Shown here piece after piece: positions 1 through 40,938 of a DNA stretch of 40,938 nt. Source of the DNA: Candidatus Neomarinimicrobiota bacterium (GTDB lineage Bacteria; Fidelibacterota; Marinisomatia; Marinisomatales; S15-B10). The position numbers were made by a program, and so were the translations under genes. The stretch's first letter is position 1; each line of letters starts with the position of its first letter. The notes under the pieces are model-generated. The model saw only the letters and a list, made by a program, of their open reading frames with translations, did no database searches and was not told where the DNA came from. The stretch is taken from contig JAZGBI010000086.1 in assembly GCA_036476315.1 (NCBI GenBank), positions 1 to 40,938 of the forward strand, given 5' to 3'.

Positions 1-2698
1 TGTTTGTGGGAGAAGAAACAGTCGAGGAGATGGTTACGGTAGGAACTGTGACATCCACCGTCACCCCGTCAGACGTAACGACTGAGCTTGTGTTGCCTGC
101 GGCGTCCTTGGCACGAACCGACACGTAATACGTCGTCCCATCTGTTAAGCTCAGGGAAGACGCCGAGGCGGAAGTGCTACTACCTGCGCTAGTCCAGTCC
201 TGCACGTCTGTCCCACCGGAGGTTGTGCCGATGGCCCACTCATACGAGGTAACACCCACGTTGTCGGTGAAACCGCTCCAGTTCGCCTGAATCGTTGAGG
301 CCGAGTTCTGGTAGTCAACGTCCGCAGCCACGCCGTCAGATACCACCGCGGAACCTGCCGATGGAGCACTCTCCTCCACTGGATTCAGCTTCAGCACGAA
401 GACGTCGTCTTGGCCGTTGTGGAACCTATCATAGGCCCCGGACGTTGTCGGAAAGTCGGTCGAATACACATCCCCGGTCACGTACACATTGCCACTGGCG
501 TCCAATGCCAGTGAATAGCCAACTTCGTTACTACCACCTCCTACAAGGGTGGAGTAGACAAGGCCGCTGCCACTTGAATTCAGCTTGGCTACGAAAACAT
601 CGGCCGTCCCGAAGAGAGTCGTGTCATAGGCTGCAGATGTGGTCCCGAAGTCTGTGGACTGTGTGGACCCAGTCACGTAGGCGTTTCCACTGGAGTCCAC
701 CGCCAGCGAACGTCCAGTATCTGTTGTGCTCCCCTTTAGGAACGTAGAATAGATCAGACTGGTGCCGGTTGAGTTCAGCTTCGTCACGAAAACGTCCCTG
801 GGACCGCCGAAAGATGTCTGATAGGCCCCGGATGTGGTGGGAAAGCTTGAGGACTCGGTGTATCCGCTCACATACGAGTTTCCGCTTGTGTCCAATGCAA
901 GGGAAAGGCCCCAATCTACACCACTCCCCCCCAGGAAGGTGGAGTAGGTCAGGCCAGTTCCGGTTGAGTTCAGCTTCGCCACGAAGACATCGTAGGCGCC
1001 GTTGTGGGACGTGTCATAGGCTCCGGATGTGGTCGGAAAGTCGGTGGAATTCGTATAGCCAGTCACGTAGGCGTTGCCGCTAGTGTCCAACGCCAGCGAC
1101 TGACCAAGATCGTTACTGTTTCCCCCTAAGAAAGTAGAGTAGATGAGGCTCGTGCCGGTTGAGTTGAGCTTAGCTATGAAAACATCCTGACTTCCGTTGT
1201 GGGAGGTGTCATAGGCTCCGGATGTGGTCGGAAAGTCGGTGGAATTCGTATAGCCAGTCACGTAGGCGTTGCCGCTAGTGTCCAACGCCAGCGACATAGC
1301 AACATCGCCACTGCCGCTCCCTAGAAGAGTAGAGTAAATGAGGCTACTGCCGGTTGAGTTCAGCTTGGCTACGAAAACGTCGTACGACCCACCGTTCCAG
1401 GACGTGTCATATGCACCGGACGTGGTGGGAAAACCTGAGCCGGCCCAACCAGTGACGTAGACGTTACCGCTGTTGTCCACCGCCAGCGAACGACCGAAAT
1501 CACTACCGCCGACCCCCAGGAAAGTGGAGTAGACAAGGCTGCCGCCGGTTGAACTCAACTTAGCTACGAAGGCATCGTAACTTCCACCCGGGTGCGACGT
1601 GTCATAGGCCCCGGATGTGGTGGGAAAGCTGCTTGAATACGTATACCCGGTCACGTAGACATTGCCACTGGTGTCCAATGCCAGGGACTGGGCCTTGTCG
1701 GATGCACTACTCCCCAGGAAGGTGGAGTAGATAAGGGGATCAATGACAAGAGCCAGATGTGGGTAAGCGGTCTCCACTTCAAATCCAACAGAACCATCCT
1801 CCCTCAACACAAACCTTCCTGGCACTTCTTCCTTTCCACCGCTTGCTTCCTGGTATGCCAATAGCTGACCGTGTATAACGACACCAAGGCTCGTGCCCAG
1901 AGCCAGGTCCCCTTCCCGGGTCATCCAGACATCCTCAGGCCCATCAAAACGCAGCCTCACCTGGGCCAGGTCCGCGCCTGGCTTTACCACCAAGTCATAC
2001 CTCAGGTACCCACCGTCCATGTGTACCCTCGCACTGATGCCCGGGTAGACCTCCTCCATCACCACCTCTTGAAACAGAGGAACGAAACTGGCCCACCTGG
2101 AGGGGTCGTTGCCGATGAAGTAATTGTGATAGGCCTGGGAAAGACCACGGCCTGCAACCTCGCTAGCCAGCCCTCCTTCAAACTCCATCCTTACCACATG
2201 ACCGACCCGGCGGATCCCCTCAAGAGTCTCACGTTCCCACGGTGGACTGTGCGAATGCTTTAGATCACCCGCTTCTCCTCCACTCTCCACACGGTAGAAG
2301 TCATACACGATTCCCGAATCGGTGATCCAGGCAACCATACCCCCAAGTCTAACCTGATATCTCACCACTTCAGGCCATTGGCCACGGTTTTCCACGAAGA
2401 CAGGCCTGTTTGCATGACTCAACTGGTCCGTTACTTCAGGGATCACATCCCTAGGCCTTTCCGGTATGGACCATCTCATCGTCTCTGGGGGGATCCACCT
2501 GGGCTGCTTGATACCGAGTAGAGTGGGTAATGGAAAGTAGTTCTTCCCTATTTCCGCTGTATTGCGTAGGGCGTCCTGATCTGCCGGCTGCAAGAACGAC
2601 AGGAACGCTTCGTGCGGGATGCTCGCATCCTCCGTCGATCCGAGCGCCATGGAACCTACAGTCAGGAGCCAGACGAGAACCGCTATCCTACCTTGCAA
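1..2698 (-). CDS. Secreted SBBP beta-propeller repeat protein (3' end beyond left edge)
   Basis: The frame is open from a TTG at 2698 to the left edge, so the C-terminus is missing. The TTG has a good Shine-Dalgarno (AAGGGGGTG) and starts inside the end of the upstream lipoprotein gene. It opens a signal peptide (IAVLVWLLTVGSMALGS). About residues 80-330 form the N-terminal region seen in SBBP proteins, with the FVENRGQWPE motif. Seven SBBP repeats of about 65 residues follow, each with a (L/V)xYSTFLG strand, a GNxYVTGYT strand and FPTTSGAYD. Last visible are a fibronectin-like segment (WAIGTTSGGTDVQDW) and the start of an Ig-like segment. The protein is probably an extracellular or surface-anchored propeller; ligand unknown. 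The neighbouring cohesin lipoprotein suggests surface display. A C-terminal sorting or dockerin domain would lie outside the window. Confidence 0.85.
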   Translation of the reverse strand, partial: MQGRIAVLVWLLTVGSMALGSTEDASIPHEAFLSFLQPADQDALRNTAEIGKNYFPLPTLLGIKQPRWIPPETMRWSIPERPRDVIPEVTDQLSHANRPVFVENRGQWPEVVRYQVRLGGMVAWITDSGIVYDFYRVESGGEAGDLKHSHSPPWERETLEGIRRVGHVVRMEFEGGLASEVAGRGLSQAYHNYFIGNDPSRWASFVPLFQEVVMEEVYPGISARVHMDGGYLRYDLVVKPGADLAQVRLRFDGPEDVWMTREGDLALGTSLGVVIHGQLLAYQEASGGKEEVPGRFVLREDGSVGFEVETAYPHLALVIDPLIYSTFLGSSASDKAQSLALDTSGNVYVTGYTYSSSFPTTSGAYDTSHPGGSYDAFVAKLSSTGGSLVYSTFLGVGGSDFGRSLAVDNSGNVYVTGWAGSGFPTTSGAYDTSWNGGSYDVFVAKLNSTGSSLIYSTLLGSGSGDVAMSLALDTSGNAYVTGYTNSTDFPTTSGAYDTSHNGSQDVFIAKLNSTGTSLIYSTFLGGNSNDLGQSLALDTSGNAYVTGYTNSTDFPTTSGAYDTSHNGAYDVFVAKLNSTGTGLTYSTFLGGSGVDWGLSLALDTSGNSYVSGYTESSSFPTTSGAYQTSFGGPRDVFVTKLNSTGTSLIYSTFLKGSTTDTGRSLAVDSSGNAYVTGSTQSTDFGTTSAAYDTTLFGTADVFVAKLNSSGSGLVYSTLVGGGSNEVGYSLALDASGNVYVTGDVYSTDFPTTSGAYDRFHNGQDDVFVLKLNPVEESAPSAGSAVVSDGVAADVDYQNSASTIQANWSGFTDNVGVTSYEWAIGTTSGGTDVQDWTSAGSSTSASASSLSLTDGTTYYVSVRAKDAAGNTSSVVTSDGVTVDVTVPTVTISSTVSSPTN

Positions 2699-3227
2699 CG
2701 ATCACCCCCTTACCAAAACCCAGAATCTCGATAACGTCACCATCCTGATCTACGAGTTCACACACCTGGGTGTACTGAAGGGTCGACTCGCCCTGCGCCG
2801 TCGTGCCGAACACAAGGTTCGCCAGACTACCCGTGCCCGAAACAGAAGCGCTGTCGGTTCCCAGGTAGATCGTATGGATGTCAAGAATGCCTGATGCCGG
2901 GTCATCTTCATAGAAGAACAGCGGAGGGCCGCTTCCCTCAAGGAAATCCCCGGGCTTCACAGAGGTCAATGACAGGTTCGCATTGTCATAGGTTAACTGG
3001 ATGTGAGCACCCGTCATGCTGTCTACCTCCATGGCAAACACCCGGATACTGACACTGTTGCCCGTGTTGACAGAGATACTATCGGGAAAGAAAACAAGAG
3101 CAGGGGGCAGGATCCCTTCTTCTTCAGCTGCCTCAATATCCAGAGGGTTCTCAAATTCCCCTGTGGGAACCTCGCAGCTGAGAATGAGAACCACCCCGGC
3201 CGGCAATGCCCACTTAATCCAGCGCAA
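2688..3227 (-). CDS. Cohesin-domain lipoprotein
   Basis: A 179-residue protein starting with TTG (TGAGG Shine-Dalgarno about 8 bases upstream), overlapping the preceding gene by 14 bases. The N-terminus is a lipoprotein signal (ALPAGVVLILSC, Cys about 18), so the protein is probably anchored in a membrane by lipid. Residues about 40-175 look like a cohesin/type-III dockerin-binding fold: a beta-rich stretch with SVNTGNSVSIRVFAMEV, then IQLTYDNANLSL and a late VFGTTAQGESTLQY strand. Such domains bind dockerins in cellulosomes, but many non-cellulolytic bacteria carry single cohesins of unknown partner. It lies between a CsgG-like protein and an SBBP protein in one operon. The domain call is by pattern only. 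Confidence 0.75.
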   Translation of the reverse strand: MRWIKWALPAGVVLILSCEVPTGEFENPLDIEAAEEEGILPPALVFFPDSISVNTGNSVSIRVFAMEVDSMTGAHIQLTYDNANLSLTSVKPGDFLEGSGPPLFFYEDDPASGILDIHTIYLGTDSASVSGTGSLANLVFGTTAQGESTLQYTQVCELVDQDGDVIEILGFGKGVIVAR

Positions 3228-4245
3228 TGGACAGCCTCAGTTGTGCTTGTTGATGTTTGGGATCAAAGGCGAATTGAAGAGAGGTAGACGAGTTGGCCTG
3301 ATCAGTTAATCTTGGTCCAACCAAATAGGCATGGATCACATTCCCCAGCCAAAGACCTGCTGCAGCGTACGCCAGCATCGTTATCTGGTCATTAGCTGTT
3401 GTCATCTCGTTAAGGCTGTCTTTTGCCTTAGCCTTGTAGTCGGCAACGAGTTGTGGGTCAGTTGCATTGTTATATTCGGTTTGAAAGACATCATAATCAT
3501 CGTTTGCTGACTGATAAGCGGTGTAACTGACATAAGTAAGTCCACCTACAGCGAGCTCGGAGAGTATCCATCCAAACGCCCACATTGTCTTCTCTGCATA
3601 GAACTGTCCAAGCCCTGGGAAGACCAGCGATCTCATCATGGCTCCCATTCTCGTCTTTACCACAGGAACCGGCTGGGCACCTGCAAAAGATTTGGCTCCT
3701 AACTTTCGGCGTTCTATCAGCTCCTCAGGTGGCTCCATATCAACCATCTGATATGCAAGGAATTCAATCTCAATGATCAAACCATCCACCTGGCCTACGT
3801 AAGAGACATTTCTCGTGCGAATAGACTCACCCGTTTCTACTGAGATCATTCTGGCATCGATTGTGAAAGTCTCACCAACCTTCCCAATGGCGCCACCAAA
3901 CATCTGCTGGACGCCGAGAAGTTGTCCCACTTCAACAGCGCATTCATCGCTAGTACAGCCCGTTTGCTGAAAGCCCTGCTCCTGAAGAACCTCCTCCATC
4001 ATTCTCCGTTCGACTAACCGCACGCCACCGGTATTGGCGATTGAGCTCCTGAAGCGGTCCGTCAATGTCTGGGCTTCAAGCTGGGAGATACCCCTCCCCT
4101 CAAAATCCACCACAGCCACAGTGGGACGGGTATCTTGGGCACAAACAGCCGAAAAAATGAGTGTGAGCACAGGCAGAATGGACGTAGCTGGTCCGAGCGG
4201 GCCTCTCCAAAACACCGATGACCAGATGTCCTTGAAATATTTCAT
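3214..4245 (-). CDS. CsgG-like N-terminal domain fused to DUF5683-type membrane domain
   Basis: A 343-residue envelope protein and the first gene of a three-gene operon. A signal peptide ends near SAVCAQD (about residue 37). Residues about 40-165 resemble the CsgG/LpoB/FlgO-like fold: TVAVVDFEGRG at the start, LVERRMMEEVLQEQG, then VGQLLGVQQMFGGAIGKVG. Residues about 200-320 carry the DUF5683-like pattern MMRSLVFPGLGQFYAEK followed by two membrane segments. This architecture is common in FCB-group bacteria and its function is not known. The downstream lipoprotein gene overlaps its 3' end by 14 bases, so the two are probably translationally coupled. Confidence 0.75.
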   Translation of the reverse strand: MKYFKDIWSSVFWRGPLGPATSILPVLTLIFSAVCAQDTRPTVAVVDFEGRGISQLEAQTLTDRFRSSIANTGGVRLVERRMMEEVLQEQGFQQTGCTSDECAVEVGQLLGVQQMFGGAIGKVGETFTIDARMISVETGESIRTRNVSYVGQVDGLIIEIEFLAYQMVDMEPPEELIERRKLGAKSFAGAQPVPVVKTRMGAMMRSLVFPGLGQFYAEKTMWAFGWILSELAVGGLTYVSYTAYQSANDDYDVFQTEYNNATDPQLVADYKAKAKDSLNEMTTANDQITMLAYAAAGLWLGNVIHAYLVGPRLTDQANSSTSLQFAFDPKHQQAQLRLSIALD

Positions 4246-4280
4246 GAGATCAGAACTAATGAAAGCACCCTTAATTGAAG

Positions 4281-4309
4281 TTTAAACACGAGTAATTCAA
4301 ACGCAACAA
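4281..4309 (-). promoter_or_regulatory. Possible sigma70-type promoter of the envelope operon
   Basis: On the minus strand TTGTTG is followed after exactly 17 bases by TTTAAA, about 35 bases upstream of the CsgG-like start codon. Both hexamers are only moderate matches, so this is a plausible reading and nothing more. Confidence 0.35.
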
Positions 4310-4482
4310 AAAACTGTCCGCACGATCGGTGCTAAAACACGCCAGAGTCACGGGAGAGATATGCAAAATCGGTGTATCCACGCGCCACAAAATCGATAGT
4401 CTTCGTGGGAGTGCTAACCTGCAACCCGGTGTGGTGTTCCCCAAAAACCGCTACAAGTCTGGCGTCATTACGAGAGGAAGGA

Positions 4483-5763
4483 TCATTCCTTGTTTCTCTT
4501 AACGACCACCAGAGTAATATCATCCATCTGGGGGGCGTCGCCAGCATGGGACCGAACAGCCGAGACAATTCCATCAATGAGCTCCTCCGAGGAAACGTCC
4601 AAGTTGTCCTTCACAACCTCCTCAAGACGTTCTTCCCCGAATTCTTCCTCATGGGCATCCATGGCTTCAGTCACTCCGTCTGAATAAACCACAAGCACGT
4701 CACCGGGAGCAAAGGAGATCGAGTCTTCTTCAAAGGATGAATCCTGCATAAACCCCAGGACAATTCCCCCCGTAGCCAGACGTCTGGGATCATCCTTACG
4801 TGAAAAGAGAATGGGATTATCGTGACCGGCATTGACGTAACGCATTCGACTCTCTTCGGGATCGAGAATCCCGTAGAACAGGGTCACAAATTTTTGAACG
4901 TCTGTAGACTGCCAGAGCAGTTCGTTTGACCGCTCGATGCACTCAGCACAAGAGTGAGTGGGACGCGTGAGACCCCGGAGCGTGGCCTGAACGTTTGCCA
5001 TGAGTAGCGCCGCTGGAAATCCCTTCCCGGATACATCGCCCAAACAGAGTGCCAGTTCCCGGTCATTCACGGGAATGAAATCGTAGTAGTCACCCCCCAC
5101 TTCCTGGGCCGGGATACTCTTACCGGCAATGTCATACCCGGCAATTCGCGGATTTTCATGGGGCAGCAAATGCATCTGAATCTCATAGGCAACCCTCAAC
5201 TCCTGTTCCATGCGGAGGAGCTGCTGTTCTTCTTCATATAAACGGGCATTCTCAATGACCTGCGCAGATTGGGTGGCAATGATGGATAGCAGCCGCTGAT
5301 CTTCCGCACTGAAGCCTTCTTCCCCCCGCTTGTTGAACACATTCAACAGACCGATCATATGGCCTTTCAGCCGAAGCGGGACGCTCAATAGCGATCGAAC
5401 TGGAAAGTCCTGTTTAGCCGTGCCACGAAAGCGATCATCCTTCTGAAAGTCAGTAACAAGAAGGGGGACCTGATTTTTCAGCATCCAGCCCGAAAGTTGA
5501 ACGCCGAAATGGTAAGGAACTATATCTGACCTGGACTCCATCTTGCGGACCATGGTTCGGAAAGGACTGTCTGGTACTTCCTCGTCAAGCAATAAGACTG
5601 CACCCTGTTCCACCTTCAGGTGCTTCACACACTTCTGAATAATGAGTTCCACCACATCGTCCAGCTCCCGGGCGCTACCGACAGCAAGGGCGATTTCGTT
5701 CAATATGGCGAGTTCCTCTACTGCTTTGCGCAGTCGCTGGAGTTCGTCAAGCCGTGTGGTCAT
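4483..5763 (-). CDS. GAF-PP2C (SpoIIE/RsbU-type) phosphatase
   Basis: A 426-residue protein. A short helical N-terminus is followed by a GAF domain (about 20-180; SLLSVPLRLKGHMIGLLNVFN, then QSAQVIENARLYEEE). The PP2C-like SpoIIE domain (about 210-424) has the metal-site motifs VGGDYYDFI, LGDVSGKG, YSDGVTEA and MDDITLV. The family dephosphorylates STAS anti-anti-sigma proteins, so the adjacent STAS protein is its expected substrate. The GAF domain probably senses the input. It is the last gene of the kinase-phosphatase-RsbW-STAS operon, 35 bases behind the STAS gene, with AGAAGGG before the ATG. Confidence 0.9.
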   Translation of the reverse strand: MTTRLDELQRLRKAVEELAILNEIALAVGSARELDDVVELIIQKCVKHLKVEQGAVLLLDEEVPDSPFRTMVRKMESRSDIVPYHFGVQLSGWMLKNQVPLLVTDFQKDDRFRGTAKQDFPVRSLLSVPLRLKGHMIGLLNVFNKRGEEGFSAEDQRLLSIIATQSAQVIENARLYEEEQQLLRMEQELRVAYEIQMHLLPHENPRIAGYDIAGKSIPAQEVGGDYYDFIPVNDRELALCLGDVSGKGFPAALLMANVQATLRGLTRPTHSCAECIERSNELLWQSTDVQKFVTLFYGILDPEESRMRYVNAGHDNPILFSRKDDPRRLATGGIVLGFMQDSSFEEDSISFAPGDVLVVYSDGVTEAMDAHEEEFGEERLEEVVKDNLDVSSEELIDGIVSAVRSHAGDAPQMDDITLVVVKRNKE

Positions 5764-5798
5764 TTCCCTTCTCCCTGGTGAACGGGTCGCTCAACCGC

Positions 5799-6143
5799 CT
5801 ACTCTTTCTTATAACTCTCCACAGCCTTCTCCACCGTCTCGAAGCTCTGGAACACCTGGATGAGTTGCGTTGCCATGAAGACGCTGTAGATCTTTCTGGT
5901 AGGACGGGCGATCTTCAAATCCCCCCCTGCATTACGCAGGGAAGTGTAGGAAGCAAGCAACGACCCGAGCCCGGTACTGCTAAACCATTTCACCTTTCCC
6001 ATGTCCACCACGATCTCCTTTTGACCTTTTTCAATGAGATCCTTTATGTACGGATGCAAGAGGACGCTCTGCGGACCGTTAATCATCCTGCCGGAAAGGG
6101 TCAATACAGTAACATCGCCTTTAGTGCTCTCTTTTATTTTCAT
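5799..6143 (-). CDS. STAS-domain anti-sigma factor antagonist (RsbV/SpoIIAA-like)
   Basis: A 114-residue single STAS domain. The phosphorylation loop KWFSSTGLGSLL is intact, with Ser56 just before TGLG as the expected target. The family binds and sequesters an RsbW-type kinase when unphosphorylated. Its ATG overlaps the stop of the RsbW-like gene by ATGA, so the two are made together, as expected for a binding pair. The usual D or N in the loop before the serine pair is replaced by W-F, a modest difference from Bacillus RsbV. Confidence 0.9.
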   Translation of the reverse strand: MKIKESTKGDVTVLTLSGRMINGPQSVLLHPYIKDLIEKGQKEIVVDMGKVKWFSSTGLGSLLASYTSLRNAGGDLKIARPTRKIYSVFMATQLIQVFQSFETVEKAVESYKKE

Positions 6144-6598
6144 CCCGATCTCTTCCTCTCTTTTTTGGTCCTTGGCTTAAGGTATTTAATCAACGTGAGC
6201 TCATTTATGTTCTCTGGTTTTCTCTCATAGCGCACATCATCCATCAACACTTTCATGAGGGGAATTCCAAGTCCGCCATTCTTGTATTGCATGAAGTCCT
6301 GGTTGATGTCAAACGGTTCAATACTATCAAATTCAAATACCTCTCCCTTGTCTCTAATTACTGCCTTGATGGATTTTTCGTCGATCCGGATCTCCAGATG
6401 ACACCGGGCTTGATCTTCCGTGGTGCTGCCGTGACGCAACACATTGTGACAGGCTTCCGACACGGCCATCTCCACCAGGTCCGCGTCCGAATTACCCAGA
6501 CCGTGCTGCCTTGAGATAAAATGGATCAGTTCCCGGGTTTGATGGAAGTGCTTCCGGCTTGACGAAATGGTGATCCTGTAAACGGGACTAGCCGACAT
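6140..6598 (-). CDS. RsbW-like anti-sigma factor / serine kinase (HATPase_c_2)
   Basis: A 152-residue protein with the small GHKL ATPase fold of anti-sigma kinases. The N box is VEMAVSEACHNVLRHG (E48, N52). The G1 box is IRDKGEVFEF (D83, G85), and the G2 box is NGGLGIPLMKVLMDDV (about 107-122). In the family it binds a sigma factor or other partner and phosphorylates the STAS protein. The gene starts inside the last codons of the PP2C gene (11-base overlap) and overlaps the STAS gene by 4 bases. No sigma factor gene is in the window, so the partner is unknown. Confidence 0.9.
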   Translation of the reverse strand: MSASPVYRITISSSRKHFHQTRELIHFISRQHGLGNSDADLVEMAVSEACHNVLRHGSTTEDQARCHLEIRIDEKSIKAVIRDKGEVFEFDSIEPFDINQDFMQYKNGGLGIPLMKVLMDDVRYERKPENINELTLIKYLKPRTKKERKRSG

Positions 6599-7313
6599 AT
6601 ATCACCTGGACCGTAATGTTGTCAGCCCCACCGTTCTGTCTGGCGAGGTCGATGAATTCCGCCACAGCATCATCAGGCCCCTCATGAGCCAGAATCTCAT
6701 GGAGTCGATTCCTGGAGACTGAGCCCCATAGTCCGTCCGAGCAGAGGAGAAACCGGTCGCCGGGAGACAGGCTAAGGGACTCTTCCCTGATGTTAACATT
6801 GACGTCGGCCTGAGCCCCCAGCGCTTCCGTGACAATATTCTTGTTGGGATGACTTTCCGCCTGTTCTTTCGAAATAAGCCCCTCATCGACCATTTCCTGA
6901 ACCAGGGACTGGTCCTTGGTAAGTTGCATCAATTCACCATCGTGTAAATAGTAAGCCCGGCTGTCTCCCACATGGGCAAGGTATGCACTCTCCTCCTGAA
7001 TGACCAGCGCCACGCAGGTCGACGCCATCATAGCTTTACGGTAAACACCGACTTTTTCTCGGAAAATCGCTTCATTTATCTCTGTGAGGACTTTCTGGAG
7101 AAAACCGGGTGTGTCTTCAGGATCTCTTTCGGAGAATCTTTCTTTCAATTGATCAACCGTTGACTGGCTCGCAAATTGTCCCCCCTCTTCATGACCCAAT
7201 CCATCGGCTACCACGAAGAGATCGCCCCAGTCACAGTGAATGTGGGACCACCGATCCTGGTTCACTTTCCTAACGAGACCGATGTCAGAATTGCCGGAAA
7301 ACGACAGCCTCAT
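6588..7313 (-). CDS. PP2C-family Ser/Thr protein phosphatase (Stp/PrpC-like)
   Basis: A 241-residue complete PP2C domain without membrane segments. It has GLVRKVNQDRW near the start, the metal-site VVADGLGHEEGG, AHVGDSRAYY, LLCSDGLWGSV and the terminal GGADNITVQVIYV. The ATG lies one base after the stop of the large kinase gene, so it is the natural phosphatase partner of that kinase. It is expected to be cytoplasmic and Mn/Mg-dependent. It probably reverses phosphorylation by the kinase, as PrpC does for PrkC. Confidence 0.93.
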   Translation of the reverse strand: MRLSFSGNSDIGLVRKVNQDRWSHIHCDWGDLFVVADGLGHEEGGQFASQSTVDQLKERFSERDPEDTPGFLQKVLTEINEAIFREKVGVYRKAMMASTCVALVIQEESAYLAHVGDSRAYYLHDGELMQLTKDQSLVQEMVDEGLISKEQAESHPNKNIVTEALGAQADVNVNIREESLSLSPGDRFLLCSDGLWGSVSRNRLHEILAHEGPDDAVAEFIDLARQNGGADNITVQVIYVG

Positions 7314-7314
7314 T

Positions 7315-10263
7315 TCATCCTTGAAGTCTCATTATGCGCGATAGGCGCCTTCTGGTGTCCTGTAGTTCCACTATTTCCTGGTCTGCATACTGCCAGAGGC
7401 CCAGCAATTTTTCATAATTCTCTCTCGCCAGATCGAGCTCTCCCATTGCTTCGTAAATCCTCCCTCGCGCGTAGAACACTACGGGATAGACGAAGCTATG
7501 CACGTTTCGGGAGACGGACGGCTCCTCCATCTCCCGCGTTATGGTAAGAGCCTGACTGTAATTCTTTCTCGCCAGATGGAGCATAGCCTGTTTGTGAAGA
7601 TAGAAGTCCCGCCAAACCTTGGAATTCTTCAGATTATCACATTCCAGGAGGGCCCGATCCACCTCCCCCAGAAGTTCAAAACGCTCTATGAGCAACGCAT
7701 TGTATGTGAATTTGGTCCAGGAAGTAATGTCCTCTCGTTCAATGATTTGGCTTACCGTATCAATAACATCAGATAACGCCTTAACCTTTCCCCACCGTGC
7801 ATGGAGTGCTCCTTCCCAGTAGTAGGCGAGAAGTACCAAATCAAGCCCCGGATTCACTGCCAGGGCACTGTCCAGCAGAGTTAGAGCAGTGGTTGTATCT
7901 CCCAGGAAATGGAATAACAGAGCCTGCCAGATAATTGTGTTGGCCTCAGTATCTTTACCGATAGATTTGGAAATGACAAGAGTTTCACTCAAATCCTCCA
8001 GTGCCTTCCTGTACTGTCCCTGTTCTTGATAGAGATCACTGATCGAGTTTCTTCCTGTTTCCTGCCAGGTGAGGGGAACTTCGGGCCGAACCATCCTGGC
8101 ATACTGCTTCAGTGCCTGATCATACTGACCCGTAAGTTGGTACGCATAACCCAGGCCATTGATGAGAGAATACGCTTCCGGATCCAATGAGAGACCTCTT
8201 TGGTAAGCTTCGCGTGCCAATTCAAACTCCCCTTTGCCGCGATACATAAGGGCAACCTGACCGTAGCCCGATGGTTCGTCAGGGTACAGACTGATATAGT
8301 GCTCGACCACCTCGATACCCCGGTCAAACATTCCCGATTGGTAGTAAATATCAAAGATATGGCGGTACGCCAGCTTGAATTCGGGGTCTAATTTGAGAGC
8401 CTGTTCGAAGGCATCAAGTGCCTTCAAATTCTCTCCGGACCCGTGAAAATAGGCCTCGCCCAAACCATACCACCCCTCTTTCTCGTCAGGATAGTCCTTG
8501 ACCAATGTCTTAAAGATGGACTCACCTTCGCTGATGCGGCGTCTTATGAATGCCAGCACTCCCTCAACAAGCAGTCTATCCTTTCGAGGAATGTCTCGGC
8601 TGCCGGAAAGGATGTGGGAAAGGGATTCTTCTGCCTGTTGGTCCGTGGCCACTCCTAATCCTGAAGCAGACCACCACTGGGCAATGGCCATCTTGTAGTA
8701 TGCCTGATTGAAAGTGGCGTCGACGGAGACAGCTTTCTGGAACCGAACGATAGCATCATCAAACTCTAGTCTGTTGAGTAAATCAACGCCTTCCAGATAG
8801 TGTTGGTACGCCTCGACCGAGGAAGTTGTCTTTTCTTTCACGGCGACATCCACTCTATCCACCGTCGTAGCTGGCAGATTCAAATCGTTCCGTATCTGTA
8901 CCGCCAGGTCGTCCACCATTGCAAAAATGTCGGTCCCGTCAGCCCGTTGGGACCTAGCTACTGTCCCCGTCAGGACATCCACGAGTTGAGAGGTCAAGAT
9001 CAGTTCCCCGCCGGCTTGTATCAACTTTCCCATGAGCATCGTCTCCGCTTCGGCCTGTTTTGCCACCTCCGTGGCGATCTCTGGATCGATCTTCCTTCGA
9101 TCTCTTGACCCCAATTGTTTCTGTATGTCAAAAAGCCGCTGACTGCTGAATACCTTCAGGGACGCGACTTCTGATAGATCGGCTATAATGAGCTCCTGCA
9201 GGATTTGACCCAGCCGCTGACTGTCTTCAGGATCTCCAAGGTTCTCGAAGTATAGTACTGCCAGAGAATTCTCTTGAATAGCAGTTATTGGTTCGACACC
9301 TCTCTTTAATAGTCTCTGTATCCCAAATATCAGTAGAACTGCAACCACAGCTGCAGCAAGGATATAGGCGGGAGCACGCCTAACTGGTTTTTTCTCCTCG
9401 ACCCTGGGCACGGGAATCGCTGTGGTAATAGTAGTTGTTTTCCCCGTTTCAATGTCTTTTTTCAACTTCTTCAAATCTGCCGCCAGGTCGTCTGCGTGTT
9501 GATAACGATCTTCCGGATCCTTCTCCAACGCCTTGTGGATGATCCGATCGAGCTCATTGGGAATGTTGGGATTCAACGTACTGACAGGCAGAGGGGCCTC
9601 GTTCACAATCGCATAAAGAATAGCGGCATCATGCTCTCCTTTGAACGGAAGCTGACCAGTGGCCATTTCGTACATCACCACGCCAAACGAAAAGAGATCA
9701 CTGCGATGATCTACTTCAGACCCTTCTGCCTGTTCAGGGGACATGTAAGCTAATGTTCCCAGAGTAGACCCTTCCTTCGTTACTCTTGTCTCCCCTTTCC
9801 GCCTGGCCAAACCGAAATCCATGATCTTAACCAGACCGTCTTTGGAAATCATAATGTTCTCAGACTTGATGTCCCGGTGGACAATCTCCTGGTTATGAGC
9901 CGCATTTAGACCGTCTGCCACAGAAATGGCAATCTTTAAGACCTCCTTAGTCTTGAAAGGCCCTTTTTCCAGCTTGTCTTTGAGAGTTTCACCCTCCACG
10001 TATTCCATCACGATGAATGTTTCCTCATCCACTTCGTCAATCTCATGAATGGTCATGATATTTGGATGACCCAAGGCAGATGCTGCCTGGGCTTCGTGAA
10101 GGAAGCGAACCCTATCGTCTTCACTGGCAAGAAGATGATGTGGCAAGAACTTCAGAGCGACGGCGCGCTTGAGTTTGGTGTCTTCGGCCTTGTACACTAC
10201 ACCCATCCCGCCACGGCCCAGTTCTTCTAGTATCCCGTAGTGGGATATTGTCTTACCGATCAT
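7315..10263 (-). CDS. Transmembrane Ser/Thr kinase with FlgO/TolB-like and TPR domains
   Basis: A 982-residue protein. The kinase domain (1-270) is complete: GRGGMGVVYKAED (P-loop), Lys38, HRDIKSEN (129-136), DFG (149-151) and MSPEQ (174-178). One membrane helix lies at about 299-318 (AAAVVAVLLIFGI). An external domain (about 330-460) begins AVLYFENLGDPEDSQRLGQ and resembles FlgO/TolB N-terminal domains. About ten TPR-like repeats follow (480-970). It probably senses an external or envelope signal and phosphorylates cytoplasmic targets. The following genes (PP2C, RsbW, STAS, RsbU) form one operon with it, so the partner-switch may be its output. A broken copy of a related kinase start lies immediately upstream. 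Confidence 0.92.
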   Translation of the reverse strand: MIGKTISHYGILEELGRGGMGVVYKAEDTKLKRAVALKFLPHHLLASEDDRVRFLHEAQAASALGHPNIMTIHEIDEVDEETFIVMEYVEGETLKDKLEKGPFKTKEVLKIAISVADGLNAAHNQEIVHRDIKSENIMISKDGLVKIMDFGLARRKGETRVTKEGSTLGTLAYMSPEQAEGSEVDHRSDLFSFGVVMYEMATGQLPFKGEHDAAILYAIVNEAPLPVSTLNPNIPNELDRIIHKALEKDPEDRYQHADDLAADLKKLKKDIETGKTTTITTAIPVPRVEEKKPVRRAPAYILAAAVVAVLLIFGIQRLLKRGVEPITAIQENSLAVLYFENLGDPEDSQRLGQILQELIIADLSEVASLKVFSSQRLFDIQKQLGSRDRRKIDPEIATEVAKQAEAETMLMGKLIQAGGELILTSQLVDVLTGTVARSQRADGTDIFAMVDDLAVQIRNDLNLPATTVDRVDVAVKEKTTSSVEAYQHYLEGVDLLNRLEFDDAIVRFQKAVSVDATFNQAYYKMAIAQWWSASGLGVATDQQAEESLSHILSGSRDIPRKDRLLVEGVLAFIRRRISEGESIFKTLVKDYPDEKEGWYGLGEAYFHGSGENLKALDAFEQALKLDPEFKLAYRHIFDIYYQSGMFDRGIEVVEHYISLYPDEPSGYGQVALMYRGKGEFELAREAYQRGLSLDPEAYSLINGLGYAYQLTGQYDQALKQYARMVRPEVPLTWQETGRNSISDLYQEQGQYRKALEDLSETLVISKSIGKDTEANTIIWQALLFHFLGDTTTALTLLDSALAVNPGLDLVLLAYYWEGALHARWGKVKALSDVIDTVSQIIEREDITSWTKFTYNALLIERFELLGEVDRALLECDNLKNSKVWRDFYLHKQAMLHLARKNYSQALTITREMEEPSVSRNVHSFVYPVVFYARGRIYEAMGELDLARENYEKLLGLWQYADQEIVELQDTRRRLSRIMRLQG

Positions 10264-10399
10264 AGATCATTATCACCGTGTTTCCTGCGGGGCCTGCGGG
10301 ATCCCGCAACGGCGGGATTCCCCCCTCACCCAGCTTCTGGAGGATCTCATAATGGGAAACAGTTTTGCTGACCTGTCCCCTGTCTTCTTGGTGGATCAT
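10253..10399 (-). pseudogene. Relic N-terminus of a second Ser/Thr kinase
   Basis: A 48-codon ORF whose first 27 residues include KTVSHYEILQKLGEGG, the start of a kinase domain parallel to KTISHYGILEELGRGG in the intact kinase downstream. After the P-loop glycines the kinase sequence is lost and replaced by a GC-rich palindromic stretch (10285-10320) encoding IPPLRDPAGPAG. It runs out at a TAA inside the next gene's start. It is best read as the remnant of a tandem kinase paralogue after deletion or REP-like insertion. It could still act as a leader peptide, but nothing shows this. Confidence 0.7.
10285..10320. repeat. REP-like palindrome inside the kinase relic
   Basis: Contains the perfect 12-base palindrome GCGGGATCCCGC (10296-10307) followed by a further GGCGGGATTC arm. 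The base composition matches the palindromes at 12335-12425, on the other side of the TPR regulator gene. Confidence 0.6.
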
Positions 10400-10610
10400 C
10401 GTTTCCGACCAGGGGTCCTCACCGTTCGCCACAGTCGGGCATCGGACCCTAATTGCATAATTCCTGGGGAAAAGTTTACAATGTTCAGAGGAAATATGGA
10501 ACCAAGTCAGCTAAAACACAACAAATTCAAAGATGGTTTTCGCTTTCACGAAAAGCGTTGTGAGGGGTTCTTTGAGGGTAGGATGGAATAAAGGAGAGAG
10601 ACTTAACGCA

Positions 10611-12113
10611 TCATGCAAGATGTTGAGGTTTCGTTTTCATTGACACGAGGGCATAAGATACCCCGAGTACTTCAGCCAGCTTTTTCTTGCTGTGCTGGTA
10701 TTTTCCCAGAAGGAATAAAAACAGATCAGCCTCAAACCTCTTGTTTGCCTGTTTCCAGGTGAGCGAGCCCAATGATTCGATATACTCATCGAAGTAGACA
10801 TCCCCTTCAAAGGGGCGATCCAGAGGCTTCCCTCGCTTCAATCCCAACTTCTTCTGATAGAGGAAGTATGTGCGTGTATTGATCTTGAGAGTTCGACACA
10901 GCTCGGGAGCATGTTTTGTCCGGAGAAGCTGCAAACTGAAGAGATTCTTGTGGAACACGTTGCGAATTTCTTTCAACGTCTTGCCCATGGCGAAGTCAAA
11001 GATTTTTTCCTGCACGTCAATGCGTGGAATCTCTTGATTTCTCCTCAAGAATTTGACGTAGGTTTCCAGTAAACGTTTCCGGTAACCCAGGACGGGCAGT
11101 CCCAGATCAAGTTCTTTTTCCAGTTCCCTGTATCCCAGGGAATAGAAGTGATCAGCCAGGCCGATATCTCCTAACATTTCATGACAGAGCCCAAGCTTAT
11201 AATAGTCTTCAAATGCCATATCGCGCATTTCATATCGAGTGGTAAGCTGGAGTGACTGGCCGTGGAATTTGATGGCTTCACGATAGTTTTGACGTTCGAA
11301 TTCGAGGAAACCAGTATTCTGCAGGGCAAGTCCCAGGAGGTAGGGGGAAAGTCCATTACGAATATACTTTTCAAAAAGCGCCTTGGCCTCGTCATAGGAT
11401 CCCTGCTGAATCAACATCCATCCTTTATCGTTGATGACTTCGTGTTGATGATCAGTCAGGCCGTGTTCCACGGCAACGGACATAGCTTCATCGAGGTACT
11501 TCTCCGCTTCCTTGAAGTCTCTAACGTGCACACATATTGACCCCATATGCCTCAGAACCGTACTGAGTCGGAAATTCTCACCGGTTTCCTTGTAATGGTC
11601 CACAGACTTCGCGAGTAGCTGTAACGACCGGTCGGGATCGGTGTAGTTGATGGACAATCCGATGTAAGTCCTAATGCGCCATTTCAATCTTGGATTCCTG
11701 GTCATCGTTAAGGCAGTTTCCAGAAGAGACACTGCCTCCCTCAAATACCCGAGTTTTCGTAACAAGTTGGAAAGCTCCGTAAAAACATATGCCTTTACAT
11801 CATTCACGACCGATTGGTCCAGTGAAATATGAAACGCGGCGAAGGCCTTCCTGTAATTGCCGTTGAAGGTATGTATTCCCCCGAGACAAGCCCACGCAAC
11901 GCCGCTGAGATTAGGATCGTCCAGTTCCAGCACATGAATTAGGTCACCCAGCGCATTTTCCTTCGTCAGAAGGTTTAACCGATAGGCTTCCTCCGTCTTA
12001 TCCAGATACAGATTTATGTGAAATCCTTCGATCAATTCCTGGGGCGGAATGGTTACTTTTTTCCAGGGGATAAAGTTTCTGATATCACTAATGACGAGAC
12101 TGTCCGTTGTCAT
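10611..12113 (-). CDS. TPR-repeat protein with C-terminal helix-turn-helix segments
   Basis: A 500-residue soluble protein. Residues about 80-360 are helical TPR-like repeats (for example FRLSTVLRHMGSICVHVRDF and PYLLGLALQNTGFLEFERQ). The last 120 residues hold two Fis-type helix-turn-helix-like stretches: APELCRTLKINTRTYFLYQK and SKKKLAEVLGVSYALVSMK. A protein-interaction TPR array with a DNA-binding tail suggests a transcription regulator, but no family is recognised with certainty. The ATG has a strong Shine-Dalgarno (GAGGAGG) and a good promoter about 110 bases upstream. It is transcribed alone and may regulate the kinase operon next door; this is inference. Confidence 0.7.
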   Translation of the reverse strand: MTTDSLVISDIRNFIPWKKVTIPPQELIEGFHINLYLDKTEEAYRLNLLTKENALGDLIHVLELDDPNLSGVAWACLGGIHTFNGNYRKAFAAFHISLDQSVVNDVKAYVFTELSNLLRKLGYLREAVSLLETALTMTRNPRLKWRIRTYIGLSINYTDPDRSLQLLAKSVDHYKETGENFRLSTVLRHMGSICVHVRDFKEAEKYLDEAMSVAVEHGLTDHQHEVINDKGWMLIQQGSYDEAKALFEKYIRNGLSPYLLGLALQNTGFLEFERQNYREAIKFHGQSLQLTTRYEMRDMAFEDYYKLGLCHEMLGDIGLADHFYSLGYRELEKELDLGLPVLGYRKRLLETYVKFLRRNQEIPRIDVQEKIFDFAMGKTLKEIRNVFHKNLFSLQLLRTKHAPELCRTLKINTRTYFLYQKKLGLKRGKPLDRPFEGDVYFDEYIESLGSLTWKQANKRFEADLFLFLLGKYQHSKKKLAEVLGVSYALVSMKTKPQHLA

Positions 12114-12223
12114 GATTCCTCCTCGGGGTCTGGTATGACCCCGGTCTTAATTTACTCCCATAAACAGTGTTGCTTCTGTCACGCCTCTGGCGTGCTTTTT
12201 CCGCATAACTTCAAAAGTGCCAT

Positions 12224-12252
12224 AGTATAACGAAAAATTAGTTTATGAACAA
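12224..12252 (-). promoter_or_regulatory. Sigma70-type promoter of the TPR/HTH regulator
   Basis: On the minus strand TTGTTC, a 17-base spacer and TATACT lie upstream of the TPR regulator. Transcription would begin near 12217, giving a leader of about 100 bases. Confidence 0.6.
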
Positions 12253-12334
12253 GCATCATGATAACCTTTGATTATCTCTTTCGCAGTCTAATGAAGAAAT
12301 CCTTACGTCAGGACTTCTAACCTGGATAATCCAC

Positions 12335-12490
12335 CAATTGGTCCCGCAGTTATGCGGGAGGTTAACCCCGCCTGTCTGACCGCCAGGCAGGCAGTCCCGA
12401 GAGTTTTCGGGACATGCGGCCCATCGAAGATCCCGTAGAATGCGGGGAAGGGTGATTAATTCATCCCGACGCTTCGGGATGAATTAATCA
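12335..12490. repeat. Cluster of REP-like palindromes with a perfect 17-bp hairpin
   Basis: Within the 678-base gene-free stretch 12114-12791 there are several short inverted repeats. TCCCGCA and TGCGGGA lie around 12342-12361, GCCTG and CAGGC around 12371-12393, and GTCCCGA and TCGGGAC around 12394-12413. The strongest is 12453-12490, two perfect 17-base arms (TGATTAATTCATCCCGA and its complement) around a 4-base loop. There is no T-run, so a terminator is unlikely. The rest of the stretch (12491-12791) shows no gene or RNA that I recognise. Confidence 0.75.
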
Positions 12491-12791
12491 GGCTAAAGGA
12501 ATAGGAATGCGACACTGCATACCTTTCCCGCACTGCCGGTCACGGAACCGCAAATTTACACCCTCTGTTCCGTCACAGAACGGCACATACTCGTCCCGCT
12601 GGGCGCCAGACCCTGGACGCAGACAGTTAAGCGGGCAAAGGGCCCAATTATCTATCTGTAGATAAAGACGTTATGGTGAAGATTTTACCACCGCTCGCTG
12701 GTACCTGAACTCATAACATCCTCCTCATAGTTTTTCCGGTAAGTTGAATTGTGACACGAAACATCGTTGCGCAATGCCCTCAAACTTGAGA

Positions 12792-13046
12792 TCACCCGTT
12801 TTGGCTGGGTCCCGATCCATTCTGGCTTGGTCCTGATCCATTCTGGCTGGGTCCCGATCCATTCTGGCTTGGTCCTGATCCATTCTGGCTTGGTCCTGAT
12901 CCGTTCTGGCTGGGTCCCGACCCGTTCTGGCTTGGACCTGAATCAAAGGTCTGAGAGGGATCGGTTGACAGTGGGTTCGCGAAATCGGAGCATGCCGTAG
13001 CTCCGAACAGTAGCGCCGATAGTACCACGATGATTCTTTTCTTCAT
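12792..13046 (-). CDS. Small lipoprotein with seven-residue tandem repeats
   Basis: The ATG at 13046 has a near-perfect Shine-Dalgarno (AAAGGAGG, spacer about 5), so I prefer it to the ATG 24 bases upstream. The 84-residue product has a lipoprotein-type signal (KKRIIVVLSALLFGATAC, Cys about 19). A short linker follows, then seven exact copies of SGPSQNG up to the stop codon. The repeat is low-complexity and presumably an extended flexible tail on the cell surface. The DNA unit is 21 bp, so copy changes keep frame. I know no family for it. Confidence 0.75.
   Translation of the reverse strand: MKKRIIVVLSALLFGATACSDFANPLSTDPSQTFDSGPSQNGSGPSQNGSGPSQNGSGPSQNGSGPSQNGSGPSQNGSGPSQNG
12796..12947. 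repeat. Seven 21-bp tandem repeats within the lipoprotein gene
   Basis: The units come in two spellings on the plus strand, CTGGGTCCCGA (A) and CTTGGTCCTGA (B), in the order A B A B B A B-like. The encoded peptide is identical in all copies, so the differences are synonymous. The alternation suggests growth by 42-bp steps. Confidence 0.85.
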
Positions 13047-13078
13047 GACTACCTCCTTTATGTATTTCAAGATGGGGG

Positions 13079-13107
13079 ATAGTATTGCATAAGAAAGAAT
13101 AAATCAA
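13079..13107 (-). promoter_or_regulatory. Sigma70-type promoter of the repeat lipoprotein
   Basis: On the minus strand TTGATT, a 17-base spacer and TACTAT lie 33 bases upstream of the lipoprotein ATG. Transcription should start near 13072. Confidence 0.6.
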
Positions 13108-13114
13108 GTAAAAT
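13085..13114 (+). promoter_or_regulatory. Possible divergent promoter toward the metallopeptidase gene
   Basis: On the plus strand TTGCAT, 18 bases and TAAAAT overlap the minus-strand promoter. If used, it leaves a leader of about 300 bases before 13419. That leader (13120-13418) contains no gene or riboswitch that I recognise. Confidence 0.3.
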
Positions 13115-13418
13115 CATGTAAGTTCTTAAAAAACTATCTCTTATGATTCGTTATATTGCGTTGGTTCCTTCTCTTTCGCCTATCCAGACAGCTTCCTCCA
13201 GCTGTTGCAACTTTCTTGATTCCGCCGACCGACCGTTCAGACGGAAAAAGGTGCATTCCCGGCGACGGGTCAGCGTCCTTTTCTCAGATTTCTCGACCAG
13301 TTCGCTGGTGTAACTTTCCTTCATGCCATAAGGTCTTCGAGAATTGTGTTCCGAAGAAGAGGTGGCTCCAGAGAGGTTTCATGATTAATGTTGCACCGGA
13401 GTTCATCGTGGTTGAGGG

Positions 13419-16220
13419 ATGAAAATGAAAGGGATGCTCATTCCGGCGTTAAGCCTGTCTCTGCTGACACAGTCTTCATACGCACAACTGGGATGGGCAC
13501 ATCATGAACCCGACCTGAACTGGCGAACCATCCCGTCGGAACACTTCTTCGTTCATCATCCCGCAGGTTACGAGGAATTGGGAATGAGGGTGACCGCGCT
13601 TTGTGAAGAGGTCTATCACCCTATTTCCCAGTCCCTCAATTACCATCCCGGCGTAACCCATGTGGTGGTGCACACGAGATCTGACATTCCAGGAGGGGTT
13701 GTCTCCTCTCTCCCCTGGAGAATTGAATTATATCCCCCGGAGCCTCATAGTAACACCTTCGGTTCAGGAAGCGATTGGCTCCGACTGCTCATCATTCACG
13801 AGTTCACCCATATCGTCCATCTGCGAAAACGGGAAGGCCTTTCCAATCTTGCCTATCCTCTCTTTGGCGATTTCGGTGCTCTCTTTCAGGAGACTGTGCC
13901 CAGATGGTTTACCGAGGGGATTGCCACTCTCAATGAAACGCGCTATACGACCGGAGGCAGGGGTAGAACACCGTTTCATTGGATGCAGATGGCGGCTCCC
14001 ATAAGGGCTGGAAACCCATGGCCACTGGAAAACACGAGCTATCCCAGTCGTAAACGAGCCCCACAGACCTCTATGCAGTATATCTCAGGCTATTACCTGT
14101 CGTTCTATGTGACCCGGCAATACGGCTCCCAAGCATGGGCCGGGATACTGGATCGATATTCAAAATTCCCATTCTTGGGATTTGGCCACGCAGTGAAATC
14201 GGTCACAAAAAAAAGACCGCAACAGATATATGAAGAACTAATCACACAATTCCATGACCCTCAGGCTTTTAGAGAAACACGTTATCCGGAAATCGATATC
14301 TGGCAGCAGCCTACCATTCCTGAAGACCAGCTTTCACCCAGGTGGCGCGATGAGAACCATCTCGTGTTCTATCGAAGGAGTCTCGATGACTTAGAGGAGC
14401 TCACCGAGGTCAACCGCACCGGCATGAAGCGGCGGATCGTACAAAGAATTCTCGCCAAGCAAGACAATAGCTTTACCCTGGGAAAGGATGTCATCGTATG
14501 GTCAGAACTGCATCCACACCCTCGGTTTATGGCAACAGTCTATTCGGATCTCAGAGTATTTGATCGTGGAACCAAGGAGATGCAAACGCTGACAGAAAAA
14601 GCCCGAATATTCAATCCGGACCTATCGCCTGACGAATCTCAAGTCGTGGCCGTTCAAACGTTACTACCCATAACTCGACTCGTCTCAGTCGATCTGGAGA
14701 ATGGGAATATCAAGACTCTTCTGGAGATTCCCGGCGCAACCCTTTTGAATCCCCGATGGTCACCCGACGGAGAACACATCACCCTGGCAGTAAAAGATTC
14801 CGCCCACAGACAAAATATCGCGGTTCTGAACACAAAAACAGGATACTGGGACCACCTCTATTCCCCCAATCGTCACCACGACAATAATCCTTGCTGGTCC
14901 ACCGATGGTAAATACGTTTTGTATGCCTCCGACGAATCGGGAGTTTTTAATATCTGGGCCGTTGAGGTTGCTTCCGGGAAAAGATGGATGGTGACCGACG
15001 CCAACCTGGGAGCCTTTACTCCCGACGTCTCCCCTGGGGGGGATGAATTGGCCTTTTCAGTCTACACCCACACCGGTTTTACCATTGCTACCATGTCACT
15101 CGATTCCACGCGTTGGATCAAGAGAGCGAATGTTGAACCAGCGGCCAATCCCATGATTTTCCAGGGGAAGCTAACCTCTTATGAAGATTCCACTCGACCC
15201 GGAATAGTGAATAAGCAAACTTTGGCTTACCGGCCGTGGACACAGTTGGTTCTCCCACAGGCATGGTCTCCTTATTTTCTTAACCTCGAACAATTTCAGG
15301 CATTGTGCTTGTATGTGACGAGCAGGGATGTTCTTCACCGTCATGCCTGGCAAGGCAGTCTGGGCTTCACCGCCAATGAGTTCCGCCCCCTCATCGACTG
15401 GTCTTACACTTACAGTCGTTTCTGGCCAGAATTCCAGCTGAGAACATACGCGTTTCCAGAAGGGGGTAACCGAAACAATGACGACAAGTTGTGGGTGAAA
15501 AAAGGCGCTGAAGTGGCCCTGTCGTTGCCCCTGTTCCTCGAAAGAAATGTCTATACCACCTTTTTCCAACCCTTCTTCCGGATGAGGCACCAATCTCTGG
15601 AAGAATCACAAACCTACCGGGGGATACGACTGGGGCTCAACTGGACAAGAACCGGACAGGCTCCGCGGGACATCGCGCCTCACAAGGCTCTATTCCTATC
15701 CCTGTTTGCTGGATGGTCGATCCCCGCTTTGGGAAGCGATTTCACCGGACGACAATTCTTTAACCAGGCAGACATATTCTTTCCTGGCCCGGTACCCCAT
15801 CACCAGATCCACCTGTCCCAAAGATATCACAATCGAGACAACAGGGGAGGAAACTTCAGTTATCCGTTCTACGGAGCTTTACCTACAGGGTACAATGACG
15901 ATAAAAGGAGCCATCAACTCCGCTTGCGGCTTGCCTACGTCTTTCCGGTGGCCTATCTTGAATGGAGCATTCCTATTCTTCCCATATATGTGGACTTCCT
16001 GGATGCTGCGCTCTTTTATGATTGGGGATCGAGCTGGAACAAAGTGATGGAACCAGATGATTTACTTAAAGGAGAGCGGTCCTCGAAGGGGGTCCAGGCA
16101 ACGATGGTCAGTTATCTGTTCCAGAAGGTGCGGGTGCGCCTGGGCGTTGCAGTTTTTTATCACTCGAAAGACCGGGAATGGAAAACTGTTCCGGTACTGC
16201 AATATAAGCTCGGGTTGTGA
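13419..16220 (+). CDS. Metallopeptidase-like, PD40 propeller and outer-membrane barrel protein
   Basis: A 933-residue protein, the only large plus-strand gene. A signal peptide ends at SSYAQ. Residues about 25-290 form a peptidase-MA-like domain with HEFTHIVH (about 126-133) and a downstream Glu in WFTEGIATLNE (about 164), the gluzincin zinc pattern. Residues about 300-600 carry TolB/PD40-type propeller repeats (LLNPRWSPDGEHITLAV, NPCWSTDGKYVLYASDESG). The last 300 residues alternate as in beta-barrels and end in VLQYKLGL, typical of outer-membrane proteins. It is therefore probably an outer-membrane barrel with an exposed or periplasmic protease-propeller. The substrate is unknown. The second ATG (13425) is better spaced from GAGGG and may be the true start. 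Confidence 0.8.
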   Translation: MKMKGMLIPALSLSLLTQSSYAQLGWAHHEPDLNWRTIPSEHFFVHHPAGYEELGMRVTALCEEVYHPISQSLNYHPGVTHVVVHTRSDIPGGVVSSLPWRIELYPPEPHSNTFGSGSDWLRLLIIHEFTHIVHLRKREGLSNLAYPLFGDFGALFQETVPRWFTEGIATLNETRYTTGGRGRTPFHWMQMAAPIRAGNPWPLENTSYPSRKRAPQTSMQYISGYYLSFYVTRQYGSQAWAGILDRYSKFPFLGFGHAVKSVTKKRPQQIYEELITQFHDPQAFRETRYPEIDIWQQPTIPEDQLSPRWRDENHLVFYRRSLDDLEELTEVNRTGMKRRIVQRILAKQDNSFTLGKDVIVWSELHPHPRFMATVYSDLRVFDRGTKEMQTLTEKARIFNPDLSPDESQVVAVQTLLPITRLVSVDLENGNIKTLLEIPGATLLNPRWSPDGEHITLAVKDSAHRQNIAVLNTKTGYWDHLYSPNRHHDNNPCWSTDGKYVLYASDESGVFNIWAVEVASGKRWMVTDANLGAFTPDVSPGGDELAFSVYTHTGFTIATMSLDSTRWIKRANVEPAANPMIFQGKLTSYEDSTRPGIVNKQTLAYRPWTQLVLPQAWSPYFLNLEQFQALCLYVTSRDVLHRHAWQGSLGFTANEFRPLIDWSYTYSRFWPEFQLRTYAFPEGGNRNNDDKLWVKKGAEVALSLPLFLERNVYTTFFQPFFRMRHQSLEESQTYRGIRLGLNWTRTGQAPRDIAPHKALFLSLFAGWSIPALGSDFTGRQFFNQADIFFPGPVPHHQIHLSQRYHNRDNRGGNFSYPFYGALPTGYNDDKRSHQLRLRLAYVFPVAYLEWSIPILPIYVDFLDAALFYDWGSSWNKVMEPDDLLKGERSSKGVQATMVSYLFQKVRVRLGVAVFYHSKDREWKTVPVLQYKLGL

Positions 16221-16236
16221 AGTTGATCTGAAAGTC

Positions 16237-16335
16237 CTACACCAGAAGAAGGGGACTCACCGCCGTGGCCATGAGATAAATGAAGATCCACCAATCGGCT
16301 ACACCAACTCTGGTTTTTTGTCTGAACTGACTCAT
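16237..16335 (-). CDS. Possible 32-residue membrane peptide
   Basis: A short ORF with a strong Shine-Dalgarno (AAGGAG, 7 bases before the ATG), 107 bases downstream of the aminotransferase. It has a basic N-terminus (MSQFRQKTR) and then a hydrophobic helix (WWIFIYLMATAVSPLLLV), typical of small single-span membrane proteins. No family recognised. It fills the space between the convergent ends of the barrel protein and the aromatic operon. Confidence 0.45.
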   Translation of the reverse strand: MSQFRQKTRVGVADWWIFIYLMATAVSPLLLV

Positions 16336-16442
16336 GAATTTCTCCTTCCTGCCAGTTAGACAGAAGAGGTCTCAAATAGTTGTCAGAGGAAAAGTAAAGA
16401 ACAGGAGATCCAACCGGTCGCTGCAAGTGCTCTGAACTATCG

Positions 16443-17780
16443 TTACGTGAATTCTCTCCTCAAATATTTGTCCAGGGCAGACACACGTCTCTCCAGTTCT
16501 CCGTATTGGTGTTCGTCAAGGAGGGACACACAGATCCTTATCCCTTCGCGGACGGTGCCGGTGGGTTTGAGAGGAATTCCGGCAAGTCCGAAACAGAGCA
16601 TGTGGTATAGCAGTTCCTCCCCGGTCATGTTTTCACGACAGATCGTGAAATAGAACCCATCTGCGATTGGCTCTCCCAGGTCGTCCTTATACAGGAGATC
16701 AAATCCGTAGGACTGAAAAACCTGCTTCGCCTTGTGGGCTCTTTCTCCATACTGCCGCACTTTCTTGAGGAAATTGTATTTTCTGTCACAGGCTGCCTCC
16801 ATAAAAGCCGCAAAGGCATGTTGCGGTGCCTGAGGAACGCCGGCAGTGGTCGCGTAAACTCCTCCATAAATAAAGGCATATCCAAGTATGTCCGTATCAT
16901 AGTAGTGCTTGAGGTTCGCGTATCTTCTATTCATCAATCCCGGTGAAATGATGGTGACTGCAATGCGTTGCCCTGCGTAGCTGAATATTTTCGAGCTCGA
17001 AATAATAACGAAATAGTTATCGGTGTAATGGGCCACCGTTGGCTGGAATGGAGGTTCACCAGGGACACTGTAATCGGACCGGAAATCCATTCCGAAATAG
17101 GCGGCATCTTCAATTCCAATAACATCATATTCTGTCAGGAGATTTCCTATTCCCTTGAGTTCCTCATCTTTCAGGCATGACCAGGTTGGATTGTTTGGAT
17201 TTGACCAGAGAAGGGCCCCTATTTTCCGGGATGAAAGAGTCTCTTCCAGCTTTTTCAATAGCTTTGTGCCCCTGCAATCATAAAGATCGATGGATTCGGA
17301 ATTCAATCCAAGAAACTTGGTCTGCAATTTGTTCACAGGGAAGCCCGGATCGATATAGAGAATGGTGCTGGATTCTTTCTTTCTGCGACCGGCAACGGCC
17401 TGACTGATAAAGCCTCCCTGCATGGCACCCACCGTTGGTACACAGTTCTCGGGGGAAACATCTATGTTAAGGAATTTCTTTGCGAAAACTGCCGATGCCT
17501 TTTTGAGCCGGGGAATTCCATCGAAGGGGGGATACGTGGAAGGGAGTCTTTCATTTTCCTTTAGTACCTTGATCTCTTCTTCAGGTCCAATCCTTTCCGC
17601 AGGAAGTCCCGGAATCCCGAACTCGAAGCGAAGATACTCGATCCCCGACTGCGCCGACAGTCTATCTACCAGTGAACGGAGTTCCCTTATTCCAATACGG
17701 GCAAGATCAACGGCTCCTTCCCCGAGCACTCCATCAACAAGAGATCGATCCAACGGAAGTGAAAAGTTGCCGGTTTTCAT
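16443..17780 (-). CDS. PLP-dependent aminotransferase, class I/II
   Basis: A 445-residue fold-type I aminotransferase. It has the NPNNP motif (194-198), Asp225 and Tyr228 (IEDAAYFG) and the Schiff-base Lys264 in SSSKIFSYAGQR. The ATG lies 13 bases after the glutaryl-CoA dehydrogenase stop, with AGAAGGGG as ribosome site, so it is co-transcribed with the aromatic operon. Its substrate cannot be read from the sequence. Amino-acid degradation feeding 2-oxo acids into the operon is one possibility, since a KPR-family reductase, a ligase and an HgdB-like dehydratase lie upstream. It may equally be unrelated to benzoyl-CoA metabolism. Confidence 0.85.
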   Translation of the reverse strand: MKTGNFSLPLDRSLVDGVLGEGAVDLARIGIRELRSLVDRLSAQSGIEYLRFEFGIPGLPAERIGPEEEIKVLKENERLPSTYPPFDGIPRLKKASAVFAKKFLNIDVSPENCVPTVGAMQGGFISQAVAGRRKKESSTILYIDPGFPVNKLQTKFLGLNSESIDLYDCRGTKLLKKLEETLSSRKIGALLWSNPNNPTWSCLKDEELKGIGNLLTEYDVIGIEDAAYFGMDFRSDYSVPGEPPFQPTVAHYTDNYFVIISSSKIFSYAGQRIAVTIISPGLMNRRYANLKHYYDTDILGYAFIYGGVYATTAGVPQAPQHAFAAFMEAACDRKYNFLKKVRQYGERAHKAKQVFQSYGFDLLYKDDLGEPIADGFYFTICRENMTGEELLYHMLCFGLAGIPLKPTGTVREGIRICVSLLDEHQYGELERRVSALDKYLRREFT

Positions 17781-17793
17781 CCCCTTCTACCCG

Positions 17794-18966
17794 TCATCGA
17801 AATGCTTCGATTCCCGTAATATGGGATCCCAGGATCAATGTGTGAATCTCATGGGTCCCTTCATAGGTGTACACCGTCTCCATATTCATAAGATGCCTCA
17901 TCACGTCATAATCTTCCATAATGCCATTTGCTCCAAGGATTTCCCTGGCGGAACGGGCAATGTCGCGGGCCACGGCCACATTGTTCATCTTCGCCATCGA
18001 TACCTGCTCGTGTTGCGACCGGTCTTGATCTTTGAGCCTGCCCAACTGGAGGACCAGAAGCTGAGCTTTGGTGATCTCCGTGACCATTTCCACAAGCTTC
18101 TTCTGGGTGAGTTGAAAAGCGGCAATGGGCTTGTCGAACTGAATTCGATCCTTGGCATAGGACAGAGCCGTTTCATAGCACGCCATGGCAGAGCCCAACG
18201 CTCCCCATGCGATGCCATACCTCGCCTGTGTCAAGCATGAGAGGGGACCCTTCATGCCTTCCACTCCAGGCAGCATCTGTTCTTTGGTAACACGGCAGTC
18301 GTCCAAAACCAACTCCGCCGTATCGGAAGCCCGCAGAGAAAGCTTGCCCTTCATCTTTCTCGCCGTGAAGCCCGGCAATTCCTTCTCCAAGAGAAAGCCG
18401 CGAACCGTATCATTCTCGTCTTTCGCCCACACCAACGCTATGTCGGCAAGACTGCCGTTGGTAATCCACATCTTGGAACCGTTCAAGATGTATGACGACC
18501 CGTCTCTTTCTGCCCGGGTCATCATGCCGGCAGGATTGGAACCGTAGTCTGCCTCTGTGAGTCCGAAACATCCCACAGCTTCCCCGCTTGCCAGACGAGG
18601 GAGCCAGCTATTCCTCTGCTTTTCACTGCCATATTGGAAAATGGGATACATGACAAGAGCCCCCTGGACTGAAGCGAAACTCCTCAGGCCGGAATCCCCT
18701 CTCTCCAACTCCTGCATGATGAGGCCGTATGCCACATTATTAACTCCCGCGCATCCATACTCCTGAGGGAGATTCGCTCCCAGGAGTCCCAGTTCACCGA
18801 GCCTCGGTATGAGGTCTTCGGGAAATGTTTCATTTTTGAAATGATCATGAACAAGAGGCATGAATTCCGTCTTTACGAAATCATATGCCATCTTCTGAAT
18901 GGCCAATTCTTCCTCAGACAAAAGGTCCTCAAGTTTCATAAAATCAGTGCCTATGAATTGTGTCAC
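17794..18966 (-). CDS. gcdH: Glutaryl-CoA dehydrogenase
   Basis: A 390-residue acyl-CoA dehydrogenase of the GCDH subgroup. It oxidises glutaryl-CoA, normally with decarboxylation to crotonyl-CoA. Diagnostic stretches are RSFASVQGALVMYPIFQYGS (Arg95 for the distal carboxylate), ARYGIAWGALGSA and TYEGTHEIHTLILG with the catalytic base Glu369. Tyr before the Glu is retained; as I recall, non-decarboxylating homologues differ at this point, so a decarboxylating enzyme is favoured. The GTG start overlaps the preceding stop (GTGA) and has a strong AAGGAGG site, better than the later ATG. Reaction electrons need an ETF, which is not in the window. Confidence 0.93.
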   Translation of the reverse strand: MTQFIGTDFMKLEDLLSEEELAIQKMAYDFVKTEFMPLVHDHFKNETFPEDLIPRLGELGLLGANLPQEYGCAGVNNVAYGLIMQELERGDSGLRSFASVQGALVMYPIFQYGSEKQRNSWLPRLASGEAVGCFGLTEADYGSNPAGMMTRAERDGSSYILNGSKMWITNGSLADIALVWAKDENDTVRGFLLEKELPGFTARKMKGKLSLRASDTAELVLDDCRVTKEQMLPGVEGMKGPLSCLTQARYGIAWGALGSAMACYETALSYAKDRIQFDKPIAAFQLTQKKLVEMVTEITKAQLLVLQLGRLKDQDRSQHEQVSMAKMNNVAVARDIARSAREILGANGIMEDYDVMRHLMNMETVYTYEGTHEIHTLILGSHITGIEAFR

Positions 18967-21773
18967 GACACGCCTCCTTTTGTCCCCCTCATCGCCCGGA
19001 GCAGTTTCTCTGGCGTAATAGGAAGCTCGTTAATTCTGACGCCGATGGCATCGTGAATGGCATTGGCAATGGCACCGATGACCGGAAGTGTGGATCCTTC
19101 TCCCACCTCCTTTGCCCCGAAGGGTCCCTCCGGTTCGTACGACTTCACGGTGCTGCTATCGATGGGGGGAACATCTTTCGCCGTCGCCACAAGATAGTCA
19201 TGCAGATTGGGGTTGAGAATTTTCCCTTTTGTATCGAAGACCATCTCTTCCAGCAACGTTTCACTCAACATCATTGAGACAGCCCCTTCGGCCTGACCTT
19301 CCACTGCCATGGGATTAATCGGTGTTCCCACATCGTGAGCATCTGTAAACTTCACGACTTTCACGTGTCCGGTTTCCAGATCCACTTCGACTTCACAGAC
19401 ACACGCCGAGAAAGAATAGGCGGGAGACGTACCCACCGTCGCCCCTTTGAAAGTCCCTCCCAGACCTTCTGGAGGAGAATAATTGCCGCGACCCACCAAA
19501 GGACCGCTTTCTGCAAAACAGTTGGCGGCTACCTCCTCCCAGGCAAGCTCCCCCGTACCACTGGCCTTATCATAGACTCGATTCTGCTCTATGTCAAGGG
19601 AACTCACCGGAACATTCATCATATGGGAAGCCATTTTCAGGATCTGTTTCCTGATTTCCTCCCCCGCCATTTTGGACGCATTCCCGCCCATGAGGGTGAC
19701 TCTCGACGAATACGATCCAAATCCTAGCGGCGTTGTGTCTGTATCTGCAAACACAACTTTTATTCGATCATAAGTGATTCCGATGGCCTCGGCCGCAATT
19801 TGAGCCAAAACCGTGACAGACCCCTGCCCAATATCTGTCTCTCCCGTATAAAGGATCACCGTATTTCCATCCTCACTTACCTTGATGGTGGCATTGGAAT
19901 GGGGAAACTTTGAGCGGTAGATGGGGTATCCGGCCCCACTCACAAACCCACCGCATCCCACGCCAATTCCTTTCCCAAAAGGAAGCCTTCCCTTTTTCTC
20001 ATCCCATCCACTTTTCCTCCTCACTTCCTCAATGCAGGCCCTCAATTCGCAAGAACCGATATTCAGATCGTTTACGGTTCGAGTGTCCGGGGTCATGGCA
20101 TTCTTCAGTCGCACGTCGATGGGATCGAGTCCCAGATTAAGGGCCATATCTGTTATGAGACTTTCGAATGCAAATCTGGGGTGGGGACACCCGTGCCCTC
20201 GCATGGCTCCGCATGCGGGAAGATTCGTGTTGACACGAAAACCGTCATACTTGAAATGTGGTATCTTGTAAAGGGTGGGAATCATGGCACCGGAATAATA
20301 GGCAGCGATAACACCGAAGGAGCTGTAAGCTCCGCCCTCGAGGATTGATTGTTGCTGAACAGCAGTGATGGTACCGTCCTTTTTCATTCCTATTTTCAGG
20401 TCGATCAATTGTTTGTGCCTACCGCGGCAGTGATAAAACATCTCTCCCCGCGTGTATCGCATCTTCACAGGTCTGCCCGTTCGCCGCGCCAGGAGAGCCG
20501 CGCAAATCTCCAGTGGATTGATCTCCGCTTTGCCACCAAAGCCGCCGCCGCAGTAGTTCCCAATAACACGGATGTCACCCTGAGGCATGTCCAGCAGCCG
20601 GGCAAGCTGATAGCGCACATAATGAACCACCTGCGTTGAGGTATATACGGTGAGCCTCCCATCACCGGCCCACTCTGCAATTGCACAATGGGGTTCCATC
20701 GGATTCTGATAAGTCCGGTTCCCCACGTATGAATCCGAAAGAACAAGATCGGCTTCCTTGAAGCCTTTCTCCACATCCCCAAAATGCCACTCAACTTTTG
20801 TATTGATGTTGTTCGGATACCGCTCAAGAATGATCGGAGCACCTTCTTTCATCGCCTCCCTGGCATCAAAAACGGCGGGGAGTTCTTCATACTCTACCTC
20901 TATGAAATCGAGCGCGTTCCTACACGTTTCCTCATCCACCGCGGCCACCGCGGCTATTTCATCTCCCACATAACAGACTTTCTCCTTCGCCAGGATATGC
21001 TCATCATAACGGGCCGGACTCACGCCATAAAGTACATCCGGCACATCATTTCCTGTCAGAATGGCCTTCACACCGGGAAGTGCTTCAGCCTTTCTTGCGT
21101 CGATCTTTACTATTCGGGCGTGGGGCAGGGTACTGGTGAGAATCTTGCCATGAAGCATGTTGGGCAGACTGATATCATCGGTGAAGGTTGCCCGTCCCGT
21201 AACCTTGACCAGGGAATCTTTTCTCGGCAGCCGTTCTCCCACCACGGCCGGGTTCCCTTTCACTACCCCGGGCGCAAAGGTGGAAACTTTCTGGTAAGCC
21301 TTCCATCGCTGAATCGCCTTCACTATCTTGGCGTAGCCCGTGCATCGACAGAGAGTTCCCGCCAGCGCCTCTTCAATCTCATCTCTTGTAGGATCAGGAT
21401 TCCTGTCAATCAATGCCCTGGCCGTAAGTACCATGGCCGGCGTGCAGAAACCGCATTGAATGGCTCCTTCCTGTATGAATGCGTTCTGGAGAGGGTGCAG
21501 CTCCCCATCAACGGATGTTCCTTCGATGGTGACAATCTCCCTCCCTTCGGCTTCCAATGCCAGCAGAAGACACGAATTGGCCGGTTCTCCATCGAGAAGT
21601 ACAGTGCACGCGCCGCAATCACCCACTCCACATCCGATCTTCGTTCCGGTTAAATTCAGTTCTTCCCTTAGGATGAATGCCAGGGTCGTCGTCGCCGATA
21701 CCAGCACACTATGCCTGTCGCCGTTTACCACCAGCTCGACGACATACTCTTTACCGCCACCCGTTTCCTTCAT
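18963..21773 (-). CDS. Molybdenum hydroxylase: fused [2Fe-2S] and molybdopterin subunits
   Basis: About 936 residues from the ATG at 21773; a GTG at 21791 is also open. Residues 1-165 are the iron-sulfur subunit, with CGVGDCGAC for the plant-type cluster and CGFC ... CRCTGY for the second. Residues about 185-935 are the xanthine-dehydrogenase-type large subunit, with CGGGFGGK, ACGAMRGHG, DIGQGS and the C-terminal catalytic Glu in GAKEVGEGS. In most 4-hydroxybenzoyl-CoA reductases these are separate proteins (HcrC and HcrA). The FAD subunit is the preceding gene. Location inside the benzoyl-CoA operon suggests an aromatic or N-heterocyclic substrate, such as reductive dehydroxylation of 4-hydroxybenzoyl-CoA, but the substrate is not proven. 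Confidence 0.85.
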   Translation of the reverse strand: MKETGGGKEYVVELVVNGDRHSVLVSATTTLAFILREELNLTGTKIGCGVGDCGACTVLLDGEPANSCLLLALEAEGREIVTIEGTSVDGELHPLQNAFIQEGAIQCGFCTPAMVLTARALIDRNPDPTRDEIEEALAGTLCRCTGYAKIVKAIQRWKAYQKVSTFAPGVVKGNPAVVGERLPRKDSLVKVTGRATFTDDISLPNMLHGKILTSTLPHARIVKIDARKAEALPGVKAILTGNDVPDVLYGVSPARYDEHILAKEKVCYVGDEIAAVAAVDEETCRNALDFIEVEYEELPAVFDAREAMKEGAPIILERYPNNINTKVEWHFGDVEKGFKEADLVLSDSYVGNRTYQNPMEPHCAIAEWAGDGRLTVYTSTQVVHYVRYQLARLLDMPQGDIRVIGNYCGGGFGGKAEINPLEICAALLARRTGRPVKMRYTRGEMFYHCRGRHKQLIDLKIGMKKDGTITAVQQQSILEGGAYSSFGVIAAYYSGAMIPTLYKIPHFKYDGFRVNTNLPACGAMRGHGCPHPRFAFESLITDMALNLGLDPIDVRLKNAMTPDTRTVNDLNIGSCELRACIEEVRRKSGWDEKKGRLPFGKGIGVGCGGFVSGAGYPIYRSKFPHSNATIKVSEDGNTVILYTGETDIGQGSVTVLAQIAAEAIGITYDRIKVVFADTDTTPLGFGSYSSRVTLMGGNASKMAGEEIRKQILKMASHMMNVPVSSLDIEQNRVYDKASGTGELAWEEVAANCFAESGPLVGRGNYSPPEGLGGTFKGATVGTSPAYSFSACVCEVEVDLETGHVKVVKFTDAHDVGTPINPMAVEGQAEGAVSMMLSETLLEEMVFDTKGKILNPNLHDYLVATAKDVPPIDSSTVKSYEPEGPFGAKEVGEGSTLPVIGAIANAIHDAIGVRINELPITPEKLLRAMRGTKGGVS

Positions 21774-21807
21774 TCCCTTTCCTCTCACCACAAACAGACG
21801 CTAGCAG

Positions 21808-22650
21808 TCAAACACCTGAACATTTTCTAACGGCTCTTTTCGTAAGAACGTATACGAGTTCTCGCCGGAACTCTTCGGTTCCCCTCAAATCGGTGATAGG
21901 CTTGCATTCCTTGCTGGCCAGGGATGCCGCTTCGGAGATTGCCGCTTTGTCGACAGTTTTCCCTTCAAGCGACCCGGATGCCCTTTCCGCCGTCATGGGA
22001 ATGGGGGCTACCGCCCCGAGCACAATGCGAGCCTGACGGCAGATGTTTTCCTCAAAACGGAGAAATACCGCAACACTCGCGACGGCCAGGGAATTAGACG
22101 CCCGTCGCAGAAATTTCAGATAGGTGGCAGCGGAGTCAGCGGGCTTTCTGGGAATCAAGATCCGGGTGAGGATCTCACCCTTTTTCAGAACCGTTTCCCT
22201 GTTCCCCAGAAAGAAATCTCCAAGTGCGATAATCCGGTTGCCTCCTGAAGATACCAACTCCACTTGCGACCCGAGGGCAATGAGGATAACAGGAAAATCC
22301 CCACACGCCACCGCACTACAGATGTTTCCGCCAACGGTGGCTCGTGTGCGAACCTGCGGAGAGGCAAAAGTCGGAACCATCTGACAGATTTCCGGGAAAG
22401 AATTTTGGATGACGGATGAGGATTCGATCTCATTCGCCGTACATCCTGCGCCCATAATCACCCGCTCATCCTCTTCCTCAATGCCGTTCACCCCGGGAAT
22501 TCTTGCGAGAGAAACCAGATGGCGAGCTTTTCGAATGCCCGTATCCACATCAACCAGCAGATCGGTGCCCCCCGCCAGAAGCGCCGCCTCCGGCAGTTCC
22601 TCCAGCAAATGACAGGCCCCTTTCAAGTTTTCCGGTCGATGATACTCCAA
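21808..22650 (-). CDS. FAD-binding subunit of the molybdenum hydroxylase
   Basis: About 280 residues if started at TTG 22650, which has GGGAGG 7 bases upstream, begins LEYHRPENLKG and lies 4 bases after the previous stop. A TTG at 22689 also stays open. The FAD-binding motifs are LLAGGTDLL (about 25-33) and TVGGNICSAVACGD (about 105-118), followed by the CO-dehydrogenase flavoprotein C-terminal domain. In 4-hydroxybenzoyl-CoA reductase the beta subunit has a 4-Cys insert of about 40 residues directly after GGN. Here CGDFPVILIALG follows at once, so the extra [4Fe-4S] cluster is missing. That argues against a classical 4-HBCR. Confidence 0.85.
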   Translation of the reverse strand: MEYHRPENLKGACHLLEELPEAALLAGGTDLLVDVDTGIRKARHLVSLARIPGVNGIEEEDERVIMGAGCTANEIESSSVIQNSFPEICQMVPTFASPQVRTRATVGGNICSAVACGDFPVILIALGSQVELVSSGGNRIIALGDFFLGNRETVLKKGEILTRILIPRKPADSAATYLKFLRRASNSLAVASVAVFLRFEENICRQARIVLGAVAPIPMTAERASGSLEGKTVDKAAISEAASLASKECKPITDLRGTEEFRRELVYVLTKRAVRKCSGV

Positions 22651-22654
22651 GATT

Positions 22655-24664
22655 CTACCTCCCGTGAAACCGGGGTGGTTTTCTCCCAACAGATTTCAGT
22701 CCCAAAAGGGCGTCTTCCGTGGAGAACACAGCGTTGAGATTCTTCAGCTCTCCATCAATCCCGCCACTTTCGTCCAGAAGTCCTTCGGCCATTTTGAGTG
22801 CCACAGGTGCTTTCATCTGAATCACCCGTTCCGTCTCTTTGGCCTCCTCTGGGGATAACCCTTCGGGAACTACAGCTTTTCCGGTAAGGATGGACTCCAA
22901 GTTATTCGCAGAAAAATAGTCTGCAATTGCCTGCCACCGTTTCGGCAGGGTCACTCTTCGCTTATGTGGAAGGAGGCGTTGCCCCGACATCATTTCATCA
23001 GCGTCGTCGAAATTCACAACGGCATCCACCAACCCGATCTCTTCAGCCTCCTTTGCTGACAAAAACACACCCGTGTAGATGAGATACTTGCTCAACTCCC
23101 TCCCAATCCTTCTAGGTGTTCTCACCGTCCCACCCAGCCCAGGGTAAATGCCAAGGCCCGTTTCCGGAAAGGCCACAACTGCTTTTTCGGTCCCCAGAAT
23201 GACGTCCGCCGTCAAAGCAAGCTCGAGACCTCCGCCCAGAGCTAATCCGTTAACGACAGCCACCACGGTTTTCGGTGACTGGTCGATCATGGTGAAAACC
23301 TTGCTTGCGAGCTCTGTGAACGACCGGATCTCATCAAGATCATTTTTTTCCAAACATTGAATGAAAAACTTGATGTCCGCGCCCGCCATGAATGCCTTAC
23401 CCTCGCCAGTTATGAAGATGGTGCTCACATCATCATTTGTTTTCGCTGCTTCGTACCTCTCCTGCAACTGGTTTAATAGTTCTCCGTTCAGGGCGTTGAG
23501 TTCTTCCGGTCGTGTAAGTGTCAAGACGGCGGAACCGTTGAGGTTGCTCAACGTCACAAATTCCATGGTCCACGCATTACGGGTTAGAGAGGCTGGTGGT
23601 CTCACTCCCCATTTTTCAGATATCCGTGCAACAAGCTCCCTGACCCGCTGCTCGCCCTCATCTTCCATCAGATCGATGGGGCCCTTTTTCCACCTGAGAC
23701 CGATGCGCGCACCTCTATTCAACTCTCCCGGAGTCGTTACCCGTTCATGAAGAATTTGCCCACAAGTCGTGAAAACTACACCCAGCATCCGGTCAATGAT
23801 GACTCTCGACTTGGATTTTTCCACTTCTGGGGAGTGTTCGGTTAGAATCCACTTCCTGTCAGATTCGGCCTGTTTCTTCAGGGCATCAGCCGGACGATAA
23901 AAGGACCCAAAGCCGTTCTCCAATGTTTTCTGAGCATGGTATGCTACAACGATGCCTGTCGCGTTCATGAGCGTAAATGGCCCCATAGGAATCTGAAACG
24001 CCAAGCAGCAAACGCTATCGATTTCCTCGGGGGACGCCACACCTTCCTCCGAAAGCCGTACCGCTTCGTTCAACCAGGGAACGAAAAATCGATTTACGGC
24101 AAATCCGAAAGAATCACGACAGACGATGGGATCCTTACCTATGCGTTTCACAAATCTCATCACCGTTCGATAGGTTTCATTCGATGTTTTCGCACCACGA
24201 ATTACCTCCACCAGCCGGTTTTTTGTCGCATGATAGAAAAAGTGAAGGCCGATAAACCGGCCGGGAAATGACGTCGATTCGGCCAGTTGAGAAATGGAGA
24301 AGGATGAAGTATTCGTCGCAACTATGGTGTCTTTGCCTATGAGTGTTCCTAACAGGGAAAAAAGTTGTGACTTCGCATCAAGATCTTCGTAAACGGCCTC
24401 AATTACAAGGTGACATTCCCTGACTGCATCGAGGTCTGTGGAATGGTCAATACGACCCATGATTTCCTCAACTTGGTGGGACGTGAAAAGACCCCTCTTC
24501 ACTCCCTCTTCCAGGACACTGCCAATATTATTGAGGCCCCTCTGTATGAAGCGTTCCTTCATGTCAATCATGACCACGTGAAATCCTTCCTGTGCGAGTT
24601 TCTGGGAAATGCCGGAGCCCATTGTCCCGGCGCCTATCACCCCCACGCTCGATATTTCACTCAT
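22655..24664 (-). CDS. 3-hydroxyacyl-CoA dehydrogenase / enoyl-CoA hydratase fusion
   Basis: About 669 residues. I choose the ATG at 24664 because it overlaps the dch stop as ATGA; the ORF is open to 24676. Residues 1-185 are the NAD domain (VGVIGAGTMGSGI; GLHFFYHATKNRLVEVIRG with the catalytic His). Residues 185-370 are the C-terminal dehydrogenase domain (PMGPFTLMNATG). Residues about 375-665 are a crotonase domain with AFMAGADIKFF, GGGLELAL and FPETGLGIYPGLGG, both catalytic glutamates present. The order is the reverse of FadB (hydratase first) and resembles archaeal crotonyl-CoA hydratase/3-hydroxybutyryl-CoA dehydrogenases. It would oxidise 3-hydroxypimelyl-CoA and process crotonyl-CoA to acetoacetyl-CoA. 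Confidence 0.9.
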   Translation of the reverse strand: MSEISSVGVIGAGTMGSGISQKLAQEGFHVVMIDMKERFIQRGLNNIGSVLEEGVKRGLFTSHQVEEIMGRIDHSTDLDAVRECHLVIEAVYEDLDAKSQLFSLLGTLIGKDTIVATNTSSFSISQLAESTSFPGRFIGLHFFYHATKNRLVEVIRGAKTSNETYRTVMRFVKRIGKDPIVCRDSFGFAVNRFFVPWLNEAVRLSEEGVASPEEIDSVCCLAFQIPMGPFTLMNATGIVVAYHAQKTLENGFGSFYRPADALKKQAESDRKWILTEHSPEVEKSKSRVIIDRMLGVVFTTCGQILHERVTTPGELNRGARIGLRWKKGPIDLMEDEGEQRVRELVARISEKWGVRPPASLTRNAWTMEFVTLSNLNGSAVLTLTRPEELNALNGELLNQLQERYEAAKTNDDVSTIFITGEGKAFMAGADIKFFIQCLEKNDLDEIRSFTELASKVFTMIDQSPKTVVAVVNGLALGGGLELALTADVILGTEKAVVAFPETGLGIYPGLGGTVRTPRRIGRELSKYLIYTGVFLSAKEAEEIGLVDAVVNFDDADEMMSGQRLLPHKRRVTLPKRWQAIADYFSANNLESILTGKAVVPEGLSPEEAKETERVIQMKAPVALKMAEGLLDESGGIDGELKNLNAVFSTEDALLGLKSVGRKPPRFHGR

Positions 24665-25434
24665 GAATCTTCCCATTCCGGCGGCCGCTTCTGGAGAAAC
24701 GCCGAAATCCCCTCATTGGCATCGTGAGTAGCCATAAGTTTTTCCACGTACATTTTCTCAAGTTTCGGAAGCTCGAGCCTCACAGTCTCATTGAAAACCC
24801 GGCGAGCTGCCATCACACCCAATTTGAGTGACGATGCGCTCTTTGGTACAATCTCCCGTTGGATCCACGCGGTGACCCATTCTTCCATGGTATCCCGTGC
24901 TTCGAATACCTCATTCACCAATCCAGTGACCTTTGCCTCCCGGGCAGAAATGGACTGGCCGGTAAGCAACAATGAATCGGCTCGGGCACTGCCAATCTTG
25001 AGGGGAAGAATGAGGGAAGCCAACGGTGGATATACACCCAATTTGATTTCTGGCTGGCCAAACTCCGCCGTCTCGTCAGCATAGACAAAATGGCAGCTCG
25101 CTGCCAGCTCCATGCCTCCCCCAAGGCATTGACCAGATACCAAGGCCGCGGAAGGAATCGATAGATCAATGAGCTCATAAAAAACGCGGTGAAACAGTCT
25201 CAGCATATTGACTACCATTTCCCCTTGATGCTCTTCCACACTGGCACCAAAAGAAAAGTGATCTCCCGCGCCCTGAAACATAACAAGTTTCACAGATCTT
25301 CTGCTTTTCAGGTCTTCAAGGACGTGCAACAACTCCTTCATCATGTCGCCGTCAAGAATATTGCCCTCAGGAGCATTCAAAGTAATCTTGACGACTTGCT
25401 CCCCCAATAAGCGTTCCATCTCAATTTTGCTCAT
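24661..25434 (-). CDS. dch: Cyclohexa-1,5-diene-1-carbonyl-CoA hydratase
   Basis: A 257-residue crotonase-family enzyme, the usual size of Dch/BadK/BamR. Characteristic are HFSFGASVEEHQGE, the oxyanion-hole GQCLGGGMELAAS and FGQPEIKLGVYPPLAS. It adds water to the cyclic dienoyl-CoA made by benzoyl-CoA reductase, giving 6-hydroxycyclohex-1-ene-1-carbonyl-CoA, the substrate of Had. It sits between oah and the dehydrogenase/hydratase fusion, overlapping the latter by four bases. A generic enoyl-CoA hydratase is the alternative, but the GASVEEH stretch and the context favour Dch. Confidence 0.87.
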   Translation of the reverse strand: MSKIEMERLLGEQVVKITLNAPEGNILDGDMMKELLHVLEDLKSRRSVKLVMFQGAGDHFSFGASVEEHQGEMVVNMLRLFHRVFYELIDLSIPSAALVSGQCLGGGMELAASCHFVYADETAEFGQPEIKLGVYPPLASLILPLKIGSARADSLLLTGQSISAREAKVTGLVNEVFEARDTMEEWVTAWIQREIVPKSASSLKLGVMAARRVFNETVRLELPKLEKMYVEKLMATHDANEGISAFLQKRPPEWEDS

Positions 25435-25507
25435 GGTCCTGTTAACCTCATCTATTCACTTACCAGCAGCCACTAAGTTCGCGAAGATACTCTAATCATT
25501 TCAGCCT

Positions 25508-25600
25508 GAATGTTCATGTGTTCAAGAAATATGAAAAAGGAAAAACCCTCAAGACCCAAAAACTGGAACACTTGAATACCTTAACACTTTAACACCTCAT
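25508..25600. repeat. Octamer array between oah and dch
   Basis: On the minus strand, from about 25598 down to 25545, seven consecutive 8-bp units fit RGTGTTNA with drift: GGTGTTAA, AGTGTTAA, GGTATTCA, AGTGTTCC, AGTTTTTG, GGTCTTGA, GGGTTTTT. About 20 bases to the left, at 25509-25524, two units face the other way (AATGTTCA, TGTGTTCA). The gap between oah and dch is 291 bases; apart from the array I see nothing there. Confidence 0.7.
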
Positions 25601-25725
25601 CCTTGGCGTTCTTCTCCCTCCGTAGGAGACCCCACGGGTCACAGGGACTCCCTTTGAGGTGGCGAATCTCATCTCAAGATCCTTTGGAAGATCCTGTGGA
25701 TAAACCAGCCTTACAGGTTGAATCC

Positions 25726-26829
25726 TCATTTCCGATACTGGGGTGAAATCGCTCGAATGAGCTCATCGTCCCAGGAGTGATTTTCGGCAAGCAGTTGCCT
25801 CAGCTTTATGAAGTCCACCTCCCGATTCCCTTTCGGACCTTCGTTGAACGCCTTGAATCCAGCTTTCGCTTCGGTCATCATGTTGAGGGCCAGCCAGTCC
25901 CGGTTGCTTTGTTGATTCAGGTTCCAGTGCTCAAGCTTCTTCTTCCGGAGACTGTTGAGAGTCTTGCTCAAGCATTCGGGCATGGTGAGCATCAGTTTAG
26001 TGGCGTACGTTTCCACCGTTTGATCGAGCAGGGTGAAATCTATGCTTCCCGACTTCAAGATCGCTTTCCCTTCATTCAGCGCTTTACCTTCCTTTCTTCT
26101 TCCGTAGACAATCTCCCCTTTTTCGTTCAGCCACGTGTCCGTGATGACGAGAGGATTGGGGGTCCACTCCCCGTTCACTTTCAGCACGGGAACGGCTTCC
26201 GATATGAGCCCCAGTCTTAGAGCCTCATGGGCCGTCCACATGTCACACAGGGTACAGCTCTTTATGGCCTTCTCAATTCCAACATAAAGATGGAGAAAAT
26301 CGGTGCTTCCGCCATCGGGCGCGCTGCCGTGCTTGGGGCCGGCTTGACCGAAAACTGCAAGATCACTGGCAACCGAAAAATCGCACGCCATCCCTATTTC
26401 CTGTCCCCCGGCGATTCGCATACCATTTACACGATTGATGACCGGCTTGTCACAATGAAGAATCGACGTCACCATGTCGTTAAATAGACGCATGTACTGT
26501 TTGTATTCCTGGGGATGGCCGGCATAGTATTCGGCATATTCCTTGGTGTTTCCTCCCGTACAAAAAGCCTTCTCACCCACCGCCGTGAAGATGACCGCCA
26601 CAACACCCCTATCGTTGGACGCCTTCCGGAAAGCGAGAATAATTTCTTTCACCATCTCCGTGGTGTATGCGTTGTGCTGTTCGGGATTGTTCAGGTATAT
26701 CCAGGCATTGTAAAGACCCTCAACAGGATCTCCGTTTTTATCCCTGCAGGACTTTCTCTCGTATTTGATCCCTTTGAAATCTCCAAAGGGAGCTTTTGAA
26801 ACATCTACCAGATCATGATTCCTCAACAC
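25726..26829 (-). CDS. oah: 6-oxocyclohex-1-ene-1-carbonyl-CoA hydrolase (ring-opening)
   Basis: About 367 residues from GTG 26829, chosen for its perfect site (AAAGGAGGT, spacer 6); the frame is open to TTG 26850. The family (Oah/BamA) is a long crotonase variant that hydrolyses the ring between C1 and C2, yielding 3-hydroxypimelyl-CoA. Seen here are YLNNPEQHNAYTTEMVKEII, FCTGGNTKEYAEYYAGHPQE, MRIAGGQEIGMACDF and FGQAGPKHGSAPDGGSTDFL, the signature stretches used to detect anaerobic aromatic degraders. The product goes to the fused dehydrogenase/hydratase further down the operon. Confidence 0.95.
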   Translation of the reverse strand: MLRNHDLVDVSKAPFGDFKGIKYERKSCRDKNGDPVEGLYNAWIYLNNPEQHNAYTTEMVKEIILAFRKASNDRGVVAVIFTAVGEKAFCTGGNTKEYAEYYAGHPQEYKQYMRLFNDMVTSILHCDKPVINRVNGMRIAGGQEIGMACDFSVASDLAVFGQAGPKHGSAPDGGSTDFLHLYVGIEKAIKSCTLCDMWTAHEALRLGLISEAVPVLKVNGEWTPNPLVITDTWLNEKGEIVYGRRKEGKALNEGKAILKSGSIDFTLLDQTVETYATKLMLTMPECLSKTLNSLRKKKLEHWNLNQQSNRDWLALNMMTEAKAGFKAFNEGPKGNREVDFIKLRQLLAENHSWDDELIRAISPQYRK

Positions 26830-26864
26830 GGTAACACCTCCTTTTACCAATCAGCCACAAGAAC

Positions 26865-27084
26865 ACTAAGTACTTCAACCACAGAGAAGATATTTTTGTG
26901 ATCTTAGAAACCCTAGAAGGAGTAATCTCTGCCTTGATGAGAAGGTGTGTTGCTCAATGTTATCTTCTTCCAATATTATTCTTTTTTCTCTGTGACTTCT
27001 CCGGTTCAACACAAGCTATTAGTGTACTTCGTGTAATTCGTGGTTTATCACTGCTCTCTGTGACCTCTGTGGCTATGTGGTGGG
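26865..27084. repeat. 9-bp-unit array between had and oah
   Basis: On the plus strand, 27022-27048 holds TGTACTTCG, TGTAATTCG and TGGTTTATC, and 27055-27081 holds CTCTGTGAC, CTCTGTGGC and TATGTGGTG: consecutive 9-bp units. At 26880-26888 ACCACAGAG appears in the opposite orientation, so the stretch has loosely inverted ends. The right end reaches the stop codon of had (27085-27087). No gene is seen in this 255-base gap. Confidence 0.65.
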
Positions 27085-28134
27085 TTAGAAATCTGGGATC
27101 ATGACTGCCCGTTTGTTCAGACGCTTCTCCATCATTTGCGAGAAAACTTCATTTATCTGAGACATGGGATATGTCTCTGTGAATGGACTCAGCTGTACTT
27201 TCCCCGCAGCAACAAGATCCAGAATTTCTGGATAGAGGTCCGGACGGCATCCCCAAGTACCAATGGCCCGTGCGTCGAATGCCATGAGATTGCTGAGCCT
27301 CAATTCGAGCTTGTGCATGGTGAACCCCACCACCGAAAGTGTGGAAGCATATCCTATAAGAGCGTAAGCCAGTTCCTGACCCTCCTTCGTCCCGGACATT
27401 TCGAAGATTTTCCAGCACTCACCGGGGCCACCTATGTCACGACACATCTCCCTGACCGTGGCTTTCACCTCTCGGGGTGACTTTCCCCTGACATCCAGGA
27501 CTCCATGAACGCCCACATCGCTGGCTCCCTTCAGACGGTTCGCATCGACATCAATTGCCACCACTTTTGCGCCTGTAACGAGCGCCAGCTGTGCCCCGTA
27601 GATGCCGATTCCGCCTACTCCAATAATAACAGCAAGATCACCTTTTTCGAGTCCGCTTCTTTTTACTGCCTGGTACGGCGTGGAAACGGCATCGGCAATC
27701 ACCGAGAGTTCTGCCAGAGAATAAGGACTGAGCAGAGACTCAGGGATCTCGCAGAGAAACCGGTGAGGGACTTTCATATGGCTCGCGAATCCTCCGTCAA
27801 AATCGTTCCCTGGCATTTTCTGACTTCGACAGATGTTGGCCCTGCCACGGTGGCAGAGGTAGCACTCACCGCAAGGCAGTACGGCGGGGACTATGACTTT
27901 CTTGTCCTTCCAATCCGGGGGACCCTCCGCCACAATTCCGCTGACTTCATGCCCCAGGACCAAAGGAAGAGGCTTTCTGGTTCTAATCCCATCGTGCCAG
28001 AATCCTATATCGGTATGGCATACACCGCATCCTGCCACTTCCAGTAGAACGTCTCCTTCATCCAAGGACTGCAGAGGCTCTTGCACCAGCTCAAAAGGTT
28101 GATTTGTTGCGGACATCTGCCAACTAGACCACAT
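27085..28134 (-). CDS. had: 6-hydroxycyclohex-1-ene-1-carbonyl-CoA dehydrogenase
   Basis: A 349-residue zinc-dependent medium-chain dehydrogenase. The catalytic zinc ligands are Cys39 (GCGVCHTDIG) and His62-Glu63 (LGHEVSG). The structural zinc cysteines are 88, 91, 94 and 102 (CGECYLCHRGRANIC). The NAD fold is IIGVGGIGIYGAQ (about 171-183). It oxidises the Dch product to the 6-oxo compound using NAD+, which Oah then hydrolyses. The N-terminal WQM supports the first ATG. It lies 41 bases after the activator ATPase, and oah follows after a repeat array. Confidence 0.92.
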   Translation of the reverse strand: MWSSWQMSATNQPFELVQEPLQSLDEGDVLLEVAGCGVCHTDIGFWHDGIRTRKPLPLVLGHEVSGIVAEGPPDWKDKKVIVPAVLPCGECYLCHRGRANICRSQKMPGNDFDGGFASHMKVPHRFLCEIPESLLSPYSLAELSVIADAVSTPYQAVKRSGLEKGDLAVIIGVGGIGIYGAQLALVTGAKVVAIDVDANRLKGASDVGVHGVLDVRGKSPREVKATVREMCRDIGGPGECWKIFEMSGTKEGQELAYALIGYASTLSVVGFTMHKLELRLSNLMAFDARAIGTWGCRPDLYPEILDLVAAGKVQLSPFTETYPMSQINEVFSQMMEKRLNKRAVMIPDF

Positions 28135-28175
28135 TACTACACCCTATTGCTCTAACAGTTAAACATTCCACACAT

Positions 28176-28955
28176 TCAGGTTGCCACGAGTTTTTCAGTC
28201 TCTCTTCTGGCAATGAGAGAGGCCCCGTAGGCACTCACGTACTGGGGCTCTTCCGGAATGACCACCTCCACTGGTAACCTCTCCTTCAACAATTCCCCTA
28301 CGTAGGGATGAAAGCCAATAACCCCTCCGCATAGAATAACAGGGAAACCGGGATCGTAACTTAACTTCATGATACGGCTTACCAGAGACAGATAGATCCC
28401 CCTTGCAATATCTTCAACTGGCACATCGGCGAATTTCCATTGGAGGATTTCAGTCTTGGCGAATACCGTGCAGAAACTGTTCAATTCCCGCTTCGACGAA
28501 GAAGAACTGGCCAGCCGGGACATTTCCCCAATCTCCAATTCCGCCTTTTCCGCCACCTCCATGAGAAAAGCCCCCGTTCCTGCAGCACACTTGTCACTCA
28601 TATAGAAATGCTCCACCTTTCCTGCATCTTCACAAACGATCACCTTAATATCCTCCCCTCCAATATCGATGACCGTCTTTCGGTAAGGAAAATCCTTCGA
28701 AGCACCAACCGCAGAACAGACAAGCTCGGTCTTCTTGCTTCGGGCTTTCTCAAAGGACATTCGTCCGTATCCCGTGGCGCACGATGATTGAATGGGGAAA
28801 ATGTGGTGCACATGATCGAGGTTCTGCTGTAGGGATTCTTTGTCTCTACTCAGGGTGGGAAACACAGTTCTGAAAAGGACGTCACCTTCCCCGTTCACCA
28901 CGCAGAGCTTAGTGAAAGAGGAGCCGAGATCGATGCCCAGGAAACAATCAGTCAC
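28176..28955 (-). CDS. Activator ATPase of the HgdC/BcrAD family (second set)
   Basis: A 259-residue ASKHA ATPase of single-domain HgdC size. It has GIDLGSSFTKL (phosphate 1), VIDIGGEDIKVI (phosphate 2), the [4Fe-4S] cysteines in SDKCAAGTGAFL and NSFCTVFAKTEI, and LCGGVIGFHPYVGELL. The family forms a dimer around one iron-sulfur cluster and drives ATP-dependent low-potential electron transfer to a dehydratase or reductase. GTG start, overlapping the KPR-family gene by 8 bases. It is additional to the bcrA/bcrD pair. With the HgdB-like gene two positions upstream it forms a separate activator-acceptor set of unknown substrate. Confidence 0.88.
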   Translation of the reverse strand: MTDCFLGIDLGSSFTKLCVVNGEGDVLFRTVFPTLSRDKESLQQNLDHVHHIFPIQSSCATGYGRMSFEKARSKKTELVCSAVGASKDFPYRKTVIDIGGEDIKVIVCEDAGKVEHFYMSDKCAAGTGAFLMEVAEKAELEIGEMSRLASSSSSKRELNSFCTVFAKTEILQWKFADVPVEDIARGIYLSLVSRIMKLSYDPGFPVILCGGVIGFHPYVGELLKERLPVEVVIPEEPQYVSAYGASLIARRETEKLVAT

Positions 28956-29895
28956 TGTATTTTGACTCCAGCAGCTTTACTATAGTCCCCAGGGTCGAAT
29001 TGAGAGGAACGGGAATGTCGTGCTTTCGGCCGTATTTTTCAATCTTTCCGTTGAGGTAATCGATCTCAGTGGGCAACCGATTCTCGATATCCACCAGCAT
29101 GGTGGGTTTGTGTTTTCCACCCTTTTTGAGATAGCCCATGGCCGATTCAAGAAATGAACTGCCAAGATCCAGTCCATCCGCCTCCGCCACTTTTATGGAT
29201 TCCCGGATAACACCCTCCGCGAGTCGGACGGCGGGACCGAAAGACATGACGTCCTCCATGGTCTGTCCGGTGATGGCACAGAGAGGAGACAGGGTAGCAT
29301 TCAGAATGGCTTTCTGCCAGACGTGGATCTGCAGGTTATCGGAACTCTCCGTTGTAAGGCCAACAGAGTTCAGACGTTGCACAAATCTCTCCTCCATTTC
29401 CTCTCCTTCTTCAGATAGAGCGGAGACATAGTTGGGGGGATTGAAGAACGTCACGTTGACAGCGTCCTCACCGGAGGACGTCCGGGTCAAATTGCCGGCG
29501 AAATTGATGACCATTCGTAACGTCCTTTCCCTGGAAAACGTGGAAGCGATATCAAGTTCCGTTCCAATGCCATTCTGAGCACTCATAAGATAGAATTTGC
29601 CGTTATCGATTCCCTGCGTCTCTTCAAGTGCCGGCAGCAGGAAAGGACATTTCAAAGCATAGACCACCAGGTCAAGATCGTACGCGGCCAAATCGCGGAT
29701 GGAATTGACAGATTCCCGAACCGGTACAGTCTTTTCAATGGTATTTGTCAGAATAATCCCATCTCGTCTTAAAGCATCAATTCGTTTCGGACTGATGTCA
29801 CACATAACGACCTCAGCACCCGCCTCAATGAGATGAGCTGCAATAATCGACCCCACGGGACCGGCTCCCACTACTGACACTCTTAATGAGTCCAT
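28948..29895 (-). CDS. Ketopantoate-reductase-family (PanE/ApbA) oxidoreductase
   Basis: About 315 residues from ATG 29895 (GAGGTG just upstream; a GTG at 29901 is also in frame). The NADP Rossmann motif is VVGAGPVGSIIAAHL. Family residues are present: SAQNGIGTELD, the catalytic Lys in VWQKAILNATLSPLCAITG, and PTEIDYLNGKIEKYGRKHDI with the substrate Glu. PanE reduces 2-dehydropantoate, but relatives reduce other 2-oxo acids (L. lactis PanE acts as a D-2-hydroxyacid dehydrogenase). Here it lies between an HgdB-like subunit and its activator. Producing or removing a 2-hydroxy acid in that pathway is therefore more likely than pantothenate synthesis. This is inference. Confidence 0.8.
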   Translation of the reverse strand: MDSLRVSVVGAGPVGSIIAAHLIEAGAEVVMCDISPKRIDALRRDGIILTNTIEKTVPVRESVNSIRDLAAYDLDLVVYALKCPFLLPALEETQGIDNGKFYLMSAQNGIGTELDIASTFSRERTLRMVINFAGNLTRTSSGEDAVNVTFFNPPNYVSALSEEGEEMEERFVQRLNSVGLTTESSDNLQIHVWQKAILNATLSPLCAITGQTMEDVMSFGPAVRLAEGVIRESIKVAEADGLDLGSSFLESAMGYLKKGGKHKPTMLVDIENRLPTEIDYLNGKIEKYGRKHDIPVPLNSTLGTIVKLLESKYSD

Positions 29896-29898
29896 ATT

Positions 29899-29934
29899 CA
29901 CCTCAAAACCTTAACGCCCCAACACCTTAGTACT
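29899..29934. repeat. Octamer array upstream of the KPR-family gene
   Basis: Minus-strand units AGTACTAA, GGTGTTGG, GGCGTTAA, GGTTTTGA and GGTGAATA run in 8-bp phase from the stop codon of the HgdB-like gene (29927-29929) into the ribosome binding site and start of the next gene. The GAGGTG site itself appears to be the last array unit. Confidence 0.6.
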
Positions 29935-31129
29935 CCTGCCCCGTTATCTGCTCCACAAAGGTCTCAATTTTGGTCCTGTTTTGCGCATCGGAGAAAAACC
30001 TGAGGTCGTTCAGATCCCCTTCCACAATGAGACCGGGTATACCTGTTTCTTCTTCCAGTCGCTTTGGTAAGCCAAAACGGGTGTTGGAATTATTGAAGCA
30101 TGTTTTTGCATTGTGAAAAATGACACCGTCAATATCAAAATCGCTGATCCATTGCTTCAGCATGGACAGCTTTGCCTGTTCGCTACGGTTTATGAAGATT
30201 TGCGTGTAGGCTAAGGCCAGAGATTCCATGGGATCCTTCTCGTCAAAGGAGTCAAAAATCCAGCTATTGCAGTAAGTGGACGCAATAACGGCAGCGCGGT
30301 TATCGTGAAACAAGTCGGCAAGAGCCCTCAAGCGCCCCCAGACGGGCATTCCGTCCCAGAATATTCGGCACTGTTCCTTTTCCACGGCACCTACGCCTTT
30401 CTCCATTCGCTCCTTCAATTCTGAAAGGAGTACCTGGTAGTAATCGACGCACTCTTGAGTGCCCCTCAAAAGCACTATGGGACCCATGTGGATGGTTCCG
30501 TCGAAAAACGTAAGGGGAGAAGGATGCGTCCTGGCAGTTTGAAGCACCTCCTGCCAGAGCCGTGTCCCCTCCTTACTGAGACTCACTACTTCCCCGAAGC
30601 GATCCTCGTCAAACTGAGTCCCAGAGACTCTCTCACACGTAGAAATCAAATCTCCCAGTTGCCTCACCACCAACTCAATTTCCGGCTCTCTAATCCGGTC
30701 AAGGTGTCGAGGAGGGTGTATACCGTGAATGGGTGAGTCAAACTCTCCGGCGAAAAAGGTGAACCAGTCTTCCACTTCACGGCACTGGTTGGTGTTGAAG
30801 ACGATGAGATCGGGCTTTGGTACTTCTTTCAATCCATAGGCCCTGGTAAGGGGTGTCTCTCGTTTCAGGTATGCCCCGATATCGCTTGTGAGGTAAGAGC
30901 AAATCTCACCCGAGTAACCGGCATTCACCGCCAGCGGGATGCAGTCGTTGGCTCTCCTTGTGGCTCCCAGGAGGGCACCGTGGTTTTCGGGGAAGTAGAC
31001 GGAAAACCCGAAACTCCGGAGAAGTTCGGCAGGCCCGGCGCTCGTACACCAGGCCACAGGAGAACTCATGGACTTGTAGTAGTCAAACATTACCTGTTTC
31101 AACAACTGCGCTGATTTAAGTGGATTCAT
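29927..31129 (-). CDS. HgdB/BcrB-like 2-hydroxyacyl-CoA dehydratase-family subunit
   Basis: A 400-residue protein of the 2-hydroxyglutaryl-CoA dehydratase D / benzoyl-CoA reductase family. Cysteines aligned by eye with those of BcrB in this window lie in YSGEICSYLTSDIG, VFNTNQCREVEDWF and FHNAKTCFNNSNT, the expected iron-sulfur ligands. The C-terminus (RLEEETGIPGLIVEGDLNDL) is typical. ATGA overlap with the ligase gene. It clearly differs from the adjacent bcrB and bcrC, so it belongs to a second enzyme. Such enzymes normally need two different large subunits, and only one is seen here. It could be homomeric, pair with a subunit elsewhere, or share BcrB/BcrC. Confidence 0.85.
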   Translation of the reverse strand: MNPLKSAQLLKQVMFDYYKSMSSPVAWCTSAGPAELLRSFGFSVYFPENHGALLGATRRANDCIPLAVNAGYSGEICSYLTSDIGAYLKRETPLTRAYGLKEVPKPDLIVFNTNQCREVEDWFTFFAGEFDSPIHGIHPPRHLDRIREPEIELVVRQLGDLISTCERVSGTQFDEDRFGEVVSLSKEGTRLWQEVLQTARTHPSPLTFFDGTIHMGPIVLLRGTQECVDYYQVLLSELKERMEKGVGAVEKEQCRIFWDGMPVWGRLRALADLFHDNRAAVIASTYCNSWIFDSFDEKDPMESLALAYTQIFINRSEQAKLSMLKQWISDFDIDGVIFHNAKTCFNNSNTRFGLPKRLEEETGIPGLIVEGDLNDLRFFSDAQNRTKIETFVEQITGQEY

Positions 31130-32832
31130 CTTTCAAGCCTCACTACGTAAACATCATCCCTTATTTTCTCTTCCCCACCGTACAGACTTTCGATTTCTGC
31201 TTTGAATGTCTCCCCGATCACATTGGGTGCCAGTTTCATCGAAGGGGTAAGTTCGTCCCGTTCAAGTGAGAGTTCCCGGTCCAGGAGCATGACAGCACCG
31301 GGACGTTCATACGGAACGTCCATGGCTCTGTTCAATCCATTAAGGCAAAGAGACAGGCAGGATGCCAGTTGATCCATACTCGTGGGTCGCCGGCATTCCT
31401 CACTCAGATCGTTCGGGTCGGGCATTTTGTCAAACAAAGCGCTGTTTGGAAAAAGGAGTACCACAGGATAGTTCTCCCCACTTCCCGCAACATACACATG
31501 CGACAGATAGCAGCAGGTTCCGGCTATACGGTTCTCAATTTCCGCGGGAAACACTTTTTCCGCATTGCTCAGTTTGAAAATTCGATCTTTCCTGGAAATG
31601 AGGCGCAGCCCATCAGGCGTGAAGTCTCCCACGTCACCCGTGTAGAACCACCCATCTTCGGTGAGGACCTTCTTCGTCGCCTCTTCATTTTTGTAATATC
31701 CTTTCATTACGTTGGGACCGGCGACCATGATTTCATTTTCGGGTGAAAGCTTTATCCGAACGCCTGGGATGGCGGTCCCAACCAGGCCAGGTTTTCTTTT
31801 CCTGGATGGATCGGTCACTGTAGAACAGGGAGACGTTTCTGTCAAACCCCATCCTTCAATGACAGGAATCCCACGGGATTCAAACATATCCGAAATGGTT
31901 TGGGGCAGGGGAGCAGCTGCCGTGAAGATGAACCTGAGACCCGTCCTGAAAATCAGTTCCTCAACCTCGGAATCCTCCATGGCGCGTGAGGTAAGTTCCT
32001 GATATATTTTCGGCACACTGAAAAAGACGGTGGGCTTAACCTCCCGCCAGTTCTCCACCAGCAATCCGGTGTCCTTTCCGAAGCCGTGTTCCAGGGAAAA
32101 GAGAGCACCGTTCGTGATGGCAGCAAACATTTCAAAGATGCCACCAAAACTGTGATGCCACGGAAGGTATGAAAGGAAACGGTCTTCCTCTGAAATACTC
32201 CACAAAACCTTCATGGCGGCCTGCTGCGAAAGAATATTGCCGTGGGTGAGCATGACGCATTTGGGAGTCCCCATGGTGCCTGATGTGAACATCATCAGGG
32301 TAACCGTGTCCGGGTCAAGATGGAACGCGAGACCGCCACCTTTGTCATCCCGGGGAACGAGTAATTCCGAGAAGGGGATGAGATTCGCAATATGCTTTCC
32401 TTCAACAGGGTCAAAATGGAAGATCGCTTTCAGATTCAATTCCTCTTCGATGCGATCCAGTTGACCCTGATCGGACACAGCCAGAAAATCGGCGTCACAG
32501 AACTCGACGAGCCGACTGGCAGTGTCTTTCGGGTATCCCGCAAAGATGGGAACAGCGACACCTCCCGATGCCATGACGGCAAGCTCCATCTGGAGCATCT
32601 CGAGACGGTTTCGCGAGAAAATCGCCATCCTGTCGCCAATGTTGAACCCAAGGCGTGAGAGATTCCGGGAAATACTATCGATTGAACCGTAGAAATCCCC
32701 CCACATCATGGGCATATAACCTTTCCCTCTATTCTCCTGGTAGATGGCCCTGCTCTTGAATTGCGAAGCATTTTCCTTCAGCATGGTGGCAATATTGGGA
32801 GAAAACTCCGGAAGTTTCTGGGGTGAGGACAA
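31126..32832 (-). CDS. AMP-forming acyl-CoA ligase
   Basis: The ORF is open to 32940, but its first 36 codons are repeat-array DNA (IINNQLSIINNQL). I place the start at TTG 32832 (568 residues) or ATG 32784 (552), neither with a good ribosome site. Adenylation motifs: MFTSGTMGTPKCVMLTHGN (A3), GWGLTETSPC (A5), YTGDVGDFTPDGL (A7), RKDRIFKLSNAEKVFPAEIE (A8) and LTPSMKL (catalytic Lys). The pattern looks like long-chain acyl-CoA synthetases more than benzoate-CoA ligase. It lies between bcrD and the second dehydratase set, which suggests activation of an aromatic or hydroxy acid. The substrate is open. Confidence 0.85.
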   Translation of the reverse strand: MSSPQKLPEFSPNIATMLKENASQFKSRAIYQENRGKGYMPMMWGDFYGSIDSISRNLSRLGFNIGDRMAIFSRNRLEMLQMELAVMASGGVAVPIFAGYPKDTASRLVEFCDADFLAVSDQGQLDRIEEELNLKAIFHFDPVEGKHIANLIPFSELLVPRDDKGGGLAFHLDPDTVTLMMFTSGTMGTPKCVMLTHGNILSQQAAMKVLWSISEEDRFLSYLPWHHSFGGIFEMFAAITNGALFSLEHGFGKDTGLLVENWREVKPTVFFSVPKIYQELTSRAMEDSEVEELIFRTGLRFIFTAAAPLPQTISDMFESRGIPVIEGWGLTETSPCSTVTDPSRKRKPGLVGTAIPGVRIKLSPENEIMVAGPNVMKGYYKNEEATKKVLTEDGWFYTGDVGDFTPDGLRLISRKDRIFKLSNAEKVFPAEIENRIAGTCCYLSHVYVAGSGENYPVVLLFPNSALFDKMPDPNDLSEECRRPTSMDQLASCLSLCLNGLNRAMDVPYERPGAVMLLDRELSLERDELTPSMKLAPNVIGETFKAEIESLYGGEEKIRDDVYVVRLER

Positions 32833-33017
32833 TTGATTATTGATTATTGACAATTGATTATTGATTATTTGAAAACCGGAAACGGGAGAATTGGAGAAAT
32901 GGAGGAATGGAGAACTGGAGAAAATGATGCGTGAGGACAATTGATTATTGACAATTGATTATTGATCATTTGAAAACCCGAGACGGGAGAGTTGGAGGAA
33001 TGGAGAAAATGATGCGT
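32826..33017. repeat. Composite direct repeat of two blocks with 7- and 8-bp units
   Basis: Block 1 (32826-32932) and block 2 (32933-33017) both start GAGGACAATTGATTATTG and end GAGAAAATGATGCGT. Inside each, a 7-bp array (ATTGATT, ATTGACA) is followed by an 8-bp array (AATTGGAG, AAATGGAG, GAATGGAG, AACTGGAG). Block 2 is a shortened copy. The blocks lie directly upstream of the ligase and supply the false N-terminal extension of its ORF. Confidence 0.85.
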
Positions 33018-33029
33018 AATGCATGACTG

Positions 33030-33268
33030 CCAACTGGTGACTGGTTCACTGGTTACTTGATACTTGATCCCCCGACATGCGTCGGGATTTCGCTTTGCTC
33101 AACTCCGCTCAACTTGATACTTGATACTCGATACTCGATACTTGCTAATTCGGTGAAATCAGGACATGGTTTACACTGCCGACTGCCAACTGGTGACTGG
33201 TGACTGGTTCACTGGTTACTTGATCCTTGATACTTGATCCTTGTTACTTGACCCTTGATACTTGGTTC
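33030..33268. repeat. Heptamer array (ACTTGAT / ACTGGTG) at the 3' end of bcrD
   Basis: On the plus strand there are runs of 7-bp units such as ACTGGTG, ACTGGTT, ACTTGAT, CCTTGAT, ACTTGAC and ACTCGAT, in two stretches around 33030-33150 and 33180-33268. A short palindromic piece (33068-33110, CCCCGACATGCGTCGGGATT) separates them. The right stretch encodes the last 19 codons and the stop of bcrD. Confidence 0.85.
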
Positions 33269-34081
33269 TTCCTGCCTGAGTCTCAGGTGCCGGAATCCTC
33301 CCCACAGAGCGGCGCCTATGGCACCGGCTAACGGAGAATCTCTGTGAGACACGATTTCCAGATCCATATTCCTGGAGTCTGCCACTTCCCTGATGGCGGC
33401 CACCAAACCCTCATCCTGGGCCATTCCTCCCGTCAAGACCACAGGCGACTCCGCCTTCAATTTTGACAGCAATTTCACCGCGCGAACCGCTATAGTCAGG
33501 TGAATACCTTTTATGATATCTTCAATCTTCACCCCCCTTGCCACCATATTGATAACGTCCGTTTCCGCCAGAACGGCACAGACGCCACTGGGTCGTTCAG
33601 GGTCCTTCGACTGGAGAGACAGGGATCCCACCTCACTCAAGTTTAGTCCCAGATACCGGGTGATATTCTCCAGAAACTGGCCCGAACCGGAAGCACACTG
33701 GCCCGTCATGGTGTAGCTCAACACGCGGGCATCGTCACCGACTTTGATGGCTCTGCAGAACAGGGCGCCCAGATCAACCACCGTTTTCACCCGGGGGAAG
33801 CAGAAATGGCCCCCCTTTGCATGTGTTGTCATACCGTAGAAATGACCTGTTTTCTGCTTCACAAGCTCGCCTTCTCCCGTGGATGAGACATAGTCCAGGT
33901 CGCGGTATGTCAGGTCGTGGCGATTCAGAATCGCCCGCGTAGCGGTTTCAATGACCGTCCGGGGGTTTCGCTTATGTATTTTGTCATTGGACTTTTCCAG
34001 AATTGTTGGACTGTCGCTATAGTCCATAAGGACCGTCTTCACATAGCTGCTTCCTACATCGATTCCGAGTGTATGGATCAT
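33209..34081 (-). CDS. bcrD: Benzoyl-CoA reductase subunit D (ATPase)
   Basis: A 290-residue ASKHA ATPase of BcrD/BadG/BzdQ type. It has GIDVGSSYVKTV, VVDLGALFCRAIKV, the cluster cysteines in MTGQCASGSGQFL and PSGVCAVLAETDV, and VVLTGGMAQDEGLVAAI. With BcrA it forms the electron-activating module that couples ATP hydrolysis to benzoyl-CoA reduction. The order bcrC-bcrB-bcrA-bcrD matches Thauera. The last 19 residues (EPSIKGQ...) are translated from the heptamer array, so the native C-terminus ends near RHLRLRQE and the stop was replaced. An inverted octamer array and a four-helix-bundle gene separate it from bcrA. Confidence 0.9.
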   Translation of the reverse strand: MIHTLGIDVGSSYVKTVLMDYSDSPTILEKSNDKIHKRNPRTVIETATRAILNRHDLTYRDLDYVSSTGEGELVKQKTGHFYGMTTHAKGGHFCFPRVKTVVDLGALFCRAIKVGDDARVLSYTMTGQCASGSGQFLENITRYLGLNLSEVGSLSLQSKDPERPSGVCAVLAETDVINMVARGVKIEDIIKGIHLTIAVRAVKLLSKLKAESPVVLTGGMAQDEGLVAAIREVADSRNMDLEIVSHRDSPLAGAIGAALWGGFRHLRLRQEEPSIKGQVTRIKYQGSSNQ

Positions 34082-34087
34082 TTCTCA

Positions 34088-34127
34088 GGTGTTTATGTGT
34101 TCACGTGTTAGGGTGTTCAGGTAATGA
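34088..34127 (+). repeat. Inverted octamer array at the bcrD start
   Basis: In exact 8-bp phase on the plus strand: GGTGTTTA, TGTGTTCA, CGTGTTAG, GGTGTTCA, GGTAATGA. This is opposite to the other arrays. The 13-mer GTGTTCACGTGTT (34097-34109) is the perfect complement of 34664-34676 on the other side of the four-helix-bundle gene. Confidence 0.8.
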
Positions 34128-34610
34128 GTCTTCCGATTGGACTTCCACATTTATGAAATCTTCAGGAATATCCTTCGACTTGTCTGTACTGCCCTTCTGT
34201 TTGTATGGTTCGATCGGTTCACGGACGGCGCCTGATTTCTTCTCAAGTGTTCTATCTACATACTTCAAGAGGCCAAGTGTCATGTTTCTCACCTCATCCG
34301 CCAAATCCTGGACTTCTCTGACTCGACTGAATGAGACGTATTGTTGATCAATAACCACATACAGCAAGCTCTTAACCTCCGTGGTTGAACTCTGGGATAT
34401 GTCTAGGAACCTTATGAAATCCCTCTGATGAAACCTTGCAAATCCTTCGGCAATGTTGGACATCGCTGAAACTGCCGCACTTCGGAGCTGATCTCTCAGT
34501 TTGTAATCTCTCGACAAAGCACCCTGTTTGCCCATATGGTAAGCTTCTTTGACCAATTCTCTTGCCTTCTGTCAACACACCAAATCTTCGAGTTTATCCA
34601 CTTTCGACAT
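34101..34610 (-). pseudogene. Four-helix-bundle (23S rRNA IVP-like) gene with an in-frame TGA
   Basis: From ATG 34610 the frame reads MSKVDKLEDLVC, then TGA (34574-34572), then QKARELVKEAYHMG and on to a stop at 34101. The family consensus has WQKAREL here, so TGG became TGA. The rest is a typical four-helix-bundle protein: LRDQLRSAAVSAMSNIAEGF, FIRFLDISQSSTTEVKSLLY and LADEVRNMTLGLLKYVDRT. A 45-residue hydrophilic tail runs into the octamer array. Elsewhere the genome uses TGA as stop, so recoding is unlikely. A shorter product could start at TTG 34556. It sits in the bcr operon between bcrA and bcrD, flanked by inverted arrays. It is related to Avd of diversity-generating retroelements, but no reverse transcriptase is present. 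Confidence 0.8.
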
Positions 34611-34648
34611 GATGACCCTTTCAGCTGTATCGACCTCACCCGGTTGAA

Positions 34649-34691
34649 AGACCTAAACACTTGAACACGTGAACACCCGAACACTTCAACT
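34649..34691 (-). repeat. Octamer array after bcrA
   Basis: On the minus strand, starting at the bcrA stop: AGTGTTCG, GGTGTTCA, CGTGTTCA, AGTGTTTA, GGTCTTTC in exact 8-bp phase. It contains the 13-mer arm (34664-34676) that can pair with the array on the far side of the four-helix-bundle gene. Confidence 0.8.
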
Positions 34692-35978
34692 TCAACGCAT
34701 CCCAAGCAGCGCTGCTCCGAACGCTCCCATGAAAATGGAATCCGTATGGATGTTGATGGTAAGGCTTCCGTAGTTGTCTTTCATCATTCTCGATACATAA
34801 TTGACCACCGCCTGATTCCTGGCAACGCCTCCGGTGAAAGTGAATTCATTACTCACACCTCCCGATCGGGCCAGAAGGGAAAAAGCCCGTTGGACGATTG
34901 CCTGATGAAGCCCCGCCAGGATATTCTCCTGTTTCTCCCCGATATTGAGATATTCCCTCAACTCTGCCCCCGCGAAAACAGTGCAGGTGCTGCAAATATT
35001 GGTCTCATAGTCTGACAGAAGGGCCCGTGGCCCCAGTTCGCTCACGCTCATGTTGAGTTCATCAGCAATATACCCGAGATAGCGGCCACATCCCGCCGCG
35101 CACCGGTCATTCATCTGAAAACTGGTAACCAGGCCGTGTTCATCCACCTGAATCGCCTTGGTGTCCTGACCTCCAATATCGAGAACCGTTCTTGTCCCCG
35201 GAAAAATGGCATGTGCGCCAAGAGCGTGGCAGAGGATCTCTGACTTAATATGCTTCTCATCAAAGGGGAGAAGCTGCCTGCCGTAGCCTGTGCCCACGTA
35301 GTTCTCCGGGGTGAGATCCACTAGGGAGAATACCTCCAGATCTGCTTCGAGACTGTCCAGTAGACCGTTCTGTTGCTGGTCAAGGAACTTCACGGAATTC
35401 ATTACCATTTCGGAGAAATCGAACTGAAGCATTTCATTCTCAACGGGAATTATTGAAGTATCATACAGGGCCAGCAGTGAATCGAATACTCGGGGATCCA
35501 GTGACTCAATTTTGTTAAGATAATGATGACTGAACACATCCCGGAAGAACTGGTAAGCGGTGCTGATGCGGTCTGAGAGAAATTCGTCCCTGATGTCTCT
35601 TTTTATGTCTGAAAAGATCCGGGACAGCTTAGCCGGGATGTCACTGCCGTCTGTTTCGTCACTCTTTTCTTGCGCCAGGTTCAACATATTCCTGACCAAA
35701 AGGTCGAACCGGCGGCTGAACCTCAGGTACCGGAAAGCAGTCTCAATCCTGTCCAGCAATTCCTGAAGTTCCGCTGAGTTGCGGTTCTTTTTCAACAGGC
35801 CCTGGCGCAGCAGGTAAAACCGGGCATCGTATTCGGCTCCCAGCCTTGCAATGTCTGCTGCAATTTTATAGTTTGCCCGGGTATTGGTAATCCCCCGGCC
35901 GATGATATCGCCCTCTCCATCCACCATAACTGCCTTGGAAGTGGTGGAGCCGAGATCGATGCCCAGATAGTACTTCAA
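34692..35978 (-). CDS. bcrA: Benzoyl-CoA reductase subunit A (ATPase)
   Basis: A 428-residue protein, the long BcrA/BadF/BzdP type with an insertion of about 180 residues between the two halves of the ATPase fold. It has GIDLGSTTSKAVMVDGEG at the start, VLDIGGQDTKAI (about 265), cluster cysteines in MNDRCAAGCGRYL and ICSTCTVFAGAEL, and FTGGVARNQAVV. It starts with TTG in TTGA overlap with the bcrB stop, with GGGGGTG as ribosome site. With BcrD it binds one [4Fe-4S] cluster and hydrolyses ATP while passing ferredoxin electrons to BcrBC. Confidence 0.93.
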   Translation of the reverse strand: MKYYLGIDLGSTTSKAVMVDGEGDIIGRGITNTRANYKIAADIARLGAEYDARFYLLRQGLLKKNRNSAELQELLDRIETAFRYLRFSRRFDLLVRNMLNLAQEKSDETDGSDIPAKLSRIFSDIKRDIRDEFLSDRISTAYQFFRDVFSHHYLNKIESLDPRVFDSLLALYDTSIIPVENEMLQFDFSEMVMNSVKFLDQQQNGLLDSLEADLEVFSLVDLTPENYVGTGYGRQLLPFDEKHIKSEILCHALGAHAIFPGTRTVLDIGGQDTKAIQVDEHGLVTSFQMNDRCAAGCGRYLGYIADELNMSVSELGPRALLSDYETNICSTCTVFAGAELREYLNIGEKQENILAGLHQAIVQRAFSLLARSGGVSNEFTFTGGVARNQAVVNYVSRMMKDNYGSLTINIHTDSIFMGAFGAALLGMR

Positions 35979-37297
35979 TCCATCACCCCCATCTGCTTTC
36001 TCTGATCCAGCATCTGGAAAAATGAATCGATCCTGTTCTTGATATTTGAATAGGAATAATACCGGGGATCGACAAGGTCTGATTCAATAAATCCCACAGG
36101 TATACCGAGACGTTTCTGTAGTTCACGCATAATCACCAGTTGCCCTGCGGAAAATGAATTGCAGCTCTTAATGGAATTCACGAGAAGTCCATCCGCCTGA
36201 TATTCTTTCAACAGCCTTCCCAGAAGATCAATTCGCTGGGGAAGACTCAGGTTCGTATAGCATCCCATGCAGTATTTCGCCATGCTTTTCAAGGGATCCG
36301 AGGATTCATGCCGGAAACCTTCGTCATAAATGCCTCCAACACGGGTGTAGGAGGACGCAACGAAGACTGCACCGAGATCATAGAAGATTTTCCAGAATTC
36401 CCGGAAATGGGTCCAGTTAGGGGGACCTTCCACCACCACCCGGAATCGTTCGTCAATCTCCCCTTCCGGACAGATGGGGCCCTTCCCCTCCTTACGCCTT
36501 GTTTCCACCTCCTTGTACAGTTCATCGTAATATCTCACACAGTCTTCGGTGCCCCGGAAAGCGGTAAAGATGGGCCCTACATAATAGACACCGCCAAAGT
36601 AGGCATCCACCGGCGAGGGAACATGCTTTGCGGATTCAAAAACCTTCACCATCAGTTCTTCTGCCTCTGCCGATTGCTCCATCATGGTCTTCAGCCTGTC
36701 TGAATCGAATCGTTTGCCTGATACCTGCTCCAGTTTCGGGATGACCTCCGCTTCCAGCTGTTCTATCACATAGTTAACCACGGTATCATTCATCGCTCCG
36801 CCTCCCTGATACGGAACGTGTAACATGGCCACGGGAACGCCGTCGTAAAGCGCCCTCAGGTTTTCGAACCACTTCATGAAGACAAAACAACCGGTGTAAC
36901 TCAGAAGAAGCAGATCCGGGGGAGGAAGTTTCTGTCCCGTAGGACCCACGTTACCGCTTACCATCATTCCTATGTCACACTTCACATACGAACAGACATC
37001 TTCAGAGTATCCCAGTTCCTCTGCTTCTGAAATGTAATCTCCAGATTTCTTACGCATTCCCGACTGAAGGGCGTTGATTTCAGGATAGACGGGAAGCATG
37101 TCAAAACTCAAGATCAGTTCGGTCAGATTTCCCGGAACGAATGTGTAGACCACCTTTTTCCCTGTCTCCTTCACCTGGGAGAGTTCCAAAAACTGTTTCG
37201 CCAGCATCTGCTTCTGGCGAATCATGCTGTCTTCTTTCCGAATCGAAGTTGATTTTCCCATCTGTACGATCCCAGGCTCTGAATTCACATTACTCAC
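35975..37297 (-). CDS. bcrB: Benzoyl-CoA reductase subunit B
   Basis: 440 residues from GTG 37297; an ATG at 37225 with GGAAAGAAG upstream would give 416 residues, so the start is uncertain. It is a BcrB/BadE/BzdO-type active-site subunit. Probable iron-sulfur cysteines lie in YSEDVCSYVKCDIG, LSYTGCFVFMKWF and VNSIKSCNSFSAGQ. The C-terminus RLGIPVGFIESDLVDPRYYS is typical. Together with BcrC it holds the clusters and binds benzoyl-CoA, where the ring is reduced by two electrons. It lies 29 bases after bcrC. Confidence 0.92.
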   Translation of the reverse strand: MSNVNSEPGIVQMGKSTSIRKEDSMIRQKQMLAKQFLELSQVKETGKKVVYTFVPGNLTELILSFDMLPVYPEINALQSGMRKKSGDYISEAEELGYSEDVCSYVKCDIGMMVSGNVGPTGQKLPPPDLLLLSYTGCFVFMKWFENLRALYDGVPVAMLHVPYQGGGAMNDTVVNYVIEQLEAEVIPKLEQVSGKRFDSDRLKTMMEQSAEAEELMVKVFESAKHVPSPVDAYFGGVYYVGPIFTAFRGTEDCVRYYDELYKEVETRRKEGKGPICPEGEIDERFRVVVEGPPNWTHFREFWKIFYDLGAVFVASSYTRVGGIYDEGFRHESSDPLKSMAKYCMGCYTNLSLPQRIDLLGRLLKEYQADGLLVNSIKSCNSFSAGQLVIMRELQKRLGIPVGFIESDLVDPRYYSYSNIKNRIDSFFQMLDQRKQMGVMD

Positions 37298-37326
37298 TTA
37301 TCCCATTCACGTTAGACACCTGACTT

Positions 37327-38517
37327 TCATTCCCACAGTTTGATAGAGTCGGAAAACGTACCCACCTGTTCCTTAATGACCTTGAACTGACCCAGGTTTT
37401 CGTGATACTGAAAGCTCAAGTGCTTCATGTGACCCCTGTCAAGGGCCTTTTCGAGTTCGGGTTGGTCGAGGAGGGCAGGGTCGCAAAAACTGGGGGCGCA
37501 GAAAATGACGCCGTCAGCCCCGCGCTTTCTTGCCAGCTCTGCCAGATGAATCCCTTTTGAACCGTTCCCATCATAAACACTCGACGAAAATGTGGCTTGG
37601 CGAACGTACGCTTCTGCAAGGGCTTGAAGAGGATCTTCGGAAGCATCGTCAATATCACCATCGATCCAGAAACAGCCAAGTTGAAAGTCGTCTCCCACGA
37701 TATAACACCCTGCATTTTCGATAGTCCTTATCAGGCCCATAGGGGGTTGTTCACAGAACGCTCCCGAAATAATCACCCGGATTCTGTCTTCCGGCTGGTG
37801 GTCCACCTCCCTCAAATGCGCCATAATCCCGGTCAAAAAATCGTTATGTTCCTCTGGATCCATCACATACCCGGCTCGCAGGACAGCGTAAAAATCGGTC
37901 GCCGATATTTTCCACGGTTCCAAACTGCGTCCCTCAATAAATTGATTCACAAGGCGGCGATTCTCATTGTAGAGGGAAATGGAATGATTCAGCTTCTCCG
38001 CGGATTCCTCCGCACCGCTAAGTTCATGCAGTTGATCCTGGAACTCACGGAGACTCTCAGTCAGAAACTTGCCCCCCACATCCGAGCTGAAATTCTGCGG
38101 AAAGTCCAAATATTGAATGAACCTGTCAGGAAACTCGATTCGGAAAATGCCGGATAGATTCCGGATCACATCACAGATCGCCGGAAAGATAAACCCGTCA
38201 AAATCGTCAAAATGTCCGTCCAGGGCCATCTCGATCACACTTCTGGGAAGGTGGCAGATATACGACTGAAAATAGGCGTCTCCTTTCACCACCTGAATCC
38301 GGTCGCCACCACCGAATATGCCCACGGGCAGCATTCCAGCGGCGTGGATGATTTCTCTGGGCACGTAGATGGGAAAGTAGCCAATAACCCGGCGCGTGGG
38401 ATCTCTCTTTTTCCACTTGGAAACATATCCGAAATGGAGATCCCCTAGAAGTTTCCGAGCCTTCTCCAATAATCTTTCAAGCTCCCGGGAGGTCTTTCTG
38501 TCAGCTACATTTCCCAT
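37327..38517 (-). CDS. bcrC: Benzoyl-CoA reductase subunit C
   Basis: A 396-residue BcrC/BadD/BzdN-type subunit. Diagnostic are IGYFPIYVPREIIHAAGMLP, GGGDRIQVVKGDAYFQSYIC, FDGFIFPAICDVIRNLSGIF and ISGAFCEQPPMGLIRTIENA. It forms the catalytic heterodimer with BcrB. It is the first structural gene of the operon, 41 bases after marR with an octamer array between them. The reductase is therefore of the ATP-dependent class I, not the tungsten class II (BamB) found in many strict anaerobes. Confidence 0.94.
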   Translation of the reverse strand: MGNVADRKTSRELERLLEKARKLLGDLHFGYVSKWKKRDPTRRVIGYFPIYVPREIIHAAGMLPVGIFGGGDRIQVVKGDAYFQSYICHLPRSVIEMALDGHFDDFDGFIFPAICDVIRNLSGIFRIEFPDRFIQYLDFPQNFSSDVGGKFLTESLREFQDQLHELSGAEESAEKLNHSISLYNENRRLVNQFIEGRSLEPWKISATDFYAVLRAGYVMDPEEHNDFLTGIMAHLREVDHQPEDRIRVIISGAFCEQPPMGLIRTIENAGCYIVGDDFQLGCFWIDGDIDDASEDPLQALAEAYVRQATFSSSVYDGNGSKGIHLAELARKRGADGVIFCAPSFCDPALLDQPELEKALDRGHMKHLSFQYHENLGQFKVIKEQVGTFSDSIKLWE

Positions 38518-38522
38518 TTACG

Positions 38523-38567
38523 TCACTTGAACGCTCTAACACCTGAACACTTTAACACTCAAACACT
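38523..38567 (-). repeat. Octamer array between marR and bcrC
   Basis: On the minus strand: AGTGTTTG, AGTGTTAA, AGTGTTCA, GGTGTTAG, AGCGTTCA, AGTGACGT in exact 8-bp phase. The first unit contains the marR stop codon and the last lies next to the ATG of bcrC. Confidence 0.8.
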
Positions 38568-38999
38568 CTCTTTCTGTCCATTGGCCCTATCCCATATGCG
38601 GTTCAACATACTCCTAAGGGTCTTCCTTTCTGTGTGGGAAAGAACGCTCATAACGTCCATATCGAGATTCGTGGCGATTCCGTCTATGGTATTCAGGATA
38701 CTTTTCCCTTTTGTTGTCAGATATATGTTAATCACCCGCCGATCCGAGGAGACTCGATGCCGCTCCACCAGACCGTCCCTCTCCAGACGATCCACTAGGC
38801 CTGTGGTGGCCGGGTTATCAAGAAAGACTCTCCTGGCGATCTGAGTGAGAGACAATCCATCTTTGTAAGCAAGAGCACTTAAGACGGCGTGCTGTGACGC
38901 TGTGATACCTATATCCGAAAGTTCATTGTCCAGGGCACGCTTCATCCCGCGGGCTGCCCGGACCAGAAGAAAGCCCATACTGTGTTCAAGCTTGGTCAT
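38559..38999 (-). CDS. MarR-family transcriptional regulator
   Basis: A 146-residue winged-helix protein. It has GITASQHAVLSALAYKDGLS, LTQIARRVFLDNPATTGLVD (recognition helix), RLERDGLVERHRVSSDRR (wing) and a C-terminal dimer helix. It heads the aromatic operon and is therefore likely to control it. In Rhodopseudomonas the MarR-type BadR controls benzoyl-CoA reductase genes; this protein may play the same part with benzoyl-CoA or another thioester as effector, which is inference. Its own promoter carries three evenly spaced repeats downstream of the -10, consistent with autorepression. Confidence 0.9.
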   Translation of the reverse strand: MTKLEHSMGFLLVRAARGMKRALDNELSDIGITASQHAVLSALAYKDGLSLTQIARRVFLDNPATTGLVDRLERDGLVERHRVSSDRRVINIYLTTKGKSILNTIDGIATNLDMDVMSVLSHTERKTLRSMLNRIWDRANGQKESV

Positions 39000-39019
39000 T
39001 GATCAATCTTAACCCTTAG

Positions 39020-39057
39020 ATACAAATAGTTTACATACAAATATTACGTATACAAAC
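39020..39057 (-). promoter_or_regulatory. Putative MarR operator: three direct repeats 15 bp apart
   Basis: ATACAAAT (39020-39027), ATACAAAT (39035-39042) and ATACAAAC (39050-39057) on the plus strand start exactly 15 bp apart. They fill the space from the expected transcription start to about +30, where a bound repressor would block initiation. Confidence 0.55.
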
Positions 39058-39086
39058 AATTTATTGGCGGACGACCCTGGAGTCAA
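39058..39086 (-). promoter_or_regulatory. Sigma70-type promoter of marR and the aromatic operon
   Basis: On the minus strand TTGACT, a 17-base spacer and TAAATT, about 60 bases upstream of the marR ATG. The -10 touches the first operator repeat. Confidence 0.65.
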
Positions 39087-39109
39087 GAACCAAATGAATG
39101 TCCATGGGG

Positions 39110-40765
39110 CTACTTGGCCGTCAGGGTCCAGACACCAGCCCAGTCATCGCCGGGGGGGGTTTCCTTGAAGAATTCGCATCTTTCAATATAGACGCGACTG
39201 GGATTGATGGGTCGCATTGGGAACATTTCTTCCAGTGTCTCAGCTTCTTTGAATAACTTCAGAGCTTTGTCCCATTTCTGGGCGTTGTAGAGTTCTATAC
39301 CCTCATGAAAGACGGGTACCACCTTTGAATAGGACTCGCTCAATTCACCCTTTCTGGCGAGAAGTTCGTATGCCTTTACAGGACGCTTTTTTCCCTTCAC
39401 TCGCACGTTATCCAAAAAGCGCCACTCAAACCTCTCCTTTACCGAAGAATATGTCGATTCAGCCACCTGAATATAGACGCCATACTGCTTCGCCGATGCT
39501 TCCAAACGGGACGCCAGATTCACCGTATCCCCCATCATGGTGTAATTCATTCGCATAGTTGAACCCATGTTCCCCGTGACCATCTCACCTGAACTGAGTC
39601 CCACCCGGTGGCGCATGTTGTGCACCAACTCGGGCCATTCATCGTCGTGGGACCATTTGTCTCTCAGATTCCGAAGCTTATCTTCCATCTCCAGAGCCGT
39701 GGTGCATGCCTCATATTCATGATCCTCCACAGGCATGGGAGCCCCGTAAAACGCCACTATGGCATCTCCAATATACTTGTCCAACGTTCCGCGATGTGAC
39801 AGCAATACCTCTGTCATTTCGGTCAAATATTCGTTCATCAGGGAGACCATCTTCTCCGGTTCGAGAACCTCCGAAAATGAAGAGAAACTCTGTATGTCCG
39901 AAAAAAATGCGGTGTGGTATCCCGCATCACCTCCCAACTTGGGTTCCTGTTTTGTCTCATACATCTCATCGATCAAGTCAGTAGAAAGGTAAGTCCCGAA
40001 TGTATGTTTCAGAAAACGTTTGTCTTTTTCCGAGACAAGAAAGTTGTACAGAAAAATACTGAGATAGGTGACACCCAGGCTGATGGAAGGTCTGACGATC
40101 TCCCACATGACAAGGCTTCCCAGGAATTGACTGTAGGCAAAAATGATCCAACCAATCACTCCGATAACGGGAATGGGAAGAGAACGGAGGGGACGCTTGG
40201 GAATGCTCACCAAGGCACCAAGAATTACGCTCGACAAAAGGATAGCAATGAAATTGGTCCTGGCGCCGGTTCGGGAGACGAACTCATTTTTCATCAGGCT
40301 GTGGATGACATTACCATGGATCTCTACCCCGGCAAAGCTTTCCTGAACCGGGGTATTCCTTAGATCCATCAAGCCTGGCGTGGAAGTCCCCACCAGAGCA
40401 ATCTTGTCCTCCCAGTACTCCGGAGGGAGCATCTCGGGATCAAAGCAGTAAGCGTACGGCAGGTAGTAGAATGTCTTGAAATGTCCATAGTAATTCACAT
40501 ACATCCTGCCGTCATCATCGATAGGAATCTCACGAGCGATCTCCCCGGAACGATTTCTCAGCCGAAGAATATGCTCTTCGAAGTTATAGTCAAAGCCGTC
40601 CTGTGGAACGTCCAGAATATCCATGGCGGCCGCCATGGTGAGCGATGGATAAACATGCTGTGGGCCCTCGAAATAGATGGCGGTGGGAACTCTTCGGATG
40701 ATTCCATCCTCATCAGGAGGGAAATTGGGACTGCCTACTTTCCTGGAGGCTGAGAACAGCTCCAC
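39110..40765 (-). CDS. CHASE2-domain adenylate cyclase, apparently 5'-truncated
   Basis: 551 residues from GTG 40765, which lacks a good ribosome site. Residues 1-150 match only the second half of a CHASE2 sensor domain ([37 protein letters not shown]). Three membrane helices follow (about 170-246), then a class III cyclase domain with [11 protein letters not shown] (metal Asp), [13 protein letters not shown] (Lys for adenine, metal Asp) and [11 protein letters not shown] (transition-state Arg). A TPR-like tail ends the protein. All cyclase residues are present, so the catalytic part looks intact. The N-terminal membrane helix and first half of CHASE2 are absent: in frame, a TAG lies 72 bases upstream of the GTG, inside rpsH. 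It may be a pseudogene or an assembly join. Confidence 0.8.
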
Positions 40766-40807
40766 ATAAGTGTTCCCAAGCCGCTCCCCGACAGGAAGCC
40801 TCCGGGT

Positions 40808-40938
40808 ATGACCGATCCAATAGCTGACATGCTAACCCGCGTGAGAAATGCGGCAAGAGCTGGACATCCCAGGGTGGATATCCCGGCATCGAAACTCAAA
40901 CTGGAGGTCGCGAAAATACTTCGCGATCACCATTACAT
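40808..40938 (+). CDS. rpsH: 30S ribosomal protein S8, N-terminal part (runs off right edge)
   Basis: The plus-strand frame from ATG 40808 gives [19 protein letters not shown] and then [18 protein letters not shown] up to the window end. This is the unmistakable start of ribosomal protein S8, a 16S-rRNA-binding protein. In almost all bacteria rpsH follows rpsN in the spc operon. Here none of the plus-strand frames in the roughly 60 bases before the ATG encodes the end of S14. Instead the divergent cyclase gene begins 42 bases away. AGGAAG lies about 9 bases before the ATG. Confidence 0.88.

Follow-up and report, generated by a model that had tools for sequence, protein, structure and literature searches.

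An IVP-family four-helix-bundle gene framed by inverted octamer arrays in a bcr operon, and its relation to dispersed gene-less array pairs

Proteins of the IVP family are already known from the intervening sequences (IVSs) of rRNA and from Avd (PMC4990558, PMC10053308), and one solved relative is a toroidal homopentamer (PMC4990558). Here, an IVP gene is described between two inverted octamer arrays inside a benzoyl-CoA reductase (bcr) operon. This cassette has in common with the 23S rRNA IVSs (PMC4990558) the protein family, complementary ends capable of forming a stem, and the occurrence of decaying ORFs; it differs in lying between protein genes, in having a stem made of short tandem arrays, and in having gene-less dispersed relatives. 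With Avd of the diversity-generating retroelements it shares the fold, the solved entries 4dwl and 2gsc (Avd, IVP family) having five chains in each; in contrast to those retroelements, it lies in a genome without a match to reverse transcriptase. The closest parallel in layout is the RAYT/REPIN system (PMC3116915), in which a single protein gene is flanked by a repeat, the repeat is dispersed as extragenic hairpin-forming inverted doublets of ~70–110 bp, plus singlets, and the type of repeat is tied to the protein lineage. All of these have counterparts in the cassette, but its protein is a PF05635 four-helix bundle and not a Y1 (HUH) tyrosine transposase, its ends are tandem arrays of 7–8-nt units and not REP palindromes, and its gene is sense-oriented inside operons. 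As for MITEs and insertion sequences, miniature gene-less copies have ends in common with a gene-bearing copy, although the gene-bearing copy here encodes only a PF05635 protein and no recognised transposase.

Arrays of this kind have been reported several times, with their function left open. In two Xanthomonas genomes, arrays of the heptamer GGGAATC form 70 and 75 convergent pairs, and in Nostoc the unit is GGGGA(C/T)T (PMC4692102). Like the arrays described here, these are built of heptamers, mostly four units, and lie in intergenic regions near stop codons as convergent pairs; the main text of that study, however, contains neither xcc0516 nor a four-helix-bundle gene, and leaves the function of the arrays open. 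The TAACTGA repeats of Beggiatoaceae (PMC4679880) are heptamer direct repeats located just upstream of start codons, as are the downstream arrays of the cassettes, but they are mostly solo and in one orientation, with no gene cassette between arrays. Among open-access papers, none linking IVP genes to such arrays was found.

The window (the whole stretch of DNA analysed, 40,938 nucleotides from a Candidatus Neomarinimicrobiota genome, G000) has 610 nt between its bcrA-like and bcrD-like genes, and this interval contains a PF05635/TIGR02436 gene and two opposed octamer arrays. The features of the window which are referred to below are:

34692..35978, minus strand: upstream host gene, benzoyl-CoA reductase subunit A-like (bcrA); TIGR02259, 442.6 bits, cut-off of 578 not reached
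34648..34690: upstream octamer array (5′ of the gene), AACACNNN on the plus strand and GTGTTNNN on the sense strand
34101..34610, minus strand: four-helix-bundle gene (23S rRNA IVP/Avd-like), identified by PF05635, TIGR02436 and AlphaFold/Foldseek
34101..34556, minus strand: longest intact ORF of the IVP gene, with a TTG start
about 34085..34122: downstream octamer array (3′ of the gene), inverted, GTGTTNNN on the plus strand
33209..34081, minus strand: downstream host gene, benzoyl-CoA reductase subunit D-like (bcrD); TIGR02261, 281.9 bits, just under the cut-off of 312.85
38517..38574: solo array of the same octamer, gene-less, upstream of bcrC
25554..25603: solo array of the same octamer, gene-less, further down the cluster
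37298..37326: empty bcrC–bcrB junction, where the relative G011 has an IVP cassette with the window's octamer
28135..28175: empty junction, where the relatives G011 and G024 have an IVP cassette with GGTATAT-type arrays

The NCBIfam cut-offs were passed by bcrB and bcrC and missed by bcrA and bcrD. The octamer unit comprises a constant pentamer and three variable bases (GTGTTNNN), and each array consists of 4–5 such octamers, head-to-tail. The upstream array starts within a few nucleotides of the bcrA-like stop codon, the downstream array stops a few nucleotides short of the bcrD-like ATG, and the IVP reading frame terminates within the downstream array. An earlier note on this DNA, made from the letters alone, had described an IVP/Avd-like gene framed by oppositely oriented octamer arrays, and both the sequence and the matches to PF05635 (E 1.8e-29) and TIGR02436 (E 2.5e-26) bear this out. 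The 13-mer which it had singled out, GTGTTCACGTGTT at 34097–34109, does have its exact complement, AACACGTGAACAC, at 34664–34676. These lie within arms of 34 nt (34089–34122 and 34651–34684) that are 79% complementary and constitute the longest inverted repeat in the window.

The AlphaFold model of the window IVP has four helices, and in Foldseek it superposes on Xcc0516 (TM 0.92 by target), BT_0352 and Avd (entries 2gsc, 2rld and 4dwl). A point absent from the earlier note is an in-frame TGA at codon 13 (34572–34574), which replaces a conserved Trp; therefore, the window copy is probably decaying.

Comparison with relatives indicates that the gene was inserted, as had been supposed from the window alone. 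The bcr operon is syntenic in five relatives. The window, G011 and G024 all have the bcrA–bcrD cassette, whereas in G026 and G014 the site is empty, the two genes overlapping as ATGA, and in G019 there is an IVP-free gap of ~110 nt (sequences read directly in all three). Since relatives have empty sites, the gene is an inserted cassette. Other junctions differ too: at bcrC–bcrB, G011 has a cassette with the window's octamer where the window has 29 nt, and a third junction, empty in the window, is occupied in G011 and G024 by a cassette with a different unit. Across the nuo operon, the DNA of G011 is 91–95% identical to that of G024, yet one cassette is missing from G024 and another is internally deleted. 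Relatives have anything from 0 to 26 IVP copies, many of them broken or containing stops. When filled and empty sites (bcr, nuo) were compared, neither a target-site duplication nor sharp ends could be defined; movement itself was not seen. In the nuo operon of G011, three IVP cassettes lie within ~10 kb (L049, contig C46).

The octamer arrays extend well beyond the cassette. In G000, the octamer-array pattern has 77 matches, as against 0 for the reversed pattern, and these merge into 35 arrays, including solo arrays. All 12 pairs of arrays that are less than 700 nt apart are convergent. Eleven of these 12 are gene-less, with a spacer of 11–77 nt, and the twelfth is the window cassette, the sole pair with an IVP gene. 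At least four of the pairs are wedged between a stop codon and the following start. Several of the spacers are homologous at unrelated sites (four spacer pairs; 0 of 300 shuffles), which implies copying to new places. A similar picture is seen in Ramlibacter cellulosilyticus, which has one IVP gene, at carA–carB, and in which 9 of 9 further array sites that were read are gene-less convergent pairs; these nine rest on sequence reading, the GGGANTN pattern giving 16 matches against 22 for its reversed control. Thus, as for REPINs, the flanking repeat is dispersed as inverted doublets in G000 (12/12) and in Ramlibacter (9/9). Three octamer hairpins lying within 6 kb in G000 (L234, contig C42) have common flanks, resembling AAGAACACCAAGGA and GGCTGAAATCATTAGAGTGTC, and look nested in a larger repeat. 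Gene-less array–array hairpins also occur beside IVP loci in other phyla (L113 and L152).

Further copies of the array–gene–array layout, which the earlier note had proposed looking for, proved to be many. All ten IVP loci of G000 are flanked by inverted arrays of short words, each locus having its own word, although some of these are weak traces only. To quantify this, the upstream flank of each copy was scored against the reverse-complemented downstream flank, the flanks of different copies serving as the control. In an order-level set (n = 52), the score was 15.4 for flanks of the same copy and 10.0 for mismatched pairs; in a multi-phylum set (n = 72; Planctomycetes, Proteobacteria, Chloroflexi, Acidobacteria, Bacteroidota, Firmicutes, Cyanobacteria and others), the corresponding scores were 22.8 and 10.1. 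A score of at least 14 was reached by 28 of the 52 order-level copies and 55 of the 72 multi-phylum copies, so that well-matching inverted flanks surround 83 of 124 IVP copies from many phyla, compared with 9 of 150 control genes. The framing by arrays is not due to chance, as judged by the mismatched flanks, the control genes and the reversed-pattern control. Also, arrays of period 7 or 8 number 0 in 329 kb of four IVP-free relatives and 6 in 312 kb of IVP-bearing relatives.

The units are mostly 7 nt in length, specific to the copy, and equal on both sides. Where both arrays of a copy are strong (54 copies), the upstream and downstream periods agree in 52 (7/7 in 45, 8/8 in five and 6/6 in two) and are discordant in two, and the mode of array length is 4–5 units. 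Of 69 copies, 64 have an upstream array whose sense strand is G-rich. Units are related where the IVPs are (Mantel test, 0/300): for example, L023 and L074 have IVPs related to that of the window and the same octamer, but at other junctions. The association between unit and protein is weak except at high similarity, and the most similar bin consists mostly of G011/G024 pairs, some of which may be one site with a flank too short for this to be recognised.

IVP genes lie mainly in line with their hosts. Within the order-level set, 46 of 51 copies have both neighbours oriented as the IVP gene is, and one has both neighbours opposed to it; the nine named loci for which both neighbours were identified by HMM are all sense. 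The claim of orientation rests on these two sets (46:1 and the nine), as longest-ORF calls of neighbours are not dependable in the GC-rich named genomes (34 sense, 7 antisense and 25 mixed where both neighbours were called). The named junctions include carA–carB, guaB–guaA (in three lineages), pgk–pyk, MoxR–DUF58, and an agmatine-deiminase-type/carbon-nitrogen-hydrolase pair. No IVP locus was found in rRNA by a rough scan for 23S motifs. The simplest account of the sense bias would be expression by read-through, and a step at the RNA level is also possible.

On balance, we lean towards reading the window cassette as the member that carries the gene in a dispersed family of inverted arrays; its IVP protein would read its own unit and aid the spread or persistence of the family. 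The proposed element would consist of two short head-to-tail arrays (octamers here, mostly heptamers elsewhere), convergent around a spacer. In the putative “master” form the spacer holds the PF05635 gene, and in the “miniature” form it is a short loop, giving a hairpin of about 75–135 bp. The master forms would sit within operons, as a rule after the stop codon of one gene and before the start region of the gene that follows, with the IVP gene reading in the host direction and presumably being expressed by read-through. What is seen directly in the sequences is that inverted arrays come in pairs with a common unit, that the unit is associated with the IVP subfamily, that some sites are empty, that the genes are mostly in sense orientation, and that gene-less copies with related spacers are dispersed; what we infer is binding of the arrays by IVP, and their spread through its action. 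A link between protein and array is suggested because related IVPs at different junctions share a word and because the word changes on both sides together. An IVP pentamer may recognise its unit at both ends of the element, and would do so as DNA, as the word is the same in both arrays only if the DNA is a duplex (or if opposite single strands are read). IVP could then promote the spread or persistence of array pairs, in the way proposed for RAYTs and REPINs. To our knowledge, the IVP protein has no known nuclease, recombinase or other recognised catalytic motif; thus, strand cutting would have to come from a host or trans-acting factor other than IVP. A Y1 transposase (PF01797) and a reverse transcriptase (PF00078) were considered as movers in G000 and rejected, as neither had a match in this MAG, which is 96% complete.

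The earlier note had suggested that the transcript could loop out the whole gene. In this case, a double-strand RNase (e.g. RNase III) would cut the stem formed by the arrays and release the IVP message from the bcr mRNA, as for the 23S rRNA IVSs, which belong with the same protein family and are excised by RNase III in Coxiella (PMC4990558). The minimum free energy RNA structure does pair the two window arrays (5+13+10 bp), the cassettes are sense-oriented within operons, and in Xanthomonas RNA-seq transcript starts and stops are commoner at heptamer arrays that form G-quadruplexes (PMC4692102). Loop-out is possible on structural grounds, but selection on RNA pairing is not supported. Mismatches between arrays were G-U and A-C in 58 and 63, 85 and 119, and 15 and 12 cases in three sets (pooled, 158 and 194); as there is no excess of G-U, it is not RNA pairing that preserves the match between the arrays, and maintenance of an RNA helix was rejected. 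The same lack of bias argues for recognition of DNA rather than RNA. Moreover, changes in the length and sequence of one array are uncompensated in the other between relatives, the folding z-score of the window is only −0.77, and many gene-less hairpins are located where nothing needs excision. The dispersed hairpins point to a repeat or mobile-element family rather than an intron-like splicing unit, and an intervening sequence acting at the RNA level is, in our judgement, unlikely.

We find it quite unlikely that the arrays are cis-regulatory hairpins (for mRNA stability, attenuation or G-quadruplex formation) with IVP as the binding regulator, immobile now and mostly inherited vertically. 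The tight placement between stop and start codons would suit this, as would the MoxR–DUF58 cassette, which eight genomes from six families share at this one junction. There, the IVPs have only 50–65% identity to the G000 copy, yet the unit is GTTAGAC on both sides in most genomes, and GTTAGGA on both sides in G019; the long-lived look of this cassette is compatible with a retained function and with mobility alike. Vertical inheritance does not sit well with the variable copy number and broken copies, with empty sites at 91–95% DNA identity, or with related spacers at unrelated sites. It is less probable still that the hairpins are moved by another enzyme (IS200-like or other transposase), with the IVP gene as a mere passenger. 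Miniature elements can use an enzyme encoded elsewhere, IVP proteins are without a recognised catalytic motif, and G011 and G024 do have Y1 transposases; but G000 has the octamer family despite lacking a Y1 match, the unit tracks the IVP subfamily, and across phyla it is IVP that is the gene within array pairs.

The dispersed array family with an IVP-bearing member, the reading which we prefer, differs from the described systems in the type of element: its layout works like that of RAYT/REPIN yet fails the defining protein feature. The same layout around relatives in many phyla suggests an overlooked kind of mobile element, predicted to reside inside central operons such as carAB, guaBA, nuo and bcr. 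PF05635/TIGR02436 genes are widespread and unexplained, and the link to arrays gives their proteins a probable nucleic-acid target; conversely, IVP becomes a probable partner for the reported heptamer arrays. Possibly, though short of probably, PF05635 proteins in general are the specificity factors of pan-bacterial mobile elements with inverted arrays of 7–8-nt units, whose movement would not depend on a recombinase of their own. In that case, the 23S rRNA IVSs and the heptamer arrays of Xanthomonas, Nostoc and Beggiatoaceae would be forms of one element. This would offer a possible origin for rRNA intervening sequences.

Other repeats were noted in the window. At 33026–33270 there are composite heptamer arrays with a drifting word (on the sense strand, CAAGTAT, CCAGTGA, GGCAGT); their core, CAAGTAACCAGTGAACCAGTNACCAG, occurs 11 times in the genome, twice here, and is also found upstream of the IVP locus L002. 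Tandem TTGATTA and GGAGAAT arrays lie at 32828–32970, with a 69-nt block repeated 101 nt apart. A tandem repeat of ~195 bp, in roughly seven copies that are 60–75% alike, occupies 384–1736, and a 21-bp tandem repeat, TGGCTGGGTCCCGATCCATTC, occupies 12794–12942.
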